A DNA stretch of 64,000 nucleotides from Crossaster papposus (Eukaryota; Echinodermata; Asteroidea; Velatida; Solasteridae): contig JBAIAA010000026.1 in the NCBI GenBank assembly GCA_037893245.1, positions 186,001-250,000 on the forward strand, given 5' to 3'. Numbering within the stretch: the first letter of the stretch is position 1; each line of letters starts with the position of its first letter. The notes under the pieces were generated by a model, which saw nothing but the letters and a program-made list of their open reading frames with translations, did not search any database and was not told where the DNA came from. Of this stretch, positions 1 through 64,000 are shown piece by piece. Position numbers and translations under genes: made by a program.

Positions 1-795
1 GAGATACATGTATGGACTCCATTGATATTAAAGAAACTTAAGAGCGCACTCAATATACTGTGCGGCGCGCTACACGGACGTGCCACCCGGTAATCCGTCT
101 GCCATTTTTAAGTGGGCAATTAACACGATAGTAAAAAGTGTATCATGCACTTTAACGCTGCGGCGGCTATAATTCAGTAAACTTTATTGGACGTTTAATG
201 TCGGTCTCCAGTGACATTGCTTGTGGTACTTGGACAGACAGTTTTATCGGTACTGTAAATGTTCCCCACAAGTCAATGGCGGATCGAGGATTTTCAAGTA
301 GATTACTCATGGCTGATGAGGTCATGAAGTGGCAGACGCAGAGAGTAAAAGGCGTCAAGCATTGGACTGCAGTTGTACAAATGTACTACGCGATGATATG
401 ACAGGCCGATTTTGCATGTTGCTTGGAAACCACCATGGTTTCACTCAAAATCTATTACTTTTTGTTTGTTAATACAATATCCAGGTGACATTGTCGGGAT
501 GATCGTGGTGGTTAGCTGTCCGCACCCTTATTCCAGAAAGTATTTACATGTACTTGTGAAAAGAGACGTTTCTGGTTTTGTTGACCTTGCTCTGATTTGT
601 GCAGCCAAAGCACGCACAAATCTTAGGCATCTCACCCTGCGTGGCAAACGAGATGAAAAGATGCATAGCCTGTGATGCCAACTTGTATTTTTTGCCCACT
701 TAGAAAATGATGTCTATTCATCCTTGTCAACTGGACGAGGTCATGTGATAAATGTGTTCTCTAGTTTCTATAATAACTGCTATACATACATATAT
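1..795. other. No recognisable feature
   Basis: Unique-looking sequence with only short open frames in both strands and no splice-bounded conserved protein stretch. The first recognised repeat starts at 796. Confidence 0.5.
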
Positions 796-1503
796 GTGAC
801 CTGTTCCAACGAAACCCGGACATTTAAAGGTAGTATACCCCATTTGCAGATTTCGAAAATATTTACAACCGAATTATTAAGAATAGCTTACTCATTTGAA
901 AGTAAATAATGATTCTAGGCATCCAGCAAAATGATTGCGCTAGATATTCTGTAATTATTCGCAAAAAACAGTGTTAACATGAGAATAACTGCCCAATTTG
1001 GGTTGAAGACAAACGCTGTTTTTCGTGCTTTTCTCGGCATCCATTATTGTAAAACTTCGGACAGGTCAGTTAAATGATATTTACTATGAAATACAACCCC
1101 CCAAATCTACCCATTAATGATAATTCAAGCAATTACCAATGGTGTATCATACCTTTAAAGTCGCACAATGTGATTTATTACAATGTACTCGTGAAGTCAT
1201 TTATGGTGGATTTTACCAATTTGAAGTTTTGGGTTTTCCTGAATCACAAACTATTCATCTATACAATCTCCGCAAATTTGAACATAATCTTTTTTTTTAA
1301 ACAATTGTTTCAAATAGAAATATTACGTTTTTCCAAACTTTAAAGCCGTTTCTCATAATTAGGTTGTCAGGGTTTTATCACTAAATCCTCTCCCCATATA
1401 TGTAAATGATACATCATTTTAAAGCTGAGAACCTAGAGAATTTGAAAAAGCCATATCTAAAAAACTTGTCAACTTTGTCCGGGTTTCGTTTGATGAGCAG
1501 GTA
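796..1503. mobile_element. GTGACC-type MITE (family B) interrupted by a TTAA-type MITE
   Basis: Starts GTGACCTGTTCCAACGAAAC and ends in a decayed inverted copy, TTTGTCCGGGTTTCGTTTGATG. Body words (GCACAATGTG..TTACAATGTACTCGTGAAGTCATTT) recur at 30018-30422, 35931-36838 and 63796 onwards. It is split by the family A element at 824-1158. Confidence 0.75.
824..1158. mobile_element. TTAA-flanked MITE, family A
   Basis: TTAAAGGTAGTATACCCC at one end and GGTGTATCATACCTTTAA at the other. Family A marks are GGATATCTAGCGCAATCATT, CTAGGCATCCAGCAAAATG and CAACCGGCGTCGAGCAG. Other copies or pieces are near 18429, 22555, 29040, 38116, 43919, 48591, 49768, 50770 and 52425. Non-autonomous; target TTAA suggests piggyBac-like mobilisation (inference). 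Confidence 0.8.
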
Positions 1504-1939
1504 TTTACTCGCACTGTCTCACCTGAAGATACAAATGAGAAATTTGCAAGTTGTCCCTGAGACATGTTACTAGTCGCATTTTGTTCCCGTTCAACCACAA
1601 TTCGTTCAGATGTTTGTAGCATTCCAGAGTATCAACTGCTTCTAGATTTCTGGGGGAAAAAAATGGGGAAAAGTATTAGTACATATGTCGTCAGCGTTTT
1701 CATTAAGAGACAAATTTGGCCACGCGGCGTTGCACATTGGTTTTGAGAAAATCAGGTTTTAAGTTGGTAACTTTTTGAAATAGAGATTTCACCTATAATA
1801 CTTACACTGAAGTATTTGGTATACGTACAGAAAAGTGAGATCTCATTAGCTTTTAAAATATGTACTAATTGAAGAACATTAAACAACATAATTGCCGAGT
1901 AACTATAATCCAAACTATCCGTTTTGCAAAACGTAGGAT

Positions 1940-2270
1940 TTAATTTGCAGGATTGAGGGCACTTGGAAGTTGATGCTTCGGAGGAATTTGCAGGATTGAT
2001 GAAGGCATTTGGGGGTTTGCCACTGAAGGATAATGCAGGATCCAGGTCATAAGGCCTTTACATTGATGTTGGGTGATTTTGCAGGATTGAGGTTACTTAG
2101 GTATTTATCGAAATGAGGATTTTTGAGGATTGAGGTTACATGTATTTGTTACTTTGTACTTTCACACTGCTTATGCTCTATGCACATTCTTCGTAGAGAA
2201 ATAGTCAAGGTGTAAAATAATTATGTATAAGAAACGTTCGCATATACCAAGGGTCATGTGTGTATAAAAC
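1940..2270. repeat. Dispersed repeat with TTTGCAGGATTGAGG units
   Basis: Several degenerate repeats of GCAGGATTGAGG are followed by ACTTTCACACTGCTTATGCTC and CCAAGGGTCATGTGTG. An inverted relative, with CCAATATTGATTACTGG, GACCCTTGGTATGCAAACG and GCATAGAGCAAGAGCAGTG, lies at about 22130-22560. No coding capacity. Confidence 0.6.
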
Positions 2271-2453
2271 CATAAGATACTTAAAGGTCGCATTCCTGGC
2301 TAGTGCGCTATCCAGTGTCTGCATTCAACCGTGCACTGATTTATTATTAGCCCTAACCCCCTAGGCTCTCGCACTAGAAAGCATACAAAACAAACTTCAA
2401 CAACTCACACAGGTTCGGTAATTATTGGTACACTGTACTGAACCTAACAGTAG

Positions 2454-3022
2454 CCCAGGTTGGACTCCTCCGTTGTGTACAATGGGACGGAGTCCAGGGT
2501 ATTAATGTACTGTATCCTGCCATAGCGAAAAATTTTACAACTTTTTTTCATATTTTTTCCTGATGAAGAAAGCCAACATCTCGCTTATGTATTTCTTATG
2601 TCTGGAATTACAGATCGTCGTGGGTTATTAAAAGGTAATGTGTCTTTCTTTAGGCAACCTATTTACAGAAAATAAATTGCAAATCCACACTTGACGTGAA
2701 CATCATGTACGAACTCTCTACAATCCCTACATGCGTGCGCGGGTACCCGGCAGCCGCGACGGCCTAGAACTGATAAGCCAGGCGCGTGCAGAATTTATTT
2801 TCTGTAAATAAGTTGCCTACATGTAAAGACACATTAACTATGATAACCCATGACGATCTGTAATTCCAGACACAAGAAATACATAAGCGAGTTTTCGGCT
2901 TCCTTCATCAGGTAAAAGTATGAAAAAAAGTTGTTGTAAAATTGTTCGCTATGCCTATGGCAGGATACATTAATACCCTAGACGTCAGTCGTAATGCAAT
3001 GAAGAACTTCGTCCAACCCGGT
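2454..3022. repeat. Foldback (long palindrome) with arms of about 230 bases
   Basis: GGGTATTAATGTACTGTATCCTGCCATAGCGAAAA on the left is mirrored on the right, ending GGCAGGATACATTAATACCC. The arms continue through CATAAGCGAG/CTCGCTTATG, the ACAGATCGTCGTGGGTTAT pair and GGCAACCTATTTACAGAAAATAAAT. The loop near 2690-2790 is CG-rich. Confidence 0.8.
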
Positions 3023-3154
3023 TAAAACTAACGTACTAAACCTGCCAAACTCCAACAGTTGAAGCTTGCCTTGACTTGTTACAGATGGGTTAATGCATTG
3101 TTGAGTATCAGTGCAGTGATGACTGGTCAGTGGTAGACTTGAAATCAAGTCAGT

Positions 3155-3345
3155 AATCAGAGGCGTGTGCAGGATTTTTTCCTGCGGGGGGCTGAGTCAA
3201 ATCATATTTTTTTTTTTCGTTTTTTCTTTCGTTTTTTCTTTCCTCCTTTCCTTCTTTTTTCTCTCTCATTTTTTTTGGGGGGATCCGCGTGTGCGGGGGG
3301 CTTCAGCCCCCAAAGCCCCCCCCCTGGACACGCCAATGGTAATTA
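3155..3345. mobile_element. Short element with GGCGTGT(G/C)CAGG ends and pyrimidine-rich body
   Basis: Left GAGGCGTGTGCAGGATTTTT and right CCCCTGGACACGCC form a short inverted repeat around a T/C-rich tract and GGGGGCTTCAGCCCCC. Probably a MITE inserted in the family K copy. No coding. Confidence 0.45.
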
Positions 3346-4080
3346 AGTGGTTTATTTGCCTCTCGCGGCCGCCACGCCTGCGCCTGCCATCCCTGCCGGG
3401 GTGTACTGTGGCGGTATGAATGGATGACGCGCTACAGCTATACGAACGTTGCATGAATGGCAGCATGCGGATTTGTTATGCATGGCGATATTTGGCGGCG
3501 CTGGCAGGCGGACAAAAACCACGAAAGTCTAACGACTTAATTGTCATCAAGTCTAGGCCAGTGGTAGAGTGGGGACGTGCACACAGGGGTGTACATACAC
3601 AACAGTTGACCAGGAACTGTGCCGTGACCATGGGTGAGCTCACCAATGAAATAAATGCCTGTGCATTCCCCAAACTCCACAATTTGTACAAGTCTCATGC
3701 CTTTCTGCCCTGAACAGGGCCTCCCTGGGCATTTGGTACTGAGTCAAACAAAGTCCAACAACAGTTGCAGTTAGAGTTTGATGGATTTGGGGTAGTTAGG
3801 GTTTAATCCAGCTATTCAGCATTGGTTTTGTATGCCAACAGTTTTGTATGCCAATGGCTTAGGCACAGAACTAAAATGTCTGTTCCCAGAGTTAAAATGA
3901 CGTACCGTTCAGCAAGGTAGAGTTGTGACACATCCAAGTTTTTTCTGATTCCATTATTATGCATCTCGGGCTTTATCAACTGTAATGGAAGAGATACATC
4001 AGAGAAAACACGTCAAATTTCACGACATTATTCTATCATTAATCCATTGTCACAAGTGTCCGGATTGATTTATCTTTTTT

Positions 4081-5070
4081 AGCTGTTTCGGTTTTTCACC
4101 GAAACAGCTCTTGTAATCGTTAAAGTTTTTTGTTTTCTTTTTCTCCTTTTTCAGACTTTTCTCCATAGGATTTGCACACGTTTATTCAGACAATACACTT
4201 TGACACTTTGGTAAATCCGATGGACTTGAGACTTGGCATACACTTAGACAACCACCCAAGGACGGTCCTAGAAGAAATTCGTCGCGATTACGTCATTCAA
4301 GGTCACGTGACTTCGCGTTAAAGGTGAAATTTTCCCCATAGGTTTTGTACACGTTTTTCTTCAGACTCTTGACTTTGACACTTTGGTAAATCCGACCGAC
4401 TTGAAACTTGGCATACACTTAGAACACCCTTCTTAGATATTTCTGAAAGAAATTCGGCACGATTGCGTCATTCACGGTCACGTGACGTCACATTAAAGGT
4501 GCACATTTTTCTCCCATTGGTTTTGTACACGTTTTTGTTTAGACTGTTGACTTTGACACTTTAGTAAATCCGATCGACTTGAGACTTGGCACACACCTAG
4601 ACCACCATCCGCAGACGGCCCTAAAAGACTTGAAACTTGGCATACACTTAGAACGCCACCCCCAGATGTTCCACGAAAAAATTCGGCACGATTGCGTCTT
4701 TCAAGGTCACGTGACGTCTTGTTAAACGTTTAATTTTTCCCCCATAGGTTTTGTACACGTTTTTCTTTAGACTATTGACTTTGACACTTTAGTAAATCCG
4801 ATCGACTTGAGACTTGGCACACACTTAGCACACACTTAGACCACCATTCACAGACGGTTCTAAAAGAAATTCGGCACGATTACGTCATTTAAGGTCACGT
4901 GACGTCACGTTAAAGGTTTAATTTTCCCCCCATAGGTTTTGTACACGTTTTTCTTTAGACTTGACTTTGACACTTTCGTAAATTTGATCGACTTGAGACT
5001 TGGCACACACATACACCACCACACACACATATTGAAACAGCTCTGTGTTTGTCCACAAACACATGTCTAG
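4081..5070 (+). mobile_element. Putative Helentron-associated tandem element (HINE-like)
   Basis: Starts with a hairpin (AGCTGTTTCGG.TTTTTCACC.GAAACAGCT) and ends GAAACAGCTC, a hairpin GTGTTTGTCCACAAACAC, then ATGTCTAG before T. Between lie about five units of 177-228 bases marked by CATAGGTTTTGTACACGTTT, ACTTTGACACTTTGGTAAAT and GGTCACGTGACGTCA. Subterminal inverted repeats, tandem core and a hairpin-CTAG|T end fit rolling-circle non-autonomous elements. No Rep/helicase is present. A single-unit relative is at about 44740-44957. Confidence 0.6.
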
Positions 5071-5229
5071 TTTAATTTTGTTTTTGTTTTGTTTTTGTTA
5101 ATTTATTTATTTGGTTGAGTTTGGGAAAATTGATGGAAGATACATGTACATGTAAATGGATGATCATCAGCCAGAAATTGGTGGAATTCAAAGAAAAGCA
5201 TGTGCCACATAAGTATTCATCGAGCAGGC

Positions 5230-7105
5230 ACAATTAATGTCCCTTGGTTCAACAACTCGCTCAAAAAGGAATATACCCGGTAAGAAGAAACGCAGATTGT
5301 ACAAAAAAGCAAAGAAAACGGGTCAAGATCATGACTGGGAGGTCTTCGTCAGGCAAGCTCAGAAAAACATGAAGAAACACTTGCGAATAGCCAGGCAGTC
5401 ATACCGGTACATCAGTAATTAGTACAGCCTGCAAGAAATCTTCAAGTCTAATCCAAAAGCATTCTGGTCCTACCTGTACAGTATCAAGAGCTTCCAGAAG
5501 GATAATCTTGGACACATTCTTGGTATTGCAGATTTAAAACAGAGCGGTATCCTCATCAGTGACAGTATAAAGTCGAAGCAGACATACATGTATTGAACAA
5601 ATGTTTTGAAAGTGCTTTCACTCAAGACCATGTTTACTCTCATGCAACTTTAGATGGTGATCCTTGTGATGACATCACAAATCTCGAAATTACAACAAAG
5701 GGAGTAGAAAAGCTGCTAAATGAACTACGTGTAGTACCATATAAAGCTCCAGGTTCTGACAATACACATGTACCTTCATATGGCTACTCAAACTCTTACA
5801 TCTAGCAACTTCACTGGCACCCATTCTTATAGGGACATCTTTCAGACATCAGTTAATAGCGGTGATGTACCCATATCTTGGAAGACTACCAATGTGACTG
5901 CTGTCTTTAAGAAAGGAACAAAATCAGACCCCGGCCGATATCATTAACATCAGTGACCTGCAAGACACTGGAGCATATTATTGCCAGTCACATTATGAAG
6001 CACCTGGAGAAATACAATATTCTAACTGACAACCAGCATGGATTTAGAGCCAGACGATCTACATGTACAGAAACCCAACTGATCGACATTTCACGACATC
6101 ATCCAACAAGTTGACAACAAGGCAACCGATGATGCAGCAGTCTTGGATTTAGTTTTCTAAAGCATTTGATAAAGTACCGCATAAACTCTTACTAAATAAA
6201 CTTCTCCACTATGGAATTACCGGATCACTGCATAAATGAATAACAAATTTCTTGATAGGACGGACACAAAAAGTCGTTGTTGATGGGCAAACATCAGAGT
6301 CAGTACAAGTTGCATCCGGCATTATTGGTCCGTTACTCTTTCTGATATAAATGATCTCACCGCAAATCATCAACAGTTCAGCTTTTTGCAGACGACTGCC
6401 TCATCTACAATACAAATAAATAAACATGTTCTTCAACAAGATCTCCAAAAACTGGAACTTTGGCAATCCACATGGAAGATGAAATTCAACCCTAACAAGT
6501 GTACTACATTATCAATAGGAACCCGAAAACCAAACAAAACTACCTACAGCTTTTGTGGGCAAATACTACCTTTGATCAATTGTAGTGCATTGATCAAAGA
6601 AACAGATAGCCTACAGTATGTGACCCAGCACGAGTAAATGAGACACTTTGCGGCAAAAATGAAAATTGAGATTTTGATTTCATCATTTAAAGCTTGTTTA
6701 GCCTAAACAAGCTTTAAATGATGAAATCAAAATCTCAATTTTTATGCATCACCTGCTCGGGATCCCCATCTAAAATCTGACATCTACCGTTTGGAACAAA
6801 TGAAATACAACTTAGGCAAGCCATTCGATTTGTCCATATAACAACTCGTAACACCAGGAACAGTACTAATAATAACAACCTTGCTTGAAAAACAAAGATG
6901 CTTGACACTTGAAGAACGAAGGAAAATCAGCAGAATAACCATGATTATGATGTCAGCAAAGCAGTGGACATTTTCATCTGAAGCCTTGACCCCTCGTAAT
7001 TAATTGTTTGTCCAGAGGCCACAAACAGAAATTAAAGCAGCTTCGTACCAGAACCAGAATCTATGAAAACAGCTTTTTACAAGAGCAATTAAAGACTGGA
7101 ACAAT
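5230..7105 (+). pseudogene. Decayed LINE reverse transcriptase (Jockey/CR1-L2 type)
   Basis: Fragments in shifting frames follow the order of a Jockey-superfamily RT: KNMKKHLRIARQSYRYI, NPKAFWSYLYSIKS, VEKLLNELRVVPYKAPGSDN, HGFRARRST near 6040, SKAFDKVPHKLL near 6165, NFLIGRTQKVVVDG near 6250, GPLLFL near 6330, KMKFNPNKCTTLSIG (6476 on) and AIKDWNNL at the 3' end. Many stops and shifts; no endonuclease domain is seen, so it is 5'-truncated. Interrupted at about 6620-6745 by a small palindromic MITE. Clade is inference. Confidence 0.8.
6620..6745. mobile_element. Small palindromic GTGACCC-type MITE (family F)
   Basis: GTGACCCAGCACGAGTAAATG then GATTTTGATTTCATCATTTAAAGC and its inverse around AAGCTTGTTTAGCCTAAACAAGCTT. 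A clean sister copy is at 25993-26104. The right end is diverged here. It lies within the LINE fragment. Confidence 0.7.
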
Positions 7106-7108
7106 CTA

Positions 7109-7589
7109 GGGCCGTGTCCGAAACGGGTGTCTAGAGCTACAGCTACGGCTATTGTCTGCGTCTGCCATTTTGTAGCGCTGTCCGAAATGCCGTCTAGAGC
7201 TACAGCTACGGCTACAACGTCACAAAAATCTAGCTGTAAAAGAAGATGCCTAACTAGCTCAGGCAAAACAAAATGGCGACAGCACTAACGTTAATTTTGG
7301 AGCCAATTTTCGTTATTTTTCAATGATAGTGCATTGAATTGAAACTAACAGATCGACAAATACGTCAATATCATCAGGTATTTCGACCGGCAAACATTGC
7401 ATAACATCTAGCAGACGATAATTGTTGTAAATTAATACATTGTAATTTTGCAAACAGTAATTCAAGCATCGCTTGGGGGCGCAAACTAGCCGTAGGCTCT
7501 ACCGTATTTACGTACATGTAGCTGCATCCAAATTCCATTTACCTTATGCCTACGTAGACGTAGCTCTAGATACTCGTTTCGGAGACAGC
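7109..7589. mobile_element. GGGCC-type MITE with CTAGAGCTACAGCTACGGCT repeats
   Basis: Left GGGCCGTGTCCGAAACGGGT, right inverted GGCTGTCTCCGAAACGAGT. The word CTAGAGCTACAGCTACGGCT occurs twice at the left end. A CTA triplet flanks each side, and beyond that both flanks also carry AAGACTGGAACAA(T/C)CT, LINE-derived sequence. GGGCC ends and 3-bp duplication suggest a PIF/Harbinger relative (inference). Confidence 0.6.
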
Positions 7590-7865
7590 CTAAGACTGGA
7601 ACAACCTCCCCCCAAAAAAAAATCACTCCGAATTCAGAGATCAACTTTTCAAGTTTGTTTGATAAAAGTTGAAACTAGTATAAATTAGACGTTCTCCGAT
7701 CTGGCCTCCACACGCATTGCCTGCCGAACCAAAAAAGTTGGTGTGATGTTTCCGGAAGGATGCTTTGCCAACTATATAATTCAGATTTAGATTCAGAACG
7801 TTACTGAACCATGGACGTACTACTGGGCAAAGTGGACGTACTATACTGGGCGAAGTGGGCGATCC

Positions 7866-7905
7866 TCGGCTGTTGTACATGTACATGTACATGTACATGT
7901 ACCGG
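7866..7905. repeat. (ACATGT)n / GTACAT simple repeat
   Basis: GTACATGTACATGTACATGT run ending in ACCGGTACC. Such words are scattered through the window (16166, 35460, 39340, 62430). Confidence 0.8.
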
Positions 7906-8518
7906 TACCAAGGAGAAAGGAACCCCAAAACCTTGGGGGGTCAGACAAGTCGACCGTTGAGACAACTCGCCCGTTGAGACAACTCGACCGTATGTCCGAT
8001 AAATGGAAAGACAAGTCGACCGTTGAGACCGTTTGAGACTCAGTTAGCAGTCTAAAACAGTTTTCTAAAAACATGTACCTCGTATTTAGTTTATTTGAAT
8101 AAGAATTTCATAAGAATTTAAAATTTTATAAAAATGTATTTTGAGACCTGGCGTTTCCTGAAAATTTTTTGAAAAACAATATTTAGGTAGCCATTGTGGC
8201 ACCGGATCGGAGCGCCCTCTGTGCATCGAGTGTGCCCACGCCGCGCGGGCCGCGTGATTTTTTTTCCCAGCATGGTAAAGGCCAATTATCATAACTGGGC
8301 GTGTCTAGACCCCACTGAATGGAAGAGACTTAGGTTCTTAGAACCTTGCTTCCCCTCAAATTAAACTCATCCCACAATAAACTTACAATCCAAAAATAGT
8401 CAATGAAAAACGAGCACCATCCGAACTCGAACCTCAATCTTAAGATCTATATCCTAACCCATTATATAATCTACTTGGCTACTGTGAGAGGTCGACAGAA
8501 GCCGTTTTTCAAAGTGCT

Positions 8519-8761
8519 TTAACCAGTTCGCGCCGGATGACGTATATAAACGCAAACATTTCCCCAGATTCAAAACGGATGACGCATTTAACACGCCAAG
8601 TTCAAGTTCGGAAATGTATGTCAGCAGTGGGCAAGGCCGGAAATGCGTGGGTGTGCTTCCCGGCACTATCAGCCTGAACACGCTTCGGATTGAGTTTCGT
8701 TAAAAATAATCCCGCCCGTGGGCTCGGCGATGTTAAAATAATCCCGGCGCGAACTGGTTAA
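8519..8761. mobile_element. TTAA-flanked MITE, family G
   Basis: TTAACCAGTTCGCGCCGGATG ... CCGGCGCGAACTGGTTAA, 243 bp. The site without the insertion is preserved at about 38045 (CAAAGTGCTTTAATGTACC), proving a TTAA target duplication. Copies or pieces: 18776, 19658-19898, 20380, 20762, 34165, 40165, 40275, 47391-47632. Confidence 0.9.
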
Positions 8762-8769
8762 TGTACCTG

Positions 8770-10016
8770 TAGTCCAGGCAAACTACATAATTTTGTTTTG
8801 TTGACCTCAAACAAATTGCAACAAATTGTTTTTTTACCACAGTACACTTCTATAAGGTCCCTAGAATGACATACTAAAAATCTACAAAAATCCAAGTGGT
8901 GGAAATATGTCTAATTTGCATAAATCGTTAATCCCTGCCATGTAATATTTTTTATTCCCATATTTGGGTATATATTTTATTTTTATTTTTTGAAAAGTTT
9001 ATTTTGGTGATTCTACTTACATACTCGAATAACATTTGCTAAAGCATATAAGTGACTGAATAATTATGAGAACACAGTAATTATCCAAAATGACAACTTT
9101 GTGACCCTATAAATGTGCGCACATTACACTGTCTCCAGATATCATCATGTAGTCAGTATTGGTGAGCTTCAAATTCACCAAGTTGCTTACTGGCACAGTT
9201 ATATATTAAAACCTTATGGAAAATCATATGGACAATGATAACATTGTGATATTTAGCCCAGCAAACAAAAACTTGGAAAAAATGATGTGTCCCTAAATTG
9301 GGCTAACAAGTAGGTGAAGGGTTGCCTAAGGTGAGAGACTTGAACAAGTTCAAGGAAACCCCCCAAATTTAAGATTGTTGTTGCTTACAATAATCATATC
9401 TACGTTAAAATGTATTTTGGGGATTTCCTTGAACTTGTTCAAGTCTTCCATGTTAGGCAACCCTTCACCTACTTGTTAGCCCAATTTAGGGACACATCAT
9501 TTTTTCCAAGTTTTTGTTTGCTGGGCTAAATATCACAATGTTATCATTGTCCATATGATTTTTCATAAGGTTTTAATATGATAACTGTGCCAGTAAGCAA
9601 CTTGGTGAATTTGAAGCTCACCAATACTGACTACATGATGATATCTGGAGACAGTGTAATGTGCGCACATTTATAGGGTCACAAAGTTGCCATTTTGGAT
9701 AATTACTGTGTTCTCATAATTATTCAGTCACTTATATGCTTTAGCAAATGTTATTCAAGTAAGGATATGTAAGTAGAATCACCAAAATAAACTTTTCAAA
9801 AAATAAAAATAAAATATATACCCAAATATGGGAATAAAAAATATTACATGGCAGGGATTAACGATTTACATGATTTATGCAAATTAGACATATTTCCACC
9901 ACTTGGATTTTTGTAGATTTTTAGTATGTCATTCTAGGAACCTTTTAGAAGTGCACTGTGGTGAAAAACAATTTGTTGCAATTTGTTTGAGGTCAAAACT
10001 TATTTTTCCTGGACTA
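8770..10016. repeat. 1.25-kb foldback element (near-perfect palindrome, arms about 615 bp)
   Basis: TAGTCCAGGCAAACTACATA... is mirrored by ...TTTTTCCTGGACTA. The arms match throughout (for example CTCCAGATATCATCATGTAGTC against GACTACATGATGATATCTGG; TTGAACAAGTTCAAGGAAA against its inverse), with only scattered differences; the turn is near 9360-9420. A CTG triplet flanks both ends. No coding frame of note. Confidence 0.92.
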
Positions 10017-10384
10017 CTGCTCTGGCCATGGAGGAAGGAAAACTTCCTCCATGCTCTGGCCTACGAGTTGACTGAGCAATAACAATATATTTTAGTATTG
10101 TTGAAACTACTGAATAATCATGACGCGAGGGGTGTAGAAACGCCCATTTACCCTTTCCCATAGACATAGTGGGGACAACAATTCGCGCGCGGGCCGGGAC
10201 CGGTCCTGCCACAGATTTCTGCAACTTTTATATATGCAAACTTTGTCCATAAAGTCGAGTTGTCTCAACGGTCGACTTGTCTCAACGGGCGAGTTGTCTC
10301 AACGGGCGAGTTGTCCCGAGTCGAGTTGTCTCAACGGTTGACTTGTCCCGAGTCGAGTTGTCTCTCAACGGTCGACTTGTCTGA

Positions 10385-11260
10385 CATCCCGGTAGGCACG
10401 TCCATATAGTTCAGTAACGATAAGTAGTGTATACAACTACAACTAAGTACATGTACCGGTACATGTACCGGTACAAGTCCTACCGGTCCTGCCTACCGTA
10501 CCTCGGCTGTTGTACTCATTTTGTCGGTACTCTGGATCATAACCTTGTAATAACTACTTAGTTTGGCCTGGCTATACATGTATGTCCACAATTAATGGTC
10601 CTCGCAGGCAAGCCGGCCGGCCGTCGTCGCCGCAAAATATTGGACGCATGTGTGTACGTACATGTGTACGTACGCGTCCATGCCAACCATGTGTTGTATT
10701 TTTACGTTAACGTCCTGGGAATATGGAATGCCAAAGAGGCATTTAATGTGATCATCAAATTAGCCTAAGTTGAATGTAAGTATGCAACGCATTGATGGCT
10801 TTGCATTTTCGCGGTCGGCATGACGTTAAATTCCCCCTTCGCGCTAAAGTGCACTAAACAATGGGAAGATAAACGAGGTTTTCGGATGTCCGATCGCGAG
10901 ATTATCATTCCTCCATGACTGTATGTACGCGCCCGGTCTGCTACGGTGAGAATTCAGCTTCAGGCTTCGTTGGCCTTAATTAAGGACACTCCTTTGATTG
11001 ATCTTTCAAGTTATGTATACTCCCGGGATTTTTGTTTTTATTTATACTTTGCTTCGCAAATCCGAGAAAAAGGGTGGGGGGCGTGGTCGAGTCAGTATGC
11101 AAATCATCACTATACATTTACGTGTGTTTCTCAACGGCCAATCACAGATCGGAGACTGTTGGTTTGCGTTATAGTTCATTTTATAATCATCAGCTACTTG
11201 AAAATGGCAAATGTTATTCAAATTATTTTGTGAATGAGGTTCTTTAGAGATAGAGTCTGT
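10385..11260. other. No gene; simple GTAC-rich and CG-rich sequence
   Basis: Contains ACATGTACCGGTACATG repeats, the word CCTCGGCTGTTGTAC shared with 7864, and CG-rich unique sequence. The open frames at 10946-11356 overlap on both strands and show no family signature. Confidence 0.5.
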
Positions 11261-11269
11261 GGTAATATA

Positions 11270-11405
11270 GTTGTTTTTTCCTTGGTCGGGACTAGTCGGG
11301 AGCCCAAAATGTATGGTCACATATGGTCCGGGCCGGGAATCGAACCCGGGCCACAATGGTGAGATGGGAGCGCTTTACGCACAAGCCAATAGGTGCACCT
11401 CTGTC
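11270..11405 (-). mobile_element. tRNA-derived SINE head, minus strand
   Basis: On the minus strand GGCTTGTGCGTAAAGCGC and then GGCCCGGGTTCGATTCCCGG resemble the A and B boxes of a tRNA promoter, followed by CCATATGTGACCATACATTTTGG. Not a folding tRNA gene. 3' limits are uncertain. Confidence 0.55.
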
Positions 11406-11415
11406 GTGTTGAATA

Positions 11416-12705
11416 TAGCCTCTTGGTCAAGGCGTTCATCGATACCTGTCCGTACGTACAGTGCAGCGGTAATCGGAGCTCAAACAACGACCTCATGGCA
11501 CTATTATATGCAAATTAACTGAAGATATTTGAACGCCTTGGATCAATGGTTAAGTTGAGTTTTTGGGGCGGTGCTCATTATGCTAATAGATTAAGCTGAC
11601 CTTCATAGTCGTTTTCTTATTGGTCGATCGTTGCGTAGAAACTGCATAATTTAAGCTAGCGGTGAAAGGTCATATCTAGCTCGCAAGTGTTTACTACGAA
11701 CACCGCCACCGTTGACATAATATTTTATCGGAAAAATTGAGTGATTTTTACGAAGGCTTGTAGGAATTGAAGATTTGAACTGATCTTGCTCGATTGGTGA
11801 GGGTCGCAGTTATTTTCGCTAGTTTTGCTGGGAATGATTTTGCTTGAATATTGACAATGTTATGGTCAAAACTAGTTGTGTTTATAGCTGCTTAGTTTTG
11901 AGTTTTCAACGGCGGCGACTGGAGAAGGCCGCGACTTTATTAAAACGTGTCGAACTCGGCCCTACATTATACTGCATGCATCTAATCCAGCTGATTTGAA
12001 AAAACGTGCCTCTGGATCGGTAAAACGCGGAACTCTGATAATTAAATGCCTTGCCGGCGGAATTTTGCCAATAATATAATTAGAGCAGTTGTTGAGGACA
12101 CTTGTCCCTGTCTAAATTACGATATTGCAATATTTTGAAGGTTGGTATTTTTGAAAAATGACGGATTTCCCATAACCTGTCGGCAAATTCACAAAAACAT
12201 CGTGACCACGATTAGAAAGGATTCTAAGGCATTTCGCTGCTCGGGTCTAAAATCTTCGAGGAATAATATTTTCGCTGCAGAATTCAAACAACACGACAGA
12301 TCTTCGGACGACAGACGACGCTGAATATTCGCCATTTTGTCTTAAATGTCATGCTGCAAATAAGTAACTGCATCAAATTTGATGACGTCGGGATTCAACT
12401 GCGTTGTGATTGGACACTCACATCTTAGCCCCGCCTATACTTTATCTGTATTCGCATACGAGGTCATGCGCTAGAAATGTGGCGCAAAATATAGAAAAAA
12501 CATAAGATTTCAAAAACCGTTGATCCAAGGCGAAAAAGTAGCTTCAGTTAATTTGCATAAATAGTGGCCGTATGAGGTCGCTGTTCGTGCTGTAGGCTTT
12601 GCACGGGGAGCGCGAGCGCATTATGCGGGGCGCGGCGCGCGTGGTGTGTATTTCTGGACGGATAACGACAGACGGATAACGACGAACGCGCCTTGACCAA
12701 GGCTA
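11416..12705. mobile_element. Mutator-like (MULE) non-autonomous element with 9-bp target duplication
   Basis: Flanked on both sides by TGTTGAATA (11407-11415 and 12706-12714). Ends TAGCCTCTTGGTCAAGGCG and, inverted, TAGCCTTGGTCAAGGCGCG. The inverted repeat continues through ACTGAAG/CTTCAG..GCAAATTAA and CCTTGGATCAATGG/CCGTTGATCCAAGG. A 9-bp duplication plus long TIRs points to MULEs (known property of the superfamily; assignment is inference). Interior has no transposase. Confidence 0.8.
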
Positions 12706-12739
12706 TGTTGAATAGCGCTATTGTTTGAATTCAAGCAAA

Positions 12740-13395
12740 GAAACGTATCTTGCACTAAAGCCCATCAACGATGTCGTTGATGTACACCAAGAACAATTAC
12801 AATGGTGCCAATACAGCTCCCCGGGGACCCCCGAAATAACTCAATATGCCACTTGGAAGTTTATCCATTGAGGCTTCGAGCAATTGCTAGTTTGTATGTA
12901 TTCGGCCCAATGGCTTACGTAGATGTTTGATTAATGCTGGCTTCTATCTGACCATGAAGTCGATCTTTATATCACATTTTAAAACATCTTATGTGATCGA
13001 GTCTCGACCAATCAAGTGGCCTTTCTAAATATCTGGCCTCGTCTTCATCTTTGGCTTAAGGCGATGTTAGGCTCCTTACTTTGAGAAATCCAGCCATAGT
13101 TTGGTGCACCTCACCAATATGTTCATCACCGATGGGGACAGTTGGTCACCAATAGCCGAAGTCCAACCGATCACGAAAGTTCATCACTGCCCTGTGCTGG
13201 ATATGCAGTACTAGATGGAGATTGCACACGATTGCAAAAGTCTGTCAATGATGACCAATTCGATGATCACATTAAACACCTCTTTGGCGTTCCATGTACG
13301 TTTCGATGCAAAAGGCTAGAGCTGAAAACGAATTCGAGGTTTGTTAAAACCTCAGCCTCGTCTTCGGTTCGCCTCCGAAATGCGAATCACTGAGA
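12740..13395 (-). pseudogene. LINE reverse transcriptase remnant, minus strand
   Basis: On the minus strand near 12850-12770 the frame reads GPRGAVLAPL, a stop, then [12 protein letters not shown], the RT motif B/C region ([20 protein letters not shown] in Jockey/CR1 elements). The sequence to 13395 is in the expected place for upstream RT but is too decayed to name. Separate from the LINE at 5.2 kb. Confidence 0.55.
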
Positions 13396-13751
13396 AGAAA
13401 TTATAAATAAATATTTTAACTTGTGGTTTCTTATAATAAACCGATTCTGAAGCACAACAGGCACCAAAATAGGGCTGGAGTCCTCGCAGTTAGTATCCTA
13501 AAATCGCGTGGAGCCCAACACGAAACGGAGCCAGGGATTCGAAAAGGCCCTTGCTCTTCAGTCTGTACACTCACATGGATCAATGAACACTCATCACAAG
13601 TTCTACAGTGTTTTATGTCAGCGCAGCGACGGGCACTGACCTCTATAGAGGTCAGTGTACATAGGGCGTTTACCAAACGGGGCTTGAGGCTGGAGCACTG
13701 ACCTCAACACCTGGACGGATCATTGTCCATATTCTGCTGTGCTAACACTTG

Positions 13752-13925
13752 AAGTCGGCGCGAACTGGAAGTGCAACATGGCGTCACTGCTGTGAGCCAA
13801 TGAAATGTCCAGTTGTAGAGGTCAGTGGATTTACCAACCAACTGAACTCTACACCTGGACATTTCATTGGCTCACAGAGTGACTTCGTGGGTCCGCCATG
13901 TTGCACTTCTCTGCATGCCGACTTC
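13752..13925. repeat. Palindrome of about 75-bp arms
   Basis: GAAGTGCAACATGGCG and GTGAGCCAATGAAATGTCCAG are mirrored by CTGGACATTTCATTGGCTCAC and CGCCATGTTGCACTTC. TAGAGGTCAGTG occurs around it several times (13646, 13817, 13956). Confidence 0.8.
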
Positions 13926-14187
13926 AAAATGAAACAATGGATGATCTGTCCATGTATAGAGGTCAGTGGGCTGGAGGCTTGGGGCTAGGCTCGGGCTTGG
14001 CTTGGGCTTGGCTAGGCTCGGGCTTCATCACAAAGCAAAATGGCGGCCAAAAAGATTCGTACGGTCAGGCTTCGGGAGGCTTCGGCTGGCGTGTGACTTC
14101 GGTTATCGATACTCGGCTCGGCGCGCATCGCGAACTGTAAATTGTTTTTTTTATATCGCTGGTGATATGAAATTTCGTCTGACAAAG

Positions 14188-14392
14188 TTTATTTTTCGAA
14201 GGTTTTCAAAATATACAATTAATTTTAGTAGGTATTTTTAGGAAATACGGTAAGGGGGGGGGGGGGGGGGGGGGGGGGGTGTTTAAGTTTATTCTTCGAA
14301 GGTTTTCAAAATATACAATTAATTTTAGTAGGTATTTTTAGGAAATACGGTAGGGGGGGGGGGGGGGGGGGGTGGGAGGGGGTGTTTAAGTA
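14188..14392 (+). repeat. Direct duplication (about 100 bp) with two long G runs
   Basis: TTCGAAGGTTTTCAAAATAT..TTTTAGGAAATACGGTA is present twice, each time followed by 20 or more G and then TGTTTAAG. G-quadruplex formation and assembly uncertainty are both likely. Confidence 0.9.
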
Positions 14393-15840
14393 GATGCTGA
14401 GTTGAGTGCTTCTAGATTTTGTCCAATGTATTTTTTAGTGTCTTGTAGGCCTATTCATATTTGTAGTGTCTTCGAGGTGGGGTGGTTGAGTATCAGTACT
14501 TAGTAGGAAGTAAGTTCGAGGGTCACGTCTGAAGCACCAATTAATAAACAAACCCCTGTGATAAGAATTCTCAGTTAATAACACAGTACTGCATTTCACT
14601 GGTGCAGGATTTTGTGCATTAATTAATACATGTACAACAATAATTAATTCCAGCAGTCAGTATCAATAACATTTTCAATGTCAATTTCAATATTTGTTTT
14701 CTTCTCTTTTTAATTAATGCTGTTTTATTCAATAAATACAATTTCAATTACCCGGTACATATTAATGTGTGAAGACAAAGGTTATTTGAGCATGACATGG
14801 TAATGAAATAATGTTTCTTTTAAAAGGAATACTTCATTATGAGGTAACTTATTAGCATATCTTCCCAATTAGTTTTGTTTATCCTGAAGTTTAGGAAAGG
14901 CGTTCCAATAAAGTGCATTTTTACTGTACATACATGTACTGTTACAAATAAGAACATACGTTGTTCATTTTTAGAATCTTCAAAGTCATCATGGTTTATT
15001 CATTGGTCCAAAGTGTGACGCAAGATATTCATTATTTAATGCAAGTAGTGCACTCACATTTCACAATAAACAATATTTTCATCTTTAAAATGACAAGGGA
15101 CAGGAAATTTAGCAATGTGAAGAACACCAGTCCAAACCAGTAAATTAAAAATAAATTGTTTAACATTCGAGCAGAGTTCTATACATGTAAAGAATAATAA
15201 GATAAAAACATAAACACAAATGTATGCCAATTGTGCAAACACGAGTCCAAAATTACCACATAGAAATAAAAGAGAGGAGCATGTTGTCAACTGTTTAAAT
15301 ATACATTTTACCATTCAAGTAGTATTTGCAATGACTGTCGTTTCCAGCCCGTTTGCTTTACTCCTTAAACAAGACATTAGGGGTGATGCTTTTTCAGAGG
15401 TGGAGAAAAAGAATGACCCTTTATATACACTGTAATGTATAATTGTTGAGAGTGTAGAATTCAAGTTTAAAACAGAAATCTTGGGGTTATCATATGCCCC
15501 CCCCCCCCCCCCCCCCAATCTCCAGTACAGTCTTTGAAGTTGTGCTGCAATGTCAGCCCTTATATTTGATAAACTGTAAACAATTATGTTGTCTGCCCTA
15601 AGATATTCCTTGTAGTATATTTGTGTATTAAAATATTCCTGTTAACTTGCATTTTTAAGCTCAATCTATTAAAATAGGCTATGAAAAATAAAGCAATGGG
15701 ACAACTTTGCAAGTAATATTGTGGTGCTTTTTTAAACCCCAAGAAATATGATCTATCTTTGAATTGAGATTTCCAAAGATTTAAGAGATTCAGAGTTGCT
15801 GGAGACTGATGGCATAACCATTGCTTGTGTCATTTCTCCC
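14393..15840. other. AT-rich stretch without a recognised gene
   Basis: AT-rich unique sequence with a short C run at 15498. No conserved coding stretch or clear TIR. Lies inside the putative 3.9-kb TIR element. Confidence 0.5.
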
Positions 15841-15841
15841 T

Positions 15842-15945
15842 TTAACAAACAGTGGTACCATTGTAGCATGTCTCTCCATTATGTAGCCTCATACAGCTGC
15901 CAGCCAGAAGGACTTCAATGGTGCCTAGTTTAGGACTCTTGATTT
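15842..15945 (-). CDS. Possible terminal exon of an unidentified gene
   Basis: After TTTTCAG on the minus strand one frame reads SPKLGTIEVLLAGSCMRLHN then GETCYNGTTVC and a stop. I do not recognise it. Phase does not join directly to the exon candidate at 16469 with this acceptor; using an AG five bases further in would join. May belong to the surrounding element instead of the host. Confidence 0.25.
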
Positions 15946-16468
15946 CTGAAAAGAATATACAAGTGAAATGTTTAAATGATCAAAAAGTAATATAAAAGAA
16001 ATGAATACAATGGCTGCTTGTTAGCAGTCTAGTTTTCAATCTTTCTGCAACAAAACGTAATCATCATTGCTCTATTTTCAAAGATTTTCCATTCACAATG
16101 CTCTCATACAAGAGAAATTTTGTTTCGTCACTATAGTCGAATGATGCTAATAAATCAGTATATATACATGTACATGTACATATTTCCTTTTTTTTTGGGG
16201 GGGGGGCGTAAACAAATATGTAATATTATTTTTAATATGTTAATTAAAAAATGCCACAATGACTGGAATTTTTACCCTGCTGAGGTATCTGCCAGATTGT
16301 ACAGGTGGGTTTATATTAATTGTGAATTTGTTTCTTCTCACGGAAAGCAGTGTACAGAGCTGACATACAGTGAGCACATCGCTAAAGTAAAGGGCAGAGC
16401 CCGTTATCTAATTTGATTTATTCTGATGCAAAATTACATTAACTAGTGATAATTGTTACAGGTCATAC

Positions 16469-16553
16469 CTGTGGTCATGGTGCATAGCCCTGTCTGTCAC
16501 CAACATTCTGAAGTGCTGGCCGTATTCACTCCGAAGTCCAAATTCCACGTTTC
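16469..16553 (-). CDS. Possible internal exon of an unidentified gene
   Basis: Bounded by CTTTAG|GA and CACAG|GTATGA on the minus strand; the single open frame reads NVEFGLRSEYGQHFRMLVTD then RAMHHDH. Composition looks protein-like, but no family is recognised and no further exon was found upstream. Confidence 0.3.
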
Positions 16554-17743
16554 CTAAAGAGAGAAAGTGAACTTAAGTTAAGTTCAGTTAACACAAACTA
16601 ATTAAAAACAGTTTATTTAAAGACCATGGTCCTAGTCTGGATGGCAATCGTGTACATGTACTGTCATGACTGTACTGTAGTTTCACTCCCATTTTTTACA
16701 AGTTCTATTATAAAATTACTTTTGCGTTTGAAAGCCAATTAAAAAGTGACTTTTCCAGCTTCAAGCAGTCATTGTTCTTCAGATTTGAACCCATGATTTT
16801 TTTATTTTTGATAAGTGGTTTTGAAGAAAATGTGACTCAGTGTCTTATACCCTTTTTGCACAGTCATGTTTATTGCCATCTTGTGTTTTTGTGTCATGCT
16901 GGTTGTCGATTTTTAAGTTTTGCTTGCTGGTACATGTAAATACTTGCATGATATTCCAAATCATGATTTTTCCTACTTGTATCATCGTCAAATTCATCCT
17001 CATAAAATTACCTTTTTTGTTTGGTACTAAATTGTATTTGTAATTCCTACGTTAAACTAGACCGTACACTAACACAGTGGACTTCCCTGTTCCCAGCAAT
17101 GCATATAGTGGAACCACTACGACAGCGGAATCAAACACATCGACAAAAACGCCGAGTTTTGGCCCAAAATATTGGCAAAATTAACATGGCAAGTCACTTA
17201 CATTGTACACTGGAATTTCGCTTTGCCTGGCTCAGCTCCTGTGGCTAAACATTTGTTTAATCGACGTCAGAATCCTTCAATGTCGACACAAAAGAGAAAT
17301 AAATGCCGCACACAGTGTTTTTCAAGATGGCGATTCGCTGAAAGTTTTTACACCGTGACGTCACCAAGCCCGGCGTTAGCCAGCTTTCGCGAGGCTTGGT
17401 GGGGCTTCGGAATACAGCCTGAAATCTAGCCTAGCCCGTCGTTTGGTATGAGGCTTCAAAATGGCGCCGCAAAAATCTAGCCTAAGCCTAGCCTCTAGCC
17501 TCCGTTTCGTAAAGGCCCATAATTACGTATTATGTTATTTTTAGAAAATAGAAGTGCAGGTGTTTGTGTACAAAAGGCCATATATACACCGGTCGTACAC
17601 GACATTACGTAAAGAACCGCAGTGCTATAAAGCGATAAACAAGTATTTCGTAAGACTGAGATTCGACGTTATATTTCTGTATGTATTTTTCCAGTGATCG
17701 TCACACAATCCTCCACACTTGAAACCAAGTACCGTACGTAGTT

Positions 17744-22101
<4,358 letters not shown>

Positions 22102-22129
22102 GATTCTACAAGGTCTCTCTTGAAAAAAC

Positions 22130-22560
22130 ACTTGACCCTAACTCCCTACCCCATTTTTCTTGCACATAACCTGAAAACTTCAAAATCCTGCAATTCCAAA
22201 GTGTTCAAACTCCATGTCAACCTAATCTTGCAAAATCCTCCAATATTGATTACTGGTGACCATTGCCTGAATCCTGCAGTGGGTTTACCATTGAGCTATA
22301 AAGCAGCCAAACATGGAACAAATGGCTGCTAAGTGCCCGATTAGTATTACAACAAGGGTCTGCACACATGACCCTTGGTATGCAAACGTTTCCTATCCTT
22401 GACACATTACTTACACCTTGATTAAAGCTCTATGAAGAATGTGCATAGAGCAAGAGCAGTGTGAAAATATTAAATAACAAATAATCTCAATCCTTCTAAA
22501 TTCTCATTTGGATAAATAACCAAGTAACCAGAATCCTGCAAAAATATCCAGCATTAGCAT
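22130..22560. repeat. Inverted relative of the 1940-2270 repeat
   Basis: Begins near ACCCTAACTCCCTACCCC, with TGCAAAATCCTCCAATATTG, GACCCTTGGTATGCAAACG and GCATAGAGCAAGAGCAGTGTG. Starts about 30 bases after the LC3 stop, so LC3 3' UTR would run into it. Confidence 0.55.
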
Positions 22561-22954
22561 AATGATTCTAGGCATCCAGCAAAATGATTGCGCTAGTTGT
22601 TCTGAAAAATTGAATTAAAAAAAACATGGCAATCTCGAAAAAAAAACCAATAACAACTGGCCGACGTGCAAAGCCCTTTTTCTCGAAATGAGATCTTTTG
22701 GCAGCGCACTGTCAACTTTTATGTGATACCTAAATACCTTTGGAATTAATTGAGCTACAGAAATAATGTTGGCATCACTGGAAAGCTGATGAGTTGCTCT
22801 TTATTATGGTGTTAACAACTCAACAAATTAAAGTTGGTGGTTATTCACCATAGTATGTCATGGCAGGTCACATTTGTACGATGGAATGTCCATCAATTGG
22901 CACTCGGATTCATCCATATATCACTCTTATTCATTATTTTAATACTGTGTGGTG

Positions 22955-23170
22955 TGTTATGGCCGAGCGGTTAAGAGCACACTGACTCAAGCTCTGGTTG
23001 TTTCGGATCAGCAGAGTGTGGGTTTGAGTCCTAGGCTTGACACATGTGTTCTTAAGCAAGGCACTTAACCACTATTGCTTCATCCTTCAGATGGGACGTA
23101 CATAAAGTAGTACTGTAGGTCCCATGTGTTGTATAATGCACGTAAACAAACGCAGACCAATAATACCTTA
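22955..23170 (+). mobile_element. tRNA-derived SINE, plus strand
   Basis: GGCCGAGCGGTTAAGAGCAC (A box, Ser/Leu-like) and GTGGGTTTGAGTCCTAGGC (B box), followed by the SINE body CTTAAGCAAGGCACTTAACC and TCCTTCAGATGGGACGT. The tRNA-like part has a long variable region; the attached body argues against a functional tRNA gene. Confidence 0.7.
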
Positions 23171-23609
23171 AACAATGAATACGATGCCTTGTAATCGTTC
23201 ATTTGAATAGTTATTATCTGGGCTTGAGACTGGGTTTGCAGTGTGACAAAATTGATTTCAACTCGGATTTGTGTAAATAATTAATAATATAGGAAGATAT
23301 GTACTGATTTAAATAATATTGTGTTTATTTAGCAATATAAAGGGTATCGACTTAAGTTGAGAGATTAAACAGGAAATATCTTTTCTTCCTACGTTCCTAC
23401 GTTCCTACGTCAGAAAATTAATTTCTTTTCTATATCTTCCTCATGTAATACTATTAATAGAGTTCATAAACCGAAAGAAAAGGGAAAAGACAACAATGAT
23501 TTGGTGAACTATTGGGATGGTAGAGCACTGGAACTCGCTCATGAGAAACGCCAAAGAAAGGGAACTTAGATAGGCCGTCAAATTGGGTGTTGTTTTTTGT
23601 TTTGTTTTT

Positions 23610-24006
23610 GACTAAATAGACTCGTTTGATTGCCAAATACTTTTTGAACACAATTCAGGATGTCCATTCGGTACTCAATCGACTGATAATGCAAAGCTAC
23701 AAATCAGCTTGACGTCTTACAAATTGCGTCTCAACAGAAAACAATGTTTCCTCTTGGGGCCAAGTTCAGTATTTGCATGCAACAATCAAGTGATACTCGA
23801 CTAAAGTTGCTCCATGACTAAACAGACTTGTTTGATTGCCAAATAATTTTGGAACACAATTCAATGTCACTCGGTACTCAATCGACCGATAATGCAAAGC
23901 TACAAATCAGCCTGACCGTCTTACAAATTGCGTCTCGATGGAAAACAAAGTTTTCTCTTTGGGGCTAATTTCAGTATTTGCATGCACTAATCAAGTGATA
24001 CTCGAT
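23610..24006 (+). repeat. Tandem duplication of about 205 bp
   Basis: CTCGTTTGATTGCCAAATA..CAAGTGATACTCGA occurs at 23622-23809 and again at 23826-24006 with modest divergence (shared words AATGCAAAGCTACAAATCAG and TTACAAATTGCGTCTC). Confidence 0.85.
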
Positions 24007-24149
24007 TTGCAATAATCGAGATCAAAGGTTAAGAATTCCGTTTAAATTTACGGGGTGTGCTAATACAATTAAATCTGGGAGTCAAATTGCCGTGTTGGGT
24101 GTGATTCATCTGGTGATAAATTAGCCTATTGACTTACGAATTACATAAT

Positions 24150-24546
24150 AACAAAACTGTTCTGTCTTGGCGGCGGTCGGCTTTGCGAAGATGTTTCTCG
24201 TCTTCAGAGTCTTCAGTCAGATTGTCGGCGACATGTTCCTTGAAGGTACAACAGCCGTGAGGGGATCTGTCGGGCAACTTGATGAGCTTTCGTTGTTTCT
24301 TTACCAGATCCAAAGCTTCAGTAAGGCTGTCCTTGGCAGAAGGGTCGTCGTCGTCCTCCGTAGACCCAATGCAGATTCGGTGAAGTCATAACTTCTCATA
24401 GTGCTCAAATTGTTCGCGGTTGCCATCGCTCTAATTCTCCGGCGGTTTCTGTTTCTTATTGGTTGGAGCTATCTTCTTCTTGGGATAATTGATTGCCGAC
24501 AATATATTGCTATTGCTGATCTGTTGGTCGTCGAACATCATGGACT
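24150..24546 (-). pseudogene. Broken lysine- and acid-rich open frame, unidentified
   Basis: The minus-strand frame from MMFDDQQISNSN includes NYPKKKIAPTNKKQKPPEN, STEDDDDPSAKDSLTEALDL, VKKQRKLIKLPDRSPHGCC and NLTEDSEDEKHLRKADRR. It is interrupted but composition stays protein-like over about 130 codons. It could be an old transposon ORF or a processed pseudogene. No family is recognised. Confidence 0.4.
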
Positions 24547-24719
24547 TAATAGGAGTAGGCCCTAAAGTGTTATCGCAAAGGTACAGTAAATAGAAAGTAC
24601 ATTTGTACATGTATCGGCAAGACGTACGAATCCTATGGTGAGCGAGGTTCGAATGCTTAGACCGAGAAGAAAGGCATTGAATGCAATGCCCGCTTTTATA
24701 AGCTAAGAGCATTGGGGCG

Positions 24720-25990
24720 TAACGAAAACGTTATGTAACGGCTCTATTGAGCCCACCTGTCGTTTGATACCGAAAAGAAATGGCATATCTATGATAAATT
24801 GATATGTACATATGTAAATTATCTGCGGCCCACAATAAATCAAGTAAAACTTGTTTGTTCTTCAGACAAGGGGCAGAAATACTATCCAGAGTAAAAGCCT
24901 GTTTTGAAGGGTAAAAATAAAAGTTGTAATTCTGTTAGGGATAAACAGAGATTTGATAAAAACATGCAGTGTTTAGACCAGTAATACTGGTAAGTGGAAA
25001 ACATGAATAATCAGGTCCGTTTATCGAAAATAATGGGGCCGATTTCACGAAACTTGTGTTATCTTACGAGAAATCATCAATCTTGTCCTAAGACCCATTT
25101 TATGAAACTACCAATATGATGACCGCTAGAGGAAACAGTCGTTGAAAAGAAACGTGCAAACCAACTTCCCTCTTGCATAGAACACAAACTCTCTCAAGAA
25201 AACTACATGTACTCTGTGCAATACATTTCAAGCGTAGTTAATTTTGTAACTAATTTATGTTTAAAAAAATATACACACATCAAAAATAGTTTCGAAACCA
25301 TAACTGATTTTCAGACGATATACGAATAACGCACGTATAGTTAAGATGAGTTCAGCCGTGTTGCTGGGGAAGTTAGGACATGCTGAACCCGTTTGGTGAT
25401 ATCTATCCTGGGACGAGTTACTCTTCCTAATAAGACGTGTCTTAGCGTTTTGTGAAATCAGCCCCAGTGTCCTATTTGGCAAAATAACTAAATTATATCA
25501 AATTGTATACAGTAATTCACAGCAAATATTTGATCACTTATGGTTATAACCGACATTTTTGTAAATTTTAGATAACTTGTACAGATGTTTTAAAATAAAA
25601 ATGTCTACATGTATACACAGGAATAAAAGATGAAAGTTTATCAAGAGTCGGTACATGTATCTCCGTTTGTGTCATATGCAAATGTTTGACCATAAAAAAC
25701 CCAAGAATGGCCAAAAAATATAATACTTGGGGGTTAAAGGGGTTAGGATGTGCTGGGGTGGTGAAATATCCCATCTTATCAACATTATAAGCCTGCAACG
25801 GTTACCCGGTTACATTTTAATTTAATTTTAATTTATTTATTTTAATAAAAGAAACCCCACTAATTGTCAACTTTGCGTGGGTTTCGTTGGAGCAGGTCAC
25901 AAATACTACAATTGAATAAATTTTGTATGGACATTTCTAATGGCTTATCTGACATATAGCCAGTCGGCCTATACAATTTGATGCAGACAA
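24720..25990. other. Intergenic repeats; solo end of a GTGACC-type element
   Basis: Mostly unique AT-rich sequence. At about 25860-25900 TTGTCAACTTTGCGTGGGTT.TCGTTGGAGCAGGTCAC is the right end of a family B MITE followed by AAAT. CGAAACTTGTGTTATCTTACGAG near 25047 and AGACGTGTCTTAGCGTTTTGTG near 25434 form an old inverted pair. Confidence 0.5.
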
Positions 25991-25992
25991 TT

Positions 25993-26104
25993 GTGTCCCA
26001 GCACGAGTAAATGAGATTTTGATTTCATCATTTAAAGCTAAACAAGCTTTAAATGATGAAATCATTGTTGCCGCAAAGTGTCTCATCTACTTGTGCTGGG
26101 TCAC
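25993..26104. mobile_element. 112-bp palindromic MITE, family F, with AATT duplication
   Basis: GTGTCCCAGCACGAGTAAATG ... CTACTTGTGCTGGGTCAC, flanked by AATT at 25989-25992 and 26105-26108. The core is GATTTCATCATTTAAAGC and its inverse. Best preserved copy of the family in the window. Confidence 0.88.
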
Positions 26105-26339
26105 AATTAGCAATCGCAGATCTGCGATTATCAAAACATACGCGCACACACTAAATTTCTTAATAAAGCCCCTGCAATTTTTAATGTTTTAATGTTGGTT
26201 CTGGTTAACCGTAACCGCAAAACAACGGTTACACGGTTAACTTAATAACCGGAAACTGGCAGCCTTGCAACATTAGCCTCTCCCTAACATAATCCTACTC
26301 GGTGTCTTGCTTCTCGTGCCAACCCTGTTTCCTGGCGCT

Positions 26340-26610
26340 ATAACCAGGTGCTCCGGGTAGAAGGAGCTCATCAGTATTGGTTGGTAGTTCATCTAGAAGA
26401 ACCTTGTTTTTTTGACAACTGATCACAAACCTAGGCTGGTAGAGCTCGTTAGCCTCGGTTGGAAATCTGCATAGAAGTACAACGTCAATCTCAAACCAGG
26501 GTAAGTAAAGCTTGTTATTAACCTAGGTCGGAAGTTTGCCTAGGAAAAGGGCAACTCTGATCACAAACCCAGACTGGTAGAGCTCGTTAGTCGGTATGGT
26601 TTGGTGTTGC
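26340..26610 (+). repeat. Degenerate tandem repeat, unit about 85-90 bp
   Basis: GATCACAAACC(T/C)AG(G/A)CTGGTAG.AGCTCGTTAG recurs with CCT(C/A)GGTTGGAAATCTGC and CTAGAAGAACC-like words about three times. Confidence 0.6.
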
Positions 26611-26886
26611 TCATCGAAGCTGTGGAGGGATTCTTTCCCGGTCCAGCTCAGCGTTTCACCTCTCCCACTCACTTTTTATTTTCATACGAGTGCACATTTT
26701 GGTCGAAGAAGGGGAAGAACTTCAAATTCTGAACTTGCACCAAAAGGGTTCTAGTCTCTGTACTGTTACTAACATCCGGCTCTATGAGCTGGAAGCACAT
26801 TCAGTCAGTGGCTAAAGTAGTAAGGTACTTATTCTTAGAATGATCAGTGGTGTTTCAAGATTGAGAGAGAGAGAGGACCGTGACTT

Positions 26887-27198
26887 ATGGGTAGCCACTT
26901 CTCCATTTTGTTCTTTGTAAAGTCTGTGCTTCATCAGCCAACACACTTTCGAGTGTTGGAGCCAAGTTGTTTATACATAAACAAAACTAGCTTAATTGGT
27001 GAAAGTCGTCGAGGCAGGTATTGGCATAACACATCTATATGGTCACAGATACCCCTCGTAAATGTAACTCGTCCAGATGACGAGTGGGTCCATAGGCATT
27101 TTCAAACGCCGTGGAAACCGCCAGATGTCCACCCTCCCATGAATGGACCAGGAGCTCTTGTAGAGGCCTTTACCAATGCTAACACCACAGTATTTTGA
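26887..27198 (+). other. Unassigned open frame of 103 codons
   Basis: Includes RPDDEWVHRHFQTPWKPPDV and HPPMNGPGALVEAF. Composition is somewhat protein-like, but no family is recognised and no splice partners were found. Could be chance. Confidence 0.2.
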
Positions 27199-27602
27199 GT
27201 TTTTTTAAAATTATCTTAGTAGGAGTAATTGTGAGATTTGTTTAATCCTGAAGTAAAAGTATTGATTTATTTGCGTTTGTTACTTTCCAATTAAGAAGCA
27301 TTTATTTTGGTAGATTTTTCTTAGACCAAAAGTACCAGAATTATAAAGGCTAAATGAAGATAATATTTGTAAATTTGAATATTAATTTTAAACAAATTGG
27401 TTTTTTTTTTTTAATAGTAAAATAACTCAAGTTCTCCTACATATTTCATTTAGAATATTTGTTGCCCGGGATTGACAGACCCGTCTAAGTTAAGATAAAA
27501 CGGAACAATTTATAAACATTGGGGGATTTTAATGTCATGGAACCGGTCAAGTACCCGGTCCACTCATATCGATTGCCAACAAAATGCGAACTAACTAAAT
27601 AT

Positions 27603-27972
27603 TTAAAGAGATCGTATACGTTTGGTAATTGGAACCCACTGTTTGTTTCAATCCTATATAGTTATAGATATATACCATAAAACTAACCTGTACGAATTTC
27701 ATTTTAAAGAGTGGTAGCGATTTTGAGATATTGCCGAAAATCTGGAGCAGTTATGTCCACGCAGAAAGAATAATCTGCATTGGAATATACAATCTGAGAA
27801 ACTGCAGTAACCCTTCTCATATTCCAATTTTTGGGGATAAAACCGCAGTACTTCGAAGTGAAAAGTTTCAAAAAATGCGTTATACTATCCAAAGCTGCTG
27901 TACTTCTTACCAAGTAAGTTTTTATTGTCATTAATTTTGGGAGTAATTACCAAACGTATACGATCCCTTTAA
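27603..27972. mobile_element. TTAA-flanked MITE, family M
   Basis: TTAAAGAGATCGTATACGTTTGG ... CCAAACGTATACGATCCCTTTAA. The body has TTGAGATATTGCCGAAAATC and CAAAGCTGCTGTACTTCTTACC. Sister copy at 49382-49771. Confidence 0.88.
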
Positions 27973-27975
27973 GAT

Positions 27976-28373
27976 GAGTAACTCCAACTTACAATGCTCA
28001 TGACATCGGGATACTCGCATGCAGCACGCTGGAGACACAACCAAAGATCGTATAGCAAAAATGAGCTCCACAGTACACCGGAACTGCACGGTGGACGCGC
28101 GCTTCTTGTAAATTGTCCACCAAAATCATCAATATTGTTCATCTTTTTCGAAAATGTTATTCTGTTTCAAGTGAATCATTGGCGTCGTTAATAACTGCTG
28201 CACGCTATGGGATAGGCTTTATGTGATGTGGGTTTCAGAAAGAGGTAAAAATGACCTTTTGGAAGGGAATTTTGTTGTGTTGTTTCCACGCCCAGATGTA
28301 AATATACGTTTATTCTCCAGCGCTAGTCAGGCGAATCTCTCGATGTCATGAGCATTGTAAGATGGAGTTACTC
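27976..28373. mobile_element. MITE with GAGTAACTCCAACTTACAATG ends
   Basis: GAGTAACTCCAACTTACAAT.GCTCATGACATCG mirrored by CGATGTCATGAGCATTGTAA.GATGGAGTTACTC, 398 bp. Lies directly against family M. Confidence 0.85.
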
Positions 28374-28379
28374 AAGCTA

Positions 28380-29030
28380 CAGTAGTTTAAAATCAGCCAA
28401 CAACATAATTAGTTCCGTATTTATAAGTTGCAAAAGCGCATGCCCACACAAGGTCCCGCCTAGATTTAGAACTGAAATTATTAATTGATTAATTAATTTC
28501 GGCCGATTGTGTTCAGGTCGATGTCTCATTAAAAATTATCATAACTAATGTGATTTTTATAAAATCATCAATTCAATTTTAAAATATATTTTTCGGGGTG
28601 CTACATCCAAAGCATTTGTTGTTAAAAACAAAAATTTGGACAGCAACACTTCATACCTCATTTACTATAGACCACTATTTTAGAAGTCAAACTTTGGTAT
28701 AATCACTCCCAAGAACTGGCCCTACAATGTTTGTATGCACCATTAAGAGAGAATAAAATCCATTCATTCATGAACAGAATTTGCCATTTGCGAGTTAAAT
28801 TTGAATAAAATCTGGTACAGACTTTTAACTTTAACATTTTTAAATGTTCTAGACCATAGACACTGTTACTATATATTACATGATTCGGGACAAGCTCTTG
28901 CATATGTAGACGTTCAGCATCAATACATTGTTCACAGTTGATGAGAATAGCATAAGGCTTGCCCCGAATCATGTGATATACTAGCCTTGTGCAAGGCGTT
29001 TGTTATTCCTCTAATTTTATAAATTAAAAT
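28380..29030. repeat. AT-rich sequence with a CATGATTCGGGGCAAGC foldback
   Basis: TACATGATTCGGGACAAGCT near 28878 and AGGCTTGCCCCGAATCATGT near 28955 are inverted; the same hairpin family is at 44150-44420 and 44650-44720. Remainder unique. Confidence 0.55.
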
Positions 29031-29039
29031 CATAATGAA

Positions 29040-29575
29040 CGGACGGCGATCGCGAAAACAAGAACTGCTCGACGCCAGTTGTAAAACTTCGGGCAGGTCA
29101 GTTAAACGATATTTACTATAAAACACATCCACCCATTCCTGATAATTCAAGCAATCACCAATGGTGTATCATACCTTTACATCCACCTATTCCTGATAAT
29201 TCATGCAATTACCAATGATGTATCCTACCTTTGCATCCACCCAATCACCAATGGTGTATCCTACCTTTACATCCACCTACTCCTGATAATTCATGCAATT
29301 ACCAATGGTGTATCCTACCTTTGCATCCACCCATTCTTGACAATTCAAGCAATTACCAATGGTGTATCCTACCCTTACATCCACCCATTCCTGATAATTC
29401 AAGCAATCACCAATGGTGTATCATACCTTTACATCCACCTATTCCTGATAATTCATGCAATTACCAATGGTGTATCCTACCTTTGCATCCACCCATTCTT
29501 GACAATTCAAGCAATTACCAATGGTGTATCCTACCTTTACCTCCACCCATTCCTGATAATTCAAACAATGTTGTA
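29040..29575. repeat. Minisatellite of about 57-bp units grown from a family A MITE end
   Basis: Starts as a normal family A end (CGATCGCGAAAAC..GACGCCAGTTG..GGTCAGTTAAACGATATTTA) and then repeats CATCCACCCATTCCTGATAA-TTCAAGCAATTACCAATGG-TGTATCCTACCTTTA seven to eight times. Variants (TTCATGCAATT, TCTTGACAATT, GCAATCACC) recur in order, suggesting blocks of three units. About 320 bases past the GBE1 stop. Confidence 0.9.
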
Positions 29576-29898
29576 TAAATTATGTTAACAGAGTTTTATA
29601 AATCCACTGGGTATTACAAGTGACGTCATAACCTTGCCTTCTCGTACTGGCAGTCATCTTGCCGGTAAAACATAATTATTATTATTAACTTATATTGCAT
29701 ACATTCCATAAAAAGATGTTCAAATGCATTACAAATATACACATATAAAATTACACAATTTTGCTCCAAAATTTGCAACAAACTCAAATGCCATAACACC
29801 CAGCATGATTTTAGTCCAAATAAACCGGCGGTATAGCCACGTCACATCACAGTTCAGCCATTGTACCGTAGCTGTTACAGTCATAGTCAGCTGTGACA

Positions 29899-29961
29899 TT
29901 AGGATGGGGGTGTGTCAGGTACCACACCAACAACCAAGGCCACACGACTTGGTATATACAC
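29899..29961 (-). CDS. GBE1: GBE1 last coding exon with stop
   Basis: Acceptor ATGCAG|GTG. Encodes [20 protein letters not shown] then TAA; vertebrate GBE1 ends [11 protein letters not shown] plus a short tail. 21 codons, phase 0. The tail is slightly longer than in mammals. No clear AATAAA was identified downstream on the minus strand. Confidence 0.96.
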   Translation of the reverse strand: MYIPSRVALVVGVVPDTPPS

Positions 29962-32900
29962 CTGCATAGAATAAAACAAATTGCCATCATTCAATGACTG
30001 ATTCATGTTAATCACTTGTGACCTGTTCTAACGAAACCCGGACAAAGTCGCACAATGTGTTTTATTACAATGTACTCGTGAAGTCATTTCAAGGTGAATT
30101 TTACCATTTTGAGGTTTTGTTTTTTTCTGAATCACGAACTATTAATCTACAATCTTCGCAAATTTGAACATAGTCTGTCATCCAATTGTGTATAAAAATA
30201 ATACGCTTTTATTAAAAGCCGTTTTTCTCATAATTAGGTTTTCAGGGTTTCTTCACTAAATTCTCCTCAACCCCCCCTCCCCCCTCCCGGGGAGATAGGG
30301 TCGGGGTACAAAGGTAAATGATACATCATTTTAAAGCTGAGAACCTAGAGAATTTAAATAAAGCAAAATCAAAAAAAATAACAAATTGTCAATTTTGTCC
30401 GGGTTTCGTTGGAGCAGGTCACATTTACTTTTTTCTTAATTTTCTTTTCATTTATTTATTTCTTATTAATTTTGACTATGTAGCCCATTCAGTGGGATTC
30501 ACTGATCTCCCATATGGGTCCCAGTAACGTGAAGACAATGGGAAGAAATTACAGTTTTAGATGTGGGAGGAAAACCCCACACGAACATTCGGGGGAAACC
30601 CACGGAATCAGGCAGGGACTGAAAACCCAATCCAAATATTTGCCCAAGCGGGATTCAAACCCGGGTCACAGCGATGAAAGGCGAGGAAAGAACCGCTGTG
30701 CCAACCCGACTCCAACCTTCATTGTTGAGATTTTAGCCCTGTGCGGAGCAGATGTACTGTTTTCTACAGTCGGTTTTTTTTCAATTAGAGCGTTTCTCTT
30801 AATTGCCTTGTTCATTTTTTAAAATTTTCCACAAGCTCCCAAGTCAGATCTTGATCGAACTATGGTGAAAGCCACTTTAACCTAAGTTCTACACATCACA
30901 ATGATATTCAAGCCACAAAACCCAGGCCATCTGGCTAATGTGTACAAAGCTACAGTATTATGAGGCTTATCATGTAATCAATCATCCTGTCACTGCTCAA
31001 GGGCAACAAATGTTCTGACTAACTTTCTGCCGGCTGCTCTGCTGGCTGCTCGGTACCTTGGTGTATTCCGCACATGGATTTTAGGCCGACGACGCGCAAT
31101 ATTAAATACTGGCTGGCCCAAGTCAATGTGCTATCATTGTCCTTTCTGTTAATGTGTTTTAATATTTAAATCTTAGTTCTGTAATATTTTTTGTCATGAT
31201 CTATGTAATTGCTTACGCAAATCGGCTGTTTGGCCGCCAAGTTTGATTTTTAATACACCAATAAACCATTAAAACTGTTTTATCCTTGCTCATGCTCCAC
31301 TCCACTCCACCCCCTCCCCTCACCACCCCCTCCCCTCACCACCCCCTCCCCTCACCACCCCCACCCCTCTCCCCTCACCACCCACCCTCCCCTCACCCCC
31401 CCCCCCCCCTCCCTTCACCACCACAAACGGCTATTTACTGTGCGTTGAATAGGTACATACAACAGTCACTGTTTTGTGCTAAAAATGCACCTACGACACG
31501 TCGCACGTTCCATGTATTTCGTGAAATAGATTTCACGAGGTGTCGCAGCTGCGACGCGTCGTAGGAGATACGCCGTGTCGCAGGGCTGCGATGCATCAAA
31601 AGTTATAAAAAGTTTAGTGAAATCGGGTACCGGTCTTACTTGTAGTGAATGCTGCCTGTCGTGCCAGGAGGACGGTGAAGTAAGGTATCGTGTCTTGTGA
31701 TCGAGTCTACAATGACCACCAAACTCTTCTGCATCAGAGTCAAGAAGTATCATGTACCTTGGTAAAGGAATTCAGGAAACAAATACACTTCCAAAACATT
31801 CAATCAAATGAACAAGTAAAACTTGTGATATACCCAGCAGGATATGAAACAGATAGACTTCCCCTGAGTCCCCCATACCTATACACTCGGAAGACACTTA
31901 ATACTAACCAGTGTGGCGGTTCGCGATTATATTTTCTTCAGCATCTGGGTTGTGCGTGAATGTCATGAGATAGAACAATGGCAACTCAGCTACATTAAAG
32001 AACTGTAAAGAACGGCCGTCCTCAACCAACTCACCAATAGCCTAGTTGGTATTCTGTTCACGCAGTGCGCGCACCCGGCGTGCTAAAGACACGATTATAG
32101 ACCAGCTCCCTAACTCGCACATTCGTCTTTGTAAATTTGATTCCAAGAGCAGGTTTTCTTAGGGAGCCAATCAGTGATCGCTGAACGGTTGTTTACATAT
32201 GCGCAATACATACTACGCCCACGCACAAAATTCCTTTGTGAAGCAGCGCTAATTAGAAATGCAACGCAGGCCAGCGCGACTGCTGAATGGTACATGTAGT
32301 TGATGTGTGATGACGCTGTGCATATTCGAATAGTCCAATTTGCATAAAAAGGTTAAAGGTCACATGCACCCCTATTTAAGCGAGTTTGCAAAGACCACTA
32401 GTCTTGTTTCAGTGTGAGATGAATTGGTTCTTCCACACTTTCCTAGACTGGCCTTTGGTCTCGTTCAGGGTTCTAGCCACGGTGGGCGCCGCCATGCGGT
32501 ACCGCCCGGTACTTGGGTTCATATTGGCTGTGCCGCCCGGTACAATTTGTTTATTATTTTTTTAATTTTTAATTTTTAAAAAAGAAAGAAAGAGAGAAGA
32601 TACAAAGTCATGTTAATCATGTTTATGTAGTAATTTATTTTATTAACTTAGCTAGACTTTCACAGAAACGCTTCGAAATCTGATAATTTACCCGGCACTA
32701 AAAAGGTCCTAGCTAGAACACTGGTCTTGTTATGGGTGATTTTTGCATTAAAAAAAACAACAACAAAAAAGACCACTGTGTGAGTTAGGGCGCTGGACTA
32801 ATCGTTTCGTTAGCAGCGCACGGTCGAATACTATAGACCCAAAACCAACTCAGCAAGGATACTTTCCAGGTGTATTGGTGCCAATGCGATAGTCTGTGAA

Positions 32901-35900
32901 GCTCTTTGTGCAATGGAAGTTGAAGATGAAGACCAGACCTGCTCGTTCAAACACAATCACCTTGTCTCCTTCATGTTTACAGCTTACGTGTGCCTGCGGA
33001 TAAAAACAAACATGTAAGGTATCCGGTTAACCCTAACCCCATAGGCTCTCGCACTATTTCAAAAAGTATACCAAACTTCAACAGCTCACACAGGTTCAGT
33101 AATTATTGGTACACTGTACTGAACCTAACAGTACTAAACCTGCCAAACTCTATCAGTTGAAGTTTGATTGACTTGGTACAGTGATGACTAGGTTATATAT
33201 AGAAAAGATAGAAGAAACAGCTGAGAGGCCCAGAATCAAAATTTGAGGGTAAAATTGTTTTGGGGAAGCGAGAAAAATAAGTATTTAGTCAACGTTTTTT
33301 AACTACACGAAGACAAAGGAATGTCCACAGTACGTATGTAAGGTAAAGCTTGGTGTACTTTTGTACGTGTACATCTTACAGTTGAACATGAACTGTGCCG
33401 TGACCATGTGGGTCACCCACGAATAAATCTCCCAAACCCCCACCTTTCTGCCCTGAACCTCGCAGAATTCAATTCAATCTCCCTGGGCCTTTTGTACCGA
33501 GTCCAACAAAGTCCAACAACAAGTTGCTATAGTTTGGTACAGGAAGAAGACAATAATAGTTTGGATTCTGGAGGATTATTTCAATGTTCAGTTTTCCTAA
33601 TAAATATCTTATAGTTCATAGGCCACACCAGAGTGTAAAAACTATTCACGAATAGAGAAATAAATCGTTGACTATATTGGTGTAAACGTTGTTTTTTTCA
33701 AAAAAAAAAGTTGTATGAAATAAAACCTTCCAAACGTCATATTGAACTTGAAATCCGATGACTGGAAACCCAAAAAGAAAATTCAGCATGTAAGTAATAG
33801 TCTTCTCTCTGCGACCACAAATCGTGGTGAAGGAGATTTGTTTAATTGGCTTAACAATATTCTCCCATCATTAGAATAATTTGTGATTATTAGAACGGTT
33901 ATTAAAATCTAAACCATGTCATGAAACGTCGATGATGCAATCAAAGCAGCCAGTAAAAAAAAAAATGTTCTCACCGGGGAAAAAAGTATGCGTATTTTTG
34001 CATGTGAGCTAAACTTTTACTAAATCATTCCTCATCAGTGCTGATGATAGTCTTGTTTGCAAGACGACCTAATCGCGGTATGCAGCGCGTGTAGGCCGTC
34101 GATGCGGGCGCCCTCTAACGTACGTCGTCGACCAAGCCATGACCTTCTAATAGGTCATCTTGTTTAACCAGTTCGCACCGGATGACGTATATAAACGCAA
34201 ACTTTTGCCCAAATTCAAAACGAATTAATGACGCATAAACACACCACGAGCAAAGCCGGAAATGTCTGTCAGCAGCGAGCAAGGCCTGGAAATTAGCGTG
34301 GGTGTGCTTCCCGGCACTATCGGCCTGAACCCGCCTCGCATTTGTGACCGGCTCTACAAAAAGGTGTATTAAGTCGCACTGTGCATTATCATGTAATGGC
34401 CCGCTCAACATTGAGAGGGTAAACATTTCATCAAAATGTGATTTTTATTTTTTGTCAAGAATGAAATCTTTAATACCTACAGTTTCAGGTTTCATTCAAA
34501 GAAATGTTGATTTTGATGAATAAAGTGGAAAAAAATCCCATTTTGTGTGCATCGTTCTGTTGTAGTACAACAGAGCCGGCTTTTTCAAAGCCTGTTTTCC
34601 CAGTTGTGTAATTTGAACTCCAAGGAAGTAATCAATATGTAAACACGTCATATCTCCAAAAGGGGAGGGGCTATGGAGCTCTATTATATACCAAATGAAA
34701 GCTTACGTTGTGGTCTTTCTAACCATAACTCAATTCCTTTGTTTGCGACTTAATACACCTTTTTGTAGAGCCGGTCACATTTGTGCAGTAATTACACTGC
34801 CGCTGTACATACCTTGTTCACCCAAAAATTGACAACTGAATATTTGATCGATTGGAAGGTCGAATATTTGAATATTCAATTACAGTCAAACCTGCCATTG
34901 CGGCCACCTTACTACAGCAGCCACCTGGCTAAACCGGCCACCTTTGCTTGGTCCCAGTTTGATTCTTGCATAAACATACCATAACCATGCCTTGCTACTG
35001 TGGCCATAACACTGCGTAACGCGGCCAGTGGCCAACCCATAATAGCCCACAGCAAATAAAATGTGTATTCCGGATGCAAAAATGAAGTGCGCCCTCTGTT
35101 GATCTCGAAATCCCCCCCCGTAGTTTAGTTCCCAGACTCCATACTCGTGTTTTATACAAACGTCACCGAGCGCACAGACTAAAATAGCGTTCGCTAGTTC
35201 TTGTCGTCGCGACACTTCTTGACCGTGAACGTAGCATTGGTTTTTTATTGATCGTCAGATCGTGGGCGCTTGGTTTTTATACGTCGTTGATTTCAAAGTG
35301 TGAATTGTTAACCATGAGTCGGAAAGATCTGCCTCTACAGAGAAAGGTGTATGCCATAAGGCAAAAACAAAAATGTTGAAGGGAGGGCATGTCTTTGTGC
35401 ACATGTACAGTATGCATAAGTGTACATGTATGTTGTACATGTAATATAAATATAATATGTGTAAGTACACATGTACATGTAATGTATGCGTGTATATATG
35501 TGTACAGGCTTGATATAGTGGCCACTTGCTTATAGTGGCCACGAAAACCGGCACCGTGGGTGGCCACTATATCAAGGTTTGACCCAGCTCTAATTGTTAG
35601 CATACATGTACCTGCGCACTCTTCAACCACTGCTGCTTCTGTTGTAACTCATTCATGGCTCGGTCAAAGTTATTGAGATGTTGATAGCGTAGATTGGGGT
35701 CATCCGCAGTGTTCCACTGCCTCCTCGCATAATGGAAACTGTTGTTGTTTCCGGGCCGTGGGAAATCCAACCACTCTGGGTGACCAAACTCATTTCCTGA
35801 AATTCAACAAATATACTGTATTATTATTTACATCAGGCATCCAGTGGTAACAATAAATCCACCTATTGTATGCTTTTAAAAAAAGTACTCGGATGGCACC

Positions 35901-38900
35901 AATATTACGGTACGTGGATGAGGGCAATATGTGACCTGTTCCATCGAAACCCAGACAAAGTCACGCAATGTGTTTTATTACAATGTACTCGTATAGTCAT
36001 TTCGAGGTGGATTTTTCTGAATCACCAAGGGAATAAATGTGTGTTCGAGAGGTTTTAATCACTCTGTTTAATACCGCTTGGAGTCTGGGTGCTGATGCGA
36101 GGGTAATTATCAGCACCCAGACTCCAAGCGGTATTAAACAGAGTGATATACCGACCGAACACACATTTATTCCCATTCATAAATACTTTTTTTTGTAAAA
36201 TTCAGCCCAAAAAGCCCCCAAAAGCCCGGAAAAGTGTCGCAAGTAAATTTCGGTGTTTCGCCATTCTGTGTGTGTCAAATAACATGTTTCCGCCTCTGTC
36301 GCTCTACACAATACATGCAATAAAGCGTATTTACTATGAACCAGACTATTACTGTCATTGGCAACCTCGTTCCCAGGATGTCGAGCTGTACGCGCCCAAC
36401 ACTACCCGCTCTTACTATTGGAGACGAGGTACGGTTAGAAATAAAGTGAGCCCTGGGGACGGGTATAATGCGACATCGTGTGAATGGGTTTTGTTGCCAG
36501 CTGGTTTTCAACACTTCCAGCCATGTCTTTATCGTCCGTTTAATACCACCTAAACTTTCCCAGGTATTTATGAATAACTATTAATCTACAATCTGTTAAT
36601 TTTGTGAAACAATTCTGTATAGAAATAATACGCTTTTCTGAACTTCAAAGCTGTTTTTCTCATAATTAGGTTGTCAGGGTTTTATCACTAAATCCTTACC
36701 CCAGGGGAGATAGGGTTGGGGACACATATGTAAATTATAAATCATTTTAAAGCTGAGAACCTAGAGAATTAAAAAAAAGAGCAAAATCTAAAAAATAAAA
36801 ATTGTCGACTTTGTCCGGGTTTCGTTGGATCAGGTCACAAATGCCATGCCCGGTGTGTTTTTGGTGCGATCAGATGATCGAAAACCTTTAAAATTACACG
36901 ATTTTGCGTAGTGCTTGCAGTTTAGTGTTAACACAGTAATTAAATATGCAAATTAGGTCCTCATAACTATCCCACGTTTTCAAAATTTTGATATTTGTTT
37001 GTGTGTTTATTTAATAGTTTGTATGTGTGGAAAGTTTCAAGAAGAAATGATGATTAGAACATAGCTGTTGCTGTGCTCAACTAAACCTTACATGTACCGG
37101 TACTTGTCCAGTTTTGCAATATACCAGCCTGAAGTGGAAGGGAATTTAGTAAAAAAAATTCCCAGGATGAATGAGGCTACTTAGCATAAATGTGACCTGT
37201 CACCACAAAATGAGAGTAAAGTCGGAAATATTAAAAATTAAGATATTGGCATTTTCAAATTCTTGAGAAAGAGAGCTTTCCAATGGTACATAACACTTCG
37301 AGGTTTTGCAATCAATACAGTTTACACGTGCTCTAGAAAGTCATTGGTTTCACAAAACGTGTTTTTGAGAAAACTTACCTTAAACATCTTAAACAAAACA
37401 CGCTAAAGATTTCAAAACAGAACAAGCTAGGTTCGGTTGAGCATAGCAACAGCTATGTTCTGATCATGATTTCTTCTTGAAATTTTTCACACATGTTGTA
37501 TAAACAGCAAAATATCAAAATTTCAAAATGTGGGATACTTACGAGGACCTGATTTGCATATTTAATCACCGTGTTAATTAGACGACTATTGGACTTTAAT
37601 CCAAACACTAACTACGCAAACATTACGCAAAACCATGTAATTTAAGAGGTTTTTGATCATCTGATCTCACCCCAAAAATGGGAATATGTAGAGGAGGACT
37701 TGGGCTTTCCAAATTACGCAAAATCTTAAAATTGACCACCACTTCATATTTTGACTTTGGATGGCCATATCTCTGAATCACATTGTGCTACTTTACTCTC
37801 ATTTTGTGGTGACAGGTCACAAATAGGCGAATCTACATCACACTGAGTGGAAGACACTTAGGTTATCAGATCCTTACGTTCCCTTAAAAATAAACTCACT
37901 TCAACAATAAACTTGGAGACCAACAATAGTCAATGAAAAATGAGCAGAGACCGAATTTTAACCCCAGTCGAACGATCTATAACCTAACCCATTATCCAAT
38001 AATTGCTACCCTGAGAGATCGACAGAAGCCCTTTTTCAAAGTGCTTTAATGTACCGGTACCTCTGGGCTAGGTGTAACTAGTTGAATAAGCAAAAACAAT
38101 ATATCAGCGTCATTCTTAAAGGTAGGATACACAATTGGTAAATGTTTGAATTATCATGAATGGGTAGATTTGGGGGGTTGTATTTTATAGTAAATACTGT
38201 TTAACTGACTTGTCCGAAGTTTTAAAATCAATGATGGCGAGAAAAGCACGAAAAACTGCGTTTGTTTTCAACCGGCGTCGAGCAGTTATTCTTATGTTAT
38301 TTTTGTTTTTTCGCGATCGCCGTCCGGCTATCGCAAAATTGTCTTTATAAAATTCAATTTTTCAGAATAATTACAGGATATCTAGCGCAATCATTTTGCT
38401 GGATGCCTAGAATCATTATTTACTTTTAGATGAGTAAGATATTTCCTAATAATTAGGTTGTAAATATTTTCGATATCTGCAAATGAAGTACCGGTACCCT
38501 ACCTTTAAAACTACTGAATAATCATGACACGAGAGTCTAGTACGCCTATTTACCGGATGATAATTACTCCTAACCATCCTAGGAACAAAATATACGCGGC
38601 CAGGCCTTCTCTAGGCTGGGCTTTATTGCCTGGTAGTCGCTCTATTCTTGGGTTGTTGAGGGCTGGCCTGGCTTTTCAAGGGCCTGGCCGTCTCGGAACT
38701 TTGGCTACGCTGTCTTAATACCATGGTCCAGTCAAACCTGCCATTGCGGTCACCTTACTACAGCAGCCACCTGGCTAAACTGGCCACCTTTGCTTGGTCC
38801 CAGTTTGATTCTTGCATAAACATACCGTAACCATGCCTTTGCTAATGCACTGCGTAACGCGGCCAGTGGCCAACCCATAATAGCCCACAGAAAATAAAAT

Positions 38901-41900
38901 GTGTACAATTACATTGCCGTAAAACCTGTGTACTCCGGCTGCAGAAATGAAGTGCGCCCTCTGTTGATCTTAAAATCCCCCCGTAGTTTAGTTACCAGAC
39001 TCCTAACTCGTGTTTTATACAAACAGCACCGAGCGCACAGACTAAAATAGCGTTCGCTAATTTCTGTCGTCGCGACACGTCTTGAATCGTGAATGTAGCA
39101 TTGGTTTTTATTGATCGTTAAATCGTGGGCGCTTGGGTTTTTTTTGTCGTTGATTTCAAAGTGTGAATTGTTATCCATGGGTCGGAAAGATCTGCCTTTA
39201 GAGAGAAAGGTGTATGCCATAAGGCAAAAAACAAAAATGTTGAAGGGAGGGCATGTCTTTGTGCACGTGTACATGCATAAGTGTACATGTAATATAAATA
39301 CATGTAAACATGTGTATGTACACATACATTGATGTACGCGTACGTACATGTACATGTGTACGAATTTCCATGTGTACAGCCTTGCTATAGTGGCCACTTG
39401 CTTACAGTAGCCACGGAAACCGGCACCGTGAGTGGCCACTATATCAAGGTTTGACTGTATAACAACAAATCTTAATAACCTCCTGGATTCAATCAATCAA
39501 GCCCAGGGTATAATGTCTTACCTATGAAATTGAGCCATGCTTCTCCACCCAGTGCATACGTGATGAGACGTATTATCTTATGCAGAGCAATGCCTCTGTC
39601 GATAACCACAGTTAATGGAGTCAACTTGGACATGTTGGTGTACATCTCTTTATCCATTAACCAAAACGCCAACGTCTTGTCACCAACTAACGCCTGGTCG
39701 TGGCTTTCTGCGTATGCAACGGCCTTCTCCCCATGACGACGGTTTATCAAAGTCCAGACAATGTCTCCCATGTTCCAATCTTCATCTTTCTGTTCTTTCA
39801 ACAACTGCGATGTCAAAAAAAGACATTTGAAAAAATCGCGATGTACAGTGTACATGTATGTATGAAGCAATGTGGGCGTTATGGTTTCAAATGTGACCGG
39901 CTCAATGTTGGGAAGAAAAGCATTTAATCAAAATGGTATTTTTTTTATGAATGACATTTTTAATACAGGTTTCATACAGAAATGTTTATTGAATAATAAA
40001 GTGAAGAAAAACACAACCATTTTGTGTTCACCGTTTTTACGGTTTTTTTTAAAATTCCTACTATACAAAAAAAAGTAGTTCCTACTTTGGACTACTTTTT
40101 ATGTTACACACTGTCATAAATCACACATTGGCTTTATGTATACACGAATTTAGTATACGCGTCTTCCGGCGCAAACTGGTTAAAACCAGCCAACTAAATC
40201 CAACATTGAAGAGGATCTCGACCAATAGAAACAGATAAACTATCTTTATGTATACACGAATTCAGTATACACGTCCTCCGGCGCAAACTGGTTAAAACCA
40301 GTCAACTAAAACCAACCACGTAAGAGGATCTCGACCAACAGAAACAGATAAACTGTCTTTATGAATAAGAATTAAACCGATAACTTTTTCTTGAAGTAAT
40401 CTTTGCCTTTCGAGTAACAGGATTTTTAGTGCATTTAAGCTCGGGCACTGCAACACGTTAACAAATAGTTTAACCCTAACTACCCTAAGCCCACCAAACT
40501 CCAACTGCAGGCTTCGCTAGGTTTTAGCAGGTTTGCTACCAAACATTAGCAACTTGTTGGAATTTGTTTGACTCAGTACAAAAGACTCAGGGAGATACTG
40601 TTGAATTCTGTGAGGTTCAAGGCAGAAAGGCATGAGACTTGAATGTTGGAGTTTGGGGAATGCACCCGTAGGCATTTATTCGTAGGTGAGCTCACGGCTG
40701 GTCATGGCACACTTCCAGCTCAAACACACTTCAACACACATATCCAATGGCCAGTCATTTCAGCCCTGATCCTGAACACTGAACACATAGATCCATCTGT
40801 ACCAAGTCAACCAAACTTCAACAAGTTGGAGTTTGGCAGGTTTTAGTTCTGCTAAGTTCAGTACCAATAATTACTGAACCTGTGTGCATGCAGTTGTTGA
40901 AGTTTGTTAGGTTTGGTATGCTTTCTAGTGCGAGAGCCTAGGGGGTTAGGGTTAACTACTGAACCTGTGTGCAGTTGTCGAAGTTTGTTAGGTTTGGTAT
41001 GCTTTCTAGTGCGAGAGCCTAGGGGGATAGGGTTAACTACTGAACCTGTGTGCAGTTGTTGAAGTTTGTTGGGTTTGGTATGCTTTCTAGTGCGAGAGCC
41101 TAGAAGTTAGGGTTAACTACTGAACCTGTGTGCAGTTGTGGAAGTTTGTTAGGTTTGGTATGCTTTCTAGTGCGAGAGCCTAGGGGGTTAGGGTTAACTA
41201 CTAAACCTGTGTGCAGTTGTCGAAGTTTGTTAGGTTTGGTATGCTTTCTAGTTCGAGAGCCTAGGGGGTTAGGGTTAACTACTGAACCTGTGTGCATTTG
41301 TCAAAGTTTGTTAGGTTTGGTATGCTTTCTAGTGCGAGAGCCTAGGGGGTTAGGGTTAGTACTGGACCTGTGTGCAGTTGTTGAAGTTTGTTAGGTTTGG
41401 TATGCTTTCTATAGTGCGAGAGCCTAGGGGGGTTAGGGTTAACTACTGAACCTGTGTGAGCTGTTGAAGTTTGTTAGTTTTGGTATGCTTTCTAGTGTGA
41501 GAGCCTAGGGGGTTAGGGTTAACTACTGAACCTGTGTGCAGTTGTCAAAGTTTGTTAGGTTTGGTATGCTTTCTAGCGCGAGAGCCTAGGGGGTTAGGGT
41601 TAACTACTGGACCTGTGTGAGCTGTTGAAGTTTGTTAGGTTTGGTATGCTTTCTAGTGCGAGAGCCTAGGGGGTTAGGGTTAACTACTGAACCTGTGTGC
41701 AGTTGTTGAAGTTTGTTAGGTTTGGTATGCCTTCTAGTGCGAGAGCCTATGGGGGTTAGGGTTAACTACTAAACCTGTGTGCAGCTGTTGAAGTTTGTTA
41801 GGTTTGGTATGCTTTCTAGTGCGAGAGCCTATGGGGGTTAGGGTTAACTACTAAACCTGTGTGCAGTTGTTTAAATTTGTTAGGTTTGGTATGCTTTCTA

Positions 41901-44900
41901 GTGCGAGAGCCTAGGGGGTTAGGGTTATTAACTACTAAACCTGTGTGCTGTTGTTGAAGTTTGTTAGGTTTGGTATGCTTTCTAGTGCGAGAGCCTAGGG
42001 GGTATAGGGTTAACTACTAAACCTGTGTGCAGTTGTTGAAGTTTGTTAGGTTTGGTATGCTTTCTAGTGCGAGAGCCTAGGGGGTTAGGGTTAACTACTA
42101 AACCTGTGTGCAGTTGTTGAAGTTTGTTAGGTTTGGTATGCTTTCTAGTGCGAGAGCCTATAGGGTTTAGGGTTAACTACTAAACCTGTGTGCAGTTGTT
42201 GAAGTTTGTTAGGTTTGGTGTGCTTTCTAGTGCGAGAGCCTAGGGGGTTAGGGTTAACTACTAAACCTGTGTGCAGTTGTTGAAGTTTGTTAGGTTTCGT
42301 ATGCTTTCTAGTGCGAGAGCCTATAGGGTTTAGGGTTAACTACTAAACCTGTGTGCAGTTGTTGAAGTTTGTTAGGTTTGGTATGCTTTCTAGTGCGAGA
42401 GCCTATGGGGGTTAGGGTTAACTACTAAACCTGTGTGCAGTTGTTGAAGTTTGTTAGGTTTGGTATGCTTTCTAGTGCGAGAGCCTAGGGGGTTAGGGTT
42501 AACTACTAAACCTGTGTGCAGTTGTTGAAGTTTGTTAGGTTTGGTATGCTTTCTAGTGCGAGAGCCTATAGGGTTTAGGGTTAACTACTAAACCTGTGTG
42601 CAGTTGTTAAAGTTTGTTAGGTTTGGTGTGCTTTCTAGTGCGAGAGCCTATGGGGGTTAGGGCTAACTACTAAACCTGTGTGCAGTTGTTGAAGTTTGTT
42701 AGGTTTGGTATGCTTTCTAGTGTGAGAGCCTAGGGGGTTAGGGTTAACTACTGGACCTGTGTGAGTTGTTGAAGTTTGTTAGGTTTGGTGTGCTTTCTAG
42801 TGCGAGAGCCTATGGGGGTTAGGGTTAACTACTAAACCTGTGTGCAGTTGTTGAAGTTTGTTAGGTTTGGTATGCTTTCTAGTGTGAGAGCCTAGGGGGT
42901 TATAGGGTTAACTACTGGACCTGTGTGAGTTGTTGAAGTTTGTTAGGTTTGGTATGCTTTCTAGTGCGAGAGCCTAGGGGTTAGGGCTAATACAAATAGA
43001 TTGCTTTATATTTTTCGTAAAGTCATTCAAGCACGGAGCTCTAAACTTTGGCGAAACGTTATCAGATACATGTTTTTGGTAGCCAGTGTGTGGTTTGTAA
43101 ACTCACCTTAATCCATTTGTCAGGTAAAGCCATAGCAAGTCGGTAATCAAAACCATTGCCTCCTTCATTGACTGGTCGACACAATGCAGGCATCCCTGAA
43201 ACATCCTACACAAATGGGACGGCAACAAACAAAGAACGACTCATTATTGGTACAGGGTGGTTACACAACAAAATAAAACCCACTATTTGACTGCGTTGCT
43301 AAGGAAGATAGGACGTGTTGAACTCGTCTTAACTTTGGTGAAATCGATCCTTGGATGAGTGGCGAGTAAGGACGTGTTACTCTTCCTAAGACGCATCTTA
43401 TCATTTCGAGAAATCAGTCATTGATTGAGAGAGGGCACAATTTACCTAGCAACGGTGCCTTCTTTGGGCAGACCTGGGCCGATATTCATAAAAACCTGCT
43501 TTAGCAGCCAACTAGGCCTTAGCAGCCCGCTAAATCCGTAGTTTGCTGCTCTGTGGTTACCAACTAATTTTGTAATCATAAAACCTTGCTAACTATGTTA
43601 CCAGCTAGTTGACATTTATATATTTAAGCACGCAGCTGGGACATTAGGCAAGTTACCAGCTAGTGACTTAGAGACACCCCAAATCAACTCTATATTTTAG
43701 CAGTTTACGTAGCAACCAACTAAGCTTAGCAAAGTTTTATGAATATCACTTATCTTCCAACTAGGCTTAGCTGTCAACTAGAAGCCATTTTAACAGCCAA
43801 CTAGGCTTAGCAGGCTTTTATGAATATCGGCCCTGAACTTTGTTGATTCACATGCAAAGTGTGTGTCATGTTACTGGTATGGCCGGAAAGCAATATGGCA
43901 CTCGATTGGAACCAATTTAAAGAATACACAATTGAAAATTGCTTGAATTATCAGAAATGGGTGAATTTTTGGGGTTGTATTCTATAGTAAAAATCGTTTA
44001 ACTGTCCGAAGTTTTACAATCATGGATGCAGAGAGACAACACAAATAAAACGGCATTCATTTTCAACCGGCGTGGTGCAGCTGTCCTTGTTTTTCTTGTT
44101 TTATATATAATTCAATTGACCATTTGCGTGTCGAATTTAAATAATTTCTGGTACACTGACTTGTTCACACAGCTTGGCACAATTTGACTTTAAATTATCC
44201 AGACCAAATACACTGTTGCTATATCACGTGATTCGGGGCAAGCTCTTGCTTGGTTACGTTAGAGACGCTCAGCACCAATACATTGTTCACTGGTTGAGAA
44301 TGGTACAAAGACACCAGACCATTCCAGAGAAAGGGGGGTTGCTAGCTTAAGGCTTGCCCCGAATCACTCGATATAGCAACAGTGTCTTTGGTCTGGAGAA
44401 TTTAAATGTAAACTGTGCCAAGCTGTGTGAACAAGTCAGTGTATCAGATATTATTCAAATTCCACACGCAAATGGTAAATTGTTAAGAACAGTTACAGGA
44501 TATCATTTTGCTGGGTGCCTAGAATCATTATTTACTTTCAAGTAAGTAAGAGATTTGTTAATAATTCAGTAGTAATATGTTTTTGTTATCTGCAAATGGT
44601 GTATCCTACATTTAATACTCCCCACCAGCCACTCTATCTCTTTTCCACCAGAGAAAGGGGGGTTGCTAGCTTAAGGCTTGCCCCGAATCACGTGATATAG
44701 CAACAGTGTCTTTGGTCTGGAGAATTTCCACCAGAGAAAGGGTATTTCTGAAAGGGTATTTGTGGGTCATGTGACGTCACATTAAAGGTGCACGTTTTCC
44801 CCATAGGTTTTGTACACATTTTGTTACCAATAGTCTTTGGCACTTGGGTAAATCCGATCGATCTCAGACTTGGCACACACAAAAGACCACCACACACATA

Positions 44901-47900
44901 TTGAAAGTAATTTTAGACACTCGAAACAACTCTGTGTTTGTCCAAACACATGTCTAATTACCTCTGCTATAGTGATGATATCTGGGTAGAAGGAATGCAA
45001 CATGTGGTTGGCTAGCATCAAGTAGTTCAGAGCATCGGTGTCTGTTGCCATGCCAAAATACTCATGGTAGCCACCACTAAATCCACTCCCTAAAAAACAA
45101 AAAACAAACAAAACTTAGATTGTCTTACTTGGTTATTCTTGGTTTATTTTATAGGGGCCATATTCATGAAACCTTCTAAGTCTAGTTGGTTACTAACAAA
45201 GCCTGTAGTTTCTTACTATAAAGCCTAGATGGTTACTGAAGAGGCATGTAGTTGTTTACTAAGCCTAGATGGTTACAAAGAAGGCCTGTAGTTGCTTACT
45301 AAGCCTAGATGGTTACTAAAAAGACCTGTAGTTTCTTACTATAAAGCCTAGATGGTTACTAAAAAGGCCTGTAGTTTCTTACTATAAAGCCTAGATGGTT
45401 ACTACAAAGGCCTGTAGTTTCTTACTTTGAAAGCCTAGATGGTTACTAAAGAGGCCCGTAGTTGCTTACTAAGCCTAGATGGTTACTAAAGAGGCCCGTA
45501 GTTGCTTACTAAGCCTAGATGGTTAAGAGGCCCGTAGTTGCTTACTAAGCCTAGATGGTAACTACAAAGGCCTGTAGTTTCTTACTATAAAGCCTAGATG
45601 GTAACTACAAAGGCCTGTAGTTTCTTACTATAAAGCCTAGATGGTTACTAAAAAGGCCTGTAGTTTCTTACTATAAAGCCTAGATGGTTACTAAAAAAGG
45701 CCTGTAGTTTCTTACTATAAAGCCTAGATGGTTACTACAAAAGCCTGTAGTTTCTTACTATAAAGCCTAGTTGGTTATTACAAAGGCCTGTAGTTTCTTA
45801 CTATAAAGCCTAGATGGTTACTAAAAAGGCCTGTAGTTTCTTATTATAAAGCCTAGATGGTTACTAAAAAGGCCTGTAGTTTCTTACTATAAAGACTAGA
45901 TGGTTACTAAAAAGGCCTGTAGTTTCTTACTATAAAGCCTAGATGGTTACTAAAAAGGCCTGTAGTTTCTTACTATAAAGCCAAGAGGGTTACTACAAAG
46001 GCCTGTAGTTTCTTACTATAAAGCCTAGATGGTTACTAAAGCGTTGATCTAGGCTATCAAGCTTGTTCCCTGAATGACAATTTGTCCGATCCATGTACCT
46101 GTCTCTGTACGGCACACACAGCGCTCAGCATGCTAGCCTCATATACTCCACAGCCTGCATGCACATGCACATACGCCACACACATACATAATAGAAATTA
46201 CTGGTCTTGAGGTGTAGGTCAGCTTGACTACAACTCGACGCGAGTAATTCCCACTATTTTTCAGAAATAAACAATGCTGTATTTGTTTTACTACACCTCA
46301 TAAATATTCACTGCCTTGTCGACAACAGCCTTCATACATTTTGCATCTGTATTCAGCACATGATATTCAAGTTCTTCGTCAGTCAATGACGGAAATCTAG
46401 TAACGTAATACTGAGACTGGTTCCGTAAAGATTACATGCCACAGACTACATGTCTACGAGGCGGGTTCCAGAGGGAACCAAAAAAGAATACCGCACGGCA
46501 GCGAGCTGGATACTCACTGGGATGACGTCACCTGGCAGAGTATCATTTTTACTTCTCAAACGCGCGGCGGAATCGACCAATGGCGCGCTCAAATTTGCTC
46601 ATGAATATTTATGGAGTGTGGTAATACCAAATGAAAGCTTTATGCAGGCTTTCCAACCATAGCGTTTCCGACATAATACCTATCTTGGTAGAGTGGGTCA
46701 CAAATACATGTATCTAATGAGCTTACCAATGCCATGATGGTGATAAATCATGGATGTAACTCCATCAAAACGGAAACCATCAAAGTGATATTCTTCCACC
46801 CACCATCTCAGATTGGACAAGAGAAAACGAAGTACCTCCCAGCTAGACCAAAGAAACAAAGTTACACAAATGAAGTTACTTGAACCATTCTTTCAGAGTC
46901 CTAAAAACTATTTGTGATGACAAAATGAGACGGAACTGGGCAGAGGGTGAAATGAGGGTTGTCAGGTGTTAGAAACGAGGATAACATTCTCCCAGGGTTG
47001 TAGTCGAGTCCCTGCAAGTCCTTTCACAAGTCCTTTCGTGAAGCCAGTCACAAGTCCCTTCATAAAGCCAGTCACAAGTAACTGGATGAACAATGACAAA
47101 GGAATGCCTTTGTCAAAGCTGATTTGAATAGCTTGTGATTTGAATTGAAACTGAAGGACTTGTGATGGACTTGCAGGGACTTGCAGGGACTTGCAGGGAC
47201 TTGTGGTGGACTCGACTACATCCCTGCATTCTCCTTACAATGCTGTTTTTTCTCGGACTTTAATCGGACATTTTGTTAACAAGTTATGGCTGTTTAAAGT
47301 TCGCATTTATCAACATGTCGCAAAAGTACAATGTTGAGAAAAAGACCTTTGAAGTTTTGTACATGTGAAAAATGCCAATTGTGTTTTTTTTACCAGTTTG
47401 CGCCGGAGGACATACATGTACATGGAAAGTTTTCCCCAGATTCAAAACGGATGACGCATAAACAATTCACAAGCAAGGCCGGAAATGTCTGTCAGCAGTG
47501 AGCAAGGCCGGAAATGCGTGGGTGTGCTTCCCGGTACCATCGGCCTGAACCCGCTTCAGATCAAATTTTCGTTAAAAATAACCCAGTGCCTCGGCTCAGT
47601 GATTTTAAAATAATCCCGGCGCGAACTGGTTAACACAAAAAACAAATTCAGTACGTTGTTAGCCAATCCGAGGGATGCATGCCTTTGCTTAGACAACTCT
47701 AGCTGCCGTCGAAGCGCTGTTAGATGAAAAACTTGACAAATTCCTGTCCCAATATAGAAGTCAATGCACGTCCGGGATCAAACCAACCAAAATAGGGCAC
47801 TATGGTCCAGTGGTTACAGTGTTTGACTCCTGTACGATGGTACGTGGGTTCAAACCCTGGCAGGGAACATGGTGCTTGTGTTCTTGGGCAAGACACTTTG

Positions 47901-50900
47901 CTACAATTGCCTCTCTCCACCCAGGAGTAATGGGTACCTGTGAAGGTAGAAAACATGCGCTGATCTTGAGCTGCTGCAGAAATGGTCTCGTTCCTGGTGA
48001 ACAGGGATAATAGTTGTAAAGCGCTTTGATACACGGACATATTGTGGGAGTCTAAAGCGCTATATAGAAAAACGAACGTTATTACAAGTATTTGTTCATA
48101 TTGTTTATTATCAAATGACAAGAATCCAGTAATAAGGTGTTATATATTGTACCTGGGTATTTACCTGAGGAATCCACTATTCTCTCCCCTTGGGGCGAGT
48201 AATTATGGGAAGACAATCTGAGTAAATTACAATTTAAGAGATGGGAAGCATTACTGTGAGGCCAAAGACGTGAAAACCTTTTGTTGAAACAAAAAACGTA
48301 AAAAGATACAAATCGGTCCCATTCGTCACTTTTTGAAATACTCGAAAAAGGAACCTATTGTACTTTTCAAGTGTTTTGTTCCAGCAAAAGGTTTTCACGT
48401 CTTTGGGCCTCACAGTGTAACCCTAGAAGAATATTTGGATGAAAACCGGCGGAGTCAAGTAGGTACTGACAACTCAATCCACAGGTTGGTCCAGGCACGG
48501 TTCCAACAAGGATCACAGTAGTGGAAGGTGAGGGAAGTGCCACAACGCCAACCTGACTCCATGAATTAACATCCCTTTTTACTTAATATCCTAAAGGTAG
48601 GATACACCATTTGTGACCCGCTCCATCGAAATCAGAAATAAGTCTCAAGCTTTCTAATGATACCCATCATCAGTGTGTAGGTGTTTAGGTTAACGAGTTA
48701 TGGTCTGATGAAGATGACAGGTGTATATTTATTTGCCGAATCCACATTCCGAGAAAAACAGCTTCGAAACAAACAAAATTGACCAAAATCATACAGACAG
48801 CGCACACAAATCCTCTTCATTTTTATCTTTATTGATCGTTTTTACATACAAGACATTAATGACAATAATCTGTGATGACTACATGTACACTTCCAAAAAA
48901 TACAATGTTCAGAAAATTGACTTGGTCACGATTTTCACCCATGCGTTCACTTCATCGGTCGATTGCGTAAAACGGCCTCAGCGACTTATTCCTGATTACG
49001 ATGGAGCGGGTCACATTTGCAGATATCAAAAAATCTTACTACCGAAATATTAACAAATATCTTACTTTTAGGTAAATATCTTACTTACTTGAAAGTAAAT
49101 AATGATTGTAGGCATTCAGCAAAATGATTGCGCTAGATATCCTGTAATTTATTCCGAAAAATTCAATTTTATACAAAACAAATCGTGATCGCCGGACGAC
49201 GATCATGAAAAAAACAATAACAACTGCCCGATGCCGATTGAAAACTAATGCCGTTTTTCTTGCTTTCCTCAGCATCCATGATCATAAAACTTCAGATAGG
49301 TCAGTTAAACGATATTTAATATGAAATACAACCCCCAAATCCACCCATTCCTGACAATTCAAGTAATGGTGTATCCTACCTTTAAAGGGATCGTATACGT
49401 TTGGTAATTGGAACCCAATGTTTGTTTCAATTCTATATAGTTATACATGTGTATGCCATAACACTAACCTGTAAAAATTTCATTTCAAATGGTGGTAGCG
49501 ATTTTGAGATATTGCCGAAAATCTGGAGCGGTACATGTCCACGCAGGAAGAATAATCTGCATTGGAATACAGTCTGAGAAACGTCACTGCGCTTCTCAGA
49601 TTCAATTTTTTTGGGATAAAAAGTGATATTTTTGTCCATAACCGCAGCAGTTCAAAGTGAAAAGTTTCTAAAAATGCATTATACTATCCAAAGCTGCTGT
49701 ACTTCTTACCAAGTAAGTTTTTATTGCCATTAATTTGTGGAGTAATTACCAAACGTATACGATCCCTTTAAAGATACACCATTTGCTTTTGCTGTAATTT
49801 CGGAAAATTTGATGGGTCGGGATTTTATATTTATTGTAAATACCGTATTGTGACGCTGACCATTTTTAAAGTTTTGTGTTCATAAATGCTGGAAAAACAA
49901 AAACAGTTTAATGCTGTTTTGTAGTCTGGTTCCTTGACTTCCTTCAGACGAAACAGAATAATTTAAAGACTTAGAAAAAAGCAAGAAAAACGGCATTCGT
50001 TTTCAACCGGTGTCAGGCAGTGGTTCTTTTCGCGATCGCCGTCTGGCGATCGTAATTTCTTTTTTATATCAAATTTGATTTTTCAGAATAATTACAGGAT
50101 ACCTAGCGTAATCCTTTTACCGGTACTTGATGCCTACCGTACAATCAATATTTACTTTCAAATAAGTAAGATATTTCGTAATAATTTTGTAGTAAAATGG
50201 TGTATCCTACCTTTAAAGATGGGTTTATAACTTACAAATGTAATACCGACATTCACACCATTTACAACTGATATTGATAATTTGACTTTTGGCCATGAAT
50301 ATAGGGAAGCGCTGGTTGGTGTAGCACTGCTACCGGTACGTTCCAGAACAAGATGTTGTGGACTCGTACATGTACATGTTATTTGCTGCGATGCATGTTA
50401 TCCCTACAATACGACACGGCCTGCGATTTATTTCACAAAACACATTGCTGCCATGCAGACTCATCACTCTAATTTTGAAATCAAGAGCCATTCATAATTT
50501 CTATTTTAACGAGTCGAATTGTGTTAATTACAGGATATCTAGCGCAATTCTTTTGCTGGATGCCAACAATCATTATTTACTTTCAAACAAGTAATAATAT
50601 TTGAATAAGGATAAAACTGCTGCAAACTGCTTACTGGCTGGAATGACCTGAAATATACAAATCAAATAAGGGGCCTAATATTTCGATCTTAACAAGATCT
50701 TCTTCAGAGACTAAAAAAAAATTTAAAAAAATATATATAAATTTGTTAATAATTTGGTAGTAAAATTTTGGGAATAATTACAGGATATCTAGCGCAATCC
50801 TTTTGCTGAATGACTAGAATCATTATTTACTTTCAATTGAGTAAGATATTTCTTAATAATTCGGTAGTAAATATTTTCGATATCTGCAAATGGTGTATCC

Positions 50901-53900
50901 TACCTTTAAGGTTCAATGTAAGATGAGATATTTTTGATACCTTGTGTAGTTAAATAGCCTGCTATCCCACAACATGTGTTGCCCACGATGTCCCTCATGG
51001 AAGAAACAGGAATCAGAGCCATCAAACTGATTGAGTCCATCCAACACATTCTTGGCTGCGTGGCTGTGCACGACATCTAAGAACACCAGCAGCCCTCGCT
51101 GATGGGCCTCATCAACTAACCGCTTCAGAGCTTCTGGGTTGCCATAGCGACTGTTTCAATGAAAAACAATGGTAGTACAGTTGAGCAAAAAAAGAAGAAA
51201 TTTTTTTTTTTTTTCAAATGTGACCGGCTCTACAAAAAGGTGTATTAAGTCACGCTGTGCACTATCATGTAATGGCCCGCTCAACATTGAGAGAATAAAC
51301 ATTTTATCAAAAGGTGATTTTCATTTGTTGTCATGAATGACATCTTTAATACCTATAGTTACAGGTTTCATTCAAAGAAATGTTGATTTTGCTGAATAAA
51401 GTGGAAACAAAATAACATTTTGTGTGCACCGTTCTGTTGTAGTACAACAGAGCCGGCTATTTCAAAGCCTGTTTTCTCAGTTGTATAATTTAAACTCCAT
51501 GGAAGTAATCAATATGTAAACACATCATATCTCCAAAACGAGAGGGGCTATGGAGCTATATTGTATACCAAATGAAAGCTTATGCTGTGGGCGTTTTAAC
51601 CATGTATATAACTCAATTTCTTATTTTGCGACATAATACACCTTTTTGTAGAGCCAGTCACAAATACTACCCCTTTGTTTTACTATTCAATTATTCTTCA
51701 TTTTCTTTGCAATTAATTACACACCTGTGTAGGGGCACAAGCCAGCTAGACTATACAGGGTGTCAAACAAAAACAAGATACCCATTTTTAAATTCATATT
51801 ATTGTAAATCTACTTAATTTTTCAGAAAAAATGTCTGTGGAAAAGGTAGAGTGCCCTCTTTCCAATGGTACAAGGTTCATTATGTCATTGCCGTGGATAA
51901 CTGAACAAACAAGACATTTATGAAAGGCACTAAAATCGGCACTGTGACAAGTTGTTTTTACTTGAGTGACAAAGATCAGGCAGATCAGGACAAATTCTTT
52001 TGCTGTTTGAACACATTGAACAAGTTATGACAGGGTCCATGAATCTTTTTTTTTTATCCATTTCTTTTTTGTGGTACATGTACACTTACCTGACAAATTT
52101 AAGGTGATGTACATGTACCCTCCACATGGCCACTATTCCTGTTAATGCATAGCTGGCAATTTTTGTCTCATGTCTCTTACTGCCCGCCCAACCCAACCTC
52201 AACCCAACTTGTCACAGTGCTGATTTCAGTACCTTTCATGAATGTCTTGTTTGTTCAGTCATTCATGGCAATGACATAATGAACCTTATACCATTGGACA
52301 GAGGCCATTCTATCATTTTCACAGGCATTTGTCTTTTTCAGAAATATTCAGTAGTAAATCTTTTTTTGTTAGACACCCTGTATAACTAACATCGATAATA
52401 TGGTTTCAAAGATACTGGTTTCCACTTAGGTAGGATACACCATTGGTAATTGCTCGAATTATCATGAATAGGTACATTTTTGGGGGTTGTATTTTATAGT
52501 AAATGTCCTTTAACTGACCTTTCTGAAGTTTTACAATCATGGATGCCGAGAAAAACACGAAAAACAGTGATTGTTTTCAACCGGCGTCGAGCAGTTATTC
52601 TTATGTTATCTTTTAGTGAGGTGGATTAAGGAAAAAATCGTTACACGGTGGACAAAAGCACCATTTTTTCACCAAAGTATCAGTTTGACCCATAGATTTC
52701 AAAAAAGTCATGCTCCAAAAAATCTGAGAATTGTTAACCTTGAATTACGTCATTATGACGTCATAACCTCTTGTTATGTAATAAAGCAAACGCAAATGCC
52801 ATGGTGGGATTTCTACATGCCAAAATTATGTTTCTGAGGTCAAGGAATTCAATGAGGGTGGTATTAGTTTGTAAAAAATTAATATCCTTTATGGTGACTA
52901 CATGTATATTGATGTAAATATGACGTCATCATCGTCAATACTACACAAATAACACATTTTAAAAAAAACGATTTTATTCCCGTTTTTTCACCAAAATGCT
53001 ATTTTTTGTGTGTTCAAAATGGTAACAGTATAATTACCGTGGCACTGATCTACAAGATACCATGATGTCATTATGATATAATAAACAATAACTATCAACC
53101 AAAACAATAACACATTAACACAATGAAACACAATGATTCTGACCGGATATAGGTTATGACAGGATATTTATTATATTGAATAGCGCATATAACAGTTAGT
53201 TTGTGTAGACGAGGGATTATAGTGTGTACCATTTATTTAACTGCATCTTACAGTTACAGTTATTAGGTTTTTTTTACAGTTTATTACTATTAACCACCTA
53301 CTTAAAGGGGCAGGATCGTCGCTAAAAAAATTGGCGTTCTCGGGAAACCTGTACCCAAGTCAATCAATGCTGGTCCATTTGTTTGACGTCACAACTGTTT
53401 AAGTCTAATATTATAGTCTAAAGATTTTCCCCGTTCTCCTGCACACCTCACTGAACAAAAACCTGACCGAAAGAAAACATTGAGTGTGCTTGAGAATGGC
53501 AAGGAGAATCAACAAAAGCCAAAAAAATCACAAAACTAAAAAAGCAAGAGAAAGATCGTTCGAGTCTCGCAAAATAAGTAAAAAGCAAAACTAGAACAGA
53601 CGAGAACGATCACTCTCGAAATGAGGGCCAAGAAAAGTATGCCTTATGTGAAAAATCTATCAGACGCTCAACTCTCCAACATTGAACTGGTAGCATTGGG
53701 CAGGGGCCTTAACTTCATCCCGACCCCCAAAAAAACAAAAAGGTCGACCATCCTTCGCCATTCCCGATCCTTCTTCAGAAAGATGAGATTACGGTTAAGA
53801 ATGGCAGGGAGAGTCAGACCTATAAGCTCACACCCGTTCAAACTACCTTCAACTTGGACTCCCCAACCTACCTTCAATCTAAACCTAGAGTCATATATTG

Positions 53901-56900
53901 AAGGCACTCTGGAGGAACTGTCCAGACTGAAAATTCAAAATGTCAAACTAAATATAACAAAAGCAGAACGTGTTGCGCTATCTGGCCTTAAGAAAAGACA
54001 GGATATTATCATCAAACAATTCGATAAAGGCCGCGGTGTGTGCGTCCTTAACAAACAAGACTACATACGTGAAGGGACACGACAATTAACAGGCCCCCAC
54101 TATGAAGAAATTAACAGGGACTTGACCGATGAAACCGCGGAATTAGTCTCTCAAGCCATACGCCAACTCTACGTGGACGGACTCATATCGAAAGACATAT
54201 CTGAGTTTCTTAACCCCCGCAACCACGACATTAAAACACCTTGCCTTTACCTCCTACCGAAAGTTCACAAAAAAGTACCAGAAGGAACACGGTTCGTGGG
54301 GAGGCCAATCATTAGTGGTTGCGGAGGACCGACTCAATCCATATCCAAATACATAGACTATTTCTTGCTCCCAATTGTCAAACAGCAAAGCACATACACA
54401 CGCGATTCTGGGCATGTGCTTGAAAAACTAAATAACCTGACATTGGAGCAAGATAACTTATTGATAACACTGGATATAGTATCCATGTACACTAACTGCC
54501 CACAAGATGAGGCAATTGAATCAGTTGTGACGCACTTGCAATGGCCGATGACAGACTATACGCAATACCCAAGCCCACGACAGACCACGCGCGACGTCTC
54601 CTTGAACTCATTATGCGTCGAAACACGTTTGAATTTAATGGCAAGTTTTTCAGACAAAAAATTGGCGTGGCCATGGGCAGCGAATGCAGTCCGGAGATTT
54701 GTGACATAACTCTATTCAAATACGAACAAGACAAAATCCTCCCTCACAATCCCTCAATTGTGAGCTACATGAGATATAGAGACGATGTTCTTATAATCTT
54801 TAACGGAAATGAAAAGCAGGCTGCTGACCTAGTGCAATATCACTTAATAAAATTCACCCTACGCTGAAGTTCACGTCTGAGATCTCGCTCCCTCAAGTCA
54901 CTTTTCTCGACCTTATTATCTACAAAGGCGAACGATTCATACATGAAGGAATATTGGATACTCGAGTCGCTACCAAAAAAACTGATACATTTCAGTACCT
55001 AGCTCGAGATTCAGCACACCCTAAGTCGGTATTTGGCGGATTAATCAAGGGCGAAGTGACCAGATACAAACGTATATGTACCCATTCAAAAGACTTTGAG
55101 GAGAGGGTTGAATACTTCAAAGACAAACTTCAAAAGCGCGGATACACAAACGAAGACCTAGCTCTCCTTTCTCAAAGGGGAAAGACTTCCGCGGACCCTA
55201 AGCGTGAAAAAAACAAAAACAATATCCCACTGGTGTTCGTCCTACCATACTACCCACATGTCGCGCACCACCCAGCCCTGAAACGGGCTATCCTCAAACA
55301 CTGGCCCTTGATTAGCGAAAACGAATATCTGAATAGGCTATTTGATACCCAACCCATCCGGGCATACAAACGGCACAAAAACATAAAAGATGAACTTGTT
55401 CGATCTAGGACTAAAGCGTCTCCACAATCCAACCAAGAGGAACAAAATCTTGATGAGGAGAATCTGCAAATTCTATTGGAACTATTGAAAGAACAAAACA
55501 ATGATCAAAGAAATGGATCTCAAGACTAAAACAAAATAAATAAGTCAACCCCCCCCCCCCCCCCCCCTTGTCCTTGCCACGCGTCATAATAAACCGACAC
55601 ACACACAAAAAAGGAAAGTAAAATGAACTATAAGAAGGTGGCTGATGACGTGCATGATATAGCACAGAAAATATGCCCTGCTCCTCTTCCAAAAAAGGAG
55701 AAAAAAGAGGGGACGGCATATTATCACCGGTAAAAATAAATCACTGTGTGAACCAAAAACAAAGGGACCACTGTGGCAATACACAAACCAGTCATCGCGT
55801 CGCCAAAACCAGAGACAGGGTTTGAAACTCCCGCTTTTAGGGAATGTCTAACCCAATTGGCCTGCAGACGTTTGATGTATTTGCCCGTCCACGAACTCCA
55901 ACCACGGACTGTCATCTAGCAGAGATAAGGTGGCTAAAACTGACCCCCAGATGCGTGTCTTACGGAAAAAAAGGAAAAAAAGAGTTAAAAATCACGCTCT
56001 GGAGAGACCAGTCAAACAGCCACTTTCTAGCATACCCACTAGTTAACGTACAATTACAGATTTATCTTCGGCAGAACAGTCACAAATACAATCCATATGA
56101 TACTTGTCAGCAGAACCTTTTCCGCGTCTCAAAAAAATAACGAAAAGAACGGAGGGGTTCTGTTGAAACTTGTACACAGAAACACCCACCCCCCCCCCCC
56201 CCCCCCATTCCTACAGACTGCAATCTCGCGGAAAAAAAGTGGCCTGAACTGACCTCCCATGAAGCGTATATCACTAGAAAAAAAACTTAAATTAGGAATT
56301 ACGCTCTGGGCGGGATAGTTACGCAACCACACTGCTGGCATACCAGCACACAATAAATCATGCAGATTTATCTCTGTAGACCAGCCACTACCTAAAATCC
56401 AATGATACCTTACGCAGCAGAACTGCTTCAGCATCTCCAAAAAAATAACGAAAACGATGAGAAAAAGTTCTGACTTAGTGAAAACTCCATAAAACACCCT
56501 CCCCTTCCCACATAGAATGAGTTCTGATTCACTGCAGCTAACTCTAGAATTGGTAAAAAAACACACACAAAAATGAACTGATCATTCCTTGAAGTATGCC
56601 TGCATAAACCGGTTTCTCTGTGCTATACCTTCTTGCAAAAGCACTCCATTAGAATTAAAAAACCTAATAGCCTCACAGAAAAAGAAAAGAAAATTCCACA
56701 AAACCCAGTATTACACGTCCTTCACGTTAATGTCCTTCCCAGGTGACCGAGAATTGAGTGACATGTATGATTACGCTGCTTCACAATAAACACAAAGTTA
56801 TATATGGCAATTGCATTGTCTGAAACTGAAACAAAACCATTTCAATCCAAAACCGAGTTATAATTACAAATGTTACTAACATTGGTCTGCTAGCCATCAC

Positions 56901-59900
56901 AACCATGAGCTAAAATTGAAACATGTTAAAATATTTTAATACAAACCACTGATTTTCCCACGGTGATGATGATGTATTTTATACCATCATATGCTAATAT
57001 AGACAAATTTAATACAAAAATTATGAAACTGTTTGTTTCAGCGCAACACAAACGTTGCCATGCGATTCCTTGGCCTTTGATACAAATAATTCGCTACTAA
57101 AATCACTTGCCTCGGCATTATATAACTAAAAACATGCCGTTTTAAGGAAATGGCGGCCATTTTGAATATATTACGTCATAATTAGGTCAAGGTCATTGCA
57201 ATTTTTTTGGAGCATGGGATTTTATTAATCTACATACCCATAGGAGTCTTTAAAAAAAATTTGGTGCTTTTGTCCACCGTGTCACGATCTTCGTGTTTTT
57301 TGTCCTTAATCCACCTCACTATTTGTTGTTTCGCAATCGCCGTCCGGCGATCACAAAATTGTCTTTATAAAATTCTGCTTTCCGGAATAATTACAGGATA
57401 TCTAGCGCTATCATTTTGCTGAATGCCTAGAATCATTATTTACTTTCAAATGAGTAAGATATTTCTTAATAATTCGGTAGTAAATATTTTCGATATCTGC
57501 AAATGGTGTATCCTACCTTTAATTGTTGGGGATTTAGTCTTTAAAAAAACCATATAATCTCAAAATCGACCACCCCTTCAAATTTTGACTTTGACTGGCC
57601 GTACTGGGAAGTGGGAAATCACTCCGTGTGACTTTACGCTCATTTTGTGATGGCAGGTCACAAATGAAAGAAAATGGAGAAGAAGACAAATTAGGGTGAT
57701 GTTGAAAATTGTAGGTCAAACGAATTTTCTGAGTTCGAGTCCAAACAAAAGAACCTTCCCTCACAACTAGGTGTTTGCTAGAACACGTTTACCTTGCGGC
57801 TGCATAGAAGCTAGTGACTTGATACCCAAAGCTTGCATAGAAGGCATGCTCCATAATAGCCATCAGTTGAACTGCGTTATAACCTGGGAAGACAATTCAA
57901 AAGAAAAGTAAAAATGCAGGCTGCAAATTTTAAAGATGGGTTTATAATGTATTCCAACATTAACGTCCGTCGATGTCAGTTTTTTTTAATAATCAAATAT
58001 ATCGGAAATTCAATTTGATTATTTCCCGTGTGCAAGATGAAGCCTAAAAACGACGCTCATTATACTGAAGACCGACAGTTTAATAGGTAAGTTGCATATA
58101 CCGGTTTTCGGCTTGATCTTCCGCGCATGTTGTCGGTCCGAACAATATCAAATTGCGCCAGCCCTCGTGTTTATGGTTTTACAACGAATATAAAAAATGA
58201 TTACGGTGGCCGATTTCGCTTGCTAGTTGATTCCAAGACCGAGCTGTTTATTTGTTCCGGGGCGCGCCGTCCGCTATCTGGGCTTATTGAGGGCGCCCTT
58301 AATTATAAGGGCGCCCTCAATAAGCCCAGATAACGGACGGCACACCCCTGAACAAATGAACAGCTCGGTCTTGGAATCCAGACTGGCTTGCTAGGCCAAT
58401 AGCAGGGTGCATAGAACGCTCCCCGCAATTCCCAACTCGTGATTGGCCACCCCGAAATGTTAGCAGATCAAGGGAGGGTTACGTCCCGAACAACCGTTAG
58501 ACTGGGGCGGCATGGCCGGTTTTGTTTTAAATTTTACTGTGCAAGCAGTTGTGAACTATAGCGCGGGCCACGGGTGAAACACAAAGAACAACTTCACAAC
58601 CGCAGTTGGTCGTTGAACGTATTTTATTTAATAGGCCTACTCAAATTTTTAAGCTACAAATAAAGACGGCAGCTTTTCTAATACACTAAAGCCCTTAGAT
58701 TTTATGGATATTCTGACACTCTTTCGGTGTTTTCGTTATCATTTAGGAACATCGAAATTTAGATACATCAACATTTTCGATACATCTAAATGTCAATATT
58801 TTGATATGATTAAAAAAGTGACATCGGCGATATCGATGTCAAAATAGTATCGAGTATTTGAGTAATATCGATATATCGATGAACGTTATTCAACATTTAC
58901 ACCATTTACAATTGATAATTTGACTTGTGGCCAAGGATGCACTGATGCGCTTGTTGGTGTAGCAGTGCTATGGCGTTCCAGCACCAGATTTCATGGATCA
59001 TTCATGTCATCATGGAACTCATTCACTCATCAGTTTTCTCTTTGTGACATCTACCATACACATGTACAATGATGTACCTTGCTTTTGTATCCTTGGTAGA
59101 ACATTGTCTGTAAAGTTGTCGTAGCTTGAGATCTCTCCTTTCCATGAAGCAATGCCGACGTGTGCCTCATAGATCATAAGCCCTGTAGAAGAATATAAAT
59201 GTTGCATTCAATGCCAGTAAATCTCAGGACTGTATCACCAAATGTTTGGCTCTAACATGCTACTATTCAATCTCCTCTGTCATGTTTACATGTATGTAGG
59301 TAAATTATGTTGTCTATCCTATATTGTTTCCATTATAATACACACACAATAATTATTATGTACATGACTTTATTGGGACATTCCATAGGGTTTGTGTGCT
59401 TAACCCTAACCCCCCAGGCTCTCGCACTAGAAAGCATACCAAACCTAACAAACTTCGACAACTGCATATACAGGTCAAGTAGTTAACTCTAACCCTCTAG
59501 GCTCTCGCACTAGAAAGCATACCAAACCTAACAAACTTCAACAACTGCACACAGGTTCAGTAATTATAACCCTAACCCCCTAGACTCTCGCACTAGAAAG
59601 CATACCAAACCTAACAAACTTCAACAACTCACACAGGTCCAGTAGTTAACCCTATTCCCCCAGGCTCTCACGCTAGAAAGCATAGCAAACCTAACAAACT
59701 TTGACAACTGCATACAGGTCAAGTAGTTAACTCTAACCCCCTAGGCTCTCGCACTAGAAAGCATATCAAACCTAACAAACTTCAACAACTGCACACAGGT
59801 TCAGTAATTATAACCCTAACCCCCTAGACTCTCGCACTAGAAAGCATACCAAACCTAACAAACTTCAACAACTCACACAGGTCCAGTAGTTAACCCTATT

Positions 59901-62900
59901 CCCCCAGGCTCTCACGCTAGAAAGCATAGCAAACCTAACAAACTTTGACAACTGCATACAGGTCAAGTACCGTAATTTCCTGCGGTAAAGCCGCACGGCG
60001 GTTAAGGCGCAGGTCCCTAAAATCACCCAACAAAATTTCAAACGTCAACAGATAAAGCGCACTGCCGAATAAGGCGCAAGCTTGAACGCACCCAGAAGAA
60101 CACCAGGCGCCACCCGGTGTAGGTACATCGCCACAAAGGGGTCATTTTGTTGCCTTAGAAGGATATCCCACTATTCCAAGCAAGAATTTGCTGAGTACTT
60201 GAGTTTATCTGGCACGCAAACAATGTATGAAAACTTCAAACCAGTAGTCACAATATCGCACGAGGTTTGCCGATACATATCATGTATCACTGCAGTATAA
60301 ACTGCATGCACATACATCACATGCAGCGATCGCGTGCATGTATCCTATAATTGCGACACCCCTTAATCTTTTTTCCAGTCGTTGTGAATGCTCCGCACTG
60401 TGTAGTTCGGATGGTGAATTGCATGAAGCCGGAACGTAGACGAAAAAACGTTTAGAAAAAGGCCACATAGTACGGGCCAGCTTTTTATCCCTGTTGTACG
60501 CGTCATGCAGCGCACGCTGTAGTCTTGTTTGCAAGACGATCTTAATCGCGGTATATGCAGCGCGCGTAGGCTGCCGATGCGGTAATTCGCGCGTGGTCTA
60601 CGGCGTACGTTAGAGGGCGCCCCGCATCGCGAAAAACGTCTTGCAAACAAGACTATACGCACGCTGCCGAGTGCTAAATCACATACATGTACGGTCGTAG
60701 GGGGATCAACACATCGCGGCATTGTTAATGGAAACACGGTCACAATGTCCGGAGAGTTGGGCTAATTGGTTGACCGCATTATTGAGTAAGATTGCGGCGT
60801 TCAAAGAATTCTTCACACAAAGACCATCACTTTGAACTCAAGCGACATCATATACGGCGCACTGAAAGATAAGGCGCGGCGATGTTTTTGTGGTCTAGAA
60901 AGTCAGATAAGCCGCGTATTTACCGCAGGAAATTACGGTAGTTAACTCTAACCCTCCCAGGCTCTCGCACTAGAAAGCATACCAAACCTAACAAACTTCA
61001 ACAACTGCACACAGGTTCAGTAATTATAACCCTAACCCCCTAGACTCTCGCACTAGAAAGCATACCAAACCTAACAAACTTCAACAACTCACACAGGTCC
61101 AGTAGTTAACCCTATTCCCCCAGGCTCTCACGCTAGAAAGCATAGCAAACTTAAAAAATTTTGACAACTGCATACAGGTCAAGTAGTTAACTCTAACCCC
61201 CCAGGCTCTCGCACTAAAAAGCATATCAAACCTAACAAACTTCAACAACTGCACACAGGTTCAGTAATTATAACCCTAACCCCCTAGACTCTCGCACTAG
61301 AAAGCATACCAAACCTAACAAACTTCAACAACTCACACAGGTCCAGTAGTTAACCCTATTCCCCCAGGCTCTCACGCTAGAAAGCATATATGCTTTCTAG
61401 CGTGAGAGCCTGGGGGAATAGGGTTAACTACTGGACCTGTGTGAGTTGTTGAAGTTTGTTAGGTTTGGTATGCTTTCTAGTGCGAGAGTCTTGACAACTG
61501 CACACAGGTTCAGTAGTTAACCCTATTCCCCCAGGCTCTCACGCTAGAAAGCATAGCAAACCTAACAAACTTTGACAACTGCACACAGGTTCAGTAGTTA
61601 ACCCTAACAGGGGTTTCCCTTAACTTTTTTTTTCAGTGGCCCGCCGGGCTACCTAATTAGAGTTTTCAGTCGCCCGCAAGCATTTTCAGTGGCCACGTGT
61701 GCATTTGCCATATCTGTGTTTTCCACCGAGGTTACGCAACGCCAACTGCATTGTCCGATCTTCCGCGAAAGCGCGCCGCGCGTTCGGGAAAATTGCCGTA
61801 ACGCGGCACGGCACGGCACTTTACAGCCCACTGCTTGTTGTAATCGCTTATCTTGCGGGAAGATTTAATTTGCATCCGCCACAAAAGCTATCAAAACTAA
61901 ACCTCACCTGTGACAACAAAACTGGCGGAGTTATTGTAAAAGCATATTAAATGTTTAAGGTTGAAAACTTTTTTGGGGAAAAACGGAGAATGTTGGCCTA
62001 AATCTTTCACACGATGAACGCCGAGCTGACCAACACACCACACAAGCGTAAACTAAATGCAAGAAACATGCCGCGCTAGAACATTTTGTAGAAACACGCT
62101 ACATCGCTCAAGTCGGACAAGCGTTACTACCTCGAAAGAAATACATTAACAGAAAATTAAAAAAATAGGAAAGGGCGACCATGATCTGATAATTAACCTG
62201 CAGGATATGACTTTCTTCATTGACGTTTGTTTGCCGGGCATTTTTACATCTTACGATGTCAAATTCGACCATTTCGCGTAACGGAAAAATACATGCATGT
62301 CGGCCATGGACTGGTTTCGGTCCTTAACTTTGTCCATTGAAGCGTGCGGCGGAAACCAATCCAAGAATGCGCCTGCATTATGCATGCTTTTTGGCACCAT
62401 CACCGTTTTTACGTACGCTTGCGGTACATGTACATGTATGTATGTGTGTGCCGCGCAGGCCATGCGCGCCAATGTATGCGCTAGCTATAGCAAGCCGGCC
62501 ATAAACATCGCGAATCTGTATACAGGAATGACACGATCCTATCTCTGCAATGCACGTGCACTGTTGTGTAATGTACATGTACTGGTAAACAGTTGATCTG
62601 GGAAATCACATGTAATGTATTTAATATTTTAACTCGCCGGCCGGACGACCGAGGGAAGTGTTTTGAGTCGTCCGTGGCTGTTTTGGGTCGCATTTGGCGA
62701 GCGGGCGACCGCTAAGGGGAAACCCTGCCTAACCCCCCAGGCTCTCACACTAGAAAGCATACCAAACCTAACAAACCAACAACTGTCACACACAGGTTCA
62801 GTAGTTAACCTTATCCCCTAGGTTCCCACACTAGAAGCATACCAAACCTAACAAACTTCAACAACTGCACACAGGTTGCAAATAAAGTTGTTTAACCCTG

Positions 62901-63406
62901 CCATACACAGTGCAGTGCATCAGGTAAAAAGGTCTGGTGCACTTTGACGGATTTAGCTGTCAAAAAGTGTGTAAACAACCAAAGTCTAAGACTATGAGAG
63001 CTAATCCCACTGATGAGCAATGACATAGATGAATCCTGCTGCGTTCTGAAGCAGTTTGACATTGAGATTTCAGACCTGATGGATCTCGCTGCACTCTGCA
63101 GCCACGTCACTTTGACAACCAATGCAATCTGATGCATTCGGCAGGATTTCTAGCCAAAATACCTTGGAGGGTTAGGGTTAAAGGGTTGTGGTTAACTCAC
63201 AAACGGCGATCGATCTACATGTACCGGTATGTCAAGTGAGTACACAGACCTTCAGGCGTCTTAGGAACAGGATGTTTGAATTCATATGGCTGAGGAGGAT
63301 CCCACCACACACTGTCAAACAGCATGGTGTCGGTACATTGCACAGCGTACCTCGTCCAGGGGCAGATTCTCTCCAAAACCTCTCCTGATTCACTCTCAAT
63401 CTGCAA
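29899..63406 (-). CDS. GBE1: Glycogen branching enzyme (1,4-alpha-glucan branching enzyme), 3' twelve exons; N-terminus beyond the window
   Basis: Cytosolic GH13 enzyme that cuts alpha-1,4 glucan chains and reattaches them by alpha-1,6 bonds during glycogen synthesis. Exons in reading order: 63250-63406, 59078-59182, 57793-57883, 50941-51150, 46727-46842, 44962-45089, 43107-43205, 39522-39804, 35612-35796, 32863-32993, 31640-31757, 29899-29961. Every junction keeps phase and has GT..AG ends. About 565 residues are present of roughly 700 in the family. The four GH13 regions are visible: [16 protein letters not shown] (nucleophile Asp), TIAEDVSGMP (acid Glu, split by an intron) and [13 protein letters not shown] (His-Asp). 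The C-terminal domain ends [11 protein letters not shown]. Introns are packed with transposons. The gene looks intact. Confidence 0.97.
30018..30422. mobile_element. GTGACC-type MITE, family B, near-complete
   Basis: GTGACCTGTTCTAACGAAAC ... GTTTCGTTGGAGCAGGTCAC, flanked by ACTT and ATTT. The body has AAGTCGCACAATGTGTTTTA and TCATTTTAAAGCTGAGAACC. Confidence 0.88.
30500..30720. mobile_element. SINE-like repeat (GGAGGAAAACCCCACACG type)
   Basis: Contains TGTGGGAGGAAAACCCCACA, GGGGGAAACCCACGGAATCA and the tRNA-B-box-like GGGATTCAAACCCGGGTCAC then AACCGCTGTGCCAACCCGAC, the widespread reversed tRNA-SINE tail also known from vertebrates. A second copy, split by a MITE, is at 48190-48560. Confidence 0.55.
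31290..31425 (+). repeat. C-rich (CCCCTCCCCTCACCA)n simple repeat
   Basis: Purine-free on most of one strand; units CACCCCCTCCCCTCACCA. Intronic to GBE1, about 215 bases downstream of the exon at 31640. Confidence 0.95.
31640..31757 (-). CDS. GBE1: GBE1 exon: [11 protein letters not shown] segment
   Basis: Encodes [20 protein letters not shown] then [19 protein letters not shown]. Mammalian counterpart is [20 protein letters not shown]. Acceptor CCAAG|G, donor CAA|GTAAGA. Confidence 0.97.
32466..32723. mobile_element. hAT-type MITE with 8-bp target duplication
   Basis: CAGGGTTCTAGC ... GCTAGAACACTG, flanked by GTCTCGTT (32458-32465) and GTCTTGTT (32724-32731), 7 of 8 identical. CAGGG ends and 8-bp duplications are standard for hAT. 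The body repeats GCCGCCCGGTAC. Confidence 0.85.
32863..32993 (-). CDS. GBE1: GBE1 exon: C-terminal all-beta domain, first part
   Basis: Encodes [20 protein letters not shown] then [19 protein letters not shown], matching [20 protein letters not shown] of mammals. 43 codons plus two bases; donor GGAAA|GTATCC. The split lysine joins correctly to the next exon. Confidence 0.97.
33027..33545. mobile_element. Family K MITE copy
   Basis: TTAACCCTAACCCCATAGGC then CTTCAACAGCTCACACAGG, CCTGCCAAACTC, a foreign AT-rich segment, then GAACTGTGCCGTGACCATG, TTTCTGCCCTGAAC and GTCCAACAAAGTCCAACAAC. The right terminus is lost. Confidence 0.65.
34165..34340. mobile_element. Family G MITE, left part, cut by a GTGACC-type insertion
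   Basis: TTTAACCAGTTCGCACCGGAT ... CCTGAACCCGCCTCGC, then the family D element begins after ATTT. The right part of G is not recognisable after 34783. Confidence 0.75.
34344..34778. mobile_element. GTGACCGG-type MITE, family D, ATTT duplication
   Basis: GTGACCGGCTCTACAAAAAG ... CTTTTTGTAGAGCCGGTCAC; ATTT at 34340-34343 and 34779-34782. Closely similar to 51220-51661; fragments at 39893-40033 and 46600-46699. Confidence 0.92.
34883..35584. mobile_element. pogo/Tigger-like element with transposase start remnant
   Basis: CAGTCAAACCTGCCATTGCG ... GTGGCCACTATATCAAGG.TTTGAC, preceded by TA. At 35314 a short frame reads [20 protein letters not shown], like the N-terminal helix-turn-helix start of pogo/CENP-B transposases, then stops. 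The rest of the transposase is absent. Contains GTACATGT microsatellite. Sister copy at 38729-39457. Confidence 0.82.
35612..35796 (-). CDS. GBE1: GBE1 exon: [13 protein letters not shown] segment
   Basis: Encodes [20 protein letters not shown], then [20 protein letters not shown] and [20 protein letters not shown], a hallmark of branching enzymes ([17 protein letters not shown] in mammals). Donor CAG|GTACAT. Confidence 0.98.
35931..36838. mobile_element. GTGACC-type MITE, family B, with nested foldback
   Basis: GTGACCTGTTCCATCGAAAC ... GTTTCGTTGGATCAGGTCAC, flanked by ATAT and AAAT. Between about 36028 and 36586 it holds a second element with a palindrome (AATACCGCTTGGAGTCTGGG / CCCAGACTCCAAGCGGTATT, 36068-36137) whose arms extend to GGGAATAAATGTGTGTTCG / CGAACACACATTTATTCCC. 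Confidence 0.8.
37192..37820. mobile_element. GTGACCTG-type MITE, family E, AAAT duplication
   Basis: GTGACCTGTCACCACAAAAT ... ATTTTGTGGTGACAGGTCAC, 629 bp; AAAT at 37188-37191 and 37821-37824. Long subterminal matches including AAGAAGAAATGATGATTAGAACATAGC and its inverse. A solo right end is at about 57540-57660. Confidence 0.9.
37840..38575. repeat. Segment homologous to 8296-10160, with different insertions
   Basis: Shares ACAATAGTCAATGAAAAA, CAAAGTGCTTTAATGTACC and ACTACTGAATAATCATGACRCG with the 8-10 kb locus. It lacks the family G and hairpin insertions found there but carries a family A MITE (38116-38508) that the other locus lacks. Confidence 0.85.
38116..38508. mobile_element. Family A MITE, near-complete
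   Basis: TTAAAGGTAGGATACACAATTG ... TACCCTACCTTTAA. Contains CAACCGGCGTCGAGCAG, TTTCGCGATCGCCGTCCGGC, TTACAGGATATCTAGCGC and TGGATGCCTAGAATCATTA. Good reference copy of the family. Confidence 0.88.
38729..39457. mobile_element. Second pogo/Tigger-like element
   Basis: CAGTCAAACCTGCCATTGCG ... ATCAAGGTTTGACTG then TA. At 39177 a frame begins [25 protein letters not shown] and runs into the GTACAT microsatellite. Same internal structure as 34883-35584, so both descend from one deletion derivative. Confidence 0.85.
39522..39804 (-). CDS. GBE1: GBE1 exon: GH13 region IV (longest exon)
   Basis: Encodes [59 protein letters not shown] and [20 protein letters not shown], ending [20 protein letters not shown] is conserved region IV with the third catalytic carboxylate. 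Donor ATAG|GTAAGA. A pogo-like element (38729-39457) lies just downstream in the intron. Confidence 0.98.
40137..40300. repeat. Two family G right ends in tandem
   Basis: TTTATGTATACACGAATT(T/C)AGTATAC.CGTC(T/C)TCCGGCGCAAACTGGTTAAAACCAG.CAACTAAA occurs twice (about 40131-40200 and 40241-40310), with GAGGATCTCGACCAA after each. Confidence 0.75.
40470..40960. mobile_element. Family K MITE, inverted, parent of the 79-bp array
   Basis: TTTAACCCTAACTACCCTAAG at the left, then GGTTCAAGGCAGAAAGGCAT, GGCAGGTTTTAGTTCTGC, TACCAATAATTACTGAACC, and the terminal block AGTTTGTTAGGTTTGGTATG..GAGAGCCTAGGGGGTTAGGG, which continues directly into the array. Confidence 0.85.
40880..42988 (+). repeat. 79-bp minisatellite, about 26 units
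   Basis: Unit: AACTACTGAACCTGTGTGCA, GTTGTTGAAGTTTGTTAGGT, TTGGTATGCTTTCTAGTGCG, AGAGCCTAGGGGGTTAGGGT. Units vary at ACTGAACC/ACTAAACC/ACTGGACC, GTGCAGTTG/GTGAGTTG and TAGGGGGTT/TATGGGGGTT/TATAGGGTTT. Each unit retains the MITE terminus (GTTAGGGTTAA). In a GBE1 intron. Confidence 0.97.
43107..43205 (-). CDS. GBE1: GBE1 exon: DVSGMPALC segment
   Basis: Exactly 33 codons, phase 0 at both ends: [20 protein letters not shown] then [13 protein letters not shown], continuing region III after the catalytic Glu. Acceptor TGTGTAG|GAT, donor AAG|GTGAGT. Confidence 0.98.
43476..43833. mobile_element. MITE with GGGCCGATATTCATAAA ends
   Basis: GGGCCGATATTCATAAAAAC ... TTTTATGAATATCGGCCC. The body is made of AGCCAACTAGGCTTAGCAG-like words in both orientations. 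A related end at about 45154 starts the 46-bp array. Confidence 0.85.
43919..44614. mobile_element. Family A MITE with a nested foldback
   Basis: TTTAAAGAATACACAATTG ... AATGGTGTATCCTACATTTAA. Between about 44142 and 44460 lies a hairpin: ACTTGTTCACACAGCTTGGC and GTGATTCGGGGCAAGC mirrored by GCTTGCCCCGAATCAC and GCCAAGCTGTGTGAACAAGT. The hairpin tip is duplicated again at 44650-44730. Confidence 0.75.
44740..44957 (+). mobile_element. Single-unit HINE-like element ending at the GBE1 splice donor
   Basis: Shares GTGACGTCACATTAAAGGTG, CATAGGTTTTGTACACATTT and GATCGA.CTCAGACTTGGCACACAC with the element at 4081-5070, and the same end CTCTGTGTTTGTCCAAACAC.ATGTCTAA. Its terminus is four to five bases from the GBE1 exon at 44962. 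Confidence 0.75.
44962..45089 (-). CDS. GBE1: GBE1 exon ending at the catalytic acid
   Basis: Encodes [20 protein letters not shown] then [20 protein letters not shown] and AE; the last Glu is the GH13 acid/base residue. The donor is GTAATT and is followed at once by AGACATGTGTTTGG, the end of a tandem-element unit lying in the intron, so the repeat begins about six bases into the intron. Confidence 0.98.
45154..46036 (+). repeat. 46-bp minisatellite, about 19-20 units
   Basis: Begins GGGGCCATATTCATGAAACC (a MITE end like that at 43476) and then repeats GCCTAGATGGTTACTAAAAA then GGCCTGTAGTTTCTTACTATAAA. A shorter variant (GTTGCTTACTAA) is clustered at 45240-45310 and 45440-45560. In a GBE1 intron. 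Confidence 0.97.
46040..46700. other. Unique sequence plus a decayed family D right end
   Basis: No gene between the array and the GBE1 exon at 46727. 46610-46699 (ATACCAAATGAAAGCTTTAT..TTGGTAGAGTGGGTCAC, then AAAT) matches the right end of family D. Confidence 0.6.
46727..46842 (-). CDS. GBE1: GBE1 exon: GH13 region II with catalytic nucleophile
   Basis: Encodes [20 protein letters not shown] then [20 protein letters not shown]. The Asp of FRFDGVTSM is the family nucleophile; HHHG is typical of eukaryotic branching enzymes. Donor GTAAGC. Confidence 0.98.
47391..47632. mobile_element. Family G MITE
   Basis: TTACCAGTTTGCGCCGGAGG ... CCCGGCGCGAACTGGTTAA, with GGAAATGCGTGGGTGTGCTTCC in the body. 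Confidence 0.85.
47797..48078 (+). mobile_element. tRNA-derived SINE with V-SINE-like tail
   Basis: tRNA-like head: GGTCCAGTGGTTACAGTGTT (A box) and GTGGGTTCAAACCCTGGC (B box). Body CTTGGGCAAGACACTTTGCT; tail TTGTAAAGCGCTTTGATACAC and TAAAGCGCTATATAGAAA, the same tail style as vertebrate V-SINE/HE1 families and probably LINE-shared. Full-length looking. Confidence 0.88.
48190..48560. mobile_element. SINE-like repeat split by a small MITE
   Basis: GAGTAATTATGGGAAGACAA and, after the insertion, GAAAACCGGCGGAGTCAAG ... GGTTCCAACAAGGATCACAG ... CAACGCCAACCTGACTCC, related to 30500-30720. The insert (about 48253-48416) has CTGTGAGGCCAAAGACGTGA ... CACGTCTTTGGGCCTCACAG ends. Confidence 0.6.
48591..49385. 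mobile_element. Family A MITE split by a GTGACCC-type MITE (family C)
   Basis: TAAAGGTAGGATACACC then ATTT, the insert 48613-49014 (GTGACCCGCTCCATCGAAAT ... ATGGAGCGGGTCAC), ATTT again, and GCAGATATC continuing family A to ATCCTACCTTTAA. Exact 4-bp duplication; family A reads across the insert. Confidence 0.92.
49382..49771. mobile_element. Family M MITE between two family A copies, sharing TTAA
   Basis: TTAAAGGGATCGTATACGTT ... AACGTATACGATCCCTTTAA. Its left TTAA is also the right end of the family A copy 48591-49385, and its right TTAA is the left end of the family A copy at 49768-50214. Confidence 0.9.
49768..50214. mobile_element. Family A MITE, diverged
   Basis: TTAAAGATACACCATTTGC ... 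AAATGGTGTATCCTACCTTTAA. Contains TTTTCGCGATCGCCGTCTGG and TTACAGGATACCTAGCG. Confidence 0.75.
50215..50600. repeat. Dispersed repeat shared with 58890-59000, plus a family A fragment
   Basis: GATAATTTGACTTTTGGCCA, GCGCTGGTTGGTGTAGCACT and CGTTCCAGAACAAGAT recur near 58910-59000. 50522-50596 is a piece of family A (GGATATCTAGCGCAATTC). Confidence 0.6.
50770..50911. mobile_element. Family A MITE right half, beside a GBE1 exon
   Basis: AATTACAGGATATCTAGCGC ... AAATGGTGTATCCTACCTTTAA; ends 30 bases from the GBE1 exon at 50941. Confidence 0.8.
50941..51150 (-). CDS. GBE1: GBE1 exon: GH13 region I
   Basis: Encodes [40 protein letters not shown] and [20 protein letters not shown], ending [15 protein letters not shown] is conserved region I; the WDSRLF motif precedes the catalytic strand. 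69 codons plus split codons fit exactly. A GTGACC-type MITE with AAAT duplications sits about 70 bases away in the upstream intron. Confidence 0.98.
51220..51661. mobile_element. Family D GTGACCGG-type MITE, AAAT duplication
   Basis: GTGACCGGCTCTACAAAAAG ... TTTTTGTAGAGCCAGTCAC; AAAT at 51216-51219 and 51662-51665. Very like 34344-34778, suggesting recent activity of this family. Confidence 0.92.
51756..52380. mobile_element. MITE with CAGGGTGTC ends and TATA flanks
   Basis: CAGGGTGTCAAACAAAAACAA ... TTTTTTTGTTAGACACCCTG, TATA on each side. Arms share AATGGTACAAGGTTCATTATG-like and CATGAATGTCTTGTTTGTTCAG-like stretches in inverse order. About 625 bp. Confidence 0.88.
53621..55529 (+). pseudogene. 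Penelope-like element reverse transcriptase, no GIY-YIG endonuclease seen, broken
   Basis: Motifs in Penelope order: [50 protein letters not shown] (motif A), [10 protein letters not shown] (motif B), YRDD (motif C), [20 protein letters not shown] and [19 protein letters not shown]. The order and the [11 protein letters not shown] start are typical of PLEs. The family often carries a C-terminal GIY-YIG nuclease; here the frame ends soon after the RT with a Gln/Asn/Glu-rich tail and I see no GIY-YIG motif. Broken in about two places; fairly young judging by the length of open reading. Confidence 0.88.
55905..56500 (+). repeat. Diverged tandem duplication (about 300 bp) after the RT
   Basis: AAGTGGCCTGAACTGACCTCC.CA and AGGTGGCTAAAACTGACCCCCAGA head two copies that share ACGCTCTGG, ATTACAGATTTATCT, GCAGAAC.TTTTCC/GCTTCAGC and CTCAAAAAAATAACGAAAA. 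C runs sit at 55551 and 56188. Could be the element's repeated non-coding end. Confidence 0.65.
57793..57883 (-). CDS. GBE1: GBE1 exon: [14 protein letters not shown] segment
   Basis: Encodes [20 protein letters not shown] then [10 protein letters not shown], the highly conserved barrel strand of branching enzymes ([19 protein letters not shown] in mammals). Donor GTAAAC. The intron that follows holds the nested MITE, TA-flanked element and reverse transcriptase at 52.4-57.5 kb. Confidence 0.97.
58228..58379. repeat. Near-perfect palindrome with 70-bp arms
   Basis: TTGATTCCAAGACCGAGCTG, CCGTCCG, CTATCTGGGCTTATTGAGGG and CGCCCTTAATTATAAGGGCG run through the centre at about 58305 to the mirrored arm, ending CAGCTCGGTCTTGGAATCCA. 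Confidence 0.92.
59078..59182 (-). CDS. GBE1: GBE1 exon: start of GH13 barrel
   Basis: Acceptor CTACAG|GG and donor CAAG|GTACAT. Encodes [20 protein letters not shown] then [15 protein letters not shown], the classic YE.HVG opening of branching enzymes. Phases 2 in, 1 out, consistent with both neighbours. Confidence 0.97.
59970..60938. mobile_element. TA-flanked MITE inserted in the array, with a smaller MITE inside
   Basis: CCGTAATTTCCTGCGGTAAA ... TTTACCGCAGGAAATTACGG; the array reads AAGTA|GTTAAC across it, so TA was duplicated. Subterminal GGCGCA-type words (AAGGCGCAGG, ATAAGGCGC). Inside, 60522-60652 is another TIR element (AGTCTTGTTTGCAAGACG ... CGTCTTGCAAACAAGACT), a relative of which is at 34046. 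Confidence 0.92.
61608..62727. mobile_element. hAT-like element inserted in the array, 5-bp duplication
   Basis: CAGGGGTTTCCCTTAAC ... GCTAAGGGGAAACCCTG, 1,120 bp, flanked by CCTAA on both sides; the array sequence AACCCTAACCCC is restored when it is removed. Subterminal GGCCCGCCGGGC and CGCCGGCCGGACGACCG are GC-rich. No transposase recognised. Confidence 0.85.
62892..63182. mobile_element. TTTAACCCTGCC...GGTTAGGGTTAA MITE
   Basis: Begins TTTAACCCTGCCATACACAG after the array and ends GGAGGGTTAGGGTTAA. Body includes TCTGGTGCACTTTGACGG. Probably another member of the TTAA-CCCTAA group; lies 70 bases from the GBE1 exon at 63250. Confidence 0.6.
63250..63406 (-). CDS. GBE1: GBE1 exon: end of N-terminal domain
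   Basis: First GBE1 exon in the window. Phase-0 acceptor ACACAG|TTGCAG; ends CCTGAAG|GTCTGT, an unusual donor. Contains [17 protein letters not shown], then [13 protein letters not shown], which matches the end of the CBM48-like domain and the linker into the catalytic barrel (SGEILYRISPWAKYVV and YEFKHSRPKKP in mammals). Earlier exons lie past base 64000. Confidence 0.95.
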
Positions 63407-63795
63407 CTGTGTCACAAAGACAAATCAGATTTGTTTGCCAAATTAAAAATCAAATGTAAGGCTTGGAAACACTTGCAGTTTAAAGCTTAAAATACTTTTC
63501 CCATGTTATTTTGGAATTATATGTCACTTTTGTCACCATTGTACGATAAGAACGACCGTTAAATGCAAGTTATCCTAAACTACGCAATAACTGTTACGGT
63601 GTAAATAAATAGAATCAATCATGTTGAAATATTGTTTTGTCGGTGTGAGTACGATGTTTTCGCCGCCACAAACGTTTGACTCGAGTCGTTCGCACTGCAA
63701 CTTCATGGCGCATGCACTAGGTAAGTCACAAACCAATCACTAGTCAACCATTGGTTACGTGGGTAATCTTTTCTCAATTAATATAAACTCAATAT

Positions 63796-64000
63796 GTGAC
63801 CAGTTGTGACCCGTACAAAGTTGCACAATGTGTTTTATGACAATGCACTTGTGAAGTCATTTCGGCTAGGATTTTACCAGAAGGTTTGGTTTTTTTTTCT
63901 GAATTACGAACTATTATCTACAATCTCCCCAAGTTTGAACTTAAACTGTCACCCAGAAGTGTGTTTTTGGTCGATTTTGTGAAACAATCGTGTGTAGAAA
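63796..64000. mobile_element. Family B GTGACC-type MITE, runs off the window
   Basis: Preceded by ATAT; GTGACCAGTTGTGACCCG then GTTGCACAATGTGTTTTATG and CTTGTGAAGTCATTTCG, the family B body. The right end is beyond base 64000. Confidence 0.75.

Follow-up and report, generated by a model that had tools for sequence, protein, structure and literature searches.

How a Penelope-like reverse transcriptase (RT) comes to lie between the ends of a DNA transposon is the question raised by an inverted-repeat unit at positions 52614-57321 of the window, the 64,000-nucleotide stretch of Crossaster papposus contig JBAIAA010000026.1 analyzed here. It bears on how Penelope-like elements (PLEs) that lack an endonuclease insert at sites other than telomeres. 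The unit is almost certainly a nested PLE that has been multiplied together with the transposon ends as a composite, because the PLE boundaries lie inside the unit, the PLE exists without these ends, the ends occur with other PLEs and the changes in the RT after capture look neutral.

Boundaries, target site and class of the transposon

The DNA-transposon-like ends proposed in a sequence-only reading are real, with their boundaries now corrected to the positions given above: the terminal 24-nt block (52614-52637 and 57298-57321) is 96% complementary, additional inverted blocks measure 36, 30 and 19 nt, and a longer, imperfect inverted repeat pairs element positions 1-109 with 4590-4708 at approximately 71% (Table 1). 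The same reading had taken TA for the target duplication. In the copies of this transposon family, F1, that were read for their flanks (44, comprising 40, three and the window copy), TA is found at both ends in every case and is part of the element, the termini of which are TAGTGAGG...CCTCACTA. Exactly 3 bp outside the TA are duplicated in 42 of the 44, the two failing copies being L015 and L036; 10,000 shuffles of the flanks gave a mean of 2.2 and a maximum of 11. A clean insertion into a MITE had also been proposed, of which the clean insertion holds, the window duplication TTT having a corresponding empty site, GTTATCTTTGTTC, in a related repeat at L050. The MITE was discarded as target: what flanks the unit is part of a repeat that recurs within a 577-bp tandem repeat lying upstream of PLE-1 in its stand-alone form. 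RNA families were searched for between 52000 and 58500 of the window and none was found.

Table 1. Features of the composite element and its surroundings (window positions; el, element positions).
Feature	Position	Strand
Host repeat around the composite (52428-52613 and 57322-57517)	52428-57517	.
Left target duplication copy, 3 bp, TTT	52611-52613	.
Left terminal inverted repeat, imperfect, ~109 bp, 5'-TAGTGAGGTGGATTAAGGA...	52614-52722	+
Left transposon arm, el 1-806	52614-53419	+
Penelope-like element PLE-1	53420-56793	+
RT open reading frame, in pieces 53624-54706, 54520-54864 and 54828-55526	53624-55526	+
Right transposon arm, el 4181-4708	56794-57321	+
Right terminal inverted repeat, ~119 bp, end ...CACTA	57203-57321	-
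Right target duplication copy, 3 bp, TTT	57322-57324	.

These properties were compared with known classes. Tc1/mariner elements duplicate a TA target, whereas in F1 the TA belongs to the ends and the duplicated bases lie beyond it. CACTA/EnSpm elements combine a 3-bp duplication with ends of the form 5'-CACTA...TAGTG-3'; the duplication size of F1 fits, but its ends are reversed, 5'-TAGTG...CACTA-3'. PIF/Harbinger duplications have the sequence TWA, with which the 25 different triplets among the 42 F1 duplications, in effect a free sequence, do not agree. The 3-bp length is described for PIF/Harbinger as well, as far as the excerpt concerned goes (PMC2213677).

The Penelope-like filler and its reverse transcriptase

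The interior of the window unit is formed by PLE-1, and a second element, PLE-2, fills other F1 copies; both are presumably PLEs, a label taken from sequence motifs and the sequence-only reading. That the interior bears an RT was confirmed, with the qualification that the window frame reaches 25.5 bits for RVT_1, below the cut-off of 29.6, and is interrupted by indels. The corresponding 679-codon frame is intact in stand-alone PLE-1 copies; for PLE-1 the RVT_1 score is 28.5 bits, also below this cut-off. The best PDB match has an E of 0.29, and the predicted RT structure (mean pLDDT 31) was left unused. PLE-2, known from truncated copies only, is 26% identical to the PLE-1 protein over 326 aa (E 4e-28), and its truncated frame gave no Pfam match whatever.

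Window PLE-1 is approximately 96-97% identical to two stand-alone copies, one dispersed (L050) and one in a tandem array (L049). The stand-alone unit of 6575 bp, with frames of 679 codons (RT) and 218 codons, is repeated head to tail and is 100% identical across 2826 overlapping bases. Six-frame Pfam scans of one such unit revealed no GIY-YIG domain, bearing out the earlier remark that no nuclease domain was seen; an endonuclease may act in trans or be too diverged for Pfam. By the lack of GIY-YIG, the two reading frames and the tandem arrays, PLE-1, the element to which this comparison applies, fits the features listed for endonuclease-deficient PLEs (PMC6431247). Athena and Coprina belong to such PLEs.

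The 11 best other matches of the C-terminal RT piece (97-99% identity) adjoin 11 of the 19 junctions of kind A, to which the window copy belongs, and the best other matches of the N-terminal piece (C248, C624 and C116) are none of the 19 kind A copies. Counted by codon position in the seven kind A copies read, minus L009 and L029, which have deletions, private changes distribute as 10:8:8 versus 5:3:13 for shared changes (Fisher p 0.008). Judged from these sequences, the changes after capture look neutral, as if the RT decayed as a passenger.

Refilled F1 copies and their junctions

The 17-mer F1 end has 150 + 157 exact matches in the genome, and its reversed control has 0 + 0. Of the 53 F1 elements listed, 47 are facing end pairs spanning 1.7-7.2 kb. 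These results show that the ends are not a product of chance. All 53 listed copies hold PLE sequence instead of a middle; 51 contain a junction of a defined kind by coordinates, and the remaining two were assigned by sequence, L051 to kind B and L066 to kind E. About 100 F1 copies are known from pattern counts alone. Seven kinds of refilling were distinguished, with three PLE types, both orientations and seven left breakpoints: PLE-1 fills kinds A and C in plus and kind B in minus orientation, PLE-2 fills D (plus) and E (minus), and a relative of PLE-1 (86-88%) fills G (plus) and H (minus). Across the genome, 19 junctions belong to kind A, 53 to B (at most two mismatches), 28 to D, 36 to E and 22 to C, G and H together, divided by match length into 18, 3 and 1; a 39-bp match on C25 (C, G and H) and 24 three-mismatch rows (B) were left out. 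The sum of 158 compares with the 150/157 exact and 160/166 near-exact ends. Kinds A to E are amplified to 18-53 copies, and G was met three times and H once.

According to the breakpoints, each kind is without 170 to 752 bases of transposon that are present in other kinds. Since the right arm begins at the identical base in kinds A and B, it is the left breakpoint and the orientation that mark them as independent. The left arm of the window is approximately 98% identical in most other copies across the shared part, and a tree of the arms of 46 copies has low support, does not set the kinds cleanly apart (mean distances 0.5-3%) and gives no order of events. No F1 copy that is intact and unfilled was found, nor was a transposase, and the evidence for a deleted middle and for repair is therefore indirect. 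Several candidates were rejected: L051 (C204, 1704 bp), considered as an empty element, belongs to kind B and carries a deletion; the single ends on C17, C59 and C246 were considered as belonging to intact or autonomous elements and proved to be H, G and E; of the large copies considered as transposase carriers, L036 has a LINE-like frame and L053 is kind E; and for older, diverged unfilled copies, two mismatches raise the ends from 307 to 326 only.

In each F1 kind the PLE abuts a transposon arm directly with one of its ends, which is the 3' end in all cases that allowed a comparison. A similar PLE-1 junction is present on the arm of a second inverted-repeat family, F3; the missing-middle comparison covers the seven F1 kinds. 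The PLE-1 end AATAAACAC, in which both stand-alone copies terminate, lies on the arm within 2 nt in all six PLE-1 cases (A, B, C, G, H and F3), and in the window it abuts the right arm directly. The computed pairing overlap at this junction is 2 in A, 4-5 in B, 2-3 in F3, 2 in H, 1 in G and none in C, thus at least 2 in four of six (P between 2e-4 and 0.013 if rates from 1/16 to 3/16 are assumed). By the exact rule, D and E have gaps of 6 and 8 bases and no overlaps, and they share the PLE-2 end only with substitutions allowed. On the PLE 5' side, inspection by eye revealed in kind A a filler that copies arm sequence (AGTCTAA-TATTAT-AGTCTAAAG at the end of the window's left arm) and in kind D a TTC overlap. 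Microhomology is expected under DNA-templated filling as well. A further family, F2, has empty copies, and in four copies read the extra sequence does not match these PLEs. The two examples traced among the 24 three-mismatch kind B rows (L057 and L058) turned out to be F3 nested in F2, and a copy of this appearance also occurs in L065.

Origin of the composites and related systems

The PLE replacements in the other F1 copies of the genome suggest that the retroelement is copied directly onto transposon ends left by breakage. We consider it moderately probable that F1 is a non-autonomous cut-and-paste DNA transposon, moved in trans, the middle of which was replaced by a PLE without recognizable endonuclease via priming at broken ends. 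For the priming of PLE reverse transcription on the broken ends itself, the chances seem evenly balanced. In this scheme, F1 would break or be excised and the copying back would halt midway, leaving free 3' ends within the transposon; the PLE RT would hybridize its RNA by the 3' terminus to one of these, in many cases through roughly 2 nt of pairing, and start reverse transcription; end joining would seal the far side, truncating the PLE 5' part; and the refilled copy, both ends kept, would be mobilized by a transposase encoded elsewhere. More tentatively, PLEs lacking an endonuclease could regularly land on broken 3' ends in DNA transposons and refill failed gap repairs, the refilled transposons being vehicles that spread PLE sequence, with F1 as an extreme case in which 53 of 53 listed copies are filled. 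The refilled kinds of F1 show one way in which hybrid mobile units arise from retroelements and DNA transposons, and seven refillings of one transposon with arms known on both sides make broken-end priming directly testable.

Ordinary target-primed insertion of a PLE into an intact F1, with later loss in every kind of the stretch from the PLE 5' part over the transposon center and then amplification, is unlikely. It typically yields an intact 3' end and a truncated 5' part, survivors would be those deletions that keep both ends, giving the same picture, and nesting is expected from the abundance of PLE-1 (3690 first-look candidates, 150 scored). However, it requires a deletion in all seven kinds, simple insertions amount to none of the 53 listed copies, and an endonuclease was not found in the stand-alone unit. 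Still less probable is DNA-templated gap filling, the Pack-TIR model, in which repair synthesis at an F1 break changes template to a PLE copy at another place. Such filling is known in animals with a median microhomology of 2 bp (PMC8277862), F1 likewise holds captured sequence between the terminal inverted repeats (TIRs) of one DNA transposon, and the kind A filler copied from the arm agrees with it. The arbitrary boundaries it predicts are nevertheless at odds with the constant PLE-1 3' end, the fillers of all seven kinds are PLEs, and in the published set the two breakpoints are near each other (a median of 4.6% of the element; PMC8277862), whereas at least 170-752 bases are missing here. 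A functional RT-bearing inverted-repeat element is taken as refuted in this genome: RT and ends do travel jointly, as the sequence-only reading supposed, in 19 copies with the same RT-side junction, but PLE-1 has its boundaries within the unit, the outcome which that reading had itself named as refuting it, and occurs without the ends (L050 and L049), the ends carry other or truncated PLEs and the RT changes look neutral, so that the nesting which that reading offered as its plain alternative has prevailed. An assembly artefact, to which repeats are prone, is practically dismissed by junction bases that recur identically, 19 to 53 times and on many contigs, and by the proper 3-bp duplications.

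What is described here is a variant of already known transposon filling and hitch-hiking. F1 resembles the maize Ds elements, forms of a TIR transposon that are non-autonomous and have arisen by internal deletion; the likeness concerns the transposon itself. With Pack-TIRs and TIR gap filling, as portrayed in the excerpt, F1 shares a foreign interior after break repair, microhomology and the multiplication of some copies, and it differs by a retroelement filler in all seven kinds, which starts with its 3' end in the comparable cases, by more missing interior and by refilling of every listed copy (PMC8277862). MER6, a mariner MITE containing the body and tail of V-SINE, likewise keeps the 3' part of a retroelement and has lost its 5' part in a DNA transposon reduced to its ends and spread by the transposon; according to the passages cited, it concerns a non-coding SINE in one MITE group, unlike the seven kinds and three PLE types of F1, some with an RT gene (PMC6887750). 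Endonuclease-deficient PLEs and Terminons resemble PLE-1 in two frames, no endonuclease domain, a length of about 6 kb and head-to-tail arrays, and Terminon 3' ends are said, in the sections concerned, to attach to exposed chromosome ends; in contrast to these telomeric elements, the PLE ends here lie inside DNA transposons, and the likeness is one of features (PMC6431247, PMC3846280). Finally, telomerase RNA reverse-transcribed into double-strand breaks offers a related RT, broken-end priming and few paired bases; there, as the partial text has it, a host enzyme and its RNA are at work (PMC2246262), whereas here it is a mobile element inside a transposon.

Ends, copies and target duplication of F1

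The composite in the window is a cut-and-paste DNA transposon, F1, in whose interior a Penelope-like element (PLE) is nested, and the inverted repeats that the sequence-only reading had placed around the reverse transcriptase (RT) are borne out, with window 52614-52637 and 57298-57321 being 96% complementary and more matching blocks lying further in. In the searched assembly of 1.02 Gb (window at C26:186001-250000), the 17-mer of the F1 end has 150 forward and 157 reverse exact matches, compared to 0 and 0 for the reversed control. Among the matches listed, 53 elements were found, 47 facing pairs and 6 single ends, from which we read 44 pairs (the window, L009-L048, L051-L053) and three single-ended elements (L054, L055, L066), together with L056, a copy beyond the 53 listed. 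TA stands at both ends in all 44 pairs, and the 3 bp outside of it are duplicated in 42 of them (exceptions L015 and L036), comprising 25 different triplets, while a shuffled-flank control yields a mean of 2.2 matching 3-bp duplications; F1 was amplified with 3-bp duplications. In the window these bases are TTT, and the empty site is present in L050, a dispersed stand-alone copy of the element PLE-1. Since the duplicated bases are those outside of TA and the empty site exists, TA is not the target duplication it had been taken for and is part of the element, which extends over 52614-57321. Immediately left of the composite, a 126-nt inverted repeat (51829-51954 and 52205-52330) is 88% complementary with 250 nt between its halves.

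Seven kinds of refilling

F1 copies share a left arm of about 500-800 bases and a right arm of 330-530 bases but differ in their interiors, which are replaced by PLE-1, a PLE-1 relative or PLE-2 in seven kinds of refilling, A to H without F (see table). By their motifs, these RT elements are probably Penelope-like, and the RTs of PLE-2 and PLE-1 are 26% identical over 326 aa. As computed from the breakpoints, 170 to 752 known F1 bases are absent per kind. From the further bases that kinds C, G and H have in common, it is clear that F1 once extended there. The junctions of all kinds sum to 158, compared to approximately 150-166 F1 elements suggested by the end counts, an agreement which is no proof against empty copies because the junction patterns count truncated copies too; 51 of the 53 listed elements were assigned to a kind by junction pattern and the remaining two by sequence.

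Refilling kinds of F1 and inverted-repeat families F2 and F3 (element coordinates, 1 = window 52614; overlap between arm and PLE-1 end by program, the arm across the break supplied by kind B in the case of A and by the opposite arm in that of F3; junctions counted in the whole genome, C, G and H told apart by match length within a joint 22)
Feature	Filler or ends	Left arm	Right arm	Overlap, bases	Junctions
A (window)	PLE-1 forward	to ~806	from 4181	2	19
B	PLE-1 reversed	to 706	from ~4179, after ~45 unassigned bases	4-5	53 (up to 2 mismatches)
C	PLE-1 forward	plus 327 further bases	from 4351	7 extra bases between	18
G	PLE-1 relative (86-88%), forward	258 of C's further bases	from ~4364	1	3
H	PLE-1 relative (86-88%), reversed	202 of C's further bases	from ~4379	2	1
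D	PLE-2 forward, RT mostly lost	to 726	from 4282		28
E	PLE-2 reversed, RT kept	to 512	from 4321		36
F3	977 bp in L057; 26-bp ends			2-3
F2	41-bp ends; 7-bp duplication in 8/9 copies read

The same PLE-1 end, AATAAACAC, lies within 2 nt on an arm in kinds A, B, C, G and H and in F3. When the PLE-2 junctions of D and E are compared with each other, an exact rule leaves gaps of 6 and 8 that stem from substitutions between copies, and with substitutions allowed, by eye, a shared PLE-2 end would meet the arm, pairing over at most 4 bases in D and 2 in E. At the other PLE side, likewise by eye, kind A has an insertion copied from the adjacent arm, and kind D a TTC overlap.

Kind D copies (e.g., L035 2091-2594, minus strand) contain some 930 additional bases, among them a frame of 168 aa that we read as leucine-rich-repeat-like; it lacks a Pfam match and is perhaps a captured piece of a host gene. 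A LINE-like frame, open over 1137 aa and with RVT_1 (137.7 bits), PHD finger and endonuclease, is inserted in one kind E copy (L036 705-4115, plus strand), and the PLE-2 interior holds a tandem array of ~98-bp repeats (L026 element positions 1390-2032; L016).

Stand-alone PLE-1 and the fate of the captured RT

PLE-1 occupies window 53420-56793 and is 95.9% identical to L050 and 96-97% to L049, a tandem-array copy; both stand-alone copies keep an open RT frame of 679 codons, which in Pfam finds a weak RVT_1 match only. The RT is widespread, with 150 scored of 3690 first-look candidates for one piece and 113 of 2876 for another. The L049 array has a 6575-bp repeat that is 100% identical across 2826 overlapping bases, the one array stretch from which identity between the steps is known, and RT matches are spaced ~6.57 kb on contigs C190, C691, C700, C723, C790, C943 and others. 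The repeat on either side of the composite, which is also present upstream of PLE-1, has additional fragments at window 50023-50196, 50525-50593 and 50766-50904. Both stand-alone copies also contain a histone 3' stem-loop, RF00032, on the minus strand (L049 5013-5058, 43.6 bits; L050 5895-5940, 41.3 bits), in L049 about 25 bases behind a 218-codon reading frame, which suggests histone-type 3' processing of the retroelement transcript; a literature search found no paper on Penelope-like elements with this stem-loop.

Codon positions were counted in five kind A copies relative to the intact array frame. Changes shared by at least four copies are distributed 5:3:13; they include a single in-frame insertion of 3 bases, and neither a frameshift nor a stop is present in all five copies. 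Among private or minority changes the distribution is 10:8:8, accompanied by private indels and a stop common to three copies; the captured RT has decayed. Positions 1 and 2 relative to 3 are 18:8 among private changes and 17:30 among earlier ones (shared plus array-versus-dispersed differences; Fisher p 0.008), a pattern from which the RT was probably intact when it entered F1 and would have decayed freely since.

A second family and the proposed mechanism

In the kind B junction search, 24 matches with three mismatches are PLE-1 ends on non-F1 DNA. In L057, L058 and L065, the copies read among 225 F3 ends in the genome (up to 1 mismatch), the PLE-1 end lies inside F3, itself nested in F2, and L057 has no similarity to F1 outside of the PLE. 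PLE refilling is no rule for every family, since F2 copies without F3 exist (L059, 823 bp; L060, 796 bp) and four others (L061-L064) carry extra sequence unmatched to these PLEs.

We propose that, when repair fails, PLEs would prime on free 3' ends, and that transposase may act in trans. The titles and abstract openings found for PLE with TIR (terminal inverted repeat), gap repair, endonuclease-independent events and composites, mostly outside of subscription journals, report no PLE-refilled TIR family; beyond these, the papers covered were PMC6431247, PMC2246262, PMC8277862, PMC6887750 and PMC3846280. Support for the proposed mechanism comes from four of them: endonuclease-lacking PLEs have two frames and occur in arrays, and the 3' ends of Terminons are reported to join exposed ends (PMC6431247); telomerase RNA was copied by reverse transcription into breaks where a few bases pair (PMC2246262); the filling of Pack-TIR elements is described (PMC8277862); and part of a SINE lies within a mariner MITE (PMC6887750).
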